A DNA stretch of 64,000 bases, taken from positions 4,551,501-4,615,500 of the forward strand of contig NZ_CP020370.1 of the NCBI RefSeq assembly GCF_002813775.1, read 5' to 3'. The stretch is from Candidatus Thiodictyon syntrophicum. Its GTDB lineage: Bacteria; Pseudomonadota; Gammaproteobacteria; Chromatiales; Chromatiaceae. Shown one piece after another: positions 1 through 64,000 of the stretch (within the stretch, counting starts at the first letter, position 1; every line of letters begins with the position of its first letter). The translations under genes were made by a program, and so were the position numbers. The notes beneath the pieces were generated by a model, which made no database searches, was not told the DNA's origin, and saw nothing but the letters and a program-made list of their open reading frames with translations.

Positions 1-1010
1 TCCTCCTGGCCTGTGCCGCCGAGGACGACGGCCTCGATCCCGGCCGTTGGCATCTGCACCATGGCGAGACCAAGGCCTGGCCCTTCCGGGCGATGATCGA
101 CCGGTCCCAACGGCTCGATGGGATGCGACTGGTCCGCGCGGCCCCGCACACCGCCGAGGCACGGCTCGACGACGGCCCTGACTCCACCCGCGCCGTGCGC
201 TCCGGCAACGTCAGCCAGATCAGCGCCGATGCGCGACTGCATCAACTCGTCTGCGAGATCGCCGACACCCTCGGCACCGTCGATCAGGACCGGCCGGCGG
301 CGACCGACGGCCAGGGCCTTGCCGGCTTTTGCCGGACCGTCAACAACGAGCTGTTCCGGCACAACAGCCGACACACCCATGTATTCGGCCTGTGGGAGCG
401 CTGCACCTGCGAGGCGGACGAGGTCAGGCAGGCCCTGCTGCGCGCGCTTCCGAACCTGCGCCTGTTCGACTGCGGCGACCCGGCGCGCGCCAGCACCGTG
501 CTGCGGGCCGACCGGGACACCCTGGAGACCTGGTACGCGTCCCACCTGCGCGCCATCGCCGAGCGCCGCAAGACCCTGGCAAGCACCCCGACGCCCGCGA
601 CCCCACCCGCCCAACCCACCGCCAAGCCGGAGCCGATACCAATGAACGACCCCCAGGGCGCCGCCCCGATCAACGTCAGCGTGAACGTCAACACCGGCAA
701 GGGCCCGGCCAATCAGGCCGCCGGCCGGTCTGCGGCCCATCAGCACCATCTGAGCACCGCGCAAGCCGAGCTGCTGCCGCTGCTCGAACGGCTGCTCGCC
801 GCAACCGGCACCGGCGAGCCGCACTACATCGAGCTGCGCAAGGCCTGCCGCGAGGCCCAAGGCGAGTTGGAGGAGAACGAGCCCCTGCCCGCGCCGGTCA
901 AGACCCGCTTGCGGCGGGCCATCGACGCCTTGCCCACCGCGGACAGTGCACTCGAAATCGCCGCCAAGGTCGCCGAGGCGATCGGCCGGATCCCGGGGTT
1001 GGGGTTATGA
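1..1010 (+). CDS. 3' part of a conflict-cassette accessory protein (start outside window)
   Basis: The reading frame is open from the first full codon (base 3), so the N-terminus lies outside the window; the first in-window ATG (base 93) is internal. I do not recognise an enzyme in the visible part. It has a globular region, a Pro/Ala linker, then a segment beginning INVSVNVNTGKG followed by a helical C-terminal domain of about 100 residues. Linker plus small helical module resembles the effector-associated modules common in NTPase-centred conflict systems, but that is inference. The stop overlaps the MoxR-type ATPase start (ATGA), which shows translational coupling. It is probably the third component of the MoxR/SAV_2336-like cassette downstream. 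Confidence 0.6.
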   Translation, partial: LLACAAEDDGLDPGRWHLHHGETKAWPFRAMIDRSQRLDGMRLVRAAPHTAEARLDDGPDSTRAVRSGNVSQISADARLHQLVCEIADTLGTVDQDRPAATDGQGLAGFCRTVNNELFRHNSRHTHVFGLWERCTCEADEVRQALLRALPNLRLFDCGDPARASTVLRADRDTLETWYASHLRAIAERRKTLASTPTPATPPAQPTAKPEPIPMNDPQGAAPINVSVNVNTGKGPANQAAGRSAAHQHHLSTAQAELLPLLERLLAATGTGEPHYIELRKACREAQGELEENEPLPAPVKTRLRRAIDALPTADSALEIAAKVAEAIGRIPGLGL

Positions 1011-1678
1011 GCGACGCACCGCCCCCCGCCAACGGCACCGCCCCGCAAGCCGACCGTTACGCCGCAATCGCCGCGCAGATCGGCACCGTGCTGCGGCTGC
1101 CCGCGACCGGTGCCTGGCCGGCGGTGCCGCACAAGCTCGATGCGGCCTCGGCCCACGCCATCGTCGCCGCGGCGGCGGCCGGCCGGCCGCTCCTGGTACG
1201 CGGCGAGCCCGGGGTCGGCAAGAGCCAACTCGCCCGCGCCGCCGCGCACCTGCTCGGGCGACCCTTCCTCGCCGCCGTGGTCCAGCCGGACAGCGAATAC
1301 CAGGAGCTGCTCTGGTCGCTGGACCACACCGCCCGGCTCGCCGACGCCCAACTCGGCAACCGCGACGACACCCGCCAGTTGCCGGCCGCCCTGCTGCGCC
1401 GCTGCGTGGTGCTGCGCATGGAACTGCCGGCCGAACCGCTGCGTTGGTTCCTGGACCGCGGCGAGACGCATTTCCCGGACCTGGACCCGGGCGTCCTCAG
1501 CGCCGCCGTCCTGCAGATCCTGGCCGACCGCGCCGCCTGCGCTGCCACCGCCCGCACCGGGCTCGCCGAGTACCTGGACCTGCTGCGCGCCCTTTCCGAG
1601 GTCGCCGCCGATGCGCAGGGCCAGCTTGAGTGGCTCGCGCGGCTCTCGGTCTATTTCAAGAAGAGTCATGCGGGCTGA
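1007..1678 (+). CDS. MoxR-type AAA+ ATPase, internally shortened
   Basis: The start is the ATG overlapping the previous stop; the same frame stays open further upstream but is out of frame with gene 1. Of 223 residues, the N-terminal half matches MoxR-type ATPases with Walker A GEPGVGKS at residues 66-73, followed by a family-like segment (EYQELLWSLDHTARL). The sensor/arginine-finger part (RQLPAALLRRCVVL) follows almost at once at about residue 123. The expected intervening segment with the Walker B acidic motif and sensor 1 is absent. Family members of this type are usually near 300 residues, so an in-frame deletion of roughly 70-90 codons is likely. ATP binding may persist but hydrolysis should be impaired. 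Such ATPases normally remodel or gate partner proteins encoded next to them. Confidence 0.75.
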   Translation: MSDAPPPANGTAPQADRYAAIAAQIGTVLRLPATGAWPAVPHKLDAASAHAIVAAAAAGRPLLVRGEPGVGKSQLARAAAHLLGRPFLAAVVQPDSEYQELLWSLDHTARLADAQLGNRDDTRQLPAALLRRCVVLRMELPAEPLRWFLDRGETHFPDLDPGVLSAAVLQILADRAACAATARTGLAEYLDLLRALSEVAADAQGQLEWLARLSVYFKKSHAG

Positions 1679-1683
1679 GACCG

Positions 1684-4293
1684 ATGACATCTGAGATCTC
1701 GCGTGCCGACCTGCTGCGGGTCCTGGCCCGCGCCCCGGGCCTGCCGGCCGCGGCGCTCGCGCGCCTGCTCGGGTGGGAGGGCGCGGAGCACGCCGAGCCC
1801 GACGCCGCGCAGTCGACGGCCACTGGGACGGCTACCGCGGCGCCGTCCGTCGCTGGCGCGGCCGTCGCACCCGTGCGCTACCTCGCCCGACCGGCCCCGG
1901 TCTACTGGCACCTGGTCGGCTGCGAGCCGCTCCCGGGCGAGCCCGCAACGGATCGGCCAGAGGACCCGGCGCGGGTCGCGACCGATTCCGCTCAAGAGCC
2001 CGGCCCGCCCCCGGACCCGCGCATCGCCCCGCTGCTCGCCCCCGGGCAATGGCAGAACCTCTGGGACCGGCTGCCGCCCTCGCCGCGGCGCGGTCCCGCC
2101 GTCGATCTGCCCGCCTGTCTGCGCCGCCTGACCCGCGCCGAGCCGCTGCACGACCTGCCGCGCCGGCCCCGGCGCGGCTTCAATCGCGCGGTCACCCTGA
2201 TCCTCGACCGCCCGGCCGCGCTGCGCCCGGTCTGGGACGATATGCGGCTTGCCAGGCGCAGCCTTGCGGCCCTGCTCGGCGACGCCTTGCAGACCTTTCT
2301 GCTCCCGGCTGGCCCGGACGGCCCCTGGCTCGAAGCGCCGGGCGCGGCCGATCCGCTCCAGCCCGAGGCCATCGACCCCGGCCCCGACGCCATCCCCGCC
2401 GCGGCCCCGGTGGTCCTGATCGGCGCCTTCGGTGCCCTGGACAGCGCCGAGATCGCCCCGGACTGGCAGCGCCTGCTCGCCCGCCTGGGCGCCGCCGGCC
2501 ATCCGTTGCTGCTGGTGCCCGTGTGCCCGCTGCGTCAGACCGCGCTGTCGGCCGCGCCGCTCGACCCCGCCATCGACAGCGCCGACAGCGACTCGGCCGA
2601 CCGGGTGCTCGGCACCCTGCTCGCCGCCCTGTCCCAGACCTGGCTCCCGACCCCGGCGCGCCTGCGCGGGCTGCGCCGGGCCATCCCCGGTGCCAGCCTG
2701 CACACGGAACTGCGGGTCTACAACGCGCCGGACATCGCCCGCGACGCCTTCCATCTGTGGCTCGCCCCGGACCAACTGCCCTTCCGGCTCGATCGCTTTG
2801 CGGAGCTCCCGCAGACCGACAGCGCGCCACTGCGGCGGGCCATCGACTCCTGGCGCCGCGGTCTCGATACCGGCGCCCAGGCCATCGAGCGTCTGCAAGC
2901 GAGCCTGAGCGACCCCGGTCCGCCGGGGCTTTACCCGGGCCTCGCGGAGCAGGCCGCCGCGGTCGCCGCGGGGCTCAACGGGCCGAGCACGATGGAGCGC
3001 GCCCAACTCGCCGCTTTGCTGCCGGTGCTGGCGCGGCTCGACGCCGCGCGTGCCCCGAGTTGGCGGCCGGTACTGCGCGATGCGGACCGCCTGGCCCGGG
3101 CGATCTGCCAGGGCGCCGTCGCCGACCAGGACTCCGCCGGACGCGATGCCCCGACCCATACCCTGGTCCAGCGCGGTGCCGATCTGCTGGTCCGCCCGGG
3201 CGACGGCGGTATCCTCCCCATCGGCCCCCGGGCCTACAGCCCCGAGACGGGCCTGCTGGTGGACGGCGCGCCGCTCGCCGGGCAACGCAGCCTCACGGTC
3301 ATCGACCACGGCCACCGCTGGCGACTCGTGACCCTCACCCGCCCACGCTGGGCCGAGCGAATTTGGAGCGACGGTCGGGACCTGTTCGCGGCCCATGCGG
3401 ACAACACCATTCTCCGCTGGCAGCCGGCGGCGCCGAAGCGGCCGGAGGGCACTTGGCGGCCGGAACTCAACCTCTGGCCTTGGGCTGCCGAGATCGGCGT
3501 CGACCGCTTCGGGCTCTGGGCGCTGCTTGATGTTCGCGGCGTACCGTACCTGCTTCGCTGGATCCCCGCGGGGCGTTTCCTGATGGGCTCGCCCGAGGAC
3601 GAGCCTGAGCGTAACGATGACGAGACCCAGCACGAGGTTGAACTGACCCGCGGCTTCTGGCTTGGCGAGACCGCAGTGTCCCAGGCACTGTGGCACGCGG
3701 CGATGGGCAACAATCCGAGCCGACGAAAGGGCGCCGACCTGCCGGTGGAGCAGGTCCCTTGGGGCGAGTGCCAGATCTTCGTCGCCAAGCTGGCCGGTAT
3801 GGCCCCGGGCCTCGGGCCCAGGCTCCCCACCGAGGCCGAGTGGGAATACGCCTGCCGGGCTGGCACGCGTACCGCATTCAGCTTCGGCGACATGCTGGAC
3901 ACCGGGCGGGCCAACTACAACGGCGACTATGCGTACAACAAGGGACCAAAGGGTGAATATCGCCAGCGCGCGCTGCCGGTATGGAGCGTCGCGCCCAACC
4001 CGTGGGGGCTGTATCAGATGCTCGGCAATGTTTATGAGTGGTGCGAGGACTGGTACGGTGCCTATCCGACCGGGCCGGTCTCGGACCCCGCTGGGCCGGC
4101 TGAGGGCAGCTACCGCGTCCTGCGCGGCGGCGCGTGGCTTAGCTTCGGGCGCTGCCTGCGCTCAGCGTTTCGCCGCCGCACGGGCTACAGCCACGCCGAT
4201 ATCGGCCTGCGTCTCGCCGGAGGTTTCGACCCCCAGGCAAGTCAGGCAGGCCAGGCCGAAGCCGGCACCATGACCGCCGACGGCCGGGCCTGA
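1684..4293 (+). CDS. SAV_2336-like protein fused to a formylglycine-generating-enzyme (FGE-sulfatase) domain
   Basis: It has 869 residues; ATG 1684 lies 5 nt after the MoxR-type stop. The N-terminal third is Ala/Pro-rich. Residues about 165-480 contain a vWA-like region (RAVTLILDRP, later VVLIGAFGALD) reminiscent of the SAV_2336 family found with MoxR in conflict systems. Residues about 490-590 form a further module, and about 620-862 are a complete FGE-sulfatase/C-type-lectin-like domain (PAGRFLMGSP, RLPTEAEWEYACRAGT, GNVYEWCEDW, VLRGGAW). The paired cysteines of true FGE enzymes are not evident at the C-terminal motif, so a binding role is more likely than catalysis. The C-terminal tail is the part that differs most from the paralogue at 4311. 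Likely role: the sensor of the cassette. Confidence 0.75.
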   Translation: MTSEISRADLLRVLARAPGLPAAALARLLGWEGAEHAEPDAAQSTATGTATAAPSVAGAAVAPVRYLARPAPVYWHLVGCEPLPGEPATDRPEDPARVATDSAQEPGPPPDPRIAPLLAPGQWQNLWDRLPPSPRRGPAVDLPACLRRLTRAEPLHDLPRRPRRGFNRAVTLILDRPAALRPVWDDMRLARRSLAALLGDALQTFLLPAGPDGPWLEAPGAADPLQPEAIDPGPDAIPAAAPVVLIGAFGALDSAEIAPDWQRLLARLGAAGHPLLLVPVCPLRQTALSAAPLDPAIDSADSDSADRVLGTLLAALSQTWLPTPARLRGLRRAIPGASLHTELRVYNAPDIARDAFHLWLAPDQLPFRLDRFAELPQTDSAPLRRAIDSWRRGLDTGAQAIERLQASLSDPGPPGLYPGLAEQAAAVAAGLNGPSTMERAQLAALLPVLARLDAARAPSWRPVLRDADRLARAICQGAVADQDSAGRDAPTHTLVQRGADLLVRPGDGGILPIGPRAYSPETGLLVDGAPLAGQRSLTVIDHGHRWRLVTLTRPRWAERIWSDGRDLFAAHADNTILRWQPAAPKRPEGTWRPELNLWPWAAEIGVDRFGLWALLDVRGVPYLLRWIPAGRFLMGSPEDEPERNDDETQHEVELTRGFWLGETAVSQALWHAAMGNNPSRRKGADLPVEQVPWGECQIFVAKLAGMAPGLGPRLPTEAEWEYACRAGTRTAFSFGDMLDTGRANYNGDYAYNKGPKGEYRQRALPVWSVAPNPWGLYQMLGNVYEWCEDWYGAYPTGPVSDPAGPAEGSYRVLRGGAWLSFGRCLRSAFRRRTGYSHADIGLRLAGGFDPQASQAGQAEAGTMTADGRA
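4126..4220 (+). other. Candidate DGR-type variable region A
   Basis: This is the C-terminal end of the FGE-fold domain, from the RGGAW codons to the IGLRLAG codons. Aligned with 5001-5101, flanking codons are nearly identical, while differing codons here are CTT, AGC, TTC, TGC and TTT where the other copy has AAT, TTC, AGC, CGC and TGT. The third base is kept and the first two vary, as expected if both derive from AAY codons by adenine mutagenesis. No reverse transcriptase or template repeat is in the window. Confidence 0.45.
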
Positions 4294-4310
4294 CTCTTCG
4301 CGAGGCGACT

Positions 4311-5108
4311 ATGCTACTTGACCCAAGCCCCCCGCTGTTTCCGGCCGACTGGGCGATCGCCTGGGGCGAGGACGCCTATGGATTGTGGCAGGCGTGCGCC
4401 ATCGCCGGCGTGCGACAGGTTATGCGCTGGTGTCCGCCGGGGCGGTTCCTCATGGGCTCGCCGACGGACGAGCCGGAGCGCTTCGAGGACGAAACCCAGC
4501 ACGAGGTGACCCTGACCCGCGGCTTCTGGCTCGCCGAGACCGCCTGCACCCAGGGCTTGTGGCAAGCCGTGACCAGCGACAACCCCTCCCATTGCCAGCG
4601 TAACTCCGAGCACCCGGTGGAGCGGGTCACCTGGTCAGCCTGCCAGGACTTCCTTGACCGGGCCAACCGGCTGCGCGACGACGGCCTGGTGCTTCGGCTG
4701 CCCACCGAGGCTGAGTGGGAATGCGCCTGTCGCGCCGGCACGCGCACGGCTTTCAGCTTCGGCGATGCGCTGGACACCGGGCGCGCAAACTACAACAGCG
4801 ATTTTCCGTACAACCAGGGTCCGAAGGGCGAGCAACGCCGACGCACGCTGCCGGTGCGGAGCTTCGCACCCAACCCCTGGGGCCTGTACCAGATGCACGG
4901 CAACGTCTGGGAGTGGTGCGCGGACTGGTTCGGCGACTATCCGGCCCGGCTGATGTCGGACCCCACTGGGCCGGCTGACGGCACGTCCCGGGTGCTGCGC
5001 GGCGGCGCGTGGAATTTCAGCGGGCGCCGCTTGCGCTCGGCGTGTCGCCGCCGCCACCCGCCGAGCCACCGCCGAGCGAGCATCGGCCTGCGTCTTGCCG
5101 GAGATTGA
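4311..5108 (+). CDS. Stand-alone FGE-sulfatase / C-type-lectin-fold protein
   Basis: It has 265 residues and lies 17 nt after the SAV_2336-like fusion, in the same operon. It is essentially a free copy of that protein's C-terminal domain, with the same blocks (GRFLMGSP, RLPTEAEWECACRAGT, ANYNSD, GNVWEWCADW, VLRGGAW, IGLRLAG). There is no signal peptide, so it is probably cytoplasmic. True FGEs convert a sulfatase cysteine to formylglycine, but no sulfatase gene is nearby and the catalytic cysteine pair is not obvious, so a ligand-binding or sensor role is favoured. Its C-terminal tail is the divergent stretch described at 5001-5101. Confidence 0.75.
   Translation: MLLDPSPPLFPADWAIAWGEDAYGLWQACAIAGVRQVMRWCPPGRFLMGSPTDEPERFEDETQHEVTLTRGFWLAETACTQGLWQAVTSDNPSHCQRNSEHPVERVTWSACQDFLDRANRLRDDGLVLRLPTEAEWECACRAGTRTAFSFGDALDTGRANYNSDFPYNQGPKGEQRRRTLPVRSFAPNPWGLYQMHGNVWEWCADWFGDYPARLMSDPTGPADGTSRVLRGGAWNFSGRRLRSACRRRHPPSHRRASIGLRLAGD
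5001..5101 (+). other. Candidate DGR-type variable region B
   Basis: The C-terminal tail of the stand-alone FGE-fold protein. AAT TTC AGC after GGAW still resembles an unmutated template (N, F, S from AAY-type codons). It is two codons longer than region A before the conserved IGLRLAG end. See 4126-4220 for the codon pattern. Confidence 0.45.
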
Positions 5109-5319
5109 CCCTCAGGCAGGCGAGGCAGGATGGCCGACCCGCCCCCGAGTCACCGCCGATGCACTCCCCCGAGGCGGTCGGAACGACGATCCAGGCCGCC
5201 GCCGATTCCACGATTGCCCCGCCGGTGTTATCGTCGAGCCACGGGCCGCCGGCCGCCATCGCGCGCGGGGCCGCCAGTCAACCGGCGCTCGGTCGCCGAC
5301 ATTTCGAGAGTGCGAGGAT

Positions 5320-5649
5320 ATGCTCGACCAAGACACCATAAGTTCGGCAATCGACCGTCTCGTCGCCGCAGCCTCCTCGCCGCTGCGGGTGATCCTGTTC
5401 GGCTCTTACGGACGCGGTACGGCGGATCCGGGATCGGACCTTGATTTGATGGTGATCGAGCGGGAGGTGCCGGACCGGGGGGCGGAATACATGCGTCTGA
5501 TGGATGCGCTGGGGTCGCTGGAACCGGGCGTTGGGGTCGATCTGCTGATCTATCCGCTGAGCGAGTTCGAGCGCCGCAGCCAAGTGCCGGGGACCCTGCT
5601 CTTTCGAGCGCGACAAGAGGGGCGGGTGCTGCATGACTCCCTGCATTGA
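5320..5649 (+). CDS. MNT-type nucleotidyltransferase (antitoxin-like)
   Basis: It has 109 residues. I chose the internal ATG at 5320 because the frame upstream is not family-like. The minimal nucleotidyltransferase motif is clear: GSYGRGTADPGSDLDLMV (GSxxxG...SDxD), with a further acidic residue in VDLLIYP. Such MNT proteins pair with HEPN toxins; known pairs act by AMPylating the HEPN protein. The next gene, overlapping by 17 nt in another frame, is the start of a HEPN protein, but it is broken, so this antitoxin is probably orphaned. The 5109-5319 gap upstream holds nothing recognisable. Confidence 0.8.
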   Translation: MLDQDTISSAIDRLVAAASSPLRVILFGSYGRGTADPGSDLDLMVIEREVPDRGAEYMRLMDALGSLEPGVGVDLLIYPLSEFERRSQVPGTLLFRARQEGRVLHDSLH

Positions 5650-5806
5650 AGAGGCCGAACGGCTGTTGCGGCTGGCCGCGCGGGACTACGGGACCTTTTC
5701 GATCCTTGCTCATCATCCGGACGCGGATTCCGCCGCGGCCGGCTTTCATGCGCAGCAATGCCTGGAGAAGGCTCTCCGCAACCCGGCTGAAGAGACTCAG
5801 GCTTAG
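5633..5806 (+). pseudogene. Truncated HEPN-domain partner of the MNT gene
   Basis: ATG 5633 overlaps the MNT gene end. The 57 codons encode a typical HEPN N-terminal half (RLLRLAARDYGTF, then GFHAQQCLEKAL) that loses family similarity near 5783 and stops at TAG 5804. The second half with the RNase motif is missing. The TAG lies in the duplicated IS target (TTAG), so the stop would exist even without the IS. Truncation therefore came before, probably by arrival of the GTTGTC repeat whose GTTAAAC flank follows the IS. Confidence 0.7.
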
Positions 5807-7339
5807 TTCTACTTTGTAAAATTGCAATAGGCCATTGAATTTGATATAATTTTAGCAGCGGTAAAAATATATTCGGAGCGTGTAAGAGAAGCCTGGTGAA
5901 TAAAACAAACTATGGTCAACCGGACTATGCTTTGAAAAGGATAGTAAAGCATCTATCAAATCATCTTGAAGGCTATCATGAATGCTTTCTGACCAAAACT
6001 TCCGATGGTTATGAGTTATGTCGAGGTTACATCAACGGCCTTCTGAAAACAGAGTCTGGTAAGCGTAACATCGAACGCCTTAACGAAGAGATCGAGATGC
6101 CGGATAACAGCTATCAGCAGCTTCAACACTTTATCACGGATTCCCCCTGGTCTTCAGAGAGAGTCATGCGCTTAGTTGCCCAAAATACATCTGATCTGTA
6201 TGCCGACCAACACGACTATCGCTCTCGTGACGTCGGTTATATTATTGACGAATCCGCACATCTAAAGAAAGGCAACTATTCGGCGGGTGTTTCCAGACAA
6301 TATGCTGGGGTGGTCGGAAAAGTGGATAACTGCCAGGTTGGCGTCTACGCGAGCTTAGTTTGGCAGTGTCACAGCACGTTGGTTAACTGTCGCCTCTTTC
6401 TACCAGAGTCATGGACCAGCAATCCAGAGCGTTGTGAAAGAGCGGGCATACCTCCTGACGCGCGTGCTTTCAAGACCAAGCTGGAACTGGCGCTCGATAT
6501 GGTGACAGCAGATATGGCGGCAGGCGTGGAATTTGGCTGGGTCGGTGGAGACGGCGTCTACGGACATGGATGGGAATTAAGTAATGCTATAGATAACATG
6601 GGCTTAACGTTTGTTTTCGACGTTCATTGCAATCAGCTAATTTATACCGTTGAACCAACGATTTCAGTTCCTGAGAAGAAGCCTGGGCCGGGTCGCCAAC
6701 CGACGAAGCCACAAACAGATATAGATCCCATAACGGTGAAGAACTATGGCACTTCTCTAAGTTCTCATGCATGGCGAAACGTTACAGTTCGCGATGCGGT
6801 TAAGGGGCCGTTGACGCTCTCAATTCATGCGGAAAGAGTGTGGGTCTGGGATGGCAAAGGTGATCGTGCAATAGAGCGAGTCTTGGTAATAAGCCGAAAT
6901 CTGGCCGACAATAAGATCAAATACTCGCTAAGCAACGTTGACTACATGGAGACACCGATTGAAAGGCTAGCATACATGCAAGCCCAACGATATTGGGTGG
7001 AGCGTGCCTTTCAGGAGGCTAAATCCGAAATCGGGATGTCTGATTATCAAGTTAGGAAATGGAATGCCTGGCACCATCATATGGCACTTGTCATGCTCTC
7101 ACTCTCCTTTATCGTAAAAGAGCGTATTACGCACAAACTTGAATACCCTTTATTAAGCTGCCGGGACGTTCGGCTGATGATTATCGCGTTACTAACGCAG
7201 GATGAGGCTATGGTTGAAAAGCGTATTGCACAAATGGCGGTCAGGCATGATCAACGGCGTAGCGATATCGAGCGGCGTTACAAGATAGCCTAGCCAGGCT
7301 AGTTGAAAAGCGGCCAGAATTCAAGTTAACAAAGTAGAA
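5807..7339 (+). mobile_element. IS701-family-like insertion sequence (1533 bp)
   Basis: The ends are inverted repeats: the left begins TTCTACTTTGT at 5807 and the right ends ACAAAGTAGAA at 7339 (11 bp perfect, imperfect further in). TTAG flanks both sides (5803-5806 and 7340-7343), a 4-bp target duplication fitting the YTAR preference of IS701 elements. It encodes one transposase and is visibly AT-richer than its surroundings, which indicates recent import. Confidence 0.88.
5896..7293 (+). CDS. IS701-type DDE transposase
   Basis: It has 465 residues from a GTG start after AAGAGAAGCC. Family blocks are present: DESAHLKKG with the first catalytic Asp (YIIDESAHLKKG), then VGKVDNCQVGV, a GDGVYGHGWEL segment around the second Asp, and YWVERAFQEAKSEIGM with the Glu near the C-terminus. 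Length fits a complete IS701 transposase and no frameshift is visible, so the element may be active. Codon use is much less GC3-biased than in all neighbouring genes. Confidence 0.88.
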   Translation: MNKTNYGQPDYALKRIVKHLSNHLEGYHECFLTKTSDGYELCRGYINGLLKTESGKRNIERLNEEIEMPDNSYQQLQHFITDSPWSSERVMRLVAQNTSDLYADQHDYRSRDVGYIIDESAHLKKGNYSAGVSRQYAGVVGKVDNCQVGVYASLVWQCHSTLVNCRLFLPESWTSNPERCERAGIPPDARAFKTKLELALDMVTADMAAGVEFGWVGGDGVYGHGWELSNAIDNMGLTFVFDVHCNQLIYTVEPTISVPEKKPGPGRQPTKPQTDIDPITVKNYGTSLSSHAWRNVTVRDAVKGPLTLSIHAERVWVWDGKGDRAIERVLVISRNLADNKIKYSLSNVDYMETPIERLAYMQAQRYWVERAFQEAKSEIGMSDYQVRKWNAWHHHMALVMLSLSFIVKERITHKLEYPLLSCRDVRLMIIALLTQDEAMVEKRIAQMAVRHDQRRSDIERRYKIA

Positions 7340-7360
7340 TTAGTAATGACTCAAGAATAA

Positions 7361-7471
7361 GTTAAACACGAAGACAATTGTTCTCGTTGTTGTTGTCGGA
7401 GAAGCGATGCAATTTGGCGTGCGAGAGAATCCGGGGCGCTATGAAAACCTCGATTACGACAACGACAACGC
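7361..7471 (+). repeat. GTTGTC-arm repeat, copy a (forward)
   Basis: It starts with GTTAAACACG, then TCGTTGTTGTTGTC, a core (GCGATGCAATTTGGCGTGCG ... CCGGGGCGCTATGA) and ends CGATTACGACAACGACAACG. The arms are complementary and could form a long hairpin. The core matches copies at 25926, 28824, 37694 and 38728. It lies between the IS and the Uma2 gene and reads in frame into that gene. Confidence 0.8.
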
Positions 7472-7490
7472 CGCGAGAGGAGTCCTACCC

Positions 7491-8123
7491 ATGCCCACCG
7501 TCATCGACCCACCCGCCACCGACAACCCGGTGCAGCGCATCCTGCTCGAAGGCCTCTCCTGGCAGCGCTTCGAGCAGTTGTCCGCCTGCTTCGAGGACAG
7601 CCGCGCGGTCCGCCTGACTTATCTGGATGGGAGACTGGAGATCCTATCGCCGATCGGACCAGGGCACGCAACGCTCAAGAGGACCATCGGCTATCTGCTC
7701 GATGCCGATTTGACCGTAAAAGGGATTCGCTTCTATGGCCGCGGCGGCTTCACCCTGAAGCAGCCCGGGCGGGCCGCCGGGGAGCCCGACGAGTCTTACT
7801 GCATCGGCGCCGACAAGCCCCTGCCGGACCTGGTCATCGAGGTCGTCGTCACCCACGAGGCGCTGAGCAAGCTCCCGCTGTATCAGGGGTTGGAAATCCC
7901 GGAGGTCTGGCTCTGGCGCAACCGCGATCTGGAGGTCTATGTACTCGATCCGGACGGCTATCGCCGCGGCACCCGCAGCCGACTGCTGCCGGACCTGGAC
8001 CTGGCCCTGCTTGCCGCCCATGCGCGGATGCCGGACCAATACGATGCGGTGCAGGCGTTTCGGCGGGCGATCGGCCTTGATCACAATCCCGGCCAAGCCG
8101 CACCGGCGAGCGCACACGCTTGA
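7491..8123 (+). CDS. Uma2-family (PD-(D/E)XK) putative endonuclease
   Basis: It has 210 residues from ATG 7491. The frame is open back to ATG 7407 inside the repeat, giving a possible 28-residue extension, but GAGAGGAGTCC just upstream of 7491 supports the shorter form. The Uma2 fold is shown by LPDLVIEVV (D and E of the nuclease core) followed by KLPLYQGLEIPEVWLW, the usual Lys-containing helix and strand. Uma2 proteins are abundant in cyanobacteria and purple bacteria, often in many copies; function is unproven. A second, dissimilar member lies at 57760. Confidence 0.82.
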   Translation: MPTVIDPPATDNPVQRILLEGLSWQRFEQLSACFEDSRAVRLTYLDGRLEILSPIGPGHATLKRTIGYLLDADLTVKGIRFYGRGGFTLKQPGRAAGEPDESYCIGADKPLPDLVIEVVVTHEALSKLPLYQGLEIPEVWLWRNRDLEVYVLDPDGYRRGTRSRLLPDLDLALLAAHARMPDQYDAVQAFRRAIGLDHNPGQAAPASAHA

Positions 8124-8138
8124 GCCCACTCGGACGAT

Positions 8139-8232
8139 GGGAGCGCCGCACCCCAGTGCGGCGCGGCTTCGCGAGCGACCGCGGCGTTGCGTTCTGCGGA
8201 TAGGCCGCGCCGCACTGGGGTGCGGCGCTCCC
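8139..8232. repeat. Inverted repeat, GGGAGCGCCGCACCCCAG family
   Basis: The arms 8139-8166 and 8205-8232 are near-perfect reverse complements (GGGAGCGCCGCACCCCAGTG / CACTGGGGTGCGGCGCTCCC). The same element occurs at 36641-36734. A long hairpin just after the Uma2 stop could act as a transcription barrier. Confidence 0.85.
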
Positions 8233-8327
8233 GGTGGCCGGAATTTTATGATCAAGACCCGCGCGATCTTACAATGAAGACGGGTTCAGGTCGTAATCCC
8301 GGCCACCTGGCCGGTAGCGAGGCCGCT

Positions 8328-8350
8328 GGTCCGCGCAGCGGACCCTACGG
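8328..8350. repeat. REP-like palindrome, GGTCCGCRCAGCGGACC family
   Basis: It reads GGTCCGCGCAGCGGACC followed by CTACGG. Related copies are at 23815-23868 (two), 57607-57629 and 62211-62269 (two). It lies just beyond the 3' end of the CbiM-type gene. Confidence 0.75.
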
Positions 8351-8381
8351 ATCGCGGTCTATGAAATCAGCGCCGCCGCCG

Positions 8382-9479
8382 TCATGGGCCAGGGGTCGCC
8401 CGCGCTGCCCGACCGCCCCCCATGACCGCGGACAGCAGCAGGACGCTCAGCACGATGAGACCGGTACCGACCATGGCCGAGAGGATGTAGCCGAAGTATT
8501 CGTTGTGCATGAACGCCGGTGCATAGTCCGGGATCGGGGCCGTCCAGAACGCGGACAGCCGCTCCAGGCCCTGCGGGACCGACTCCGGCGGCACGACGTT
8601 TCCCGAGGCCTGGGCAATCTGCTCGCGCACGGCCGTATCCTTGAGGTCATCCACACCCCATTCGCCCCAGGCAATCCCCGCGGCCAGCAAACCCAGGGGG
8701 CTCGCGATCAGGAGTGCCGCCAGCCCCGCCCACAGGGCGCGGGTGGGACGCCAACCGACCGGGGGCGTCGTCGCCGCCCCGCCGCCGGACTTGGCGAGGC
8801 CCGGCCCCGACAGGGACAGCAGTCGCGGGTCGACCTTCTGCACATAGGCCACGACCCCGCCGGAGATCACCGCCTCCGCGAGACCCGCAAAGGACAGGTG
8901 TCCGATCATCATGGCCGGAATGGCGATCGCCAGCGCATAGGGTGCGTAGAGCGGCGCACCCGCGGCGTCGTGAAAGAAGATCGGTTGGATACCGAACTGT
9001 ACCGCGGCCAGCAGGGCCGCCACGTTGATCGCGACATAGCCGGCGGTCGCCGCTGCCACGACACGCCGCGGCGAGGTCAAGGGCGTATCGCCGGAAATCA
9101 CTCGATAGACCCAGTAGGCGACCCAGGGGCCGGCGATCGCCATGTTGACGCAGTTCGCCCCGAAGGTGGTGATCCCGCCATCGCCGAAGAAGAGCGCCTG
9201 GATGAACAGGGCAATCGAGATGGCGAGCATCGCCGCCCAGGGACCCAGCAGGATCGGCGCCACCGCGAGTCCGACCGCGTGCCCCGTGGTACCGCCGGGC
9301 AACGGCAGATTGAACATCATGATGACGAATGAGAACGCCGAGACCACCGCCACCGTGGGCACCAGGCGCGTCTGCAGTTGGGCCTTGACCTTGCGCAGCG
9401 CGACGAACCAGAACGGTGCGGCCACCGCATAGGCGGCGGCGCAGGTCAAGGGACTCAGGTAACCATCGGGAATGTGCAT
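8382..9479 (-). CDS. CbiM/NikM-type metal permease with C-terminal extension
   Basis: It has 365 residues. The N-terminus MHIPDGYLSP carries the His2 metal ligand of CbiM/NikM substrate-binding subunits of ECF transporters. Residues 1-215 give about seven hydrophobic helices with the family block GGTTGHAVGLAVAPILLGPW. After residue 215 a hydrophilic loop and a last helix follow, a layout like CbiM/NikM proteins with an appended CbiN/NikN-like part. Cobalt or nickel is the likely substrate. No ATPase (CbiO) or T-component (CbiQ) gene is adjacent. It sits 83 nt downstream of the porin gene on the same strand, so porin plus inner-membrane permease may form a metal-uptake operon. Confidence 0.82.
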   Translation of the reverse strand: MHIPDGYLSPLTCAAAYAVAAPFWFVALRKVKAQLQTRLVPTVAVVSAFSFVIMMFNLPLPGGTTGHAVGLAVAPILLGPWAAMLAISIALFIQALFFGDGGITTFGANCVNMAIAGPWVAYWVYRVISGDTPLTSPRRVVAAATAGYVAINVAALLAAVQFGIQPIFFHDAAGAPLYAPYALAIAIPAMMIGHLSFAGLAEAVISGGVVAYVQKVDPRLLSLSGPGLAKSGGGAATTPPVGWRPTRALWAGLAALLIASPLGLLAAGIAWGEWGVDDLKDTAVREQIAQASGNVVPPESVPQGLERLSAFWTAPIPDYAPAFMHNEYFGYILSAMVGTGLIVLSVLLLSAVMGGGRAARATPGP

Positions 9480-9562
9480 GGTGCGGTGCTCCTCAAGTCA
9501 GAAATATGTTGTTGCACGGTCAAGTCACGCGGCCGGACGGCAGCAGCGCCGGGCGTCGGGGG

Positions 9563-10771
9563 TCAAAATTCCGCCACCGCCCGCAGGCCGAAGACCCAGC
9601 CGTCCACGTCGTCCCCCTCGCGGTACCTGTCCTTCATGTACTGGACATCCGCGCTGAGGGCCAGGTAATCGTTGAAGGCGAAGCGGTAATAGGCCTCGAA
9701 GACGTTGGTGCGGGCGAGCACCTGAGCGGCCTCCGCCGGCGCTTCGAGCGTCCCGTCGACCACCTGCGGATCGGGCGGCTCGACGATCGCGCCCTCGACC
9801 GCGGGACTCCAATTGGGTCCCTCCAGATAAGCAAAGGCGATGCCGATGTTGTCCGCCGCCCGGCCCCACGCGGACCCCTTGAAGTTGAAGCCGCCGGAGT
9901 ATTCGCTCTGGAGGTCGATCAAGGCGTCATCGCTTTGCCAGCCCATCCGCAAGAAGACGCCGACCACGGGGCCGAACGCCTGGTCGAAGGACAGCACCCA
10001 ACCGGCCCTCTTTTCGCGTTGTTCTCCCTGGGGGTCCAGGAAGGCCCGCGAGGTGCCGGAATACATGACCCGGTAGTTGCCCTCGCCCAGGGCGGTCGTC
10101 AAGCGATAGTCGGCCTCGGCGGCATAGTAGTTGTAGTTGTTGCCGTCGTCGTTCTCGCCCACGTTCATGCCGATGCCGCTGAAGGTCCAGTCCCGGAACT
10201 TCCACACCAGGACGCCGCCGCCATCGTAGGCGGGCAGAAAGGCGTTGCGGGCATTGACGAAGGCCTCGTTCATGAACTGGGTATATTCGCTGTTGGCGTA
10301 GGCGTTCTCGTTGACATAGAAGGCCGGGTCGATGATGCCGCCGGTGAGCTGGATGGTGTTATCCGCGGCGATCTTGAAGGTGTGGGCGTACCAGGCCTCC
10401 AGGAGATAGCTGCGGTCGCGCCCGTTGATGTCCTTCACGCCGTCCTCCAGGTCCGCCGACCAGGGCGCGAGGACGAAGGGGGAGTTTTCGTCGAGTCCGT
10501 TGCCGGCCGCGAATCCGAACTTGACGAAGAACTGGTCCTGCTCGGTCGGGTTGTAGAACAGTTCCGGCTGGAAGGCCATGGCGCCCCGGCACAGGTTCTC
10601 CGAGTCCGCGAAGCCTGAAACCTGTTGGCACTGGAAGGCCCCCGCCAGAAGGCCCCCGATGGTGAGCTTGTCGTTGACGTCGTAAGCGCGGGCGCCGCCG
10701 GTCGCGGTCACGGCGAGCGCCAGGGCCATGAGAGATGCCGGGTATCGGCGGGCTGAGTTGCAGTCGTACAT
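9563..10771 (-). CDS. OprB-like outer-membrane porin
   Basis: It has 402 residues from ATG 10771; the frame is open further upstream but a signal peptide follows this start (hydrophobic MALALAVTATGG, then ARA-YDVND). The mature part is rich in alternating aromatic/polar strands and ends in Phe (RAVAEF), typical of beta-barrel proteins. Blocks such as FVKFGFAAGNGLD and YYRFAFNDYLALSADVQYM resemble carbohydrate-selective OprB porins. Its position before a CbiM-type permease suggests delivery of a metal or metal complex, but substrate is inference. Confidence 0.75.
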   Translation of the reverse strand: MYDCNSARRYPASLMALALAVTATGGARAYDVNDKLTIGGLLAGAFQCQQVSGFADSENLCRGAMAFQPELFYNPTEQDQFFVKFGFAAGNGLDENSPFVLAPWSADLEDGVKDINGRDRSYLLEAWYAHTFKIAADNTIQLTGGIIDPAFYVNENAYANSEYTQFMNEAFVNARNAFLPAYDGGGVLVWKFRDWTFSGIGMNVGENDDGNNYNYYAAEADYRLTTALGEGNYRVMYSGTSRAFLDPQGEQREKRAGWVLSFDQAFGPVVGVFLRMGWQSDDALIDLQSEYSGGFNFKGSAWGRAADNIGIAFAYLEGPNWSPAVEGAIVEPPDPQVVDGTLEAPAEAAQVLARTNVFEAYYRFAFNDYLALSADVQYMKDRYREGDDVDGWVFGLRAVAEF

Positions 10772-11351
10772 ATGCGTGGATTCGTCGTCCGGTGCCTGAA
10801 GGGTTGCCGGCACCGACCGCCCTCGCGGGGGCGAGCCGAAGCGCCGAGGGCGAAGATAACACGAAAGCAAAATTTGTGTTACCCCTTGCGGCTTCCGCAA
10901 GGGGCCCGGGCGCGCGGCCGGGCCGGGGGCTTGACCCCAATGCCATTAAGTCAAGCGCCGACGGTGCGGCCTGTCGTTCCCACGCTCCGCGTGGGAATGC
11001 CGGGCGGGCGCTCCGCGTCCGGTCTTGGCGCTGGACGCGGAGCGCCCGCACTTGCTCCCACGCAGGAGCGCTCTTCGTTATACACAAGTGTCACCGGCTC
11101 AACGTAAGTCTATGATTTTATGATGTGACGGCATTTTTTGGTACGCGTGACGAAGCTCGTAAAAACAGATACTTACGGACTTCTGTATAAGGTGGAGCGC
11201 AGGAGCGTGGGAGCCAGAATGGCTTAACTTAATGGCATTGGGCTTGACCCTGGGTCCGCGACTGTCGCGGCTCCGGCAGTCGATGCCCCTTGACCGTGAT
11301 CAGGTCCCGGTCGCCGCGCCCGGCGCCGACGAACCACACGCGACCCTTGGG
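10772..11351. other. Intergenic region with hairpins and a REP-like palindrome
   Basis: No gene is supported in these 580 bases. A perfect hairpin CCCCTTGCGG / CCGCAAGGGG lies at 10882-10904 in the leader of the porin gene. A complex palindrome (CGTTCCCACGCTCCGCGTGGG followed by GCGCTCCGCGTCC / GGACGCGGAGCGC) spans about 10975-11070 and belongs to the family at 22369-22502. The rest, including an AT-richer stretch at 11080-11200, shows nothing recognisable. Confidence 0.7.
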
Positions 11352-11978
11352 TCAGGCTGGGGCGGGCAGGTCGACGCAGTGGCGCAGCAACGGGCGTTCG
11401 GCATAGGGGCGAATGACCGTGACCAGGGACCAGGTGACCAGCGGCTCGAACATCACAATGACGAGATAGGAGGAGGCGAAGAGCGCCCAATCAGCGAGCG
11501 GCGTCGACTCACCCTGGAGGAGCCAGAAGCCGACCATCAGTGTGACCCCGGCGTAATAGACCCCATCCAACTTGAGGATGGTTGCGATAGTGAGCCGACT
11601 GAAACGCTGGCCCAGCGTGTAATGCACCGCCATCAACGGAATCACGAGGGACAGGGTATTCACACCCAAGTTGATCAGATCGGCCGGCTCAAACAACAGC
11701 CCCTGCAACAGCAGACCCAGACCGAAGCCAAACAGGGTGGGGATGAAGCCGAGGATGAGATACATCGGCATTGCACCCACGAAGTGCAGTTCCGATGGGC
11801 CGACCGGCATGTGGAACGACTGCATGAAGAGCGAGAAGAACAGCGCTGCGAGCAGGGTCCGCAGGATCAGCGTCGGCTGCTTGATCAAAGACGGCAGGTA
11901 GGCGGAGAGCACGCCAACGGCGGCCAGGTTGGCGACGGCGACCTTAGCGGCCGGCAGAAATCCAGGTTCGATATGCAT
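11352..11978 (-). CDS. Divergent CbiM-like membrane protein under cobalamin riboswitch
   Basis: It has 208 residues; the N-terminus MHIEPGFLPAAK keeps the His2 of CbiM but the rest is divergent. Six to seven hydrophobic segments cover the protein (for example GLGLLLQGLLF). The family's GGTTGHA block is replaced by MPVGPSELHFVGAMP. A cobalamin riboswitch on the same strand lies 190 nt upstream, so it is probably repressed by cobalamin and takes part in cobalt uptake. No CbiQ/CbiO gene is adjacent. Confidence 0.78.
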   Translation of the reverse strand: MHIEPGFLPAAKVAVANLAAVGVLSAYLPSLIKQPTLILRTLLAALFFSLFMQSFHMPVGPSELHFVGAMPMYLILGFIPTLFGFGLGLLLQGLLFEPADLINLGVNTLSLVIPLMAVHYTLGQRFSRLTIATILKLDGVYYAGVTLMVGFWLLQGESTPLADWALFASSYLVIVMFEPLVTWSLVTVIRPYAERPLLRHCVDLPAPA

Positions 11979-12169
11979 AGCGACAGACCTCGTAGAGTAG
12001 GCAACACGAGGCGTAAGTCAGGGGTGGCCGATGTGCCTGCCGGCGCGCCCGACAACGGGCCCGCCGGCGACGAAAGCCGCGGCTAATAGGGCGGCCGGCA
12101 CCACGTCGGCGGTGTGCGGAGGGCCCCATAGGCTCAAGCCCCACCCCGGGGCTCACACCAGTTCACGCC

Positions 12170-12362
12170 TTGGGCCGGTCTTCTGGCTCGCCCTCATCCG
12201 GGGTGACGCCGCCTTCCCGCGCGTGCCGCGCAGTGGCATGTGGCGATCCCGTCAGGCTTACAGCAGCGGGGGCTGCGCCGGAGTGTGCGGTCGCGCAATC
12301 GCGCCCGCGGTCACCGGACTTCCCGTTTCACCCCGCGGCACGGTCGCACCGCGGGACACCCA
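12170..12362 (-). promoter_or_regulatory. Cobalamin riboswitch
   Basis: Read on the minus strand it shows, in order, GTGAAACGGGAAGTCCGGTG, the core CAGCCCCCGCTGCTGTAAGC, the B12-box-like TGCCACTGCGCGG, GGGAAGGCGGCGTC and the 3' GAGCCAGAAGACCGGCC. This is the canonical order of cobalamin aptamer elements. It precedes the CbiM-like gene at 11978. The 191 bases between it and that gene hold nothing else recognisable. Confidence 0.92.
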
Positions 12363-12471
12363 AAGCAGGCTAAAAAGGATACGCCAGGCAAGGCAGGGGC
12401 GACAAGCGAAACGAGGAATCCGTTCCAGGCCGCCGTCGCTAGCCGTCCCCGCTGGCGGCGGCGTGCGATCT

Positions 12472-12531
12472 TATGAGACTCGCTTCTCACTTGTGAGACA
12501 TGATACTCTATTCTCAGTTGTGGTCAACGGG
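12472..12531 (+). promoter_or_regulatory. Promoter/operator of the Fur-family gene (copy 1)
   Basis: It contains the palindrome TGAGACTCGCTTCTCA (12474-12489) and a second, TGAGA-N13-TCTCA (12494-12516), immediately upstream of the regulator. The block is repeated almost base for base at 16951-17010 before the zinc-uptake genes. It is therefore a strong candidate operator of the Fur/Zur-type protein encoded next to it; autoregulation is likely. Confidence 0.65.
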
Positions 12532-12539
12532 GGCACGGC

Positions 12540-12923
12540 ATGAGCTACTCCACGCGGCAACGCGAGGCGATTCTGAACACCTTGCGGCGGGCGGACCGCC
12601 CCCTGACGGCGCAGGAAATTCGGGCGGGGGCGAATCACGACAGCGCGGGGATCGGGTTGGCAACGGTGTACCGCGCCCTGAAGACCTTCATGGCGCGTAA
12701 TGAGGTCCTGCAGGTCGAGATTCCGGGCAACCCCCCCTGCTACGAACCGGCCGACCGCGGGCATCACCACCATGCCGTGTGTGAACAGTGTCGGCAGGTC
12801 TTCGACCTGCCCGGCTGTGTGCAGGGACTCGATGCCCTGGTTCCTCACAATTTCCGCGTCCAGCGGCACGACATCACGCTGTACGGGGTCTGCGCCGGGT
12901 GCGATGCGGCGGCGGCCGGATGA
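12540..12923 (+). CDS. Fur-family regulator, probably Zur
   Basis: It has 127 residues. The N-terminal winged helix (TRQREAILNTLRRADRPLTA, then GIGLATVYRALKTF) is typical of Fur/Zur. The dimer domain has the HHHHAVCEQCR metal site and a final CAGC pair, giving the two CxxC motifs of a structural zinc site. Short length, DUF1826 neighbours and an operator shared with ZnuABC point to a zinc sensor rather than Fur or PerR. The stop overlaps the next start (ATGA). Confidence 0.85.
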   Translation: MSYSTRQREAILNTLRRADRPLTAQEIRAGANHDSAGIGLATVYRALKTFMARNEVLQVEIPGNPPCYEPADRGHHHHAVCEQCRQVFDLPGCVQGLDALVPHNFRVQRHDITLYGVCAGCDAAAAG

Positions 12924-13672
12924 ACGCGCCGTCAGCGTCGTTGCGTCAAGTCTCGCCAAGCGTCCAATCAGCGCGCGTGTTCCCGGAGCAGCAGATGCAG
13001 ACCCACACCCACACCCTGCCCTTGGCCCATAAGGGGACCACCCCGCCGGGGTCGCCGCCCGGTCGCGAGCCGACCGCGCTGACCGGGATCCAGGACCCGG
13101 CCCGGAACCTGGCCCTGTGGCGACGCAACCTCGATCCTGAGCTCGTTGCTGAGCTTGCGCGCCTGCCCCGGCTCGCTGCCCAGTCCGCACGCGCCCGCCT
13201 GGCACCCGCGGCGGACTGGGACGCACGGCGGCGGGCCGTCGCCGCCCTGCTCGCGGACCATGGCCTGGACGCCTTGGATCTGCCCGCCTGGACGGCCGAT
13301 CTCCTGGACCTGCTCGAGCGCTTCCTGCGTCTGGCTCCGGACTGGCCGGTGAAGCTCCGACTGGAGGTCGTCAACGATGACGCCTGCCGCCGCTTCCATG
13401 TCGACCGTACCCGTCTGCGCCTCATCTGCACCTATCGGGGACCGGGCACCGAATGGCTCGACGACGGCCAGGTGGACCGGGAGGCCCTGATGGGTCATCT
13501 GCCCAATGAGTCTATCCTCCGCCACGGGCACCCGGCGCGGATGGAGGCTGGCTGGGTTGGGCTGATGAAGGGCGAGCTCTTCCCTGGCAACCAAGGGCTG
13601 GGGCTGGTGCATCGCTCGCCGCCTATCCTCGACACCGGGGAGACCCGGGTGCTGTTTTGCCTGGACGGCTGA
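12920..13672 (+). CDS. DUF1826 protein (1 of 2)
   Basis: It has 250 residues, starting at the ATG overlapping the regulator stop. DUF1826 proteins are of unknown function and commonly belong to Zur regulons. The block FHVDRTRLRLICTYRGPGTE includes a conserved His and the CTYRGPGTEWL motif; later comes GNQGLGLVHRSPP with another His. The H...D and later H...R spacing is reminiscent of 2-oxoglutarate/iron dioxygenases, but that is inference. It is co-transcribed with the regulator and the paralogue downstream. Confidence 0.82.
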   Translation: MNAPSASLRQVSPSVQSARVFPEQQMQTHTHTLPLAHKGTTPPGSPPGREPTALTGIQDPARNLALWRRNLDPELVAELARLPRLAAQSARARLAPAADWDARRRAVAALLADHGLDALDLPAWTADLLDLLERFLRLAPDWPVKLRLEVVNDDACRRFHVDRTRLRLICTYRGPGTEWLDDGQVDREALMGHLPNESILRHGHPARMEAGWVGLMKGELFPGNQGLGLVHRSPPILDTGETRVLFCLDG

Positions 13673-13676
13673 GGGG

Positions 13677-14345
13677 ATGATGACCGCCGCCCGCACACTT
13701 GCACCGCCAGCCGTCGGCGTCGGGACCGTCTATTGGGCCGAGGGCTTGGCGGACCTGGTCGCGGTCTTCGAGCCGGAGGTCCAGATCCTGCTCCATCCCC
13801 GCCCGCCTGACCCGCAGATCGCGGCCTATCTGGATTCGGCGGATTCCAGGCGACTCGGATTCCGGCGGGTCTTGGACCACGCCCGGAGCCTCGTCGGGAT
13901 CGGTCCGGCCGCCCCGACCTGGCCCGATCTGCCTGGGCGCGAGGCCCTGCTTGCGGACATCCGGCACCTGTGCGAGGTCTACCGGGAGCTCCTGGGCTGC
14001 GAGCGTCTGGGGCTGCGTTTCGAGTCCCTCAATGGGGCCATGTGCCCGGGTTTCCACCGCGACCACACGGGTATCCGACTGGTCTGCACCTATCGCGGAC
14101 CCGGTACCGAGTGGTTGGAGGCTGAAGGCGAGGACCCGCAACCGCATCCGCGGCCCGGCGCCGCGCGGTCCTTTGCAGCCCCGGCGGATGCGTCCGCTAT
14201 CGGCCGCGCACCCGCCTTCGCGCTGGTCTTGCTCAAGGGAAGCCTCTGGCAGGGCAACGCCGGTCGCGGGGCTGTCCACCGCTCACCGGTGCCGCCACCC
14301 GGGGGCGGCAGCCGCTATCTCCTGGCCCTGGATGCCCTGTGGTGA
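13677..14345 (+). CDS. DUF1826 protein (2 of 2)
   Basis: It has 222 residues and lies 4 nt after the first DUF1826 gene. It shares the FHRDHTGIRLVCTYRGPGTE block and the GNAGRGAVHRSPV block. The N-terminus differs and a Pro/Ala-rich insertion sits between the blocks. It is probably an old tandem duplication within a zinc-responsive operon. Function unknown. Confidence 0.82.
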   Translation: MMTAARTLAPPAVGVGTVYWAEGLADLVAVFEPEVQILLHPRPPDPQIAAYLDSADSRRLGFRRVLDHARSLVGIGPAAPTWPDLPGREALLADIRHLCEVYRELLGCERLGLRFESLNGAMCPGFHRDHTGIRLVCTYRGPGTEWLEAEGEDPQPHPRPGAARSFAAPADASAIGRAPAFALVLLKGSLWQGNAGRGAVHRSPVPPPGGGSRYLLALDALW

Positions 14346-14429
14346 ACCTTGCCCCCGCAGCGAAGCGCACGCGCCAGCGCCATTTGCCCAAGTCGCCAAC
14401 CACACCAATGGGACACCGGGTATCCTACC

Positions 14430-14573
14430 ATGCAACGACCTCTTGCCCTCAAGGACGGGGAGCGGCTGTTCGGGGCCTTTCCGGCCACCCAACGCCGGCG
14501 CGCCCAATTCGCCACCGCCACGGGCCAGTGGGGCTTTGATCTGACCGCAGCGCACCCGCGCTTCGAGCGATAA
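14430..14573 (+). CDS. Small hypothetical protein (47 residues)
   Basis: ATG 14430 lies 85 nt after the DUF1826 pair, same strand. It encodes a basic soluble peptide (MQRPLALKDGERLFGAFP ...) that I do not recognise. It ends 13 nt before the next short open frame. It could be a real small protein or a degraded gene; weak support. Confidence 0.3.
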   Translation: MQRPLALKDGERLFGAFPATQRRRAQFATATGQWGFDLTAAHPRFER

Positions 14574-14586
14574 CCAGGAGACTGCC

Positions 14587-14691
14587 ATGACCTTGATCCA
14601 ATTCGAGGCATTACCGCCGACAGCGCCGGGCCAGTCGAGCGCCGACGGCCCGGCAATTCACCCTGCCGGGTCCCCGCCGGCCGGCCAGTGA
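14587..14691 (+). pseudogene. Internally deleted copy of the 179-residue secreted protein gene
   Basis: The 34 codons start GGAGACTGCC-ATGACCTTGATCCAA and jump straight to FEALPPTAPGQSS, ending AIHPAGSPPAGQ. The same start context is at 21525-21549 and the same end at 21988-22074 in the full gene. About 145 codons between are missing here. Its stop overlaps the GTG start of the ParA-like gene. Confidence 0.75.
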
Positions 14692-15293
14692 GGGCACCGG
14701 CGCCCGGCCCACGGCGGACCGTTTTCTGGCATCAAAAGGGCGGCACCGGCAAGACCACGCTCGCCATTGCCTATGCCGTCCGTCTGGCCATGGACGGCCA
14801 CCGGGTCCTGCTGATCGACACCGATCCCCAGGGCACCGCCACCGCCTGGGGTGAGCGCTTTGCCGCGCGCTGGGGCCTGGTCGTGCGCGGCGCGTGCGGC
14901 GCCGCGATCTGGCGCAACCTCGCCGACCGGATGCCAGGTTTCGACCACCTGGTGCTCGACTGTCCCCCGACCATTACGACCGCGACCATGGACACCCTCA
15001 TCGGCGCCGATCGACTGATCATCCCGGTGCGCCCCGCCATGCCGGACCTGTGGGCGTTGGAGGACGTGGCGCAGATCCTCGCCGATCTGCGCGCCGGTGC
15101 CGCGGCACCCCGCACCCGGGTCGTCTTCAATCAGCATCGCGGCGAGGACCTGAGGCCGCTCATCGGCGCCGTCGTCGGGCTCGGCCTTGAAGTCCTGCCC
15201 GCCCCCATCGCGGCGGCACCGGCCTGGTCGGCCTTGTTTTCCGGGGGCGTGCCACCGGTCGGCCTCGCCGCCTTGCTCGACGCGGCGGACTGA
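14688..15293 (+). CDS. ParA/MinD-like P-loop ATPase
   Basis: It has 201 residues from a GTG overlapping the previous stop. The deviant Walker A is HQKGGTGKTTLA; IDTDPQGTATAW is the switch I region and VLDCPPTITT the Walker B/switch II. This is the compact ParA fold used in plasmid or protein partitioning. No ParB or centromere repeats are seen nearby, so it is an orphan. Its 5' end is physically joined to the deleted gene copy, which suggests it was placed here by the rearrangement. Confidence 0.82.
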   Translation: MRAPAPGPRRTVFWHQKGGTGKTTLAIAYAVRLAMDGHRVLLIDTDPQGTATAWGERFAARWGLVVRGACGAAIWRNLADRMPGFDHLVLDCPPTITTATMDTLIGADRLIIPVRPAMPDLWALEDVAQILADLRAGAAAPRTRVVFNQHRGEDLRPLIGAVVGLGLEVLPAPIAAAPAWSALFSGGVPPVGLAALLDAAD

Positions 15294-15366
15294 TACCCGG
15301 GTGCGCCGCGGCGGCACCCCAACGCAAGCGCAACCGCTGCGCCTTGGGCTCGGGCGGCGATCCTTG

Positions 15367-16242
15367 CTATTGCCCGCCCTCCCGCCCGATCAGGTCCTCC
15401 GCGCTGCCCGCGTCGAAGATGCCGTCGAGCCACAGGTCCAATTGCGCGACCGGGGCCGCCTCGATGCGCCGCAGGGTCCAGTCAGGCAAGGTGCCGAAAC
15501 GGCGGGTCAGTTGACGCTTGAGGGTGTCGGCCTTGCCCTCGGCCTTGCCCTCCGTCTTCCCCTCGGTCTTGCCCTCGGTCTTGCCCTCGGCAAAGATGGA
15601 CTGATAGGCCATCGTTTCTTGGATAGGGGTTACCAGATTCAGCATCGCCCAGATCTCCTTCGCGGTCAGGCCGCGAAATCGCTCGAAAAACCAGAATTCC
15701 AAGACCTGCGCCAGCAAGTCGCGTTGCGCCTGCGGCAGCGGCGCGCCCTCGACCGTGCGCCACAGCGCCGGGGCCTGGGCTTGGAGTGTCGCGTCGTCCT
15801 TGATCGCCAAAGGCGCCAAGGCCGCCACATAGGGGTTGTCGGGCTCGCGCGCCAGCCAGTCGGGCAGGACCTGCTCCAGCGACACGCCAAAGGGCGTAGC
15901 CCCGGGCGCCCCGATCCAGCTCGGACAGGCCGGGCGGTCGCGCTCGCGCAGATAGATCAGGATCCCCGTGACCTCGCGCTCCGGATACTGCTCGCCGTAG
16001 AGACCAATCTTGGTCAACAGGTTATACCAGGCGCCGGGCGCGGGCTGCCCCATGAACTCGATGGCATAGACCGGAGCCTCATGCCCGTCGGGCTCGAGGA
16101 TGCCGTCCAGCCGACGTTCCAATGTCTTGATCGTGAGGGAGCAGAACCGGTAGCCGCCCGCCAGGCGCAGGCCGCCGGTCAGGATGCGGAAGGCCTCGGG
16201 GCCGGCGGACAGGAAGAGATAGATGGGGTGGTCGGTTTTCAT
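15367..16242 (-). CDS. DUF2887 (Rpn-like PD-(D/E)XK) protein
   Basis: It has 291 residues. Family signs are the N-terminal HPIYLFLSAGPEAFRILTGG, the nuclease core around LDGILEPDG...VYAIEFMGQ, and the C-terminal Lys/Glu-rich repeat region. An EGKT unit is repeated five times (GKTEGKTEGKTEGKAEGKA), encoded by 12-nt direct repeats at about 15530-15595 that could slip. DUF2887 proteins are transposase/recombination-related nucleases found in many copies in cyanobacteria and purple sulfur bacteria. A degraded second copy is at 23530-23809. Confidence 0.8.
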   Translation of the reverse strand: MKTDHPIYLFLSAGPEAFRILTGGLRLAGGYRFCSLTIKTLERRLDGILEPDGHEAPVYAIEFMGQPAPGAWYNLLTKIGLYGEQYPEREVTGILIYLRERDRPACPSWIGAPGATPFGVSLEQVLPDWLAREPDNPYVAALAPLAIKDDATLQAQAPALWRTVEGAPLPQAQRDLLAQVLEFWFFERFRGLTAKEIWAMLNLVTPIQETMAYQSIFAEGKTEGKTEGKTEGKAEGKADTLKRQLTRRFGTLPDWTLRRIEAAPVAQLDLWLDGIFDAGSAEDLIGREGGQ

Positions 16243-16305
16243 GGTGGCTCGGCAACAAGGATAGCCGGATCGGGCGAGAACCGCGGCGTCGATGATCGGC
16301 GGGGC

Positions 16306-16849
16306 TCATGCCGGCCCCTTCTGCGGGTCGGGCGGGGCATCGACCGGCGGGAGGCGGATAGGGCCATCGAAGCGTTCGATCTGGGCCGGGGGGGCATCGG
16401 CGAGCAGCTTGTCGCTGATCATATCGACCATGCCGTGGGCCTGGACCTCAAAGTTGTCCCGATAGAGCCTTCCGCCGTAAAGGACGTAGGCGGTCACTTC
16501 GGCACTGCCTTCCAACACGGCGACGACGCGGGGTGGCTCGAATCTGGCTTGAAAATCGGCTAAGCACGCGGGGTCGGCATCGGTGCGATTGGGTCGTGTC
16601 GAAGCCGGTCAGCGGGTGTTCGACGACGACCGGGGACTCGCCCGAGAACAGCGACACCAGACAATGCACCCGCTCGACCGGACCGACCTCGGGGGGCAGG
16701 CCGGCGAACCAGTCCGCCACCGCCCGCTCCAGGGCGCGGAGCTTCGCGTGACTGTCCAGCACCTTGAGCGGCTTGACGGTGCCGTGACCCTTGAGCGCAT
16801 TGGCACGCTGGGTCAGGGCCTTGCGGCGGGCTTGCCGGTCTTTGTCCAT
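16306..16849 (-). pseudogene. Hypothetical protein split by a frameshift
   Basis: From ATG 16849 the frame gives a sensible protein (MDKDRQARRKALTQRANAL ... PPEVGPVERVHCLVSLFSG ... PLTGFDTTQSH), then turns into Arg-rich nonsense. The other frame, from about 16600 down to 16306, reads on sensibly (TDADPACLADFQARFEPP ... YVLYGGRLYRDNFEVQAHG). A one-base frameshift near 16580-16590 joins them into one protein of about 180 residues of unknown function. A second degraded copy is at 23938-24208 and ends at the same SH codons, so this is also a rearrangement point. Confidence 0.6.
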
Positions 16850-16950
16850 GGTGGCCGATGGCCTGTAGTCGATGGGAGACAGAGGCGCCAAGGTTACCCG
16901 ACGGTGGCCGGAATGACGATCAAGACACGACGCCCGGATCGACTGGAAAA

Positions 16951-17010
16951 TATGAGACTCGCTTCTCACTCAAGAGACATGATACTGTATTCTCAGTTGT
17001 GGTTAACGCG
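16951..17010 (+). promoter_or_regulatory. Promoter/operator (copy 2) before the zinc-uptake operon
   Basis: It is nearly identical to 12472-12531, including TGAGACTCGCTTCTCA (16953-16968) and the TATTCTCAGTTGTGG end. The duplicated block continues through the first 11 codons of the regulator gene (to about 17063), then diverges. Likely the operator of the Fur/Zur-type regulator. Confidence 0.65.
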
Positions 17011-17031
17011 AGCAACGCCCTGAGCAACGCC

Positions 17032-17394
17032 ATGAGCTACCCCGCGCGGCAACGCGAGGCGATCGGCGCACCCGCACATCGCGCTGTGACAGAAGGCCGA
17101 CAAGACCCGTATCGGAGCCGTCGCCGGCCCGCGTGGCGCCCGGTGCTCGGGCTCGTCCTGCTCTTGTTGATCGGCCAGGCGTTGGCCGGTGTCCATGCGG
17201 TGGGGCACCACTTCCAGGGCGAGTCCGACGGCTGTCCCACCTGTCACTTGGCCGGTGCCCCGGCCCTGCCGAACCCACCCCTGTGTCTGGCGCCGCCGCG
17301 CGCGACACGCGCCGCCGAGTCCCCGCTCCCGGTCCTTGCCGGTCCCCCCCGGCGCGCGCGGCGCGACCGGCACGCGCGCGCACCGCCGGTCTGA
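17032..17394 (+). CDS. Chimeric small membrane protein: Fur-gene start fused to a DUF2946-like His/Cys protein
   Basis: It has 120 residues. Residues 1-11 (MSYPARQREAI) are those of the Fur-family protein at 12540, and the DNA is a copy. From residue about 35 a hydrophobic helix (VLGLVLLLLIGQAL) is followed by HAVGHHFQGESDGCPTCH, a His/Cys motif like that of DUF2946 periplasmic proteins, then a Pro/Arg-rich tail. Metal binding in the periplasm is plausible. The fusion gives it the regulator's own promoter and translation start. It precedes the His-rich porin by 80 nt. Confidence 0.6.
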   Translation: MSYPARQREAIGAPAHRAVTEGRQDPYRSRRRPAWRPVLGLVLLLLIGQALAGVHAVGHHFQGESDGCPTCHLAGAPALPNPPLCLAPPRATRAAESPLPVLAGPPRRARRDRHARAPPV

Positions 17395-17474
17395 CCGCCC
17401 ATCGGTTTCACCGGTCGCCGCGCCCGGCAGTGGCGCGGCGGCCTTGTGTCCCCCTTTGATCGGAAGACCTCGCT

Positions 17475-19094
17475 ATGCGTCATTCATTGCCGCAGGGTGC
17501 CTTGTGCGCGGCCCTGCTGACCCCCTTGCTCGCCCCGGACGCGGTGGCGGCGAGCACGCCGGAAATCGCCGAACTGCGCGCCACGCTGAACCAGATGAAG
17601 AACCAGTACGAGCGGCGCATCTCCGACCTGGAGTCACGCCTCGCGCGCGCCGAACGCGCGGCCAGCCGAACCGCGGACGGGGCTGTCTCCGGCACCGCGC
17701 CCGCCGCCTCCCGGCCCATGACCGCACCGAGCGCAGAACCCGTCGCAGCGTCCCCGGCCTCGACCAGCGGCCGGGTCTTGGGCGGCGGGGTCCTGGGCGC
17801 CCTGTCCTCGGGCAGCGCCTTCAACCCCCAGCTCGCCGTGATCCTGGACGGCAACTACTATCATGACGGGATCGGCGGGGCGGGCTCGGCCCTGGTGGGC
17901 GCGGCTTACCAGCCGTCTCAATTGGCCCCCCACACCCACACGGAGGAGGCCGTCGGCGCACACGAGGCCCACAGCCACGGGGCGGCGGAGAACGGTTTCA
18001 ACTTCCGCGAGGCCGAGTTGTCCTTCACCGCCACGGTGGATCCCTATTTCGACGCGGCACTCTTTCTCGCCATCGACGGGGAGGGGACGGTCGAGTTGGA
18101 GGAGGGCTGGCTGCAAACCCGCGCCCTGCCGTACGGGTTGCGGATGAAGGCCGGCAAGTTCCTGAGCGACTTCGGCTATATCAATAAACAACATCCCCAC
18201 CAGTGGGACTTCGTCGACCAGAACCTGCCCTATCTCAACCTGCTCGGCGCCCATGGGCTCCAGGACACCGGCGTGCAGTTGACCTGGTTGGCGCCACTGC
18301 CGTTCTACACCCTGCTCGGGGCTGAACTGGCCCAGGGCGACCAGGAGCGTTTCGGCGCCGTGGCGGATGCGGACCAGCGGGCGCTGTTGGCGGAGAACGC
18401 GGGCTATCTGGGCGAGGAGAACGAGGGACCGCGCCTGTGGACCGCCTTCGCCAAGGTCGCCCCGGACCTGCCGGAGCGGCACGCCCTGCAATTGGGTGCC
18501 TCCTATGCACGCAACAATCAACATCAGGAGGTCCAGGGCCACACCCACGCGGCCCCCGCGGCGGACGGGCAGGAGCACGCAGGCGACGCCCATGACCATG
18601 AGGCGATCGTCCATTACAACGGCCTCGCGGGATACGCCGACATCTGGGGCCTCGACCTCGTCTACAAATACGACGGCACCGGCGCCGAGGGTCATCGGGA
18701 CTTCAAGTTCCAGACCGAATACCTGCGCTCCGCCAAGGACCTGTCGATCCGCTCCAGTCCCCACCCGGAGGCGCTGGGGGCGTCCCGTACCTTCACCAGC
18801 GACGGGCTCTATGCGCAGGCGGTCTACGGCTTTGCGCCCAAGTGGACCGCGGGTCTGCGCTACGACATCTTCGGGATGACCAACCAGGTCAGTGGCGGCG
18901 CGACCGACCAGGACTTCGGCTCATCGGACCGCTGGACCCTGGATATCACCTGGAATCTCTCGGAGTTCTCGCGCCTGCGCGCCCAGTATGCGAAGAACAA
19001 TATCCTGGTGGAGCCGGGCGAGCGCGAGCGCTTCGACGCCTTCTATCTTCAGTTCCTGGTCAGCATGGGGAGCCACGGGGCTCACACCTTCTAG
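17475..19094 (+). CDS. His-rich zinc-regulated outer-membrane porin-like protein
   Basis: It has 539 residues. A signal peptide ends near AVAA-STPE; then comes a coiled coil (EIAELRATLNQMKNQYERR) as in trimeric porins, then a beta-barrel with many alternating aromatic residues. Two His-rich insertions stand out: HTHTEEAVGAHEAHSHG and HTHAAPAADGQEHAGDAHDH, likely zinc-binding surface or periplasmic loops. The C-terminus ends in Phe (GAHTF). It is encoded between the shared operator and ZnuA-ZnuC-ZnuB genes, which indicates zinc import across the outer membrane. The gap to znuA is 15-30 nt. Confidence 0.8.
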   Translation: MRHSLPQGALCAALLTPLLAPDAVAASTPEIAELRATLNQMKNQYERRISDLESRLARAERAASRTADGAVSGTAPAASRPMTAPSAEPVAASPASTSGRVLGGGVLGALSSGSAFNPQLAVILDGNYYHDGIGGAGSALVGAAYQPSQLAPHTHTEEAVGAHEAHSHGAAENGFNFREAELSFTATVDPYFDAALFLAIDGEGTVELEEGWLQTRALPYGLRMKAGKFLSDFGYINKQHPHQWDFVDQNLPYLNLLGAHGLQDTGVQLTWLAPLPFYTLLGAELAQGDQERFGAVADADQRALLAENAGYLGEENEGPRLWTAFAKVAPDLPERHALQLGASYARNNQHQEVQGHTHAAPAADGQEHAGDAHDHEAIVHYNGLAGYADIWGLDLVYKYDGTGAEGHRDFKFQTEYLRSAKDLSIRSSPHPEALGASRTFTSDGLYAQAVYGFAPKWTAGLRYDIFGMTNQVSGGATDQDFGSSDRWTLDITWNLSEFSRLRAQYAKNNILVEPGERERFDAFYLQFLVSMGSHGAHTF

Positions 19095-19124
19095 GCGACC
19101 CGGCAGCACATGAGGCAACAACAC

Positions 19125-20027
19125 ATGATCAGACGTTTTTGCGCAGCCCTGGGCGGGCTGCTGACCCTGGCCGCGGTCGCCGCCGCGCCCCCCGCGGCGG
19201 CCCTGGAGATCGTCGCCACCGCCCCGAGCCTGGGCGCACTGGCGCGCGAGATCGCCGGTCCCGGCGCCCGGGTAACCGTCCTGGCCGGGCCGCAGCAGGA
19301 CCTGCATCGGCTCCAGGCCAAACCCAGCATGATGCGCCGACTGCGTGACGCGGACCTGGTCGTCGCCATCGGGGCGGAGTTGGAGATGGGTTGGCTGCCG
19401 GTCGCCATCGCCGGTGCCGCCAACCCCCGCATCCAGCCCGGCCAGCCGGGTTATTTCGAGGCCGCCGCCCAGGTGGACCTGTTGGATCGGGGCGGGTCCG
19501 CGGATCGCGCCCAGGGCGACGTACACCCGGTGGGCAATCCGCATCTCGACCTGGACCCGGTGCGGATGGCGGCGGTCGGCCAGGCCCTGGCCGGGCGTCT
19601 GGCCCAACTCGACCCGGCCGGTGCGGCCGACTATCGGGCCCGGGCGCAGGCCTTCGCGGACCAGGTGGACGCCCGGACGGCCACCTGGCAGGCGCAGTTG
19701 GCCGGGGCGCCCGGGGCCCTGCTCTATCACCGCGACGCCATCTATCTCCTGGAGCGCTTCGGCGTGCCCCTGCTCGGCACCATCGAGCCGGTGCCGGGGG
19801 TGCCGCCGACCGGTCGGCAGTTGAGCGCGCTGAAGGCGGCGCTGACGGGCCGGCGGGGCGTCATCCTCTACGCCCCCTACCAGTCGCCCCAGGCACCCCA
19901 GGCACTGGCGCGGGACCTGGGCTGGCCGGTCGTCCAACTGCCGCTGGAACCGCCGCTGGAGGCGGACGGCAAGGGCTACCTGGACCATCTCGGGCGCTGG
20001 GTCGCGGCGCTCGCGAGTGCCCGGTGA
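19125..20027 (+). CDS. znuA: Zinc/manganese-type ABC transporter substrate-binding protein
   Basis: It has 300 residues. ATG 19125 is preferred to 19110 because TGAGG lies 9 nt upstream of it. A signal peptide ends AAALEIVA. It is a cluster A-I metal-binding protein: candidate ligands sit in GNPHLDLDP, in LYHRDAIYLLERFG and in EPVPGVPPTGRQL. The His-rich loop usual in ZnuA is absent; that role may be taken by the His-rich porin. The stop overlaps the ATPase GTG start. Confidence 0.82.
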   Translation: MIRRFCAALGGLLTLAAVAAAPPAAALEIVATAPSLGALAREIAGPGARVTVLAGPQQDLHRLQAKPSMMRRLRDADLVVAIGAELEMGWLPVAIAGAANPRIQPGQPGYFEAAAQVDLLDRGGSADRAQGDVHPVGNPHLDLDPVRMAAVGQALAGRLAQLDPAGAADYRARAQAFADQVDARTATWQAQLAGAPGALLYHRDAIYLLERFGVPLLGTIEPVPGVPPTGRQLSALKAALTGRRGVILYAPYQSPQAPQALARDLGWPVVQLPLEPPLEADGKGYLDHLGRWVAALASAR

Positions 20028-20671
20028 GCCGCGATCCGGCGGCCCCGCCCCGGGTCCTGCTGCGCCTGGAGGACCTGGTGGCGGGCTACGCGGCCCCGGT
20101 GGTGGGGCCGGTCTCGTGCCGCCTCCAGGCGGGTGAGGTCGTGGGTCTGTGGGGCGCCAACGGCAGCGGCAAGTCCACCCTGCTCAATGCCGTCGCGGGA
20201 GCCGCCCGGGTCTTCTCCGGGCGGATCGAGCGCGCACCGGGTCTGACCCTCGACTACCAGGAGCAACGCCCGGTGCGCCTGCCCATCATGCCGCTGACCG
20301 GACGCGACCTGTTGCGGTGCGCCGGGGTGACGGTCGACCGGCGGCCACCCGGATCACTGGGCGAGCACCTGAACCGACGGCTCGACCGGCTGAGCGGCGG
20401 ACAGTACCAACTGCTGAGCGTCTGGGCGGCGCTCGCCGGGACGGCGGACCTGGTGCTGCTGGACGAACCCACCAACAATCTGGACCCGGCGCACGAGCGT
20501 CTGCTCGCGCAGGTCTTGACCGAACCGCGGGCGGAGGGGGGCGAGCGGCGCGCGGTCCTGCTGGTCAGCCACGAGCGGGCCTTTCTGGAGGATGCCTGCA
20601 CGCGGGTTCTGGAGGTCGCCCCAGGCCGTCCCGCCGAACAGGTGTGCAGTCCACGCGGGTGTTGCGCATGA
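20024..20671 (+). CDS. znuC: Metal ABC transporter ATPase
   Basis: It has 215 residues from a GTG overlapping the znuA stop. Walker A is GANGSGKST, the signature LSGGQ, Walker B LVLLDEPTNNLD, and the H-loop LVSHER. The length is that of a minimal ZnuC-type ATPase. The C-terminal CSPRGCC is unusual and could bind metal. Its stop overlaps the permease start (ATGA), so the three transporter genes are translationally coupled. Confidence 0.83.
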   Translation: MSRDPAAPPRVLLRLEDLVAGYAAPVVGPVSCRLQAGEVVGLWGANGSGKSTLLNAVAGAARVFSGRIERAPGLTLDYQEQRPVRLPIMPLTGRDLLRCAGVTVDRRPPGSLGEHLNRRLDRLSGGQYQLLSVWAALAGTADLVLLDEPTNNLDPAHERLLAQVLTEPRAEGGERRAVLLVSHERAFLEDACTRVLEVAPGRPAEQVCSPRGCCA

Positions 20672-21480
20672 ATTGGGAGATCTTCGCCGACCCGTTGTTC
20701 CGGCTGCCCTTTGTGGCCGGACTCCTGATTGCCGGGGTGCTGCCGGTCCTGGGCGCGCTCCTGATGTTGCGCGATGAATGGCTGGCGGCCCTCGGACTGG
20801 CGCATCTCGCCGCCGCCGGGGCCCTGCTGGGGCTCGCGCTCGGTGCGCCGGCCGTGCTCGGTGCGAGCCTGGGGGCCTTGGGCGGCGGCGCCGTGAAGTC
20901 CATCGGCGGGGCGCGCGGGAACACCGCCTACGGCTTCATGGTCCTGATCGGCTGGTCGGCGCTGCTGCTGGCGGCGGCCAACACCTCAGCGGGGGATGCA
21001 CTGGGACAGGCGGTGATGGACGGTCAGCTCTATTTTGCCGGTCGGACTGAACTGGCCGCCGCCGTGGTGCTGGTCGGGCTGGCGGTGCCCGCCCTGCACC
21101 GGCTGATGCCGCAGTTGCTGCGCGCCCGCTTCTTCCCGCGCCACGCGACCGCTAACCGGCTGCCGGCCTGGCGTTGGCACCTGGCGTTCGATCTCCTGGC
21201 GGCCCTCGGCGTGGCGGTCGGGACCGCGACCCTGGGCTTGCTGGGCACCTTTGCCCTGATCCTGGTGCCCGCCTGGGCCGCCTTTCAGGTCGCAACCGGA
21301 TGGGCCTGGACGCTCTGGCTCGCCGGCTTGCTCGGCGTCCTGGCGTATCTTGCCGCCTTCGTGCTCGCCCTGGGGCTCGATCAGCCGTTCGGTCCGCTGC
21401 TGGCGGCCCTGTGCCTGGCCTGCGGCGGCCTGATCGGCGCGCTACGCCAGTCGGGCTCCGGCCACGGCGCCGACCCTTGA
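20668..21480 (+). CDS. znuB: Metal ABC transporter permease
   Basis: It has 270 residues with eight or so hydrophobic helices, the arrangement of ABC-3 (ZnuB/MntB) permeases. Helices such as VAGLLIAGVLPVLGALLML and ATLGLLGTFALILVPAWAAF are clear. It forms the inner-membrane channel for zinc with the two preceding gene products. A lack of strong family signature motifs makes the exact metal an inference from context. Confidence 0.8.
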   Translation: MNWEIFADPLFRLPFVAGLLIAGVLPVLGALLMLRDEWLAALGLAHLAAAGALLGLALGAPAVLGASLGALGGGAVKSIGGARGNTAYGFMVLIGWSALLLAAANTSAGDALGQAVMDGQLYFAGRTELAAAVVLVGLAVPALHRLMPQLLRARFFPRHATANRLPAWRWHLAFDLLAALGVAVGTATLGLLGTFALILVPAWAAFQVATGWAWTLWLAGLLGVLAYLAAFVLALGLDQPFGPLLAALCLACGGLIGALRQSGSGHGADP

Positions 21481-21534
21481 TGGGTTCCATCACTGCCCCT
21501 GATCTCATCCGACCAACCACCCACGGAGACTGCC

Positions 21535-22074
21535 ATGACCTTGATCCAATGCTACCGTTCTCTGAATGCGCCGCTGCTGCTCGTCGCCCTGACCGCCCCC
21601 GCGGTCGGGCTGGCACCGAACCACGCGGTTGGTGCCGCCGACCTCGCCAACATGGAAGCCGAGCACTTGGTCTGGGCGGAAGAACACGCCCGCTGGGGTG
21701 CGGAGAATGCCGACGCCGAGACCGGGCACAGTGCCGCCGAAGCGGCGGCCTACAAGCTGCTATGGCTGATCAGCCGGCACCGCAGTGAGATCGCCGCGGC
21801 GGCCACCGAAATGCGCGCGCACGGTGAAGCGATCACCGCCCATGAGAAGGCGCTCGCTGCCGACACCGACAGGGTCGCGCTCGACGCGCAACATGCCCAG
21901 ATGGCGGCCAAGCATGCCGTACAGGCCGCAGCCCATGCCCAAGAAGCCGACCTGCACGGCAAGATTGCGGCCATTGTCCGCCAGATCGAGGCATTACCGC
22001 CGACAGCGCCGGGCCAGTCGAGCGCCGACGACGCGGCAATTCACCCTGCCGGGTCCCCGCCGACCGGCCAGTGA
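21535..22074 (+). CDS. Ala/His-rich secreted helical protein
   Basis: It has 179 residues, 54 nt after znuB, with RBS GGAGA. A hydrophobic N-terminus (APLLLVALTAPAVGLA) indicates export. The rest is a continuous Ala-rich helix/coiled coil with regularly spaced His (EHLVWAEEHARWGAEN; QHAQMAAKHAVQAAAHAQEA), suggesting a periplasmic zinc buffer in the same regulon. I recognise no named family. An internally deleted copy lies at 14587-14691. Confidence 0.65.
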   Translation: MTLIQCYRSLNAPLLLVALTAPAVGLAPNHAVGAADLANMEAEHLVWAEEHARWGAENADAETGHSAAEAAAYKLLWLISRHRSEIAAAATEMRAHGEAITAHEKALAADTDRVALDAQHAQMAAKHAVQAAAHAQEADLHGKIAAIVRQIEALPPTAPGQSSADDAAIHPAGSPPTGQ

Positions 22075-22228
22075 GGGCACCGACGCCCGGCCCGCGGCGG
22101 ACCGTCTTCCTTGGCGAACTTGGCGCCTTGGCGTGATCATTCCCTTTCTTCTTTGTGTCTTTGTGCCTTTGTGAGAGAACTCTTCTGCTTCCTGGTGCCT
22201 TGGTGTGAAGGCACCGCATGGGGCACGC

Positions 22229-22288
22229 CTGGAGTCCAAGGCTTCAGCCTTGGCGTCACCCATCCAAGGCTGAAGCCTTGGACTCCAG
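22229..22288. repeat. Perfect inverted repeat (CTGGAGTCCAAGGCTTCAGC)
   Basis: The arms 22229-22253 and 22264-22288 are 25-bp reverse complements with a 10-bp loop. A partial relative (GAGGTCGAGGCTTCAGCCGG) follows at about 22317 and in inverse at about 58531. Part of the gene-free 22075-22674 stretch. Confidence 0.85.
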
Positions 22289-22368
22289 TATCCCCCGCGC
22301 CGATTGCGCGCGAACTGGAGGTCGAGGCTTCAGCCGGACGGGGGCGCCGCAGGCCCCTGGGGATTGCT

Positions 22369-22502
22369 CCCTCGTTCCCACGCTCCGCGTGGGAATGCAG
22401 TCCGGGACGCTCTGCGTCTCGTAGCCTTGCGTATTGGCCGGTCGCTATTCGGGACGCAGAGCGTCCGCAGAGGCATTCCCACGCGGAGCGTGGGAACGAG
22501 GG
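22369..22502. repeat. Nested palindrome, CGTTCCCACGCTCCGCGTGGG family
   Basis: The outer arms CTCGTTCCCACGCTCCGCG and its complement enclose inner arms GGGACGCTCTGCGTC / GACGCAGAGCGTCC. The same family is at about 10975-11070. Together with the preceding repeat it fills most of 22075-22674, where I see no gene. Confidence 0.85.
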
Positions 22503-22674
22503 CTGACTCCCGCGTAGGGGCCGCGGAGCCAGATGGAGAAAGCAGTTCTCACGCCAAGGCGCCAAGCTCGCCAAGGTCTCAGACCCGCCTGTTAAACCCT
22601 GTGCTGTCGGGGCGGCGGCGCGGGTCGATACATGTTAGCCTCGCCAAGGATTCCCAAACCGCGGAGCGCCAACC

Positions 22675-22914
22675 ATGGCCACTATGAACATCTCTCTGCC
22701 GGAAGACTTGCGCGACTTCGTGAATCGAAAGGTCGCCGTGCAGCGCTACTCCAGCACGAGCGAGTATCTCGGCGAGCTCATTCGGCGGGAGCGCGATATC
22801 GAAATGCTGCGTGAGAAGTTGCTGGCCGGGCGCGACTCCGGACCAGCGGAACCGATTGACGACGCCTGGCTTGCCGGCTTGCGGGCGCGAGCCGTCGGCG
22901 AGATCGCCGAATGA
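22675..22914 (+). CDS. parD: ParD-type antitoxin
   Basis: It has 79 residues. The N-terminal ribbon-helix-helix is clear (MNISLPEDLRDFVNRKV, then YSSTSEYLGELIRRE), as in ParD/CopG DNA-binding antitoxins. The acidic C-terminus would wrap the toxin. The stop overlaps the toxin start by 4 nt (ATGA). Autorepression of the pair is expected. Confidence 0.88.
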   Translation: MATMNISLPEDLRDFVNRKVAVQRYSSTSEYLGELIRRERDIEMLREKLLAGRDSGPAEPIDDAWLAGLRARAVGEIAE

Positions 22915-23261
22915 CCGGCAAGCCCCTGGTTCTCCGACCGCTCGCACAAGCCGACATCGACGCGGTCTTTGCGTACTGCCGTGCCGAAGGCGGACCAAGC
23001 CTGGCCAGACAGCTTGCCGACCAACTCGAAGATGCGCTGCGTACCCTCGCCACCCATCCAGCCATCGGCTCTCGCCGCTACGCGGATCTGCTGGGTATCC
23101 CTGGCCTGCGCAGTTGGCCGATCAAGAAATCGCCGTACCTGATCTTCTATGTCGATGACGCCGGACAGATCGACATCTGGCGCGTCTTGCATGGTCGGCG
23201 AGACATCTCAGCACTGCTGGGCGAGGACGACCCTGGAGCAGGCGACCCCGACGGGGCATAG
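22911..23261 (+). CDS. parE: ParE/RelE-superfamily toxin
   Basis: It has 116 residues: LRPLAQADIDAVFAYCRAEG at the start, then LATHPAIGSRR, and IFYVDDAGQIDIWRVLHGRR at the end, the standard ParE layout with the Arg-rich last strand. ParE toxins poison DNA gyrase. It is complete, next to its antitoxin, and may stabilise this repeat-rich region. After it, 23262-23529 has no gene. Confidence 0.87.
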   Translation: MTGKPLVLRPLAQADIDAVFAYCRAEGGPSLARQLADQLEDALRTLATHPAIGSRRYADLLGIPGLRSWPIKKSPYLIFYVDDAGQIDIWRVLHGRRDISALLGEDDPGAGDPDGA

Positions 23262-23473
23262 CTGTTGAGATAACCGACGTTAATCGCGGGGGCACCGTGG
23301 GCAGACCACAATTTTCCGGCAACGCCCGCGCGGCGAAAACCGCTGGGTTTTCCAAGGTGTTCCCCGTTTCCGCCAGAACCGCGGTCTGTCCAAGGTTTCC
23401 TCCATCAGCCAGCAAGAGCGACTCGAGCCTGGCCCCTTTACCTTTTATCAGCCGGAAAAACAATTCACGCAGG

Positions 23474-23522
23474 ATGGGGTCAAATCTTGACTTGTGCCTG
23501 AGTCAAGACCTAACCCCATCCT
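23474..23522. repeat. REP-like palindrome (GGGGTCAAATCTTGACTTG)
   Basis: ATGGGGTCAAATCTTGAC is followed by an imperfect complement GTCAAGACCTAACCCCAT. This is the well-known type of REP sequence seen in many gammaproteobacteria. It directly abuts the DUF2887 fragment. Confidence 0.65.
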
Positions 23523-23529
23523 CCAAGCC

Positions 23530-23809
23530 CTAGAAATCGCTAGAAAAACCAAAATTCCAGGACTTGCGCTGGCAGGTCGTGTTGCGCTTGCGGCGGCGGC
23601 GCGCCCTCGACCGTGCGCCACAGCGCGGGGGCTTGCGCCTGGAGCGTCGCGTCGTCCTCGATCGCCAAAGGCGCCAAGGCCGCCACGTAAGGGTTGTCGG
23701 GCTCGCGCGCCAGCCACTCGGGCAGGACCTGCTCCAGCGACACGCCGAAGGGCGTCGATCCGGGCGCCCCGATCCAACTCGGACAGCCCGGCCGGTCGCG
23801 CTCGCGCAG
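23530..23809 (-). pseudogene. DUF2887 gene fragment
   Basis: Translated on the minus strand it matches residues about 103-190 of the intact DUF2887 protein at 15367 (for example CPSWIGAPGSTPFGVSLEQV and REPDNPYVAALAPLAI) and ends at a stop after LEFWFF. The N-terminal part has been replaced by the REP pair at 23815-23868 and the C-terminal part is gone. Confidence 0.82.
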
Positions 23810-23814
23810 TCGCT

Positions 23815-23868
23815 GGTCCGCACAGCGGACCCTACGGTCGCGGGACCCTAGGGTCCGCTGTGCGGACC
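23815..23868. repeat. Paired REP palindromes, GGTCCGCACAGCGGACC family
   Basis: Two inverted copies (23815-23837 and 23846-23868) face each other around TCGCGGGA, forming a larger palindrome at the breakpoint of the DUF2887 fragment. Confidence 0.8.
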
Positions 23869-23937
23869 ACAGACCTTGCAGTTGGCTGATTGGTTGGATT
23901 TCCAATCAAGGCCACCTGCGCAAGTGCAGGTAGCCCT

Positions 23938-24208
23938 TCAGTGCGATTGGGTCCTGTCGAATCCGGTCAGCGGGTGTTCGACGACGACCGGGGACTCGCC
24001 CGAGAACAGCGACACCAGACAATGCACCCGCTCGACCGGACCGACCTCGGGGGGCATGCCGGCGAACCAGCTCCGCCACGGCCCGCTCCAGGGCGCAGAG
24101 CTTTTCGTGGCTGTCCAGCACCTTGAGCGGCTTGACGGTGACGTGACCCTTGAGCGCATTGGCACGCTGGGTCAGGGTCTTGCGGCGGGCTTGTCGGTCT
24201 TGGTCCAG
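23938..24208 (-). pseudogene. Degraded second copy of the hypothetical gene at 16306-16849
   Basis: It starts with a mutated initiator (CTG instead of ATG) then DQDRQARRK, has at least one frameshift between ALERAVAEL and the PPEVGPVERV block, and stops after PLTGFDRTQSH. The DNA is closely similar to 16583-16843 on the same strand. It directly follows cbiN where cbiQ and cbiO would be expected. Confidence 0.75.
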
Positions 24209-24217
24209 GCGTGCCGG

Positions 24218-24559
24218 TCAATCGCGCGCAGCGACGGACTGCGCGTCGCGCCGGGCCCGGTCTGAGTCCGGTTTGCGTCGCTGCGACTCACCCCGCCGCA
24301 GGCCGAGGTAATAGCCGAGCAGACCCGCCCCCAGGGCCGCCTGCAGGGCGAATAACAGACTTTCGATCTCACCGCTCGGCGGCTCCCACAGGGGACTGAA
24401 CCAGGGCTGGTAGTCCGGATTCGCCGCGGTGATCGCCGCCTGCGCCTGGGCATCGGCCCCGGCGAAGGGCTCGGCGAGCCCCCGGGGCAGCGGCAGGATC
24501 AGGGGCAGGACGGCGAGCACCAGGACCGCCGCCACTAACCACAGGTTGATGCGTCTCAT
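24218..24559 (-). CDS. cbiN: Cobalt transporter accessory protein CbiN
   Basis: It has 113 residues: an N-terminal helix ([19 protein letters not shown]), a periplasmic loop with [19 protein letters not shown] typical of CbiN, and a C-terminal helix ([18 protein letters not shown]) followed by a basic tail longer than usual. It overlaps the cbiM stop by 4 nt. CbiN loads Co2+ into CbiM. The expected cbiQ and cbiO genes do not follow; pseudogene debris does. Confidence 0.88.
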
Positions 24560-25227
24560 CGCACCACCCCCGGGGCAAAGGCCAGTTCGTCGAGGTCGTC
24601 ACGGCTGTACTGGATCAGCAGGTTGACCACCAGCACCGTGAGCAGCCCTTCGATGACGGCCAGCGGGACCTGGGTCAGGGCGAAGATGCCCCCGAACTTG
24701 GTAAGCGCGCCCAGGAAGCCGCTGACCGGATCAGGGAAGGCCAGCGCGAGTTGGGTGGCCGTGACCAGATAGGTCGCGAGATCGGCCAGGCCGGCGGCCA
24801 GGAAAACCGCCAGACTCAGCGGTCCGCCCAGGGTGCGGGCGAGCCGGTACACCCCATAGGCGACCCAGGGGCCGACGATGGCCATGGAGAAGATGTTGGC
24901 GCCCAGGGTGGTCAGGCCGCCATGGGCCAGCAGCAGGGCCTGGAACAGCAGCACGATGGCGCCCAGCACCGCCATCACCGCGGGGCCGAAGAGGATGGCC
25001 CCGAGCCCGGTGCCGGTGGGGTGGGAACAGCTCCCGGTCACCGACGGGATCTTGAGCGCGGACAGGACGAAGGCGAAGGCCCCGGCGCTCGCGAGCAGCA
25101 GCTTGGCCCGCGGGTGTTCCCGGGTCACCCGGACGACGCTACGCGCGCCCATGACCAGAAACGGCAGGGACGCAAGGCCCCAGGCGGCGGCGTGAAGCGG
25201 GGGTAGGAACCCCTCCATGATATGCAT
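24556..25227 (-). CDS. cbiM: Cobalt ECF transporter substrate-binding subunit CbiM
   Basis: It has 223 residues: [10 protein letters not shown] at the N-terminus with the His2 ligand, [20 protein letters not shown] containing the conserved metal-binding His, [18 protein letters not shown] and [11 protein letters not shown], all canonical CbiM blocks, and about six helices. A cobalamin riboswitch lies 158 nt upstream. With CbiN it can form the minimal CbiMN uptake unit, which is known to work weakly without CbiQO. Confidence 0.92.
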
Positions 25228-25385
25228 TACAACGATCTCCCCACGACGAGGGGCGGATCATTCTGGGGAGAGACCACGGGACGGGCAGGTCGGCCGAGGG
25301 CCGGCCCCGGCAGTTCCAGGCAAGCGGAGCACTTGCGTCTCGCCACCGGAACACCCCGCCCGGATTGACTGATCGACACGCGACA

Positions 25386-25560
25386 CCGGCAGGTCTCCTG
25401 GCTTGCAGGTCGGCATCGACACCCACCTTCCCGGCCCCGGCAGGCGGCCAGTGGTGATCTCGGGTGCGACTCGCTGCGTACAGTTGCGGGGGCAGCCATG
25501 GCTTTGAACCATGTTCCCTTTTCATCCCCCGGGGCCTGGCCGCGGGGGAACCGGTGTCGT
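25386..25560 (-). promoter_or_regulatory. Cobalamin riboswitch
   Basis: On the minus strand: CCGGTTCCCCCGCGG region, GGGGATGAAAAGGGAACATGG, the core GGCTGCCCCCGCAACTGTA, the B12-box-like ATCACCACTGGCC, GGGAAGGTGGGTG and the 3' GCAAGCCAGGAGACCTGCCG. All conserved aptamer blocks are in order. It controls cbiMN downstream. The 25561-25765 stretch further upstream shows no gene. Confidence 0.95.
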
Positions 25561-25765
25561 TCGCCGGCCACTGTAGGACCTTTTCGCCGGGTGGTCAAAT
25601 CGGCTTCCGGTCTTACCGATGGCGTTAAATTGAGCCCGATAGGCTCCTGCGCGCAAGCGGGGGAACGCGGGCGGTCGAGAGTCCGCTGTCGGGCCTGGGC
25701 GTCGGCGGCAGGTTCAGATCCTGGAGCGTCGTGCGGCGCTACGCCGCAGCGCCACGTGGCAATGC

Positions 25766-25864
25766 CTAACTGCCGGTATCGTTGCCCGCGACCAGCGCGA
25801 TCAGAAAGCCGCCGCTCAGGATGCCGGCGATGATGCCGGTAATGGTCAGTGCGTCGAAGCACAT
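25766..25864 (-). CDS. Small single-helix membrane protein (32 residues)
   Basis: MCFDALTITGIIAGILSGGF continues with FLIALVAGNDTGS, one transmembrane helix. GGAG lies 8-11 nt upstream of the ATG. Small one-helix proteins are frequent accessory subunits of transporters or oxidases. It lies upstream of the cbiMN riboswitch on the same strand. I know no family name. Confidence 0.5.
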   Translation of the reverse strand: MCFDALTITGIIAGILSGGFLIALVAGNDTGS

Positions 25865-25925
25865 GGTTTCGGTCTCCGGATAAGGCCGCTGCGACAGTGT
25901 AAGCAACAAATCAAACACCAACGCA

Positions 25926-26042
25926 ATCGTTGTCGGTGTCGTTGTCGTTGTCGTTGTCGTAAAGGCGATACCCTAATTGGCACGCGAAAGAGTCCGGGGC
26001 ACCACGATAACTTCGATTACGACACCGACAACGACAACGACG
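25926..26042 (+). repeat. GTTGTC-arm repeat, copy b (forward)
   Basis: The left arm CGTTGTCGGTGTCGTTGTCG extends through (GTTGTC)n to 25960; the core has AATTGGCACGCG and GTCCGGGGC; the right arm GATTACGACACCGACAACG is 26016-26042. One hexamer in each arm carries a compensating change (GGTGTC / GACACC), which preserves arm pairing. Confidence 0.82.
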
Positions 26043-26103
26043 CCAAAAGCCATTCTCTAATGGACTTGTCTGACTTCCTAGTGGATTGCACCACCGGGGG
26101 CGA

Positions 26104-26295
26104 TCAGCTCTTGCAGGTGTTGAGGCCGAACAGGGTATAGGCCGGGCACCAGCCGATCAGGGCGGTCGCCAGGGGGACGATGCCGATCCAGCCCCAGACA
26201 CCCAAGTGTCCGGTGAGGGTCAGGGCGATCAGGGCAATCCCGACGATGGCACGCACCGCGCGATCGATGGTTCCGGCGTTCTTGGCAAAGTTCAT
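26104..26295 (-). CDS. DUF2892 (YgaP-like transmembrane) protein
   Basis: It has 63 residues: MNFAKNAGTIDRAVRAIVG, two helices, and WCPAYTLFGLNTCKS, the classic DUF2892 pattern with two conserved cysteines. In YgaP this domain is joined to rhodanese. Here a rhodanese fusion is encoded two genes upstream in the same direction, which supports a common role in sulfane-sulfur metabolism. Confidence 0.88.
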   Translation of the reverse strand: MNFAKNAGTIDRAVRAIVGIALIALTLTGHLGVWGWIGIVPLATALIGWCPAYTLFGLNTCKS

Positions 26296-26391
26296 GAGTC
26301 AGGGCTCCAACTGGGTTGTCGTTCGGTTTCCCAAGCGTCTTGGGGTCAGCCGTCAATGTAGCAGGACAGGGATGAGACCTCAGTGACTTGG

Positions 26392-27063
26392 TCACAGGGG
26401 ATCGAAGGCGATTCGCTCCAGACCGCGGCGGTCGAGGATCTCGATGGTGGAGCGCCCGAGCCTGACCAGTCCCGCGGTCTCCAGGCGCTTTAAGTGGCGC
26501 GACACCACCTCGCGGGCGGTGCCCAATTCCACCGCGATCTCCTGATGGGTCGCCGCCAGCGGCGACCCCGGTGCCTCGCCAAGCCGCAGCAACAGGAAAT
26601 CGATCAGCCGCCGGTCGATCGGCCGGAAGGCGAGTTCCTCCATGCGCGCGATCACCTGGGCAATGCGCCCCCCCAGGTTGGCGAACACGAAGCGGCGGAA
26701 GGCCGGCGCCTCCTCCAAGGCACGGTCGAAAACCGCCTTGCCGAAACTCAAGACCCTCACCGGGGACTCGGTGAAGGCCTCGGCGGGATAGTCGTCCCCG
26801 GAGAGGATGCAGCAGGTGGTCAGGACGCAGGCGTGACCGGGCAGCACCCGGTAGAGCAGTGCCTCGCGCCCGCCTTCGCCGATGAGCTGCACGCGAATAC
26901 TCCCCGCCAGCACCAGGACATAGTTGGGGCAGGGCGAACCGGCGTGGAAGACCGGCTGGTCCGGCGGCAACTCCAGGGTGTGGGCCGCCGCGGCCAGGGC
27001 CCGGGTCGCCGGGTCGCCCGTCGCCAGGCTCGGGAACAGGCCGGGCCAGGTCGTTTCCTGCAT
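26392..27063 (-). CDS. Crp/Fnr-family regulator
   Basis: It has 223 residues from ATG 27063, 1 nt after the previous stop. A cyclic-nucleotide-binding-like beta barrel comes first (QPVFHAGSPCPNYVLVLAGS) and a winged helix last (TAREVVSRHLKRLETAGLV). Several cysteines (SPCPN, HACVLTTCC) in the sensor domain could sense redox or sulfur species. Being co-transcribed with the CoA-disulfide reductase/rhodanese gene, it probably regulates it. Confidence 0.87.
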   Translation of the reverse strand: MQETTWPGLFPSLATGDPATRALAAAAHTLELPPDQPVFHAGSPCPNYVLVLAGSIRVQLIGEGGREALLYRVLPGHACVLTTCCILSGDDYPAEAFTESPVRVLSFGKAVFDRALEEAPAFRRFVFANLGGRIAQVIARMEELAFRPIDRRLIDFLLLRLGEAPGSPLAATHQEIAVELGTAREVVSRHLKRLETAGLVRLGRSTIEILDRRGLERIAFDPL

Positions 27064-27064
27064 A

Positions 27065-28768
27065 TCAGCGTTCCCGCGGATAGGGCCAGGCCGCGACACC
27101 GCCTTCCATCACCTTGACATTGCGCCAGCCATACCCTTGCAGGATGGCCGCGCATTCATAGCCGCGCAGCGAGATCGCACAATAGACGATGATCTCGCGA
27201 TCCTTGTCCGGCGGCAGTTCATTGAGACGGGCGCGCAGGGCGCCCTGCGGGATCAGGGTCTCGCCGATGCCGAGCCGCTGCTCCTCGAACTCGCGGGGGG
27301 TGCGGGTGTCGAGGATGAAGCAGTCGGCGCCGGCGTCGACGCGCGCTTTGACCTCGGTGACGGAGATACCCTTCATGCGCCCGAGTAGCTTGTTTTCCAT
27401 GACGTGGGCGCAGACGATGACGTGATCGAGCGCCAGCGAGTAGGGTGGCGCATAGGGCAGGTCCGCGTTGGCCAGATCAGCGATGGTCAACTGACCCCGG
27501 ATCGCCATCGCCATCGTCGCGACCCGCTTGCTGACATCCCCGGGACCGATACACTGAAAGCCCAGGACCCGGCCGGTCTTGCGGTCAGCGACCATCTTAC
27601 TGACCAGCAGCTTGCCGTTCATATAGCCTGGGATATCCAGCCCGGCCACGGTCACTGTCTCGATGTCGGTCATCCCCGCGGCACGCGCCTGCTCCGCACT
27701 CAGTCCGGTGAAGCCGACCGTGTAATCGAAGATCTTGCAGATGCCGGTGTGGGTAACCCCGGGAAATTTCGCGCTGCCCTCCGTGATCAGATTCTCGCCG
27801 ATGACCCGCCCCTGAAGGTTGGCCAGATCGCCATAGGGCGCACGCACCTTCGCGCCCGAGATGAGCGAGGTGCATTCCACACAATCGCCGCCGGCATAGA
27901 TGTCCGGATCGGAGGTCTGCATGAACTCATTGACTGCGATCCCGCCCAGGGCGCCGATCGTGAGACCCGCCGCCGCGGCGAGCGTTGCGTTCGGTCTGAC
28001 GCCGACCGCCACCACCGCCAGTTCGCACGGCAGTTCGGTACCGTTGTCGAGCTTGACCCCGGTGAGTTTTCCATCCTCGCCGAGGAAGGCGGCGACCCCA
28101 TTGCCCTTGATGATGTCGGCACCGTGGGTGCGGACATAATTGGCGACCAGCTTGGACAACTCGGCGTCGAGGAAGGGGAGTATCGCGGCCGTCTTTTCGA
28201 TCACCGTCGTCTGGATGCCGGCCAGATGCAGGGCCTCGCAGACCTCGAAACCGATCAGCCCGCCGCCCACGACGACGGCGTTGCGGACCTGCTTGGCATC
28301 GCGCACCGCACGCAACGCATCGGCATCCTCCAGCGAATGCAGGCTCAGAATACCCTCGAGATCCGCGCCCGGTACGCTCGGATAGAGCGTGGTGGCGCCG
28401 GTGGCGATGACCAGCTTGTCATAAGGCAGGGTGCGGGTAGCGCCGCTCGGCAGGTGCTTGCAGGTGACGGTCTTGGCCGCCCGGTCGATCGACAGGGCCT
28501 CGGTCAGTACCAGCGCCTCGATGCGCTTGGCCTTCTCGAAGAAGCCGGAGTCCCGCACGATCCCGGCCGGGGTGCAGATCAGCAGATTGCGGTCATCGAA
28601 GACCCCGCCGGCATAATAGGGGTAGCCGCAGGAGGCCATGGACAGATCGGCCTCCTTCTGGATGATGGTGATGGCCGCGTGTTCATCCAGGCGGCGGGCC
28701 TTGGCCGCCGCCTTGGGGCCGGCCGCGGAGCCGCCGATGACAACGATTCTGATCGGTTGCGACGACAT
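27065..28768 (-). CDS. CoA-disulfide reductase/NADH oxidase-like protein with C-terminal rhodanese domain
   Basis: It has 567 residues from ATG 28768. The FAD site is IVVIGGSAAGPKAA; the single active cysteine sits in MASCGYPYYAGG, as in CoADR/polysulfide reductases; the NAD site is AVVVGGGLIGFEVCEAL and the second FAD motif DIYAGGDCVEC. Residues about 470-565 form a rhodanese domain with DTRTPREFEEQ and the putative persulfide-carrying Cys in VYCAISLRGYECA. Such fusions reduce CoA disulfide, CoA persulfide or polysulfide with NAD(P)H. It heads the operon with the Crp regulator and DUF2892 protein. Confidence 0.88.
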   Translation of the reverse strand: MSSQPIRIVVIGGSAAGPKAAAKARRLDEHAAITIIQKEADLSMASCGYPYYAGGVFDDRNLLICTPAGIVRDSGFFEKAKRIEALVLTEALSIDRAAKTVTCKHLPSGATRTLPYDKLVIATGATTLYPSVPGADLEGILSLHSLEDADALRAVRDAKQVRNAVVVGGGLIGFEVCEALHLAGIQTTVIEKTAAILPFLDAELSKLVANYVRTHGADIIKGNGVAAFLGEDGKLTGVKLDNGTELPCELAVVAVGVRPNATLAAAAGLTIGALGGIAVNEFMQTSDPDIYAGGDCVECTSLISGAKVRAPYGDLANLQGRVIGENLITEGSAKFPGVTHTGICKIFDYTVGFTGLSAEQARAAGMTDIETVTVAGLDIPGYMNGKLLVSKMVADRKTGRVLGFQCIGPGDVSKRVATMAMAIRGQLTIADLANADLPYAPPYSLALDHVIVCAHVMENKLLGRMKGISVTEVKARVDAGADCFILDTRTPREFEEQRLGIGETLIPQGALRARLNELPPDKDREIIVYCAISLRGYECAAILQGYGWRNVKVMEGGVAAWPYPRER

Positions 28769-28823
28769 ACTGGAAACCCTCAGTTTAGGAAGGATGCACA
28801 AAAGGGACTGTCTGGAGCACCGT

Positions 28824-28940
28824 TTTCGTTGTCGTTGTCGTAATCGAGGTTATCGTAGCGCCCCCGGATTCTCTCGCACCCCGCAGTGCGTCGCTTCTTC
28901 GATTACGATTACGATTACGACAACGACAACGACAACGATC
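28824..28940 (-). repeat. GTTGTC-arm repeat, copy c (reverse)
   Basis: TCGTTGTCGTTGTCGTAATCG begins the left arm, the core has GTTATCGTAGCGCCC and ATTCTCTCGCACC, and the right arm has a duplicated GATTAC hexamer before ACGACAACGACAACG. It sits between the CoA-disulfide reductase gene and the NifX/MinD operon. Beyond it CCTGGTCT...GCTCGCTA is also shared with copy d. Confidence 0.82.
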
Positions 28941-28995
28941 GCGTCTAGCCTGGTCTTAGCTCGCTATTTAAGGCTTTGGTCAAGGCCGGTGAAGC

Positions 28996-29385
28996 TCAGG
29001 AGTGTGCGTGCTCATGCCCGTGGCCGTGCGCCACGCTCTCGTCGCAGGGCGCGGCGGACGTCAGCGCCCCGCCCAGGTATTTCTCCAGCGATTGGCGCAC
29101 CGTGCCGCTCGCGCCGGTGGCGGCCTTGATCCCCGCCTGGGCAAAGAACTCGATGGCCCGCCCGCCCATGCCGCCGCTCAACATCACCTCGGCATGTTGC
29201 TGCTTGATGAAGTCGGGAATCTCCCCGGGCTGGTGGTTTTCGGCAAAGGGATTGGCAATGGTCTGCGCCGCGCGCACCGCCCCGTTGTCCACCTCTACCA
29301 AGACAAAGAAGGGGGCATGACCGAAGTGCTGCGCGACCTGGCTGTCGAGACCCTGATCGGTTTCAGCGGTAATAGCGATTTTCAT
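28996..29385 (-). CDS. NifX/NifB-like (dinitrogenase Fe-Mo cofactor biosynthesis fold) protein
   Basis: It has 129 residues: MKIAITAETDQGLDSQVAQH with HFGHAPFFVLVEVDNG, and EVMLSGGMGGRAIEFF, the standard fold; the C-terminus is His-rich (HGHGHEHAH). Relatives include the orange protein (ORP), which carries a Mo-Cu sulfide cluster in sulfate reducers next to MinD-type ATPases, as here. No nif structural genes are in the window. Last gene of the operon, 1 nt after the ATPase stop. Confidence 0.86.
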   Translation of the reverse strand: MKIAITAETDQGLDSQVAQHFGHAPFFVLVEVDNGAVRAAQTIANPFAENHQPGEIPDFIKQQHAEVMLSGGMGGRAIEFFAQAGIKAATGASGTVRQSLEKYLGGALTSAAPCDESVAHGHGHEHAHS

Positions 29386-29386
29386 T

Positions 29387-30307
29387 TCAGACGTCCTGAT
29401 TGATGGGTGTTTCGAAGTTCATGAGGGCCGCGCTGATCCGCTCCCACACGGCGGCAATGGCAACTGCGGCCGGGGCGGCGGGGCGAAAGGCGGTGACCGC
29501 CTCGCCCGCCACCATGGCGTCGGCGACCGTAAGATCGAACGGGATAGTGCCGACGGTCGCGATATCGCTCACGCGACACTGCGCCGCAATGGCGTCCACC
29601 CCCGCGGGATAGAGGTCGGCCTTATTGATGCAAACCAGCGCCCGCACGCCGAAATGCCGAACCGTCTCGAGGGTGCGGATCAGGTCGTGGATGCCGGCGA
29701 CCGTCGGCTCGGTCACGATCAGCGCCAGGTCGGCACCGGAGACCGCCGAGATGACCGGACAACCGATACCGGGCGGTCCGTCCACCAGGAGCAGCAGCCG
29801 GTGCTCGTCCAAGGCACGCTGGCGGGCATGCTGTTTGACCAGGGCAACGAGCTTGCCGGAGTTCTCCTGTCCCGGAAACAGGTCGGCATGGTAGAGGGGG
29901 CCATAGCGGCAATCCGACACGAAGAAGTTGCCGACCACCTGGTCGTGCATGGCAATGCCCCCGGTAGGGCACTGATAGACACAGGCCGCGCAGCCGTCAC
30001 AGGCAATGGGGTCCACCACGTAGTACCCATCGCGCTCGATAATCGCGTCGAACCGGCAGACGGACTCACACTCGCCGCAGAATGCACAGCGATCCTGGTC
30101 GATCTCGGCCACCTGGCCGCCGCGAAATTCCTGCTGTTCCAGAATCCGCGGCTTCAGGACCAACTCCAGATTGGCGGCGTCCACATCCGCATCGGCCAGC
30201 ACCACCCGGTCGGCGAAGGGCCCCAGGGATGCCAGGTGGGCAAAGGCGGCCGTGACACTGGTCTTGCCGGTACCGCCCTTGCCACTCAAGATGACGAGCT
30301 GCTTCAT
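29387..30307 (-). CDS. MinD-superfamily ATPase with inserted ferredoxin domain (2 of 2)
   Basis: It has 306 residues from ATG 30307, overlapping the previous stop. The P-loop is ILSGKGGTGKTSVTAAF, Walker B LLLLVDGPPGIGCPV. Residues about 60-110 hold two 4Fe-4S motifs (CAFCGECESVCRF, CDGCAACVYQC). Such ATPases occur in pairs in orp-type operons and are thought to insert or transfer metal-sulfur clusters; exact role unproven. Confidence 0.88.
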   Translation of the reverse strand: MKQLVILSGKGGTGKTSVTAAFAHLASLGPFADRVVLADADVDAANLELVLKPRILEQQEFRGGQVAEIDQDRCAFCGECESVCRFDAIIERDGYYVVDPIACDGCAACVYQCPTGGIAMHDQVVGNFFVSDCRYGPLYHADLFPGQENSGKLVALVKQHARQRALDEHRLLLLVDGPPGIGCPVISAVSGADLALIVTEPTVAGIHDLIRTLETVRHFGVRALVCINKADLYPAGVDAIAAQCRVSDIATVGTIPFDLTVADAMVAGEAVTAFRPAAPAAVAIAAVWERISAALMNFETPINQDV

Positions 30308-31182
30308 GCGTTCACCCGATTGATAATAGCCTCCAACAGGTCCCGGAATCCGGGGCGGAACTGCGGTTCGGCAGCGACCAGTGTGGTGCCGCGGGCGATG
30401 GCCTCGGCAATACGCCGCTGCATCGGGATCCGCAGCAGAATCGGCAGGTCGTGCGCGGCGCACCAGGCGGCGACGGCCTCGTCACCGATCCCGTCGCGGT
30501 TGATCACGACCCCCGCGGGCAGACCCAGGTCATGCGCAATGGCGGCCACCTGCTTCAGGTCGTGCAGGCCAAAGGGTGTCGGTTCAGTGACGAGCAGGAC
30601 AAAATCCGCCCCGCGTAGGGTCTCCACCACCGGGCAGGAGGCCCCGGGTGGGGCATCGCGGATTTCGATGTCCCGGGCCTGGGCGCCGCGAGCGGTGGGT
30701 GGGGGCGCGGGGCACCAGTTCTTCAGTTCGCGCAGGATCGGCACGGCCATCGGTTGTCCGACGTTCATCACCCCTTGGGCAAAGGCGATGCCCTGCGCCG
30801 TCGCGCCGCTGTCGATCACGCCCAACACGGCGAGCCGCTCGCTGATTGCCTGTTCCGGGCAGACCAGGGTGCAACTGCCGCAGCCGTGACAGAGTTCGGG
30901 AAAGACCAGCGTCTTGCCGCCAACAACGGCGATGGCGTGGAATTGGCAGACCTCGGCGCAGGTGCCGCAATAGGTGCAGGTCTGGGCGTCCACTTGCGGC
31001 ACCAGAATGCCGACCTCACGATGGCTGTCCAGGACCGGGTGCAGAAATAGGGCGGCGTTGGGTGCTTCCACATCGCAATCGCGAAAGCACACGGCGTCCT
31101 GCTCCGCGGCCACCAGCGCCAGGCTGGTGGCCACGGTGGTCTTGCCGGTGCCGCCCTTGCCGCTGGCGACGACGATACGCAT
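30304..31182 (-). CDS. MinD-superfamily ATPase with inserted ferredoxin domain (1 of 2)
   Basis: It has 292 residues; ATG 31182 is chosen over the in-frame GTG 31188 because GGGGG lies about 9-13 nt before it. P-loop VVASGKGGTGKTTVATSL; 4Fe-4S motifs CTYCGTCAEVCQF and CHGCGSCTLVC; the DGPPG motif is altered to DAPPGASCPV. Paralogue of the next gene with which it overlaps; the two probably form a heterodimer. Confidence 0.88.
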   Translation of the reverse strand: MRIVVASGKGGTGKTTVATSLALVAAEQDAVCFRDCDVEAPNAALFLHPVLDSHREVGILVPQVDAQTCTYCGTCAEVCQFHAIAVVGGKTLVFPELCHGCGSCTLVCPEQAISERLAVLGVIDSGATAQGIAFAQGVMNVGQPMAVPILRELKNWCPAPPPTARGAQARDIEIRDAPPGASCPVVETLRGADFVLLVTEPTPFGLHDLKQVAAIAHDLGLPAGVVINRDGIGDEAVAAWCAAHDLPILLRIPMQRRIAEAIARGTTLVAAEPQFRPGFRDLLEAIINRVNA

Positions 31183-31187
31183 TGGCA

Positions 31188-31559
31188 CTAGCCCCCGTGA
31201 TGACCGTTGTGGCTGGGGGCACCGGCCTGAGTCAGGCCGCCGGCCTGGAACAGGGCCAGGATGTCGGCGGCACTGCGGGCCTCATTGCCCGCCGCGAGCA
31301 ACATCGCGATCCCGGCGGCGGACAGGGTGTCGAAGGCATTGGGTCCATAGGCCCCGCTGACGACCGACTGGGCGCCGAGCCTGGCGACGAGTTGCGCCGC
31401 CTGTACCCCGGCCCCGCCGGTCGCGGACAGGGCCGGGTTGGCATGGGCCGTCCAGGCGCCGGTGTCCGTATCGACCACGCAAAAGGCAGCGGCACGGCCG
31501 AAGCGGGCGTCGAAGGGTGAATCAAGGGTCGTACCGGAACAGGAAATGGCGAGCTTCAT
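31188..31559 (-). CDS. NifX-like protein (orange-protein fold)
   Basis: It has 123 residues: MKLAISCSGTTLDSPFDARF, GRAAAFCVVDTDTG, and SVVSGAYGPNAFDTL. Same fold as the gene at 28996 but low identity. The C-terminus HNGHHGG has metal-binding potential. Each of the two ATPases thus has a NifX partner on its outer side. Confidence 0.85.
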   Translation of the reverse strand: MKLAISCSGTTLDSPFDARFGRAAAFCVVDTDTGAWTAHANPALSATGGAGVQAAQLVARLGAQSVVSGAYGPNAFDTLSAAGIAMLLAAGNEARSAADILALFQAGGLTQAGAPSHNGHHGG

Positions 31560-31630
31560 AATGGATGATGTCCGTAAGTGATGAATCGAGCTGCGCGGGG
31601 CGGTCCGGTCAGGACCGCCCCGCGGCGTCT

Positions 31631-31921
31631 CTACTCCTTGTGGAGTGCGTTGAAGCGTGCCGTCAGCCCCTGGATGGCCGCCTGCAGGCTGGTGATCTGG
31701 TCACCGATCCAGGACTGATTCTGGCCGGCGTCGGCGCCTGGGACCAGCCCCGGCGCACCGCCGCCCAGTCCGCGCCGACGACCGCCGAAGCCGCGACCGC
31801 CGGGGCGGCCGGCGCCGCCCTGCCCCGCGCAACGTCCGGCACCGCGTCCGGCACCGCGTCCGGAACCGCTTCCGGCATTTGTACCTTGTCCAGTGGGTCC
31901 GGTACCGTCTTTATATGGCAT
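31631..31921 (-). CDS. DUF5320-like Gly/Arg-rich small protein
   Basis: It has 96 residues. It starts MPYKDGTGPTGQGTNAGSG, followed by alternating Gly/Arg/Ala (GRGAGRGAGRCAGQ) and a C-terminal helix QITSLQAAIQGLTARF. This matches DUF5320-type proteins that accompany NifX/MinD operons. Function unknown. The low-complexity coding region consists of short GC-rich direct repeats. Confidence 0.78.
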   Translation of the reverse strand: MPYKDGTGPTGQGTNAGSGSGRGAGRGAGRCAGQGGAGRPGGRGFGGRRRGLGGGAPGLVPGADAGQNQSWIGDQITSLQAAIQGLTARFNALHKE

Positions 31922-31945
31922 GATCTTTACCTCTCGGAGGTTGTA

Positions 31946-32323
31946 TCAATCGCTGTGGGTGACGGTGTCATAAGCCGTCTCCAGCGTTTCGATTTGCCTG
32001 CGCCGCTGCCGCAATGATTGCATCCAGTCGGCCAGGTGGGCCTCGCCCAGCGCCGTAATGGTGTACACCCGCCGCTTGGGGCCAAGACTGTTCTCGTCCC
32101 AGGCGCTGCTCACCAATTGCGCCGCTTCCAGGTCACGCAGCACCCGATAGAGGATGCTGATGTCCATCTGCCCGGCCTCGAAGCCGAACTCCTGCAGGCC
32201 GCTCATCAAGCTGTAGCCGTACCCCGGCTCGCGGTGCAACAGCACCAACAGGCAGGATTGCAGGAAGAACATCTTGCGGTGTCCGCCGCCGCGGCCCTGC
32301 CGCAGTCCAGGTCCACCAGGCAT
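31946..32323 (-). CDS. PadR-family regulator
   Basis: It has 125 residues: MFFLQSCLLVLLHREPGYGY is the start of the winged helix, with DISILYRVLRDLEAAQLV and GPKRRVYTITALGEAHL, all PadR hallmarks, then a C-terminal dimerisation helix. It heads the DUF5320-NifX-MinD-MinD-NifX operon and probably represses it through the inverted repeat at 32348-32374. Confidence 0.9.
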   Translation of the reverse strand: MPGGPGLRQGRGGGHRKMFFLQSCLLVLLHREPGYGYSLMSGLQEFGFEAGQMDISILYRVLRDLEAAQLVSSAWDENSLGPKRRVYTITALGEAHLADWMQSLRQRRRQIETLETAYDTVTHSD

Positions 32324-32347
32324 GGCGTTTACTCGTGATCTTTAGCG

Positions 32348-32374
32348 TGTCTCTAGTATATGCATCTATAGACA
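32348..32374 (-). promoter_or_regulatory. Inverted repeat, candidate PadR operator
   Basis: TGTCTCTAG - 9 nt - CTATAGACA (8 of 9 positions complementary), 25 nt upstream of the PadR start, in a short AT-rich stretch. Position and spacing suit a PadR site. The rest of 32375-32785 shows no gene. Confidence 0.6.
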
Positions 32375-32785
32375 TAAAGTCAACAGCCTCCAGCGTCGCG
32401 GCTTTTTGTGCGGTTCCACCACAGCCGCTGGGGGGAGGAGTCCGTCGCGGAGGCGGGCACCCCCGCAAGGGCTCGCCAGGCGCGCGCCCTCCCGACGCGT
32501 CGAATCCTGAGCGGTAGTCTAGGTCGTGCGCTGGCGCCGAGTCGTTGCGAATTGCGGGTCGGTACCCAGGGATCGGGCGAATCTTTCTGCATTCGGTAGC
32601 AGGGATGCTTGGTTGGCTTCGCGCGCCGTGAGAGAGTCGAGCCGTGATGTTTGTCAATGCCCCTCACCCATCGATTTCATATCCTTCAGGCCGACCCATT
32701 CAAGGGCCACCACCTCCGTCGCAATGCACGAAATGGGCGGACGGACGGATCAAGGTAGCCCATGCCAGCACCAGGAGACCCGAAG

Positions 32786-33439
32786 ATGACCACCGAGACC
32801 AACCTAGCCCCTGTGATGCCGCGCCTCAACGAACCTGCTCCGGCCTTTGACGCCCCCACGACCCATGGCCGCAAGACCCTGGAAGACTATCTGGGAAAGT
32901 GGTTGGTGCTGTTCTCCCATCCGGCGGATTTCACCCCAGTCTGCACTACAGAGTTCATGGGCTTTGCCCGTCGGCACGCCGACTTTCAGGCGATCAACTG
33001 CGACCTGCTGGGTTTGTCGATCGACAGTCACTACAGTCACATCGCCTGGGTGCGCAACATTAAAGAAAAGTTCGACGTGGAGATCGGCTTCCCGATCATC
33101 GCCGATCTCTCCATGCAGGTCGCCAAGTCCTACGGGATGATCCAGCCCGGCGCCAGCGATACCTCCGCGGTACGCGCGACCTTCGTGATCGACCCTAATG
33201 GGATCTTGCGGGCGATGCTCTATTATCCGATGAGCAACGGCCGGTCGATCGATGAAATCCTGCGTCTGGTCAGGGCCATGCAGACCTCGGATACCAACAA
33301 GGTGGCCACCCCGGAGAATTGGCAGCCGGGCGACAAGGTGATAGTCCCGCCGCCCGGCAGCGTCGCGGACGCCAATGCGCGGGTCGCCGCCGGCGACTAC
33401 GAGTGCGTGGACTGGTATTTCTGCAAGAAGTCGCTCTAA
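32786..33439 (+). CDS. Peroxiredoxin (AhpC/TSA, Prx6-like)
   Basis: It has 217 residues from ATG 32786. The peroxidatic Cys is in FSHPADFTPVCTTE; the length and the C-terminal region (NWQPGDKVIVPPPGSV) match the 1-Cys/Prx6 group of archaeal-type thioredoxin peroxidases. A further Cys near the C-terminus (DWYFCKKSL) may serve as resolving residue. Cytoplasmic peroxide detoxification. Single gene, followed by a terminator-like hairpin. Confidence 0.92.
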   Translation: MTTETNLAPVMPRLNEPAPAFDAPTTHGRKTLEDYLGKWLVLFSHPADFTPVCTTEFMGFARRHADFQAINCDLLGLSIDSHYSHIAWVRNIKEKFDVEIGFPIIADLSMQVAKSYGMIQPGASDTSAVRATFVIDPNGILRAMLYYPMSNGRSIDEILRLVRAMQTSDTNKVATPENWQPGDKVIVPPPGSVADANARVAAGDYECVDWYFCKKSL

Positions 33440-33462
33440 CCCCTTGATCTCTGGCCCGCTTG

Positions 33463-33489
33463 AAGCCCCGGCCCGTTTGGTCGGGGCTT
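33463..33489 (+). terminator. Hairpin after the peroxiredoxin gene
   Basis: AAGCCCCG - 11 nt - CGGGGCTT, 24 nt after the stop. No strong T-run follows, so termination efficiency is uncertain. Confidence 0.5.
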
Positions 33490-33531
33490 GCCCGTTGAAC
33501 GCTCGTCGGCGTCAGTGTCAGCCGGCGGTTC

Positions 33532-34422
33532 TCAGGAAAGACTGGTGGAGACGGCGAATGGACGCTCCCTGGCCGGGCAGTGTTCACCGAGGAACCCCAG
33601 CAGGTCACCCACATGTCGCTCGATCTGCTCTACCGAGTGATGCCCGGCGTCGGTGATTTCCAGCAGCCGGGCGTCGGGGGCACCACAATTGGCCAGGATC
33701 AGGTACGCATCCGCGACAGTCACCGTCTGGTCGGCCGTGCCATGCACCAGCAGCAGCGGGCAGGTGACTGAGCGTACCGTGTTCATCGGTGCAATCGCCG
33801 CGAAGCGGTATCCGATGATCCACTCGACATAGCGGCTGACCAGGCGGATGAACAGGCGCGGGACGTGCAGCGGGCGCAGATAGCCCGCGGTCACCCGGGC
33901 CGGGTCCGCGAACGCGGCGATACTGATGACCGCCGCAATATCCGCATTGCGTGAGGCCTCCAACAGGGCGGCACCCGCACCGACCGAATGCCCAAGGACC
34001 GCGACGCGAGCGGCCAGGTGCGGGTGCTGCTGTTTAAGCCACGCGATGGCCATACCGAGGTCCTCGGCGAAGCGGGGCAGCGATGAAAAGCTGTCCCCAT
34101 CGCTGCGGCCATGACTGCGGGCATCACAGAGCAACAGGTTGAAGCCGGCGCGTCGCAGCGGGGCGGCGAGCGGCAGCATCATCTCGGCGTTGCTGCCCCA
34201 ACCGTGCAACACCACAATCGTGCAGGTGGCCTGCGGTGCCGACAGCAGCCAGCCGAACAGGTGACGGCCGCGTACCGTCGGGATGCGCAGTTCCTCGAAG
34301 GCAAGGCCATAGTCCGCCGGTGATCCGGTTTCCCGGATGCGGGGCGCACGAAACCCAAAGTGTACGCCCGCTGGAATCGCGGCAACGATCATGACGATAA
34401 GAATACTGAAGATTGTTAGCAT
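33532..34422 (-). CDS. Membrane-anchored alpha/beta hydrolase
   Basis: It has 296 residues. An N-terminal helix (MLTIFSILIVMIVAAIPAG) anchors it or serves as a signal. The fold is shown by VVLHGWGSNAEMM (oxyanion region), nucleophile elbow GHSVGAG, LVHGTADQTV with the acid and DAGHHSVEQ with the His. Similar proteins are annotated as serine aminopeptidase/acylglycerol-lipase-like; substrate unknown. Divergent from cytochrome c' with an 85-bp AT-rich promoter region between. Confidence 0.85.
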   Translation of the reverse strand: MLTIFSILIVMIVAAIPAGVHFGFRAPRIRETGSPADYGLAFEELRIPTVRGRHLFGWLLSAPQATCTIVVLHGWGSNAEMMLPLAAPLRRAGFNLLLCDARSHGRSDGDSFSSLPRFAEDLGMAIAWLKQQHPHLAARVAVLGHSVGAGAALLEASRNADIAAVISIAAFADPARVTAGYLRPLHVPRLFIRLVSRYVEWIIGYRFAAIAPMNTVRSVTCPLLLVHGTADQTVTVADAYLILANCGAPDARLLEITDAGHHSVEQIERHVGDLLGFLGEHCPARERPFAVSTSLS

Positions 34423-34507
34423 ATATTAAAACGGCTAGCTATAGAAACCAGAATCGGCTATCCTGTCAAGCCGAATCGCCCCACTTCACTGAGTATGGAG
34501 ATTGTGT

Positions 34508-34975
34508 ATGAAATCCATTAACGCTCGTTGCGCCCTTGGAATCTTCGCCCTTGCCCTGTCCGGCGCGGCGGTCGCCGCTGAGATCAAACCCGCGGACCAG
34601 ATCCAGATCCGTCAGGCCGGTTACAGCTTCATGAGCTGGAATATGGGCAAGATCAAGGCCAACCTGGACGGGACCTTCGATGCCAAACAGGTCACCGCGG
34701 CCGCCAACACGATTGCCGCCATTGCGAACTCCGGCATGGGCGCGCTCTTTGGTCCGGGGACTGACAAGGATATCGGCGACGTGCATACCAATGTCAAGCC
34801 TGAGTTTTTCCAGAACATGCCGGAGGTCGGCAAGCTGGCCGGCAACTTCGTCGCCGCGGCCGACAATCTCGCCAAGGTCGCTGCGACCGGCGACGCGGCC
34901 GCGGTAGGAACCGCCTTTGGTGATGTAGGTAAGAGTTGCAAGGCGTGCCACGATAAGTTCCGCGCCAAGAATTGA
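34508..34975 (+). CDS. Cytochrome c' (class II)
   Basis: It has 155 residues from ATG 34508. The signal peptide ends AAVAA-EIKP. The mature part is the four-helix bundle with the haem motif CKACHDKF at the very C-terminus, as in class II cytochromes c. Periplasmic NO-binding haem protein typical of purple bacteria. The gene for a cytochrome b561, a common partner, faces it downstream. A hairpin terminator follows. Confidence 0.93.
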   Translation: MKSINARCALGIFALALSGAAVAAEIKPADQIQIRQAGYSFMSWNMGKIKANLDGTFDAKQVTAAANTIAAIANSGMGALFGPGTDKDIGDVHTNVKPEFFQNMPEVGKLAGNFVAAADNLAKVAATGDAAAVGTAFGDVGKSCKACHDKFRAKN

Positions 34976-34999
34976 CGTTAATCCTTAGAGTGGCCCGGC

Positions 35000-35021
35000 G
35001 CGCCGCCCATCCGGGCGGCGC
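35000..35021. terminator. Perfect hairpin between convergent cytochrome genes
   Basis: GCGCCGCCC-ATCC-GGGCGGCGC, 25 nt after the cytochrome c' stop and 39 nt from the cytochrome b561 stop; it can serve both directions. No long T-run. Confidence 0.55.
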
Positions 35022-35025
35022 TTCC

Positions 35026-35055
35026 ATACGACAACGATCGCGTTTGACTCGTTAC
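35026..35055. repeat. Probable remnant of the GTTGTC-arm repeat
   Basis: ACGACAACGATCGCGTTTGACTCG resembles the right end and flank of copy c (ACGACAACGATCGCGTC...GCTCG). Only one arm unit remains. Confidence 0.5.
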
Positions 35056-35059
35056 TGTA

Positions 35060-35746
35060 TCACCAGGTGGGCACCGGCACTGGCACCGGGGACGGCAAGA
35101 GTCCACCACCGGCAATCCACATCGCCAGAAGCGCCGCCGCCAGCGCCGTGACCAGTGCCACCCACCCGCCCCCCGTGGCACCGCGCGCGCCCGGCGCAGT
35201 GACCTGCTTCATCCCGTTCAGCATGGGTGTGATCAGATCATCTTTGTGGACATACGTATGAAACAGCACTGCCGCGACATGCAGTGTGATCAGGGTCCCG
35301 ATGAGCCAGATCGCCTGGCGGTGCAGGCCGGTCAACCAGTCGCTCGTGCGCCTGGTGACCAGGTCCTGAAGCGGACCGTTGAACGCGATATCATCGTTGG
35401 CAAACAGACCGCTCAAGGTCTGGAGCAACAAGACGCCGAGCAGCACCAGGACCGACAGTGCGCCGAGCGGATTGTGACCAAGCCCCTGCCAACCCCCGCG
35501 CAGATAGGTCAGCAGCGTCGTGGGGCCGGGCACGAACTGAATGAAGCGCGCATAGGTCGAGCCGACCACTCCCCAGACCAGCCGGAACGTCAGCAGGCCG
35601 AGGATCAGGAGCCCCAGGCGACCGTGCCAAACCATCGCGTTCCCGCCCGTCAGTCCAGTCAGAAAGGCGCCGCCGACCAGGACCGCCAGCAGCCAGTGAA
35701 ACAGGCGGGTCGGCAAGTCCCACAACCGAATAGAGTGTTGCTGCAT
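35060..35746 (-). CDS. Cytochrome b561
   Basis: It has 228 residues from ATG 35746. It has four helices and haem-ligand histidines in RLFHWLLAVLVGGAF, MVWHGRLGLLIL, GLHRQAIWLIG and LHVAAVLFHTYVHKDDL. A fifth C-terminal helix ends in a Pro/Val repeat (PSPVPVPVP). Diheme membrane electron carrier, often encoded with cytochrome c'. Confidence 0.9.
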   Translation of the reverse strand: MQQHSIRLWDLPTRLFHWLLAVLVGGAFLTGLTGGNAMVWHGRLGLLILGLLTFRLVWGVVGSTYARFIQFVPGPTTLLTYLRGGWQGLGHNPLGALSVLVLLGVLLLQTLSGLFANDDIAFNGPLQDLVTRRTSDWLTGLHRQAIWLIGTLITLHVAAVLFHTYVHKDDLITPMLNGMKQVTAPGARGATGGGWVALVTALAAALLAMWIAGGGLLPSPVPVPVPTW

Positions 35747-35771
35747 CGTGTTGTCCCGGAAAGAGCGCTCA

Positions 35772-35912
35772 TCCACAGATGAACACAGATGGACACAGAT
35801 TATTCATTGGCTTACGCTTGGTCGGGGGCTCACTTTGCGGGTGATTGCGACAGTAGCGATAAGCGCATGACAATTTGAGGAAAATCTGTGTTCATCTGTG
35901 GATTTCTTGGTT
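35772..35912. repeat. Inverted repeat ATCCACAGATGAACACAGAT
   Basis: The left arm (about 35772-35800) and right arm (AATCTGTGTTCATCTGTGGAT, about 35883-35905) are complementary over about 20 bases, a type common in environmental bacterial genomes. The loop of about 85 bases has no gene. Confidence 0.7.
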
Positions 35913-35924
35913 ATTCGTCAAAGC

Positions 35925-36170
35925 CTATGACTTGTCACGAAGGGACCCGGCGAGGGCGCAAAGCGACCTGCCGGCTCGTGGTGCCGCGGGCAGATCACCC
36001 GGCGCGCAAATGCCCCGCGCCAAACCGCGAGCGCGGTCCGCACGAGTCAGGAACGCGATGATCCCGGTCAGCATGGTCAGCAGGCCGAATCCCAGATAGC
36101 CGATGGTCAGGCCCGTCATCCCCGTCACCATGACGAAAAAGGAGATGGGGAAGTTCTTGAGCCGCGAACT
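35925..36170 (-). pseudogene. Remnant of a SLAC1/TehA-family transporter gene
   Basis: The frame reads RLKNFPISFFVMVTGMTGLT, the family N-terminus (LKxFPISFFxxVMG), then jumps into LGFGLLTMLTGIIAFLTRA and an unrelated Arg/Ala tail before the stop. A full SLAC1 protein needs ten helices in over 300 residues, so most of the gene is gone. The first methionine (36131) is internal to the conserved block; no good start is present upstream. Confidence 0.55.
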
Positions 36171-36212
36171 GCTAACGATGGGTCGGTCGTAGGGGCCTCC
36201 CGGGTGCGCCGC

Positions 36213-36353
36213 TCACGGCATCGTGCCGTGTGCGGCGAGCAGTAAAATGCTCAACCCGACGGCGGCGGCGAGCACCGGCAACCAAGGCCAAAGGTGTCTG
36301 CGATGGCGGGGGGTGGGGTGGGGCTGGTGTAGGGCCACGGGGGGGCAGTGCAT
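36213..36353 (-). CDS. Small single-helix membrane protein (46 residues)
   Basis: MHCPPVALHQPHPTPRHRRH precedes one helix (LWPWLPVLAAAVGLSILLL). GGAG is placed 7-10 nt before the ATG. I do not recognise it. It lies just before the SLAC1 remnant. Confidence 0.4.
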   Translation of the reverse strand: MHCPPVALHQPHPTPRHRRHLWPWLPVLAAAVGLSILLLAAHGTMP

Positions 36354-36640
36354 AAATGATCTCCGGTGGGGACAGACCGCCGCGGCCGTGCCGGACGCCG
36401 ATCTGGGGCCGCGGGGGGGAGCGGCGTTGGATTGCCGAGAGTCTACGGTGTCGCCGCGAGCGGGGCATTGACAAAAGTCGCAGTCGAGTTCTCGGATATT
36501 TTCCAGGGCCGATGTGCGGCACGGACGCCGCCTCAAGCCACCCCGACGACGGGGCGCCTGCATTCTATAAGTCAATCACTTGCGCGTGGTATCAGGGATA
36601 TAGCGCCGCACTGCCATTAAGTTGAGCCGCAACGGCGACT

Positions 36641-36734
36641 GGGAGCGCCGCACCCCAGTGCGGCGCGGCCTCTGCTCAACCCACGTCGGCGGGATTACCT
36701 GCGAGATCGCGCCGCACTGGGGTGCGGCGCTCCC
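36641..36734. repeat. Inverted repeat, GGGAGCGCCGCACCCCAG family
   Basis: Same arms as 8139-8232; loops differ. TTAAGTTGAG flanks it at 36617 and GTTGAGGCTTAACTTAA at about 36752. It occupies most of the 36354-36895 gene-free stretch. Confidence 0.85.
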
Positions 36735-36895
36735 AGGCCGGGCCGGACTGGAGTTGAGGCTTAACTTAACGGCAGCGATGCAGCGCCAGGGTACCCGCGA
36801 CGCCCGGCCCGCTCTGTGCGTTAGCGTACCGACAAGGGGCCGAGCGGCGGCTAAACTAGGCGGTATCGGGCCTCGTGCCCCCACCGGTGGCTGCC

Positions 36896-37624
36896 ATGAC
36901 CGACACCCCCTGCCCGCAACAGAACCACCTGCTCGCGGCCCTGCCGGCCGAGGCGCGGGAGCGCATCGCCCCCTATCTGGAACTGGCGCAACTGCCGCTG
37001 GGCAAGGTGTTGTATGAATCGGGCGACACCTTGCGCCACGTCTATTTTCCCACCGACGCGATCGTCTCCCTGCTCTATGTGATGGCCAACGGGGCCTCGG
37101 CCGAGATCGCGGTCGTGGGTAACGAGGGGCTCGTCGGCGTGGCCATGTTCATGGGGGGTGAGAGCACCACCAGCCGCGCCATCGTGCAGAGCGCCGGCAC
37201 CGCCTACCGCCTGCTGGGCAAGCGTTTCAAGGACGAGGTCAACCGCCACAGTGAACTGCTGCACCTGATGCTGCACTACACCCAGGCACTGATCACCCAG
37301 ATGGCCCAGACCGCCGTCTGCAATCGCCACCACTCGATCGATCAGCAGTTGTGCCGCTGGCTCCTGCTGTCGCTGGACCGCCTGTCGGGGAATCACCTGG
37401 ACATGACCCAGGAATTGATCGCCAATATGCTCGGGGTGCGCCGCGAGGGGGTCACCGACGCCGCCGGACGGTTGCAGCAGCTCGGCGTCATCGCCTACAG
37501 CCGTGGGCATATCAGGGTCTTGGACCGACCCCAGTTGGAGCAACTCAGTTGCGAGTGCTACGCCGTCGTCAAGAAGGAGACGGATCGCCTGCTGCCCTAT
37601 TTGCCGCCGCGGCGACCCTGCTGA
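36896..37624 (+). CDS. Crp/Fnr-family regulator (tandem paralogue 1)
   Basis: It has 242 residues from ATG 36896 (an in-frame GTG lies 21 nt upstream). The sensor barrel has HVYFPTDAIVSLLYVM and AVVGNEGLVGVAMFMGG, the subgroup often found in phototrophs and without the cAMP-binding Arg-Ser signature. The C-terminal helix-turn-helix is MTQELIANMLGVRREGVTD. Its ligand is unknown. It is followed by repeat copy d and a paralogue. Confidence 0.87.
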   Translation: MTDTPCPQQNHLLAALPAEARERIAPYLELAQLPLGKVLYESGDTLRHVYFPTDAIVSLLYVMANGASAEIAVVGNEGLVGVAMFMGGESTTSRAIVQSAGTAYRLLGKRFKDEVNRHSELLHLMLHYTQALITQMAQTAVCNRHHSIDQQLCRWLLLSLDRLSGNHLDMTQELIANMLGVRREGVTDAAGRLQQLGVIAYSRGHIRVLDRPQLEQLSCECYAVVKKETDRLLPYLPPRRPC

Positions 37625-37693
37625 GGGCCGCGGGGTCGCCTCAGGAACGGTTCGCTGACAGGTTAAACGAGTCCATTCGGGAATTCTTGTCGC

Positions 37694-37808
<115 letters not shown>

Positions 37809-37954
37809 GTACTGTATGTAACCTGGTCTCGACTCGCTACTAAGTGTCCCACCGAACAGACCACCGCACCGCGGCCTGTTATGCTCGTCGTCACAGGAAC
37901 CGTCGGCACCGCACTTGTGCCACCCCCGGTTTCGCCGTGCCGCAGGACGATCCA

Positions 37955-38665
37955 GTGTCAGTCACAACGCCGGCCCATGTGGTCAACCACCTCATCGAGG
38001 CCCTCCCGCACGCGGCCCGCAGGCGAATACTGGAGCGTTGCGAGCCGGTGGAGTTGACGGCCGGCGTCATCCTGTGCGAGGTCGACGAGCCCTACGAACA
38101 CGCCTATTTCCCGCTCATCGGCTTCATCTCACTGGGGGGGGCGACACTGCACAGCCGCCAACCTATCGAGATGGGATTGATCGGTAACGAGGGGATGCTC
38201 GGTGTGACCCTGGCCTTGGGCGTGGCCGCCGCCCCCATGCGCGCCGTGGTGCAAGGCGCCGGCACCGCGTTGCGCCTCACTGCCGCGCAAATCCGATGTG
38301 AACTGAACGACAGCCCCTCCCTGCTGCACATGCTCCACCGCTACCTGTATGTACTGATCACCCAGTGGCCTCATACCGCGGCCTGCGCCCAGTCCCACGA
38401 GATCGAATTGCGGCTGGCGCGCTGGCTGCTGATGACGCATGACCGCGCCCACGCCAACCGTTTCCATCTCACCCACGAGTTTCTCGCCAACATGCTCGGA
38501 GTACGCCGCAGCGGCATCACCATCGCCGCCGGCGCACTGCAACAACGTGGGCTCATCCGCTATGTCCGCGGGGACATCAGCATCCTCGACCGTCCGGGGC
38601 TCGAGGCCGCGTCCTGTCCCTGTTACGAGGTACTGCTCGGCGACTACCGCCGACTGCTCCCCTAA
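37955..38665 (+). CDS. Crp/Fnr-family regulator (tandem paralogue 2)
   Basis: It has 236 residues if started at GTG 37955; GTG 37937 and 37844 are in frame. The blocks HAYFPLIGFISLGG, GLIGNEGMLGVTLALG and LTHEFLANMLGVRRSGITIA parallel those of paralogue 1, as does the end (SILDRPGLEAASCPCYEVL). Effector unknown. It is followed by repeat copy e. Confidence 0.83.
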   Translation: MSVTTPAHVVNHLIEALPHAARRRILERCEPVELTAGVILCEVDEPYEHAYFPLIGFISLGGATLHSRQPIEMGLIGNEGMLGVTLALGVAAAPMRAVVQGAGTALRLTAAQIRCELNDSPSLLHMLHRYLYVLITQWPHTAACAQSHEIELRLARWLLMTHDRAHANRFHLTHEFLANMLGVRRSGITIAAGALQQRGLIRYVRGDISILDRPGLEAASCPCYEVLLGDYRRLLP

Positions 38666-38727
38666 GGGACGGTTCATCAATGAGTTAAACACGTCCATCA
38701 GGCGAGTCCACTTGGGAGTGCTTTCAG

Positions 38728-38826
38728 CGTCGTTGTCGTTGTCGTTGTCGAGATTATCGTAGCGCCCTGGACTCTCTTTGCACCCCAAGTCGCATCGCGT
38801 CTCCGATTACGACAACGACAACGACC
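38728..38826 (-). repeat. GTTGTC-arm repeat, copy e (reverse)
   Basis: GTCGTTGTCGTTGTCGTTGTC, a core with GATTATCGTAGCGCCCTGGA and GCACCCCAAGTCGCATCGCG, and the right arm GATTACGACAACGACAACG. Upstream GAGTTAAACACGTCCAT (38683-38699) matches copies a and d. Confidence 0.85.
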
Positions 38827-38898
38827 GGGCAGGTTTTCCCGCAGGACGGGCAGACGAGCGCAATGCCCATCGCTATCATACGCCTAAGCCGTTGATTG

Positions 38899-38930
38899 CT
38901 GGGTTTCGCTGCGCTCTACCCAGCCTACGG
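38899..38930. repeat. CTGGGTTTCGCTGCGCTCTACCCAG REP
   Basis: The same sequence type forms both arms of the palindrome at 62013-62102. No gene is seen in 38827-39207. Confidence 0.7.
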
Positions 38931-39207
38931 ATCACGCGACCTGCGGTCACGCCCCGAGGACGCCCAAGCGCTGCCGGGGCCGCACTATGTACGCCGACGC
39001 ACCGACCAAGCCCGGGATTCGGCCTAGACTCCGAGCTAAGGCCCCTTCCAGCAGCCGTTGCGCCCTTCAGAGGGCAATAGCCCGGACTGGATCCACGGCA
39101 GGGAGCTGCCGCCCCCTGGACGACCCGCCCCCGCCAACCCCGCGGTCCTTCGCGCCCGCACCCTTGCGCTCAACCAACCCCGCTCAACCAACGCAATGGA
39201 GATTCAC

Positions 39208-40281
39208 ATGTTCGACGGATTAACATCACACACCCCCCGGCTGAGCCATACGGTCACCAAGGTCGCCCGGCTCTATAACCCCCGCACCTGGAAGGAGAAG
39301 GGGCTGTGGTGGACCAGCGGCCTGTTCCTGATGACCTACCTGGTGATCGTCACGGTCCTGGGCATCCTGTGGTCGGGCTCGCCGGGACCCTTCGATGTCA
39401 GGCAACACGCCCTCGGCCTCGTCGGCAACGACCCGGCGAAGTTGGTCCCCGGGGCCGTAACCGCGGCCACCGCCATCGGCATCGCCGAGACGCTGCTGAA
39501 CAAACCCGGCGGCTATCTGACCAATGACATAACCCCGCCCGGGGTCTATCTGGACAATATCCCCAACTGGGAATTCGGCGCCTTGACCGAGCTGCGCGAC
39601 CTCAGCAGTGCGCTGCGCAACGACTTCAGTCGCGCCCAGACCCAATCGGTGGAAGACGTCGACCTGCTCATCGCCGAACCGCAATTCAATTATGATGCGG
39701 ACTCCTGGATCTTCCCGTCCACCGAGTCCGAGTATCGCGGGGGTGTCGCCGGGCTGAGACGCTATCTGCTGCGTCTGGGCGATGCCCAACAGGACAATGG
39801 TCAATTCTTCGCCCGCGCCGACAACCTGACGGCCTACCTGCAAGTGGTCGGCAAACGCCTGGGCAGTCTGGGACAACGGCTGTCCTATGCCGTGGGCCAG
39901 GCCCATCTGGATACCGCGCTGGCCGGCGACCCCAATGCCCGCCAGTCCACACCGGTCCCCTCCCAAGCGGTGACCAAAACGCCCTGGCTCAAGATCGATG
40001 ACTATTTCTTCGAGGCGCGCGGCTATACCTGGGCGCTGCTGCAGAGCCTCAAGGCGATGGAGATCGACTTCGCGCCGGTGCTCCAGGACAAGAACGCCGT
40101 GGTCTCGCTCAAGCAGATCATCCGCGAGTTGGAGAACACCCAGAACGTGATCTGGAGCCCGGCGATTCTCAATGGGACCGGCTTCGGTCCGATGGCCAAT
40201 CACTCATTGGTGATGGCGTCTTATATCTCGCGCGCCAACGCGGCGATCATCGACCTGCGCAACCTGCTGGTTCAGGGTTAG
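39208..40281 (+). CDS. DUF2333 protein (1 of 2)
   Basis: It has 357 residues from ATG 39208 with GGAG 6-9 nt upstream. One N-terminal helix (GLFLMTYLVIVTVLGILW) anchors a large, probably periplasmic, domain with YLDNIPNWEFGALTELRDL and KIDDYFFEARGYTWALLQSL. DUF2333 has no established function. It is very similar to the protein at 58644-59714. The glucan synthase follows after 111 nt of repeat DNA. Confidence 0.9.
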   Translation: MFDGLTSHTPRLSHTVTKVARLYNPRTWKEKGLWWTSGLFLMTYLVIVTVLGILWSGSPGPFDVRQHALGLVGNDPAKLVPGAVTAATAIGIAETLLNKPGGYLTNDITPPGVYLDNIPNWEFGALTELRDLSSALRNDFSRAQTQSVEDVDLLIAEPQFNYDADSWIFPSTESEYRGGVAGLRRYLLRLGDAQQDNGQFFARADNLTAYLQVVGKRLGSLGQRLSYAVGQAHLDTALAGDPNARQSTPVPSQAVTKTPWLKIDDYFFEARGYTWALLQSLKAMEIDFAPVLQDKNAVVSLKQIIRELENTQNVIWSPAILNGTGFGPMANHSLVMASYISRANAAIIDLRNLLVQG

Positions 40282-40289
40282 AATATGGC

Positions 40290-40378
40290 ACGGTCTCGAG
40301 TTTTCGGTTTTTCGGTTTTCGTGGCCCCGAGCAAAGTCGGCATGACGAAAAACGAGAAACAGGAAACGAGAAACCATT
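40290..40378. repeat. Inverted repeat of GTTTTCGGTTTTTCG / CGAAAAACGAGAAAC type
   Basis: TCTCGAGTTTTCGG, TTTTCGGTTTTCGT and, after a 30-bp loop, ACGAAAAACGAGAAACAGG and AAACGAGAAACC. It may form a hairpin between DUF2333 and the glucan synthase gene. Confidence 0.6.
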
Positions 40379-40392
40379 GACGATGGGTATAC

Positions 40393-43300
40393 ATGATGGG
40401 CACTAGTCAAGAGCAAAGAACCGGCGTCCGGCTCGATGCACCCGGCGGCACTGAGGGCCCCATCCGCTTCGAGCTGTTCAGCCCGGAACGGTTTGTCGAA
40501 CATGCGCAGAGTCTGGCGCAGGCACAGGAGCTGGCCCCGCCCAGCCGCGGTCACAAGCTCATGCCGCGCGTACGTGAGAACGCACTGGTGCTGAGCGCGG
40601 CCTATGCCGCCATCACGGCGGCGGCGGCCGAGCAGCGGGCCATCACCCCCGCGGCGGAATGGCTGCTCGATAACTTCCACGTCATCGAGGAGCAGGTCCA
40701 TGATATCGGTGTCCATCTGCCGGAGGGCTATTACCGCGAACTACCCAAACTGGCCGCCGGTGTGCTGGCCGGTTACCCGCGGATCTATGGAATCGCCTGG
40801 GCCCTGGTGGCGCATACCGATAGCCGCTTCGACCCCGACCTGCTGACCCTGTTCGTCGATGCCTATCAACGCATCGAGCCGCTCACCCTGGGCGAACTCT
40901 GGGCGCTGCCGGCCACGCTGCGCATCCTGTTGCTGGAGAACCTGCGGCGCCTGGCGGTGATCATCAGGGACTCGCAGGCCGGACGGACCCTCGCCGACGC
41001 CTTTGTCGATGAGGTCGAGCGCGGCGCCGAGCAGAACGACCGGCTGGTACCGCCGGCCTTGGGCCTGCTCCCCTGCCCTGCCTTGCGTCAATCCTACGCG
41101 GTGCAGATCTCACAGCGGCTGCACGACCCGCACCCCGGCGCCGCGCCCGCCATCGATTTTCTGAATGAGTGGCTGGCGTCCCAAGGCGAGACGCTCGACG
41201 GGATCGTCTACCGCGAACACGCCGACCAGATCGCCGCCAATACCACGGTACGCAACGTCATTACCAGTATGAGGGCCATCTCCGCCTTCGACTGGCCTGA
41301 ATTTGTGGAACAGGTGAGCCTGGTGGATGCATGCCTGCGCGCCCACGACGGCTATGCGGAGATGGACTTTCTCACCCGCGACCGCTATCGCCACGCGATC
41401 GAGGACCTGGCCCGCCGCTCGTCCCATACGGAACTGGAGGTGGCGCAGCGCGTCATGGGGCTGGTCACCGCGGCCGACGCCGCGGCCGACCCCGACGCCT
41501 TGCACCATGACCCGGGCTGGTATCTGATCGACGCGGGCAGCGCCGCCTTTGAACGGGCGCTCGCGGCCCGCCCCACCCTGCGGCAACGGCTGTTGCGCCT
41601 GGTGGTCGCCCACGCGGGGCCGGCCTACCCGAGCATCATCGAGGTGCTGACGACCCTGCTGCTGCTCATGCTGCCCCTGAGTGCCGGTCTGGCGGCCGGG
41701 CTCGGTTGGCTGCCGCTCGCCCTGATTACGGTATGCGCCTTCTTCCCCGCCTCGGATATCGCCACCAGCCTGGTCAATCGCGCCGTGGTCGCCTATCTGC
41801 CGCCGCGGCACCTGCCGCGGCTCGAATTCACCGCGGGCGTACCGCAGGAACTGCAGACCTTCGTGGTCGTGCCGACCCTGTTCACAACCTTGGAAGGGGT
41901 TAAGGAACAGGTCGGACAGATGGAGGTGCGATACCTTGCCAATCCGGACGGGGCACTGCTCTTTGCCCTGTTGTCGGATTGGGGCGACGCGGATCAGGAG
42001 ACCCTGCCCGCGGACGCGCCGCTGCTGGACTGCGCGCGCAGCGGGGTCGCCGCGCTCAACGCCAAGTACGGGGCCGGGCGCTTCTTCGTCTTCCACCGCC
42101 GCCGCCTGTGGAACCCCGGCGAAGGCAAATGGATGGGCTGGGAGCGCAAACGCGGCAAGCTGCATGAGTTCAACCGGCTGCTGCGCGGCGCCGCCGACAC
42201 CTCCTTTCTGCCGCTCGACGGGACGCCGGTTACCGCGCCGACCGGGGTCCGCTATGTCGTCACCCTGGATGCCGACACCCGGCTGCCGATCGGCGTCGTC
42301 ACCCAATTGGTGGGCACTGCCGCCCATCCGCTCAATCGCCCCGTCTTCGATGCCGCTGTCGGCCGGGTGGTCGCCGGTTACGGCATTCTCCAGCCGCGCG
42401 TCACGCCCACGCTGCCGCTGCGCGGGGAGTGTTCACTCTTTCACCGGATCTTCTCCGGCGCCACCGGCATGGACGCCTATGCGAGCCTGGTCTCCGAGGT
42501 CTACCAGGACCTGTTCGGACTGGGGACCTATTCCGGCAAGGGACTCTATGACGTCGACACCTTCGAGGCGGCACTGGCCGGGCGCGTACCCGAGAACACC
42601 CAGCTCAGCCACGACCTGTTCGAGAGCGTCTTCGCCCGCTGCGGCCTGGTCAGCGATCTGGAGTTCTTCGAGGAGTTTCCCTCCCACACCGCGGTCGCCG
42701 ACTCCCGCTCCCACCGCTGGACCCGGGGCGATTGGCAGTTGCTGCCCTGGATCCTGGGGCTGCGCGGCAACCATCTGCCCTTCCTCGGGCGCTGGAAGAT
42801 GCTCGACAACCTGCGCCGCTCGCTCTCCGCCCCCGGGGCCTTCCTGACCCTGATCGCGGCCTGGGCCATCCCCGACGCGCCGACGGCCATGCTGGTCGGG
42901 TTGGTGCTGACGGGCCTGGCAATGCCCGCGCTCTTCGCCCTGGTCCATGGGCTGATTCCGCCCGGACCCGACACCCGGCTGCGCACCCACCTGCTCGCCA
43001 CGGGGGCAAATGTGCTCGCCGGACTGGTCCACGCGCTGGTGGGGTTGGGCTTGCTCGCGCAACAGGCCTGGCTCATGGTCGATGCCATCGGTGTCACCCT
43101 GTTCCGACTGCTCGTGACCCGCCGCCACCTGCTGAAATGGGTCACCGCCCTCCAGGCCAAGACGACCTCCGGACATGCCCTGAAGTCCCTCATCAGGCCG
43201 CTGAGCAGTGCCACCGTCGTCGTGGTCGCGGCCGCGGCGGTGATCGCGTTCTGCCACCCGGCGGGACTGGCCGGCGCCGCGCCCTTCCTGCTGCTGTGGT

Positions 43301-46300
43301 GGCTGGCCCCGCTCTACTCCCACGCCCTGAGCCTGCCGGCCCGGCCCCACGCCTGCGAGACCTTGAGTCCCGAAGACGCCGTGCAATTACGTCTGATCGC
43401 GCGGCGCACCTGGCGCTTCTTCACGACCTTCGTGACCGTGCAGGATCATTACCTGCCGCCGGACAATTTCCAGGAAGACCCGCACCCGGTCATCGCGCGG
43501 CGCAGTTCACCCACTAACTTCGGTCTTTATCTGCTGTCCGTGCTCGCCGCCCGGGACTTCGGCTGGCTCGGCCTGCGCGATGCCGTCGACCGGCTCGAGG
43601 CCACCCTGGGCACCCTGGCGGCGCTGCCCCGTCTGCACGGCCACTTCTACAACTGGTACGACACCGGCGACCTGCATGTGCTCGAACCCGCGTACCTGTC
43701 CACCGTGGACAGCGGCAACCTGGCCGGGCACCTGTTGACCCTGGCGGAAGGCTGCCGGGAGGCGGCACGCCAACCCCTTGACGACGCGACCGCCTGGCGC
43801 GGCCTGGCCGATACCTATGCGCTGCTGACCGGCGCACTGGCCGCCATCACCCCGGGGCGGCTCACTCTGACCGTCAGCCTGGAGGAGGTGCGACAGGCGG
43901 CCGACGCGCTGGGCGCGGACCTAGCCGGGGCGCCGGATGCCGCGGGCGGGTGGGAACGCCTGAGCGCGGGTGCCGAGACCCTGCTCGATCTCGCCCGCGC
44001 TTACGCCGCCGAACGCGGCGACGCGGGCGGCCAGACGCCTTCGGACCTGGGCTGGCCGCAACCGGCCACGCCGGAACTGGACGCGGCGCAATGGGCCGGG
44101 CTGCTGCGTGATGACATCGGCTCACTCGCCCGTGATCGCAAGGCCCTGCTGGAGACCGCGCGGCGCGACGGCGGGGCCGGCGCGACGGCACTCGCGCGGC
44201 GCCTGGAGGTCCTGGCGGAGACGGCCGAGCGACTGTGCATGGAGATGGACTTCGGGTTTCTGTACGACCACAAGCGGCACCTGTTCACCCTGGGCTACCG
44301 GCCGGCGGACGGCACGCTGGATGACAGCTTCTACGACCTGCTCGCCTCCGAGGCGCGCCTCACCAGCCTGGTCGCCATCGCCAAGCGCGACGTAAAGGAC
44401 GAGCACTGGTTCCACCTCGGCCGCCGGATGACGCGCACCAAGCGCGGCGCCGCGCTGCTGTCCTGGTCGGGTTCGATGTTCGAATACCTGATGCCCTCCC
44501 TGGTCAACTACACCCCGCGCTACAGCCTGCTGGACCAGACCTGCCGCCTTGTCATCAAGCGGCAGATCGAATACGGGCAGGCCCGGGGGGTGCCCTGGGG
44601 TATCTCGGAGTCCGCCTTCAATCAGCGCGACCTGGCACTCACCTACCAGTATTCGGCCTTCGGCGTGCCGGGGCTCGGGCTGAAGCGCGGACTGGCCGAA
44701 AACCTGGTGATCGCGCCCTATGCCACCGCCCTGGCGGCCATGTATGAGCCACACGGCGCGACGCAGAACTTTGCGCACCTGGAGCGCCTGGGCGCCCTGG
44801 GCACCTATGGCTTTTTCGAGGCGCTGGACTTCACCCCGTCGCGCTGCGCCCTGGACCAACAGGTCGCCGTCGTGCACTGCTACATGGCCCATCATCAGGG
44901 CATGTCACTGATCGCCCTGGATAATGTGGTCCACGACGGGGTGATGCGCCACCGCTTCCATCGCATCCCCCTGATCCGGGCGACCGACCTGCTGTTGCAG
45001 GAGCGCAGCCCGCGCGACGCCGATACCCGCGACCCGCGCCTGGCCCTGGTGCGGACCACCGCCGCTGAAACCCTGCAACTGGAGGTGCGGCGCACCCCCT
45101 CACCGACCTCCGCCGTCCCCTCCTCGCACCTGCTGTCCAACGGCCGCTACACGGTCATGGTCACGGCCGCCGGCGCGGGTTACAGCGCCTGGGAGGATCT
45201 CGCCATCACCCGCTGGCGCGAGGACAGCACCCGCGACGACCGCGGCAGTTTCCTCTATCTGCGCGAACTGGAGAGCGGCCGGGTCTGGTCCGCCGGCTAC
45301 CAGCCCACGGCGGCGGTTCCCGACCGCTATGAGGCCGTCTTCGCCGAAGACCGGGTGCACATCACCCGCGGGGACGGCGCCATCGGGGCCGATCTGGAGA
45401 TCCTCGTCTCACCCGAGGACGACGCGGAGATCCGGCGCCTGCGCCTGACCAATAACGGCACCCGCACGGTCGAGATCGAAGTGACCTCCTATGCCGAGCT
45501 CGTGCTCGCCCCGCTGCGGTCCGACATCGCCCACCCGGCCTTCTCCAACCTGTTCGTGCAGACCGAGTTTCTGCCGCGAGTGCATGGACTGCTGGCGCGG
45601 CGGCGCCCGCGCTCCCCGGACGACGCCCAGGTCTGGGCGGCGCACCTGCTGTCGCGCACCGATACCGTCAACGGACTCCAATACGAGACCGACCGCGCCC
45701 GCTTCATCGGGCGCGGCCAGACGCTGCGCGCCCCGCTGGCGATGCTCGACGGCCGCCCGCTCAGCAACACGGTCGGCCCGGTGCTGGACCCCATCTTCAG
45801 CCTGCGCACGCGCCTGCGCATCGCCCCGGGCGCGACCGCCCAGGTCACCTTCACCACCCTGGCCGCCGCCTCGCGCGCGGCGCTTGAGGCACTGGCCGAC
45901 AAGTATCACCAGGGCGCCACCTTCGAGCGGGTGTCGGCGCTTGCCTGGACCCAGGCCCAGGTGCAACTGCACCACCTGCGCATCCGCAGCGACGAGGCGC
46001 AATTGTTCCAGGCCCTGGCCAATCACCTGCTCTTTCTCGATCCGTCGCTGCGCCCGCCCGCCCGGTTGATGCAACAGAATCAACTGGGCGCCGCCGGCCT
46101 CTGGCAGTTCGGGATCTCCGGTGACCGCCCCATCCTGTTGCTGCGGATCACCGAGCCGGAGCACCGCTCCATCGTCGATCAATTGCTGCGCGCCCACGAA
46201 TACTGGCGGCTCAAACGCTTCGTGGTGGATCTGGTCATCTTGAACGAGCGAGAGGTCTCCTACGCCCAGGCCTTGCAGGACCTGCTGGAGGGCCTGGTAC

Positions 46301-48969
46301 GGGATTGGCAGGACGTCAACCCCCATCAGGGCCCCGGGCAAGAGGGGGCGATCTTCATCCTGCGGGCCGATCTGCTGACGGACGCCGACCAATTGCTCCT
46401 GAAGACCGCCGCCCGCGCCGTGCTGCAGAGCGGCCGCGGTACCCTGGCCGAGCAACTGCGCCGACACGAGCGCCCGGCCCTGGAGTTCGTGGCGCCGGCG
46501 GCGGGGGGCTCGCTCGCCCTGCGCAACGCCGCGGCCAACGGTGCGCCGCAGCCGCCCACGCTGGAGTTCTTCAATGGCCTCGGCGGCTTTGCGGACGACG
46601 GCCGTGAATATGTGATCGTACTCCACAAGGGGCAATGGACCCCCGCTCCCTGGATCAATGTCATCGCCAATCCCGACTTCGGCTTCATGGTGTCGGAGAC
46701 CGGCGGCGGCTGCACCTGGAGTCTCAACAGCCATGAGAACCAATTGACCCCCTGGTCGAATGATCCGGTCAGCGACCCGGCGGGTGAGGTCTTTTATCTG
46801 CGCGACGAGGACTCGGGCGAGCTCTGGACCCCAACCGCCTTACCGATCAGGGTCGAGCACGCGACCTACATCGCCCGGCACGGCCAGGGCTACAGCCGCT
46901 TCGAGCATTCCTCACTGGGCATCTATAGCGAGTTGCTGCAATTCGTCGCCGTCGCCCACCCGGTCAAGGTCTCCCGGCTGACCCTGCGCAACGACTCACC
47001 GCGGCCCCGCCGGATCAGGGTGGCGGCCTATGTGGAGTGGGTGCTCGGGGCCACGCGCAGCGTCACCGCGCCCTATATCGTCACCGAGATCGATGCGGCG
47101 ACCGGCGCACTGTTCGCCCTCAACCCCTGGAGCCAGGACTTCAGCTCACGCGTCGCCTTCGCCGACTTGGGCGGCCGCCAGACCAGTTGGACCGGGAGCC
47201 GGGGCGAATTCATCGGGCGCAACGGCGACCTCGCGGCACCGGCGGCCCTGCGCCGCTCCCAGGACTTGAGAAACCGTACCGGCGCTGGCCTGGACCCCTG
47301 CGCCGCGCTGGAGACGACGGTCGTCATCGGCCCCGGCGAACAGGTCGAACTCGTCTTCCTGCTCGGACAGGGGACCGATCGCGCCGACGCGGCCGACCTG
47401 GTGCGGCGCTTCCGGGCGACCTCGGTGCCGACCCTCATGGCGGAGGTGACACGCCAGTGGGACGCGGTGCTGAGCAAGGTCCAGGTGCAGACGCCCGACC
47501 GCGCACTGGATCTGATGCTCAACCGCTGGCTCCTCTATCAGACCTTAAGCTGCCGGGTCTGGGCGCGGGCCGCCTTCTACCAGGCCGGCGGGGCCTTCGG
47601 CTTCCGCGATCAATTGCAGGACACCATGGCACTGGTCGTCACCAGGCCCGATCTCGCCCGGGAACAGATCCTCCGGGCGGCGGCGCGCCAATTCGTCGAG
47701 GGCGATGTGCAGCACTGGTGGCACCCGCCGACCGGGCGCGGTGTGCGTACCCACTTCTCCGATGACCGCGTCTGGCTGCCCTATGCCCTGGCCCATTACA
47801 TCGAGGTCACCGGCGATACCGGTGTGCTCGATGAGTCGCTGCCCTTCCTGGAGGGTCCGGCGGTGCCCGCAGGCAAGGACGACGCCTATTTCGACCCGCG
47901 CGTCTCCGAACGGCAGGCGTGCCTGTTCGAGCACTGTGCACGGGCGCTCGACCTGAGCCTGGCGGTGGGGGTCCATGGCCTGCCGCTGATCGGCAGCGGC
48001 GACTGGAACGACGGCATGAACCGGGTCGGCAACCAGGGCAAGGGCGAGAGCGTCTGGCTCGCCTGGTTCCTGATCGATACCCTGACCCGGTTCGCGCCGC
48101 TCGCGCAGGGACGCGATGCCATCGGGCAGGCAGCGCACTGGCTGGCGCACGCCGCCGCCTTGACGGCCGCGGTGGAGGCCGAGGGCTGGGACGGGGCCTG
48201 GTATCGGCGCGCCTATTACGACGACGGCACCCCGTTGGGCTCTGCCGCCAATGCCGAGTGCCGCATCGACTCCATCGCCCAGAGTTGGGGCGTCATTTCC
48301 GGCGCCGCGAACCCGCAGCGCGCACAACGGGCCATGCACTCGGTGCACGACTATCTCATTCGCCACGGCGACGATCTGGTGCTGCTCTTCACCCCGCCCT
48401 TCGACCTCACCGAGCATGACCCCGGCTACATCAAGGGCTATCTGCCCGGGGTGCGCGAGAATGGCGGTCAATACACCCATGCGGCGGTCTGGACCGTCAT
48501 CGCCTACGCCCAACTCGGCCAAGGCGACCAGGCCGCGGAGTTACTGCGTATCTTAAATCCCATCACCCGCACCGCCAGCCGCACCGGCGCCTATGCCTAC
48601 AAGGTCGAACCCTATGTCCTGTCGGCCGACATCTATGCCGAACCGCCCCACGCGCGCCGCGGCGGCTGGACCTGGTACACCGGCGCCGCCGGCTGGTTCT
48701 ATCGCGCCGGCCTGGAATCGGTCCTGGGCCTGCAGGTACGCGCCGGCCACCTGCATTTCGACCCCTGCATCCCCCGCACCTGGCCCGGCTACCGCATGAC
48801 CTACCGCCACGGCGGCACCCGCTATGACATCAGCGTCGAGAACCCCGCCGCCATCGAGCACGGGGTCATCGGGATCGACCTGGACGGCGCGCGCCAGGCG
48901 CCCGGCCACGGCATACCGCTGGTGGACGACGGGCGGGTCCATCGGGTGCGGGTGGAATTGGGGGCCTGA
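40393..48969 (+). CDS. ndvB: Cyclic beta-1,2-glucan synthase (GT84-GH94 type)
   Basis: It has 2858 residues, the usual size of NdvB/Cgs proteins. Helices at about 420-480 precede a GT84 glucosyltransferase domain with VTLDADTRLP (acidic pair D626, D628) and the HRWTRGDWQLLPW block; a second helix cluster is at about 810-990. Residues about 1030-1500 form the glycoamylase-like domain thought to set chain length. The C-terminal half has the glycoside-phosphorylase GH94 fold with GSGDWNDGMNRVG (D2537, D2540) and a central duplicated beta-sandwich. It makes and cyclises osmoregulated periplasmic or host-signalling beta-1,2-glucan from UDP-glucose in the inner membrane. It is intact. No separate exporter gene (ndvA) is adjacent. 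Confidence 0.95.
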   Translation: MMGTSQEQRTGVRLDAPGGTEGPIRFELFSPERFVEHAQSLAQAQELAPPSRGHKLMPRVRENALVLSAAYAAITAAAAEQRAITPAAEWLLDNFHVIEEQVHDIGVHLPEGYYRELPKLAAGVLAGYPRIYGIAWALVAHTDSRFDPDLLTLFVDAYQRIEPLTLGELWALPATLRILLLENLRRLAVIIRDSQAGRTLADAFVDEVERGAEQNDRLVPPALGLLPCPALRQSYAVQISQRLHDPHPGAAPAIDFLNEWLASQGETLDGIVYREHADQIAANTTVRNVITSMRAISAFDWPEFVEQVSLVDACLRAHDGYAEMDFLTRDRYRHAIEDLARRSSHTELEVAQRVMGLVTAADAAADPDALHHDPGWYLIDAGSAAFERALAARPTLRQRLLRLVVAHAGPAYPSIIEVLTTLLLLMLPLSAGLAAGLGWLPLALITVCAFFPASDIATSLVNRAVVAYLPPRHLPRLEFTAGVPQELQTFVVVPTLFTTLEGVKEQVGQMEVRYLANPDGALLFALLSDWGDADQETLPADAPLLDCARSGVAALNAKYGAGRFFVFHRRRLWNPGEGKWMGWERKRGKLHEFNRLLRGAADTSFLPLDGTPVTAPTGVRYVVTLDADTRLPIGVVTQLVGTAAHPLNRPVFDAAVGRVVAGYGILQPRVTPTLPLRGECSLFHRIFSGATGMDAYASLVSEVYQDLFGLGTYSGKGLYDVDTFEAALAGRVPENTQLSHDLFESVFARCGLVSDLEFFEEFPSHTAVADSRSHRWTRGDWQLLPWILGLRGNHLPFLGRWKMLDNLRRSLSAPGAFLTLIAAWAIPDAPTAMLVGLVLTGLAMPALFALVHGLIPPGPDTRLRTHLLATGANVLAGLVHALVGLGLLAQQAWLMVDAIGVTLFRLLVTRRHLLKWVTALQAKTTSGHALKSLIRPLSSATVVVVAAAAVIAFCHPAGLAGAAPFLLLWWLAPLYSHALSLPARPHACETLSPEDAVQLRLIARRTWRFFTTFVTVQDHYLPPDNFQEDPHPVIARRSSPTNFGLYLLSVLAARDFGWLGLRDAVDRLEATLGTLAALPRLHGHFYNWYDTGDLHVLEPAYLSTVDSGNLAGHLLTLAEGCREAARQPLDDATAWRGLADTYALLTGALAAITPGRLTLTVSLEEVRQAADALGADLAGAPDAAGGWERLSAGAETLLDLARAYAAERGDAGGQTPSDLGWPQPATPELDAAQWAGLLRDDIGSLARDRKALLETARRDGGAGATALARRLEVLAETAERLCMEMDFGFLYDHKRHLFTLGYRPADGTLDDSFYDLLASEARLTSLVAIAKRDVKDEHWFHLGRRMTRTKRGAALLSWSGSMFEYLMPSLVNYTPRYSLLDQTCRLVIKRQIEYGQARGVPWGISESAFNQRDLALTYQYSAFGVPGLGLKRGLAENLVIAPYATALAAMYEPHGATQNFAHLERLGALGTYGFFEALDFTPSRCALDQQVAVVHCYMAHHQGMSLIALDNVVHDGVMRHRFHRIPLIRATDLLLQERSPRDADTRDPRLALVRTTAAETLQLEVRRTPSPTSAVPSSHLLSNGRYTVMVTAAGAGYSAWEDLAITRWREDSTRDDRGSFLYLRELESGRVWSAGYQPTAAVPDRYEAVFAEDRVHITRGDGAIGADLEILVSPEDDAEIRRLRLTNNGTRTVEIEVTSYAELVLAPLRSDIAHPAFSNLFVQTEFLPRVHGLLARRRPRSPDDAQVWAAHLLSRTDTVNGLQYETDRARFIGRGQTLRAPLAMLDGRPLSNTVGPVLDPIFSLRTRLRIAPGATAQVTFTTLAAASRAALEALADKYHQGATFERVSALAWTQAQVQLHHLRIRSDEAQLFQALANHLLFLDPSLRPPARLMQQNQLGAAGLWQFGISGDRPILLLRITEPEHRSIVDQLLRAHEYWRLKRFVVDLVILNEREVSYAQALQDLLEGLVRDWQDVNPHQGPGQEGAIFILRADLLTDADQLLLKTAARAVLQSGRGTLAEQLRRHERPALEFVAPAAGGSLALRNAAANGAPQPPTLEFFNGLGGFADDGREYVIVLHKGQWTPAPWINVIANPDFGFMVSETGGGCTWSLNSHENQLTPWSNDPVSDPAGEVFYLRDEDSGELWTPTALPIRVEHATYIARHGQGYSRFEHSSLGIYSELLQFVAVAHPVKVSRLTLRNDSPRPRRIRVAAYVEWVLGATRSVTAPYIVTEIDAATGALFALNPWSQDFSSRVAFADLGGRQTSWTGSRGEFIGRNGDLAAPAALRRSQDLRNRTGAGLDPCAALETTVVIGPGEQVELVFLLGQGTDRADAADLVRRFRATSVPTLMAEVTRQWDAVLSKVQVQTPDRALDLMLNRWLLYQTLSCRVWARAAFYQAGGAFGFRDQLQDTMALVVTRPDLAREQILRAAARQFVEGDVQHWWHPPTGRGVRTHFSDDRVWLPYALAHYIEVTGDTGVLDESLPFLEGPAVPAGKDDAYFDPRVSERQACLFEHCARALDLSLAVGVHGLPLIGSGDWNDGMNRVGNQGKGESVWLAWFLIDTLTRFAPLAQGRDAIGQAAHWLAHAAALTAAVEAEGWDGAWYRRAYYDDGTPLGSAANAECRIDSIAQSWGVISGAANPQRAQRAMHSVHDYLIRHGDDLVLLFTPPFDLTEHDPGYIKGYLPGVRENGGQYTHAAVWTVIAYAQLGQGDQAAELLRILNPITRTASRTGAYAYKVEPYVLSADIYAEPPHARRGGWTWYTGAAGWFYRAGLESVLGLQVRAGHLHFDPCIPRTWPGYRMTYRHGGTRYDISVENPAAIEHGVIGIDLDGARQAPGHGIPLVDDGRVHRVRVELGA

Positions 48970-49266
48970 GGCAGACGGCGGCGCGAAGGCCCCAGGGGGA
49001 GAGGACTTGTCCGCTCCCCGAGCACGTGGAGGTTGCGGCGGTAAGGCCAAAGTCCGGTCAAGAGGATGATCGAGGGCCGACCGCGTCATCAATCCAGCCA
49101 GCCGAGCGCCACTTCCAGCATCGACTAGCGGAGCAACCTTGTGGCCATCGTACGAAAAATCCCGCTGGCAGCCTATTGACAAATCGCACAGACTTTGCTT
49201 GACTGGCGACACAAATTCTGAGGTCGTTTGGTCGCCGGAATAGATAGGTCAAAGAGGTATACCACG

Positions 49267-49323
49267 ATGGATATCCAAGAACGTACCCATGACTTCGTTA
49301 ACGAACTGCTAGTGAGGAGGTAA
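49267..49323 (+). pseudogene. 18-codon open frame before the YgiT gene
   Basis: MDIQERTHDFVNELLVRR ends in TAA 1 nt before the GTG of the YgiT-type gene; its last codons contain that gene's GAGGAGG ribosome site. It could be a translational-coupling leader or the leftover of the toxin gene that normally precedes YgiT. The 48970-49266 stretch before it has nothing recognisable. Confidence 0.35.
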
Positions 49324-49324
49324 T

Positions 49325-49540
49325 GTGGAGTGCTATCATTGCAAAGGCAACATGATCAGAGCTGAGGCCCCATTCAGCGCCGATCGAAATGGGTACCATA
49401 TCACATGGGAGTCGATTCCCGCATGGGTATGCACGCAATGCGGGGAGGCATTTTTTGAAGATAATGAGGTAAACCATATCCAAACTGCTTTGCAGCAGGT
49501 CGATCGTGAAACCCAGGCCTTCTCGCTGAAGGCGGCATAG
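49325..49540 (+). CDS. YgiT-type zinc-finger protein (MqsA-like antitoxin)
   Basis: It has 71 residues from a GTG start with a strong GGAGG site. CYHCKGNM and VCTQCGEAFF are the two CxxC pairs of the YgiT-type zinc finger. The C-terminal DNA-binding half of MqsA is absent, as in the short family that pairs with DUF4258-type toxins. No complete toxin gene is adjacent. Confidence 0.85.
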   Translation: MECYHCKGNMIRAEAPFSADRNGYHITWESIPAWVCTQCGEAFFEDNEVNHIQTALQQVDRETQAFSLKAA

Positions 49541-49646
49541 CCAAGACGGCGCCGGGGGCTTTGATCATCGTTCCGGTCGGCGGCCACCTCTTGGGGTCCG
49601 AGTTGTCAGCGAACTGTCGGGACCGCCCTTTGAATCGGATTTGACC

Positions 49647-50087
49647 ATGAGTATGACCGAGCCCAATCCACGTATCCTGAGCATTGCAAGCCGCGCGCTC
49701 GGCCACCTCGAGGTGGTCTTTCTGGTGGTGATTGCGCTGGCGACCCTGATCGCCAGTGGTCAGGAAATCCTCGCCATGGTCGGGCGGGGGCATGTCGCGC
49801 TGGCCGACCTGCTCCTGCTCTTCATCTATCTCGAAGTACTCGCCATGGTGGCGATCTACCTGGACTCCGGCGCCCTGCCGGTGCGCATGCCGCTCTATAT
49901 CGCCATGGTCGCGCTGGCGCGGCACATCATCCTCGATATGAAGGAGATGACCGAATTGGGGATCGCGTCCGCCGCACTCTCCATCCTGATCCTGGCGGCG
50001 GCGGTGTTGGCGATCCGCTTCGGCCAGGTGCGTTTCCCCTACCAGTCCCTCACCCGCAGCGGGCGCCTTGGACAAGGCAACGATTAG
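49647..50087 (+). CDS. PsiE-like phosphate-starvation membrane protein
   Basis: It has 146 residues from ATG 49647. Four helices (VVFLVVIALATLIASGQEIL; LADLLLLFIYLEVLAMVAI; PLYIAMVALARHIILDM; LSILILAAAVLAIRFG) with the PsiE hallmark ARHIILDMKEM. PsiE is induced by phosphate starvation in E. coli; molecular role unknown. It precedes the giant kinase by 99 nt and may be separately transcribed. Confidence 0.85.
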   Translation: MSMTEPNPRILSIASRALGHLEVVFLVVIALATLIASGQEILAMVGRGHVALADLLLLFIYLEVLAMVAIYLDSGALPVRMPLYIAMVALARHIILDMKEMTELGIASAALSILILAAAVLAIRFGQVRFPYQSLTRSGRLGQGND

Positions 50088-50186
50088 CGATGCGTCGCCG
50101 CCAGTACCAAACACATTGCTGTTCTCAAGCCTTGGGCAGTATCACGGATTCGGTCATAGTGTGCAGGCAATCATAGGGAGAGACAC

Positions 50187-53100
50187 ATGATCGAAACGCT
50201 GACGCTCGCGACGCTGTGTCAAGCACAGAACCCCCTCGTCCTTGCCCCGGAGGACCCGGTCTCCCTAGCCGTCGCGGGCATGGGGGAACGCCGCCTGAGT
50301 TCGGTGGTGATCCTCGACGGCGGCGCCCCGGTCGGCCTCTTTACCGAGCGCGATGCCTTGGGGCTGATCGCGGCCGGCACCTACAGCCCCGCCACACCGC
50401 TGCGCGCGCTCATGTCCGCCGACTTGCTCACCGCCCCCCCGGAGATGACCTTCATCGACGGCTATGCCCGCATGGCGGGCCATGGGGTGCGGCACCTGGT
50501 GCTGACGGATGCGGCGGGCCGGCTCTATGGGGTCCTGTCCGAGACCGACTTCGCCCGCGCGTTGGGGATCGCGGAGCTTCAGGGACCGCGCACCGTCGCC
50601 GACCTGATGACCCGCGCGCCGGCGACAGTGCCGCCGGGGACCACGATTGCCGAGTGCCTGGCCCTGATGGCCGAGCGGCACATCAGTTCGGTGATCGTTG
50701 TCGAGGGGGAGCGGGCACTCGGCATCCTGACCGAACGCGATGCCATCCGGCTGGCGGCGCTCGACCTGGACCTGCACACCACCCCGGTGGCCGCGGTCAT
50801 GTCCCAGCCGGTGCAGACCATTTGCCCCGAAGCGTTCGCCTACGAGGCGGCCCCGCGGATGCGCGCCGCGGGGGTCCGGCACCTGGCAGTGACGGACGAC
50901 GCCGGGTGCCTGGTCGGGATTCTCAGCCGGAAAAACCTCCTGCGGGACATCCTCGATGTCCATTTGCGCCTGTTGCGTCGGACCATCGCCGAGCAGGGTC
51001 AGGCGCTGCGCGATACCCGGCAGCAGGTACGCGAACAGGGCCTCATGCGTGCAATGTTCGAGGCGTCCCCGGCCGGTATCAGCCTGCGGGACCGCGACGG
51101 CCGGTTGGTGCTGGTCAACCCGGCCCTGCTGGCGATGCTCGGTTACCAGGGGGAGCTGTCGAGCGTGATCGGGCGCCACTTCAGCGAATTCGTCGTGACG
51201 GCCGAACAAGAACAGGAAACTGCGATGTTCGCCCGACTGCTGGCCGGCGAGCTGCCGAGCTACCGGCGGGAGACGCACTACCGTCACCGCGACGGCCATA
51301 CCCTGGTCGCGGAGGTTACGGTCACCGCCATCCGCGATGCCGGCGGGACCCTCACGCACGCCCTGGCCATGGTCAATGACATCACTGAACTGCGCCTCTG
51401 GGCGGGTGCCTTTGAACACTGTGCCCATGGCCTCGGCATCGACGATCCGCAGACCAATACCATCCGCGCCTGCAACCCGGCCTTCGCGAACCTGCTCGGC
51501 GCGGCCCCCGAGGCGATCGCCGGGCAGCCGATCGCGTCCGTTTATGCCCCCGAGGACCTGGGGTTGCTGCGGGAACACATCGCCCTGGCGGACCGGTCGG
51601 GCCGCACCCGCTACGAAGCCAGGATGCGGCGTCGGGACGGCTCGACCTTCGAGGTGCAGATGGACCTGGTCAGCGTCTTTGCCCCCGACGGCCAGGTCCA
51701 GTACCGCGTGGCCACCATGCAGGACATCAGCGCGCGCAAGCAGGCCCAGGCGGCCCTGCAGGCGAGCGAGAAACGCTATCGCGGGATCGTCAACAACGTC
51801 ATGGACGCGATCTTTATTCTGGATCTGCAAGGGCGCTTCCTCGCGGTCAATGACCAGGCGTGCCGCCGGTACGGATACGATCGGGAGACCTTCCTGACCC
51901 TGCACATTCGCGACATCGATAGGCCCGACGAGGTCGTCAATGTCCCACAGCGCCTCGCCGTGTTGCAGCAGGAGGGTGCCGCCAGCTTCGAGGCCGCGCA
52001 TCAGGATGCGCAGGGACGCCCCATCCCGGTCGAGGTCAGCGCGACCAAGACCCTGTACTGCGGCAAACCCTGCCTGCTGAGCGTCGTGCGTGACATCTCC
52101 GAGCGCAAACGCGCCCTTGCGGCGCCCACCGAAAGCAAGAAGCAAAGCAAGAAGCAAAGCAAGAAGCGGCTGCGGATCTTCATCGAGCACGCCCCCGTCG
52201 CCCTGGCCATGCTGGACCGCGACCTACGTTTCATGGTGGTCAGCCGACGCTGGCTGGATGACTTTCGACTGGGGGGCCGCGACATCATCGGGCGCCCCCA
52301 TTACGAGGTCTTCCCCGAGATTCCGGAGTCGTGGCGGGAGGTGCACCGCCGCTGCTTGGCCGGGGAGGTGATCCGTGCCGAGGAAGAGCCCTTCGAGCGG
52401 CAGGACGGCAGCGTGCAATGGGTGCGATGGGAGGTGAGACCCTGGCACCGCATTGGCGGCGCCGTGGGCGGGATCGTCATCTTCTCCGAGGACATCACCG
52501 AACGCAAACAGGCGGAGCTGGAGCTGCGTCGCTACCGGCAGATCGTCGAGACCTCCAGTGAGATGCTGGTCTTCCTCGATCGGGACCTGCGCTACCGGGT
52601 GGTCAATCCAGCCTATGCCGCGCTGCGCCACACGACCCCGGCGGACCTTCAGGGCCGCCTGGCACGAGAGGTGGTGGGGGCTGAGTACTATGCGAAGATC
52701 GGCCCCTGCCTGGAGTCGGCGCTGGCTGGCCAGGCCCAGCGGTTCAGTGGCCTTATCACTGCCATCGACGGCAGGCAGCGCTACCTGGAGTCGGACGTGC
52801 GCCCCTTCCGGGGGCACGATGGGGCGGTGCTGGGCGTGGTCGTGACTATTCACGACCTAACCGAGGCCCGGGAGGCGCAACTCGCCCTCCAGGACCAGCA
52901 GGCGCACTTGGAAGACTTGGTCGCGGCCCGGACTGCGGAGCTTCAGGCCTCCGAGACCAAGCTGCGGACCATTTACGACCTCCTGCCGATCGGGATCTCG
53001 GTCACGGACCGGGCCGGCCAGATCATCGACTGCAATCGGGCCTCGGAGGTCCTGCTGGGGATCGCGCGGGATGAACAGTTCCGCCGCACCTATGACGGCG

Positions 53101-55595
53101 AGGAGTGGGCGATCATCCGGCCGGATGGGACCCCCATGCCGCCACCGGAGTTCGCCAGCGTGCGCGCCGCGGTCGAGGGTCGGACGGTGCGCGACGTGGA
53201 GATGGGCATCCTCCGCCCGGATGGCGTGGTGTGGCTCTCGGTCAACGCCACGCCCTATCCGCATCCGGACTATGGGGTGCTCATCGCCTATGTCGATGTC
53301 ACCGCGCGCAAAGCGGCCGAGGCCGAGTTGTTGCAGGCACGGGCTGTCGCAGAACAGGCGACGCGCATGAAGTCCGCGTTCCTGGCCAATATGAGCCACG
53401 AGATCCGCACGCCAATGAACGCGGTGCTCGGCTTCTGCTATCTCCTCGAGCGGCAGCCGCTCGACGCGGCGGCGCTGGACCTGGTGCTGAAGGTACGCAA
53501 CGCCGGCCGGTCGCTGCTGACACTCATCAACGACATCCTGGACTTCTCCAAGATCGAGGCGGGGCGTCTGGAGACGGTATCCGCACCCTTCAGTTTGTCC
53601 GGATTGCTGGACGATCTCGCCGCCATCGTGGCCGCGGCGGCGCGCGACAAACAGTTGGAACTGGTCATTTCCCCTCATCCCTCGTGGCGTTACGACACCC
53701 TGACCGGCGATGCGGGACGCCTCGAGCAGGTGCTGATCAATCTGCTCGGCAACGCCGTCAAGTTCACCGAACGCGGTGAGGTCGAACTGCGCATCGACCT
53801 GGACTCGGTGCAGGGGTCGGACGTGCGCCTGCGGTTCGCGGTACGCGATACCGGCATCGGTATCGCCCCTGACCAGCAGGAGCAGATCTTCGCCCCCTTC
53901 AGCCAGGCCGACAGCAGCATCGCCCGCCGCTTCGGCGGCACCGGGCTGGGGCTGGCCATCAGCCGGCAATTGGTCGCCCTGATGGGGGGCGAGTTGCGGG
54001 TCGAGAGTATGCCCGGTCAGGGCAGCGAGTTCTGGTTCGTGCTGCCGTTGCGGTGCGATCAGGCCGCGACCCCCACTCCGCCGGAGTTGGCGGGGCTCCA
54101 CCTGCTGGTTGCCGACGACAGCGCGCCGGCCGGGGCCGCGCTGGTGAACACCGCCGCCGCCCTGGGCTGGACCGCCGACCTGGTGACCTCAGGCCCGGAC
54201 GCCCTGGAGCGGACCCTGGCGCGGCTGGATGGGCAGGGGCGCTACGACGCCATGCTGCTCGACTGGCAGATGCCGGGACAAGACGGACTGACCACCGCCC
54301 GGTCGATCCGCGACGCACTGCGGCAGCGGATCGATGAATCGCAGCGACCGCCCATCGTCATCATGGTCACCGCCTACTCGCAGGATGCACTCTTGGGCGA
54401 GCCCGGCCTCGCCGTGGTGGACGCCCTGCTCAGCAAGCCGGTCACGCCCTCCGCCCTGTACAACGCGGTCGGCGAGGCACTGAGTCGGCGTCGGCAGGGA
54501 CTGGGCCTGGCGCCACCCGTGCCGATGGCGACCCACCGGCCGCGCCTTCCCGGGTTGCGGGTGCTGGTGGTCGATGACAGTGACATCAACCGGGAGCTGG
54601 CGCAGCGGATTCTGGAAGTCGAGGGTGCCCTCGTCCACCTGGCCGGCGACGGTCAGGCGGCCCTGGACTGGTTGGAGGACCATCCGGCCGGGGTCGACCT
54701 CGTGCTGATGGACGTGCAGATGCCGCGCCTGGACGGCTACGCGGCGACCCGCCGGTTGCGTGCGGACGCGCGCTGGCGAGACCTGCCGGTCCTCGCCCTC
54801 ACCGCGGGGGCCTTCCAGGAGTTGCGGGATGCCGCACTGGCGTCCGGTATGAACGATTTCATCGCCAAGCCGTTCCAGGTCGATCAGATGATCGCCTTGA
54901 TCCAACACTGGACCGGCCGCCGGCCCCAACCGCCGGCGGACACCCCGGCACCGACCACGGAGCCGGCGGAACCGCCCCTCGCGCCCGGCCTGGCGGCACC
55001 GCCGCTGGTGACACCGGCCGGGCCCGGCATCGACCTCGCGGTGGGGCTCAAACAATGGGGTAAGATCGAGACCTACCGGACCTATCTCGACCGGTTCGTC
55101 TCCCGCTACGCCGGCGCCGGACGGGAGATCGCGACCCTCTGCCGGGAGGGGGACCGGGCCGCGGCCGGGGCACTTGCCCACAAGCTCGTCGGGGTGGCGG
55201 GTAGTCTGGCCTTGCCGCGGGTGCTGGAATTGACCCGGCAACTGGACCGGTGCATCAGGGGTGAGGAGCCGATCGGAGAGCTGGCCGCGGCCCTGCAAAC
55301 CGCCATCGACGCGGTCTGCGCCGGGATCGTCGCCGGGATCATGGCCGAGCGACCCGAGGCCGTGGCGAGGCCTGCCGCTGCCGGGCCCGACGGCCTGCGT
55401 GCATTGCTGGATCAATTCTTGCTGGCCCTCGACCACAACGACCCGGACCGTTGTGACTCGCTGCTCGCGCAGTTGGCGGGCCTGGTTGCTGCCGCGCCCC
55501 TGACCACAGTACAGTCGCGGTTGACCGAGTTCGATTTTCGCGGGGCCGAGGGCTTGATCCGGGCACTGCTGCGTGACCTGGACGGGTCGCACTAG
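50187..55595 (+). CDS. Hybrid sensor histidine kinase: CBS x4, PAS x6, HisKA-HATPase, REC x2, HPt
   Basis: It has 1802 residues with RBS AGGGAGAGA. Order: two CBS pairs (about 10-130 and 135-260), six PAS segments (starting near 285, 405, 530, 665, 785 and 925), a coiled coil, HisKA with H1071 in SHEIRTPMN, HATPase ([12 protein letters not shown]), REC1 with D1359 ([11 protein letters not shown]; its N-terminal acidic triad is weaker), REC2 with D1509 ([11 protein letters not shown]), and HPt with H1665 ([11 protein letters not shown]). No transmembrane helix is seen, so it is cytoplasmic, probably reading adenine nucleotides through CBS and redox or light cues through PAS. A KKQS unit repeats at about 650, encoded by 12-nt direct repeats near 52135-52170. 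Confidence 0.93.
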
Positions 55596-55661
55596 AAAGG
55601 GCCTCTTGCTTCGCGTTTTCGGACTATTTTCCTGATTTGGGAGCAATTTTCGGAAAGACCC

Positions 55662-56648
55662 ATGACGCATGGCCCCCTGCTGCTGGTCGATGACGAGGTC
55701 ACCAATCTCGCCAACCTGCGCGCGATCCTGGCGGGCGAGTATCCTCTGATGCTGGCCCGCAGTGGCGCCGAGGCCATCGGTTTGGCCGTCAAGCACCAGC
55801 CCGCCCTCATTCTGCTCGACATTCAGATGCCCGAGCTGGACGGGTACGCGGTCTGTCGGGCGCTCAAGGCCGATCCGCGCACCGAAGCCATCCCGGTGAT
55901 CTTCGTCACCGCCTTGTCGGAGGTGGGAAACGAGGAGGCCGGATTCGCCGCGGGTGGGGTCGATTACCTGATCAAGCCAGTGAGTGCGGGGATCGTGCGG
56001 GCCCGGGTGCGCACCCACCTGTCGCTGGTCAATACCAAGGAATTGGAGAAGCGCAGCCGTGACGCGATCTTCATGCTCGGGAAGGCCGGGCATTACAACG
56101 ATGCCGATACCGGCGCGCATATCTGGCGCATGGCGGCCTATGCGCGTGAGCTCGCCGCGACCATCGGTTGGTCCCCGGCGGAGTGCGACCTGTTGGAACT
56201 GGCGGCAGCCATGCACGACACCGGCAAGATCGGCATCCCCGATGCGATATTACGCAAGCCCGGCAAATTGGACCCCGACGAATGGACCGCGATGAAGACC
56301 CATTGTGTAATCGGTTTTTCGATCCTGTCCAGCAGCGAGGCACCGGTCTTCCGGTTGGCCGCCGAGATCGCGCGCTATCACCACGAGCGATGGGACGGCA
56401 GCGGCTACCTGGAAGGACTGGCGGGGGAGGCCATTCCCGAATCGGCGCGGATCGTTGCCGTGGCCGATGTCTTCGACGCGCTCAGCATGAAGCGGCCCTA
56501 CAAGGAGGCCTGGCCATTGGAACAGGTCATGGCGACCCTGCGCGCAGGCGCCGGCAGTCATTTCGATCCGTCCCTGATCGCGGCGTTCGAGGGGTGTCTG
56601 CCACGCATCCTGGAGCTCAAAGCCGATTGGGATCAACGCCAAGAATAA
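55662..56648 (+). CDS. Response regulator with HD-GYP domain (cyclic-di-GMP phosphodiesterase type)
   Basis: It has 328 residues. REC domain with LLLVDDEVTN, the phospho-acceptor in LILLDIQMPELDG and the Lys in LIKPVSAG. HD-GYP domain with H185-D186 in HDTGKIGIPD and H240-H241 in HHERWDGSGYL: the GYP motif is GYL here. The metal ligands appear intact, so activity is plausible. It lies 66 nt after the hybrid kinase and is likely its output protein. Confidence 0.92.
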   Translation: MTHGPLLLVDDEVTNLANLRAILAGEYPLMLARSGAEAIGLAVKHQPALILLDIQMPELDGYAVCRALKADPRTEAIPVIFVTALSEVGNEEAGFAAGGVDYLIKPVSAGIVRARVRTHLSLVNTKELEKRSRDAIFMLGKAGHYNDADTGAHIWRMAAYARELAATIGWSPAECDLLELAAAMHDTGKIGIPDAILRKPGKLDPDEWTAMKTHCVIGFSILSSSEAPVFRLAAEIARYHHERWDGSGYLEGLAGEAIPESARIVAVADVFDALSMKRPYKEAWPLEQVMATLRAGAGSHFDPSLIAAFEGCLPRILELKADWDQRQE

Positions 56649-56671
56649 AAACAACAGCGAGACATGTTGCC

Positions 56672-57571
56672 ATGAAGAACGCCCAAATCCTGGTGGTCGA
56701 AGACGACGAGTTCATCGCTGACCTGATCGCCATCAATCTCGCCGGGAAAGGCTGCCAGGTGACTCAGGCGCAGGACGGCCAGGCGGCCTGGGACCTGATC
56801 GAAGCGTCGGCCACCGAATTCGATGCCATCCTGCTCGACCGGAAGATGCCCCGCATGGATGGCCTGACCCTGCTGGGGAAGCTGCGCGCACGCCCTCAGA
56901 CGGCGCAGGTCCCGGTGATCATGGTCACCGCGATGGATGCCAAGGCGAGCATCCTGGAGGGGCTCCAGGCGGGTGCCTCATATTATCTGACCAAGCCGTT
57001 GCAGATCGATGTGCTCCTGGTGGTCGTCCAGGCCGCGGTCGACCAGTGCCGCCAATACCGGCAACTGCAGCAGAACGTCAGGCAGACCGAGCAGGCGTTA
57101 CGCTTTCTCACCAGTGCCGGCTTCCAATATCGCCGGCTGGACGAGGTCAATGTGCTGGCCGGATTGCTGGCGCGACTCTGCCCGCAACCCGACCGGGTCG
57201 CGCTCGGTTTGCGCGAGCTGATGATCAATGCCGTCGAGCACGGCAATCTCGGGATCGACTATGCCGGGAAGTCACAACTCCTGCTGGATGGCGATCTCGC
57301 GGCCGAGTTGGAGCGTCGCCAACAGTTGGCGGAAAACGCCGATAAGCGCGTGGAGATCCGCTTCGAGCGCACCCCGGAGTCGATCCTGTTCACCGTTCGG
57401 GACCAAGGCGAGGGGTTTGCCTGGAATGCCTATCTCGACTTCGATCCGGAGCGCGCCTTCGACCCGCACGGGCGGGGCATCGCGATCGCCCGCGCGATGA
57501 GCTTCGATACCTTGGAATACCTGGGCAACGGCAATACGGTCCGGGTCTCGGTGGCGCTTCGTGACGCCTGA
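56672..57571 (+). CDS. Response regulator with C-terminal HATPase_c (anti-sigma-factor-kinase-like) domain
   Basis: It has 299 residues, 23 nt after the HD-GYP gene. REC: ILVVEDDEF, AILLDRKMPRMDG, YYLTKPLQ. The C-terminal part has an ATPase fold: LGLRELMINAVEHGNLG (N box) and VRDQGEGFAW with HGRGIAIARAM (G boxes), like RsbW/SpoIIAB-type kinases but no His-containing HisKA. It could phosphorylate an anti-anti-sigma factor encoded elsewhere, under control of the hybrid kinase. Confidence 0.9.
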   Translation: MKNAQILVVEDDEFIADLIAINLAGKGCQVTQAQDGQAAWDLIEASATEFDAILLDRKMPRMDGLTLLGKLRARPQTAQVPVIMVTAMDAKASILEGLQAGASYYLTKPLQIDVLLVVVQAAVDQCRQYRQLQQNVRQTEQALRFLTSAGFQYRRLDEVNVLAGLLARLCPQPDRVALGLRELMINAVEHGNLGIDYAGKSQLLLDGDLAAELERRQQLAENADKRVEIRFERTPESILFTVRDQGEGFAWNAYLDFDPERAFDPHGRGIAIARAMSFDTLEYLGNGNTVRVSVALRDA

Positions 57572-57606
57572 TCTCAATCACGGCTGTGCAAAGGAGATGA
57601 CCGAGG

Positions 57607-57629
57607 CCGTAGGGTCCGCTGTGCGGACC
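57607..57629. repeat. REP palindrome, GGTCCGCACAGCGGACC family (inverse)
   Basis: CCGTAGGGTCCGCTGTGCGGACC, 36 nt after the HATPase gene; directly precedes a truncated gene tail. Confidence 0.78.
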
Positions 57630-57642
57630 GCATGCCGCGCGA

Positions 57643-57723
57643 GACCAACCGACGCTGGAACTCGCCCTGGGGCAGGAATTGGCTAAACTGGAGGAGCAAT
57701 CCAAGATGTCCTATGTCATCTGA
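57643..57723 (+). pseudogene. C-terminal tail of a lost gene
   Basis: The 26 codons LELALGQELAKLEEQSKM... run to a TGA, look like a coding C-terminal helix and have no start. The upstream part seems to have been removed at the REP element at 57607-57629. The parent family is not recognised. Confidence 0.35.
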
Positions 57724-57759
57724 ACCCTATTCCGACCCCCCGCACCCGGAGATGGCCTC

Positions 57760-58362
57760 ATGATCCCGCAACCCAAACCCTTCCTGCGCTTCGATGACTG
57801 GCTCGCGGCCGAGCGGGCGTCCCTTGACGGACGCACCGAGTACAGCGACGGCGAAGTATTCGCGATGGCCGGCGCGAGCGAGGCGCACAACCTGATCGTC
57901 GCCAACGTCATCCGCGAACTGGGCAATCAGTTCAAGGGACGCCCCTGCGTCGTCTATCCGAGCGACATGAAAGTCCGCGTCGAGACCACCCGCACCGGGG
58001 CCTACCCCGACGTGATGGTGGTGTGCGGGCCGCGGACCTTCCTGGACGAGAGCCGCGACGTGCTGACCAACCCGACCCTCATCATTGAGGTCCTGTCCGA
58101 CTCCACCGAGGCCTGGGACCGCGGGGGCAAGTTCGCCGCCTACCGGAGCCTGCCGAGCCTGCGGGCCTTCCTGCTCTTGTCCCAGCGGGCGATGCAGGCG
58201 GAGAGCTTCGTGCGGGCCGATGACGACACCTGGACCCTGCGCGCCTTCAGCGGCCCGGACGCCGTGGTGCCGCTGGCAGCCGCCGAGGCCTCGCTTCAGC
58301 TCCGGGAGGTCTACGACAAGGTGGACTTGCCGCTGGGCGTAACCCCGGTTGGACCCGGCTGA
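57760..58362 (+). CDS. Uma2-family (PD-(D/E)XK) putative endonuclease
   Basis: It has 200 residues: FLRFDDWLAAE, RTEYSDGEVFAMAGASEAHN, AYPDVMVVCG (Asp), PTLIIEVLSDSTEAWDRGGK (Glu, Lys) and FAAYRSLPSLRAFLLLSQ. This is the typical Uma2 order. Distinct from the member at 7491. Function unproven. After it, 58363-58643 has no gene but includes GGTGCGCACGGCGCACC, a REP-like sequence. Confidence 0.9.
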   Translation: MIPQPKPFLRFDDWLAAERASLDGRTEYSDGEVFAMAGASEAHNLIVANVIRELGNQFKGRPCVVYPSDMKVRVETTRTGAYPDVMVVCGPRTFLDESRDVLTNPTLIIEVLSDSTEAWDRGGKFAAYRSLPSLRAFLLLSQRAMQAESFVRADDDTWTLRAFSGPDAVVPLAAAEASLQLREVYDKVDLPLGVTPVGPG

Positions 58363-58643
58363 CCAGCACCCCAATCGTGCTACACAAATGGAGCGCAATG
58401 GCTTTCCACTGAAGGTGCGCACGGCGCACCCTACGCCAATGGTCCGGGCAATTGCGTCAGGTGGTACCAGTGCCCACGTAGGGTGGAATGTGCCAGCGGT
58501 TCCGCCCTATCCTAAGTCCCGCGGTCGACCGGCTGAAGCCTCGACCTCCGGTCTCCTCGCGGCCGGAACGACGAGCGACACCCCCTGGACTGGAGGCTCA
58601 CACCGCCGCGGGACCCGGCCGCAAGGAGCTGGGGACCGCCCCC

Positions 58644-59714
58644 CTACCCCTGCACCAACAGATTACGCAGTTCGATGATCGCCGCATTGGCGCGGGAGAT
58701 GTAGGACGCCATCACCAGTGAGTGGTTGGCGATAGGCCCGAACCCGGTGCCGTTGAGGATCGCCGGGCTCCAGATGGGCTTCTGGGTGTTTTCCAGCTCG
58801 CGGATGATCTGTTTGAGCGACACCAGCGCGTTCTTGTCCTGAAGCACCGGGGCGAAGTCTATCTCCATCGCCTTCAGACTCTGAAGCAGGGCCCAGGTGT
58901 AGCCGCGGGCCTCGAAGAAATAGTCGTCGATCTTGAGCCAGGGGGTCTTGGTCCGCGTCTGCTCCGGGACCGGCTTCGACTGGCGGGCATTGGGGTCACC
59001 CGCCAGGGCGGTGTCGAGCTGGGCCTGACCCACGGCATAGGACAGGCGCTGCCCCAGGCTGCCGAGGCGCTTGCTGACCACCTGCAGGTAATCGGTCAGA
59101 TTGTCCGCCCGCGCGAAGAACTGGCCGTCATATTGCTGGTTGTCGGAGAGCCGCACCAGATAGCGCTTCAGCGACGCGACGCCGTCGCGGTATTCCGATT
59201 CCGACGACGGGAAGATCCAGGACTCGGAGTCGTAATTGAACTTGGGCTCAGCCACCTGGAGGTCCTTATCCTCCACCGATTGGGTCTGGGCGCGGGCGAA
59301 GTCGTTGCGCAGCGCGCTGGTGAGGTCACGCAGCTCGGTCAGGACGCCGAATTCCCAGTTAGGGATATTGTCCAGATAGAGTCCGGGGGGGCTGATGTCG
59401 TTGGTCAGGTAGCCCCCGGGCTTGTTCAGCAGCACCTCGGTGATGCCGATGGCGGTCGCGGTGGTCAGACTGCCGGGGACCAGCTTGGCCGGGTCGTTGC
59501 CGACCAGCTTGAGGGCATTTTCCCTGACATCGAACCCGGCGGGCGAGCGGGACCAGTAGACGCCGAGGACGACGATGACCACCAGATAGGTGACCACAAA
59601 GAGCCCCAGGGTCCACCACAGGCCCTTCTCTTTCCAGGTCCGGGGGTCGTAAAACGCCACCACCTTGGTGACGGTCTCAGTCAGGCGCGGGGCTCGGGGA
59701 AATCGTTGATCCAT
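58644..59714 (-). CDS. DUF2333 protein (2 of 2)
   Basis: It has 356 residues. The same architecture and mostly identical sequence as 39208-40281 (shared blocks DPRTWKEKGLWWT-like start, DNIPNWEFG, KIDDYFFEARGYTWALLQSL, SYISRANAAII). It lies in opposite orientation about 18 kb away. N-terminal membrane anchor; no known function. Confidence 0.9.
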   Translation of the reverse strand: MDQRFPRAPRLTETVTKVVAFYDPRTWKEKGLWWTLGLFVVTYLVVIVVLGVYWSRSPAGFDVRENALKLVGNDPAKLVPGSLTTATAIGITEVLLNKPGGYLTNDISPPGLYLDNIPNWEFGVLTELRDLTSALRNDFARAQTQSVEDKDLQVAEPKFNYDSESWIFPSSESEYRDGVASLKRYLVRLSDNQQYDGQFFARADNLTDYLQVVSKRLGSLGQRLSYAVGQAQLDTALAGDPNARQSKPVPEQTRTKTPWLKIDDYFFEARGYTWALLQSLKAMEIDFAPVLQDKNALVSLKQIIRELENTQKPIWSPAILNGTGFGPIANHSLVMASYISRANAAIIELRNLLVQG

Positions 59715-59852
59715 TTGGAACTCCTGTGTTTCAGGTCAGGACGGTTGAGGACGGGGGCGGTACCGGGGGACTGGCGGCAGCGGGCACGAGGCCGCGGCCG
59801 CGGCCGCCGCGATATCCGCAATCGCCTTATGTGATAGCGGTCGCCGCGAGTC

Positions 59853-60359
59853 TCAAGCGAGGAGCGCCGCGTAGACGGCCAGATCGGCGGGAGAGTAGCA
59901 GCAGAAGACGACCTCCCGGATCCCCGGATGCCGCGGCAGGGCGACGCGCACGGTGTCGACGGCGATAGCGGCGGCGGCGGCAATGGGGTAGCCGTAGATG
60001 CCGGTGCTGATGCTGGGGAAGGCCAGCGAACGCACCCCGGCCGCCGCGGCGACCGCGAGCGAGCGGCGGTAGCAGGCGGCGAGCAGGTCCGGCTCACCCG
60101 CGGTGCCGCCGTGCCAGACGGGGCCGACGGTGTGGATCACGTAGCGGGCCGGGAGCCGGTAGCCGCGGGTGAGCCGCGCGTCACCGGTGGCGCAACCCCC
60201 GAGCGTCAGGCACTCGGCCAACAAGTCAGGCCCGGCGGCGCGGTGGATGGCCCCGTCCACGCCCCCGCCGCCCTGGAGCGAACCATTGGCCGCATTGACG
60301 ATCGCGTCGATGGCGAGCGTTGTGATGTCGGCCGCGATGGCCTTAAGTATGGTCGGCAT
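59853..60359 (-). CDS. Macrodomain protein (ADP-ribose-binding, O-acetyl-ADP-ribose deacetylase type)
   Basis: It has 168 residues; ATG 60359 chosen over GTG 60365. Macrodomain signatures: [48 protein letters not shown] and [15 protein letters not shown]. Members hydrolyse ADP-ribose esters or reverse ADP-ribosylation. It is divergent from lpdA and no ADP-ribosylating toxin gene is nearby. Confidence 0.92.
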
Positions 60360-60520
60360 GGTCACTGAACTCCGCCGCGCGCAAAGGGAGCGAAACTATA
60401 CCAGAGGCCCGCCGGAGCACATCGCCTGCCCCAGGCGGCGCCCCATCGGTTAGCATTGGGGGAGTTCGCGCCGCGGCGGCGCACGGACCCCAGATCAACC
60501 CTTGGCCAGGCAGAGCAACC

Positions 60521-61993
60521 ATGAGCGAATCCACCCCAGCAGAGAACCCCGGTCAGACCCAGGCCCCTGCCCCAAGTCAAACCCAGGACATCGGCACCGA
60601 GATTGCGATCATCGGCGGCGGACCCGGCGGCTACACCGCGGCCTTCCGCGCCGCGGACCTCGGCAAGCGCGTGGTCCTGATCGAGCGCTACGGCGCCCTG
60701 GGCGGGGTCTGTCTCAACGTCGGCTGCATCCCCTCCAAGGCCCTGCTGCACACCGCGGCCATCATCGAGGAGGCCAAGGCCCTGGGCGTGATGGGCGTGA
60801 CCTTCGCGCCCCCCGCGATCGACCTCGATAAGATGCGCGCCGGCAAGGAGCAGGTGGTCGCCCGCCTCACCGGCGGGCTCGCCGCGCTCGCCAAGCAGCG
60901 CAAGGTCCAGATCCTGACCGGCAGCGCGCGCTTCGAGGGCCCGCGGCGCCTCAGCGTCGAGACCCGGGAGGGCCGGGTCACGGTCAACTTCAACCAGTGC
61001 ATCATCGCCTGCGGCTCAAGCCCGGTGCGCATCCCCGGCTTCCCCCACGAGGACCCGCGGGTGATGGACTCCACCGGGGCCCTGGAGATTCGGGACATCC
61101 CGGGGCGCCTGCTGATCGTCGGCGGCGGCATCATCGGTCTGGAGATGGCGAGTGTCTACGCCGCGCTCGGCTCGCGCATCGATGTCGTGGAGCTGCAGGA
61201 CCAGCTCATCCCCGGCTGCGACCTGGATCTCGTGCGGGTACTGGAGAAGGTGGTCAAGCCGCGCTACGAGCGCATCCTGCTGGAAACCAAGGTCGCGCGC
61301 ATGGACGCCGCCGCCGCGGGCATCAAGGTCGTCTTCGAGGGCAAGCACCCGGGCGAGGAGACCTACGACCGGGTCCTGGTCGCGGTCGGACGTCGCCCCA
61401 ACGGCAAGTCGGTCAACGCCGAGGCGGCCGGCGTCACGGTAAACGCCCAGGGCTTCATCCCGGTCGACGGCCATATGCGCACCAATGTGCCCAACATCTA
61501 CGCCATCGGCGACGTGGTGGGCAACCCCATGCTGGCCCACAAGGCGACCCACGAGGCCAAGGTCGCGGCCGAGGTCATCTGCGGCCTGCCCGCCCTGTTC
61601 GACCCGCTCACCATCCCCTCCGTCGCCTACACCGACCCCGAGATCGCCTGGATGGGACTGACCGAGACCGAGGCCAAGAAGCAGGGCATCGCCTATGAGA
61701 AGGGCGTCTTCCCCTGGGCCGCCAGCGGCCGGGCGCTCGGCATCCACCGCGAGGAAGGCCTGACCAAGCTCCTGTTCGACCCCCAGACCCACCGCATCCT
61801 CGGCGCCGGCATCGTCGGCGTGAACGCCGGTGAACTGATCGGCGAGACCGTACTGGCCCTAGAGATGGGCGCCGACATGGAGGACATCGGGCTCACCATC
61901 CACCCGCACCCGACGCTGAACGAGACCATCGGCCTCGCCGCCGAGATGGCGCACGGGTCCATCACCGACCTGATGCCGCCGAAGAAGCGCTGA
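60521..61993 (+). CDS. lpdA: Dihydrolipoyl dehydrogenase
   Basis: It has 490 residues. FAD site IAIIGGGPGGYTAAFRA, redox disulfide C64/C69 in GGVCLNVGCIPSKALL, NAD site LLIVGGGIIGLEMASVY, and C-terminal HPHPTLNETIGLAAE with the catalytic His. The first 25 residues are a Pro/Gln-rich tail, unlike a full lipoyl domain. E3 component of 2-oxo-acid dehydrogenase or glycine-cleavage complexes; no E1 or E2 gene is adjacent, so it is probably shared. Confidence 0.95.
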   Translation: MSESTPAENPGQTQAPAPSQTQDIGTEIAIIGGGPGGYTAAFRAADLGKRVVLIERYGALGGVCLNVGCIPSKALLHTAAIIEEAKALGVMGVTFAPPAIDLDKMRAGKEQVVARLTGGLAALAKQRKVQILTGSARFEGPRRLSVETREGRVTVNFNQCIIACGSSPVRIPGFPHEDPRVMDSTGALEIRDIPGRLLIVGGGIIGLEMASVYAALGSRIDVVELQDQLIPGCDLDLVRVLEKVVKPRYERILLETKVARMDAAAAGIKVVFEGKHPGEETYDRVLVAVGRRPNGKSVNAEAAGVTVNAQGFIPVDGHMRTNVPNIYAIGDVVGNPMLAHKATHEAKVAAEVICGLPALFDPLTIPSVAYTDPEIAWMGLTETEAKKQGIAYEKGVFPWAASGRALGIHREEGLTKLLFDPQTHRILGAGIVGVNAGELIGETVLALEMGADMEDIGLTIHPHPTLNETIGLAAEMAHGSITDLMPPKKR

Positions 61994-62012
61994 ACCACTG
62001 CGCGAGCAGTCC

Positions 62013-62102
62013 CGTAGGATGGGTAGAGCGCAGCGAAACCCATCGTTTGCGCGCCTCGAAGGCGTTGCTTGCCGGGTTTCGCTGCGCTCGACCCATCCTA
62101 CC
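62013..62102. repeat. Palindrome GTAGGATGGGTAGAGCGCAG
   Basis: The arms GTAGGATGGGTAGAGCGCAGCG-AAACCC and GGGTTTCGCTGCGCTCGACC-CATCCTAC frame a 30-bp loop, 20 nt after lpdA. Related to the REP at 38899. Confidence 0.82.
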
Positions 62103-62210
62103 GATCGGGCGTGTAGCGGGTCCCGACCGAATACTCTCGCAGGCTCGCCGCGTGGGAATCCCGCCTGGGCGCACGAAGGCCTTGATCATCGTTCCGGCCG
62201 ACGCGCACGC

Positions 62211-62269
62211 GGTCCGCACAGCGGACCCTACGGGAAGGCGCCGCGCCCGCAGGGTCCGCTGTGCGGACC
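62211..62269. repeat. Paired REP palindromes, GGTCCGCACAGCGGACC family
   Basis: Two opposed copies around GGGAAGGCGCCGCGCCCG. No gene is seen in 61994-62520, the stretch before cas3. Confidence 0.8.
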
Positions 62270-62520
62270 AGCGACCTCGTCGTCACCGAAGTGGCAGGAA
62301 CGATGATCGAGGCCCGCACGAAATTGATGCGGTGCCCCGCCCCGCTGACAACGGGCCTGTCATGGTTTATCCTCGCCCCAGTGAGGTTGCCGTGCAAGTC
62401 CGCACCCTCGCCGGCAGGCCGGGGCCGTCGCCGCACCGAAGGACCTAAGCCGAGACGTACACAGCCCCCGGGCGCACGCGGCCCGGGGCCCAGGACCCGG
62501 AAGCGACTGGAGGGAACGCG

Positions 62521-64000
62521 ATGAAAGACGACTGTTTCTACGCCCATAGCGCCAACGCCGCCGGGGCTTGGCACCGCCTGAGCGAGCACCTGGAGTCCGT
62601 CGGCCGTCAGGCCCGGACCTTCGCCGGTGCCGCCCCCTGGCGTGAGGAAGCCGGTCTCGCCGGAGGTCAGCACGACCTCGGCAAGTACGGCGACCGCTTC
62701 CGGCGCCGACTTCTGGGGCAAGACTCCGGACTCGATCACTGGTCGATGGGCGCCTGGCTGGCCCTGAAGCAACACCAGGCAATCGCCGCCGCGCTCGCCA
62801 TTCAAGGCCATCACATCGGTCTGCAACAGGGTGGCCCGGACGGGCTGATGGGTCTGGACCCTGCGAGGCTCGCCCGCCAACACCCCCTCGGCCTGGCCCT
62901 CTCCGACCCCGACTTGGAGCGACTGGTGGCACGCGCCGGCGCCGACGGACTGGAATTCAAGCCGCCCGGGACCAAGGCCGTCACCTCCTGGGAAAAGGCC
63001 GTCGCCGCCATGCTCGACGTGCGGATGCTCTTTTCCTGCCTGGTCGACGCCGATTTTCTGGACACCGAGGCCCACTTCGACGGCACCGCGGCCGGCAAAT
63101 GTCCCCGCGCCCCAGGCCCGACGCTCGATCCCCAAGCCGCCCTCAATGCACTCGATCGCTACATGCGCGACGGCATCCGCCCAGGGACCCAGGCGCAACC
63201 CGCCGTGCGCGCCGCCCGCGAGGCCCTCTGGCTGGCCTGCACCCACGCCGCCGAGGCCGCCACCGGGTGCTTCACCCTCACCGCCCCCACCGGTTCGGGC
63301 AAGACGCTCGCCATGCTCAAGTTCGCGCTGGAACAGGCGCACCGCCACGGGCTCAGGCGCGTCGTACTGGCGGTGCCCTTCCTCACCATCATCGAACAGA
63401 CCGCCCGGGTCTATCGTGCCGTCTTCGCCGACTTCCCCGAGCACTTCGTCCTGGAGCATCACAGCCTGGCCGGACTGGGTGCCGAAACCGCCCAAGCCGA
63501 CGCCCAGCCGCCCCAAGAGCGCGAACGGCGCCTGCTGGCCGAGAACTGGGACGCCCCCATCGTCATCACCACCAACGTCCAACTGCTGGAATCGCTCTTC
63601 TCCAATCGCCCGTCGGCCTGCCGCAAGCTCCACAACCTGATGGAGTCCGTGATCCTCTTCGACGAGGCCCAAAGCCTGCCGGTGCAACTGGCCGTGCCCA
63701 CCCTGGCCGCCCTGTCCCACCTGTCCGCGGCCTACCGCACCAGCGTCGTCTTCGCCACCGCCACCCAACCCGCCTTCGACTCGCTGCACGAGGCCGTCAG
63801 CAAGCACGCCGCCCCGGGCTGGCAACCGGTCGAGGCCGCCCCCGATCACCCGGCCCTGTTCGCCGCCTTGAAGCGCGTCGCCGTCACCTGGCCTGCCCCC
63901 GGTGAGAAGCGCACCTGGGACGAGTTGGCCGACGAGCTTCAGGACATTCCTCAAGCCCTGGTCGTCGTCAATCTGAAACGCCATGCACTGGCCCTGCTGG
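62521..64000 (+). CDS. cas3: CRISPR-associated helicase/nuclease Cas3 (5' part; runs off window)
   Basis: The open frame begins ATG 62521 with GGAGG about 8 nt upstream and continues without a stop to the window end (493 codons). The HD nuclease domain comes first with H9 (FYAHS) and the H51-D52 pair in QHDLGKYGDRF. The SF2 helicase follows: Walker A APTGSGKT at 255-262, ITTNVQLLESLF, DEAQ box at 381-384 (ILFDEAQSLP) and motif III-like VVFATATQP. HD plus DEAQ identifies a type I Cas3; subtype cannot be fixed without the Cascade genes, which should follow. No CRISPR array is in the window. Confidence 0.93.
   Translation, partial: MKDDCFYAHSANAAGAWHRLSEHLESVGRQARTFAGAAPWREEAGLAGGQHDLGKYGDRFRRRLLGQDSGLDHWSMGAWLALKQHQAIAAALAIQGHHIGLQQGGPDGLMGLDPARLARQHPLGLALSDPDLERLVARAGADGLEFKPPGTKAVTSWEKAVAAMLDVRMLFSCLVDADFLDTEAHFDGTAAGKCPRAPGPTLDPQAALNALDRYMRDGIRPGTQAQPAVRAAREALWLACTHAAEAATGCFTLTAPTGSGKTLAMLKFALEQAHRHGLRRVVLAVPFLTIIEQTARVYRAVFADFPEHFVLEHHSLAGLGAETAQADAQPPQERERRLLAENWDAPIVITTNVQLLESLFSNRPSACRKLHNLMESVILFDEAQSLPVQLAVPTLAALSHLSAAYRTSVVFATATQPAFDSLHEAVSKHAAPGWQPVEAAPDHPALFAALKRVAVTWPAPGEKRTWDELADELQDIPQALVVVNLKRHALALL

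Follow-up and report, generated by a model that had tools for sequence, protein, structure and literature searches.

Two FGE-domain genes of Candidatus Thiodictyon syntrophicum as probable former targets of a diversity-generating retroelement that is missing from their locus

Diversity-generating retroelements (DGRs) rewrite codons of their target genes at adenine positions, and a pair of neighboring genes in Candidatus Thiodictyon syntrophicum raises the question of whether such an element is acting on them now or acted on them only in the past. These genes lie in a stretch of 64,000 nucleotides (G000:C1:4551501-4615500, hereafter "the window") of a genome that comprises 7,738,984 bases in three contigs (6,837,296, 484,824, and 416,864 bases). 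A preliminary description of the window had proposed that both proteins are, or were, DGR targets. The view that both genes are former, and not present, targets is well supported by the comparative sequence evidence described below.

The genes of interest are all encoded on the plus strand. A MoxR-type AAA ATPase of 223 amino acids (positions 1007 to 1678) retains Walker A but carries neither Walker B nor sensor I, and is followed first by a long target gene and then by a short, lectin-only target gene. The long target (1684 to 4293, within an open reading frame that spans 1630 to 4293 and has an ATG at 1684) includes an extension of about 600 residues, for which no Pfam family was found above the cut-off, and then a C-terminal FGE/C-type-lectin domain. 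The short target (4311 to 5108; 265 amino acids) is an FGE/C-type-lectin domain protein. Among its solved relatives are formylglycine-generating enzymes and a DGR target, Treponema denticola variable protein 1 (2y3c). Matches to the FGE-sulfatase domain (E values of 2.5e-41 for the long target and 4.3e-45 for the short target) bear out the earlier assignment of both proteins to the FGE fold, and their family membership suggests that both adopt a C-type-lectin fold. The reading frames of MoxR and of both targets are open. Upstream of MoxR is a gene for a protein of 305 amino acids (93 to 1010) for which NCBIfam, Pfam, and PADLOC gave no family, and weak relatives of this protein are encoded 5′ of MoxR in two other genomes, G152 and G136 (tblastn E values of 9e-13 against L113 and 1e-10 against L114).

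The proposal of DGR activity originally came from a comparison of the C-terminal tails of the two proteins. All five codon pairs that had been listed as differing (CTT/AAT, AGC/TTC, TTC/AGC, TGC/CGC, and TTT/TGT) are indeed present, but calling the tails nearly identical was an overstatement, given that the tail of the long gene is two codons shorter and that the second halves diverge considerably. Likewise, conservation of the third codon base holds only in part. This base differs in 9 of 35 aligned codons, or in 7 of 35 if the gap is placed as in the alignment to the G087 template introduced below, and the lower divergence relative to the remainder of the FGE domain (79 of 211 codons) is not significant (p = 0.12; this and the other tests reported here treat sites as independent). 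Judged from the window alone, the pattern in which bases 1 and 2 vary while base 3 is kept also falls short of significance (9 of 11 changed codons in the tails versus 44 of 78 in the body, p = 0.098).

More informative comparisons came from a search for relatives in 194 genomes from the larger family group, in most of which four or fewer candidates were scored. One genome, G087, from another genus, matched the long target in full (71% identity), and matches at 42% identity were found in G152 and G136. A contig scan of genomes that represent each species once, from which records close to the window's own genome may be missing, gave at most 53% identity for its best segment. The G087 locus encodes, in order, MoxR, a long target, an HRDC accessory protein, a reverse transcriptase (RT; RVT_1), a template repeat (TR), and a short target. 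Its two variable repeats (VRs) differ from the TR at A positions only (15 of 15 mismatches over 95 matched bases and 16 of 16 over 116 bases). An ungapped alignment of the long VR over 116 bases includes 13 non-A mismatches, which we put down to a one-codon insertion near the end of the VR, beyond the 95 bases. At E values of 1e-4 or below, the G087 TR matches itself and these two VRs in its own genome, and no other sites.

The window is collinear with this locus on both sides of the machinery. Positions 1362 to 4286 correspond to G087 positions 529 to 3453, and positions 4300 to 5120 correspond to G087 positions 5464 to 6251. Between the targets, alignment leaves 13 bp in the window (4287 to 4299, to which no strand is assigned) versus about 2,010 bp in G087 that hold the accessory gene, the RT, and the TR. 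In a tree of 25 loci, the window and G087 are sisters with a support of 0.996. Shortened remnants of the accessory gene and the RT remain at the G152 locus (L113).

On these grounds, we consider it very likely that the window carries a degenerate DGR cassette from which the ancestral machinery and the Walker B part of MoxR have been deleted, with the targets remaining open. In the ancestor, MoxR would have been followed by the long target, the accessory (HRDC) protein, the RT, the TR, and the short target. One deletion in the window lineage would then have removed the accessory gene, the RT, and the TR, and a second would have removed the Walker B part of MoxR. Both target genes would have stayed open with a rate of change near normal, and their variable tips would now change by ordinary mutation only. 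This scheme implies that retrohoming once took place in the window lineage itself. Both blocks were probably deleted rather than never present, an argument about polarity that rests on one close relative with a draft genome.

The second of the two missing blocks is an in-frame gap of 303 bp in MoxR relative to G087. The aligned blocks lie at offsets of 1136 and 833 and overlap by 5 bp at the junction (1362 to 1366, plus strand). The 101 missing codons include the Walker B and sensor I region. Among the other 24 loci of the census described below, 21 have a MoxR match, and all 21 matches span the part that is missing in the window, although at L117 the match across this part is in two pieces that are six residues apart. 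No MoxR match was present in the stretches read for L121, L179, and L183. With Walker B and sensor I missing, normal ATP-driven signaling by the window MoxR looks impaired, and its activity may have been lost.

Residue changes were apportioned to the window or to G087. In the N-terminal part of the long target, 33 changes are window-only and 30 are G087-only, and the counts for the remainder of MoxR are 7 and 5, which shows no general acceleration. Within the FGE part of the long target, the numbers are 17 window-only and 7 G087-only changes. These counts bear on the likeliest alternative, namely that the whole cassette is a functionless pseudogene cluster in decay, which is compatible with the origin proposed above. 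The excess of changes in the FGE part and the missing RT, TR, and Walker B region speak for this possibility, whereas the open frames of MoxR and both targets and the balanced counts elsewhere speak against it, and on the whole we regard it as possible though unlikely. The pair may instead still work as a fixed sensor, which would agree with the open frames and with the near-equal rates outside the lectin part, and this idea is weakened by the MoxR deletion and by the excess of lectin-part changes.

Both window tails resemble the G087 TR outside of its A positions. The orphan VR of the short target (4988 to 5103, plus strand; ungapped against the 116-bp TR) is changed at 16 of 24 A positions and at 9 of 92 non-A positions (83 of 92 match; p = 4e-8). 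For the orphan VR of the long target (4113 to 4222, plus strand), which is 6 bases shorter than the TR and was aligned with a six-base gap placed for best match, the corresponding values are 16 of 23 and 8 of 87 (79 of 87 match; p = 1e-8). When only codon bases 1 and 2 are considered, 16 of 23 and 16 of 21 A positions are changed in the tails, compared to 14 of 88 and 79 of 276 in the gene bodies. Measured against this template, the retention of base 3 does become significant (25 of 29 changed codons versus 155 of 266 in the bodies, p = 0.002, again with the gap in the long-gene tail placed for best match). Thus, a past as DGR targets is well supported by the orthologous DGR of G087, the TR of which matches the non-A bases of both tails.

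As a control, 50 hits to an R-GG-x-W motif in the loci read from this genome, some of which are chance motifs, were ranked by their non-A mismatches to the G087 TR. The short-gene tail ranks first with 9 mismatches, and the next hit has 20. Among the 45 hits that were inspected, 12 to 23 of the 24 template A positions differ, the exceptions being two template copies with 4 and 5 differences. A-site bias as the sole proof of a DGR past was therefore rejected, because A sites vary across the FGE family in this genome and the bias alone proves little. The weight of the argument instead falls on the identity at non-A bases and on the retained third bases. At one site, both window tails read GGC GCG and the G087 template reads GGT TCG, which would be expected if the lost template of the window lineage had differed there from that of G087. 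The non-A changes and the two-codon difference in length show that ordinary mutation has acted on the tails as well.

To place the window among its relatives, we assembled a census of 37 loci chosen by similarity to the long target, from which 12 were dropped for having fewer than two complete FGE domains. The RT was sought within the stretches read, which come mostly from draft genomes. On this basis, 7 of the 25 remaining twin-target loci have both the accessory gene and an RT, 1 has an RT only (L185), 5 have remnants, and 12, the window included, have neither. Locus L109 is counted in the last class, though a 38-residue accessory fragment is present. Consequently, 17 of the 25 loci keep their targets with no full-length RT in the stretch read. 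A tree built from domain bodies without the VRs includes four sister pairs that unite an RT-less with an intact locus: the window with L112 (support 0.996), L109 with L179 (0.917), L118 with L122 (0.994), and L189 with L183 (1.000). Parsimony gives 13 losses, which is an upper-type figure because regain was forbidden.

These relationships also bear on an alternative in which the genes never were DGR targets, such that ordinary diversifying selection shaped their FGE surface and the G087 genes were captured by a DGR at a later time. The general variation of FGE tails at these positions in this genome would fit such a history, as would the observation that conservation of third bases between the window tails is no longer clear. 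However, base 3 is retained when the tails are compared to the G087 template, the same gene order with a full RT recurs at L043, L112, L115, and L122, and each of the four sister pairs unites an intact locus with one that lacks the RT. We therefore judge this alternative to be improbable and return to the loss of machinery from a once active cassette.

Third-base differences between the VRs of a pair provide a further view of this loss. For the last two VRs of each locus (also in loci with three FGE domains), the fraction of differing third bases ranges from 0 to 0.03 in the 7 intact loci versus 0 to 0.27 in the other 18 (Mann-Whitney p = 3.7e-4), whereas the domain bodies are similar in the two groups (0.24 to 0.57 and 0.28 to 0.60). 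The window has a value of 0.26 and is among the four most decayed loci. Evidence against a simple "clock" is that 13 of the 17 loci without a full RT are still at 0.03 to 0.14. These low values could reflect recent loss, a template elsewhere in the genome, or gene conversion. Templates elsewhere were sought for two RT-less loci besides the window. The G128 searches returned its own two VRs and weak matches with E values of at least 0.002 (among the best 40 of 272 and the best 40 of 133 candidates), and G035 has one additional VR-like copy, at C215 (86%), plus a weak copy (71%).

Whether the window tails are still being diversified depends on the machinery available in the genome. Searches of the first 20 kb of the window with four RT queries gave no match. 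Of the 11 RVT_1 matches in the genome, none is inside the window and the nearest is about 100 kb away. Ten stretches covering all 11 matches were read, and four of them hold a TR together with one or two VRs in which every mismatch is at a template A (L041, 12 of 12; L042, 13 of 13 and 21 of 21; L043, 13 of 13 and 14 of 14; L044, 9 of 9). At its best ungapped position, the short-gene tail misses the templates at 26 of 94 (L041), 32 of 59 (L042), 30 of 99 (L043), and 20 of 43 (L044) non-A bases. In the long-gene tail, the front part misses them at 21 of 64 (L041), 26 of 44 (L042), and 24 of 68 (L043), the L044 template being too short for this comparison. With so many non-A mismatches, these four templates were rejected as a source for the window tails. 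No fitting template was found among the best 40 of 135 candidates from a whole-genome search with the tail itself, among the best 40 of 55 from a search with the G087 TR at E values up to 10, by a whole-genome degenerate pattern allowing three mismatches, or by a scan of the loci read in this genome.

Thus, DGR RTs and templates do exist in this genome, as the preliminary description had suggested looking for, but none has a template that fits the window tails. The suggestion that the genes are DGR targets at present is not upheld, given that the RT, accessory gene, and TR are absent at the locus and that these searches of the complete genome found no fitting TR. Continued diversification in trans by one of the four loci, for which there is precedent in the trans activity described for DGR 4/5 of PB-PSB1 by Dore et al. 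(PMC10907252), is highly improbable in view of these mismatches and of the perfect agreement of VRs at L041 to L044 with their own templates at every non-A base. The variable tips of the window pair are apparently frozen.

The gene order at the window resembles that described for clade 5A DGR loci in the relevant sections of Dore et al. 2024 (PMC10907252), where targets are proposed to be antigen sensors and degenerate loci are reported. As at Thiohalocapsa PB-PSB1 DGR 8, the window has a MoxR-like ATPase directly 5′ of a target that combines a long domain-free N-terminal extension with a C-terminal lectin domain, along with a second, short lectin-only target. Unlike the clade 5A loci, it has no RT, accessory gene, or TR, and its MoxR lacks Walker B; the likeness is one of gene order. 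The earlier suggestion that both proteins serve as variable sensors of a MoxR conflict cassette fits the architecture described in those sections, and a sensor function may be proposed. The window also shares retained targets and missing machinery with degenerate PB-PSB1 loci (incomplete or candidate remote targets; DGR 1, 3, 4, 5, and 7), where according to the same sections the machinery is missing, deleted, or replaced by repeat arrays. Several of those loci are explained there by trans activity or by intact population variants, whereas no template was found in the genome for the window. The MoxR-vWA ternary conflict systems described by Kaur et al. 2020 (PMC7159879) have in common with the window a MoxR ATPase and DGR-linked FGE/lectin-fold domains, but Pfam scans of window genes from 93 to 5649 gave no vWA match.

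Degenerate DGR loci in such cassettes are therefore already known from the sections of Dore et al. 2024 noted above, and the additions here are the complete orphaning of the targets, its recurrence, and the decay signal. "Thiodictyon" is not mentioned in Dore et al. 2024, sections of the T. syntrophicum Cad16 genome paper (PMC5944118) contain no mention of a retroelement, reverse transcriptase, formylglycine, or MoxR, and the titles and abstracts listed in literature searches include no description of the window locus or of orphan VRs in Thiodictyon. The window locus may serve as an example of how a DGR can end, with the machinery dropping out and the targets remaining. Non-A third bases of two VRs would be equal under rewriting from a template and would drift afterwards, a decay that offers a simple signal of how long ago mutagenesis ceased. 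It is also conceivable, though doubtful, that the twin sensors of this family pass through a period of hypermutation before they become fixed, with repeated loss of RT and TR yielding a heritable, germline-like pair that is kept by selection. Should selection indeed maintain such frozen pairs, hypermutation and subsequent fixation would offer bacterial conflict systems a way to acquire new inherited sensors.

Orphaned VRs in this genome extend beyond the window. An intact DGR in a congener, G107, has a TR that is matched by six further VRs of this genome (two in L109 and one each in L017, L018, L021, and L028). Non-A mismatches to this TR number 6 and 6 (L109), 7 (L017), 6 (L018), 13 (L021), and 7 (L028), each out of 103, and 14 to 18 of 26 A positions are changed. 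A whole-genome search with the G107 TR found the same six places among the best 40 of 62 candidates, and the only template among these matches was that of L043, at 74%. Another VR, L013, has 9 of 99 non-A mismatches to the L043 TR of the same genome and is changed at 15 of 27 A positions. In total, the genome has nine orphan or diverged VRs, including the window pair, versus six with an exact template. If hypermutated sensors are indeed fixed by loss of the RT and TR, a genome such as this one would combine a small number of live DGRs with an expanding library of frozen variants. A remote VR within G107 (L231) likewise has 7 non-A mismatches.

In two loci, L109 and L125 (G127), the place expected for the RT is taken by a transposase-like gene. 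A short repeat, GTAGGGTCCGC or its complement, is present in 12 copies in the L109 stretch and in 10 copies in the L125 stretch.

Six orphan variable repeats (VRs) scattered through the Candidatus Thiodictyon syntrophicum genome match, by sequence comparison, the template of a diversity-generating retroelement (DGR) that is still present in the congener G107. Two of these VRs lie together at locus L109 (C1:4113826-4117368), and the others are located at C1:1187758 (L018), C1:1395483 (L017), C1:1503871 (L021), and C1:4085934 (L028). A whole-genome search with the G107 template, in which 40 of 62 candidates were scored, did not find a template of this type in C. T. syntrophicum.

At L109, the place expected for the reverse transcriptase (RT) is occupied by a transposase-like gene (L109:9199-9792, minus strand). 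The same arrangement is observed in a second species, at locus L125 of G127 (L125:7647-8228, plus strand). This gene may encode a REP-associated tyrosine transposase, which it resembles, and the stretches that hold it in both species carry many copies of GTAGGGTCCGC.

One further tail of the formylglycine-generating enzyme (FGE) type, at L013 (C1:2870731-2871438), differs from the genome's own L043 template at 9 of 99 non-adenine positions, and judging from this sequence comparison it is probably a former remote target. In G035, a third VR-like copy (C215:24920-25044; 86% identity) related to the RT-less twin targets of L116 sits away from that pair.

Among the other DGRs of C. T. syntrophicum, L042 (C1:2956000-2975990) has one template and two VR genes, and its stretch also holds two additional FGE genes, together with a protein whose sequence appears kinase-like on visual inspection. 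The fourth DGR, L044 (C1:5502000-5517000), has a 64-bp template; neither this template nor its VR appears to be of the FGE tail type.

Within the window, an IS701-family transposase (5896-7293) follows the short target 0.8 kb further downstream, with a small nucleotidyltransferase gene (PF01909; 5326-5649) between them. Two cobalamin riboswitches are also present (12156-12378 and 25371-25570 (-)).
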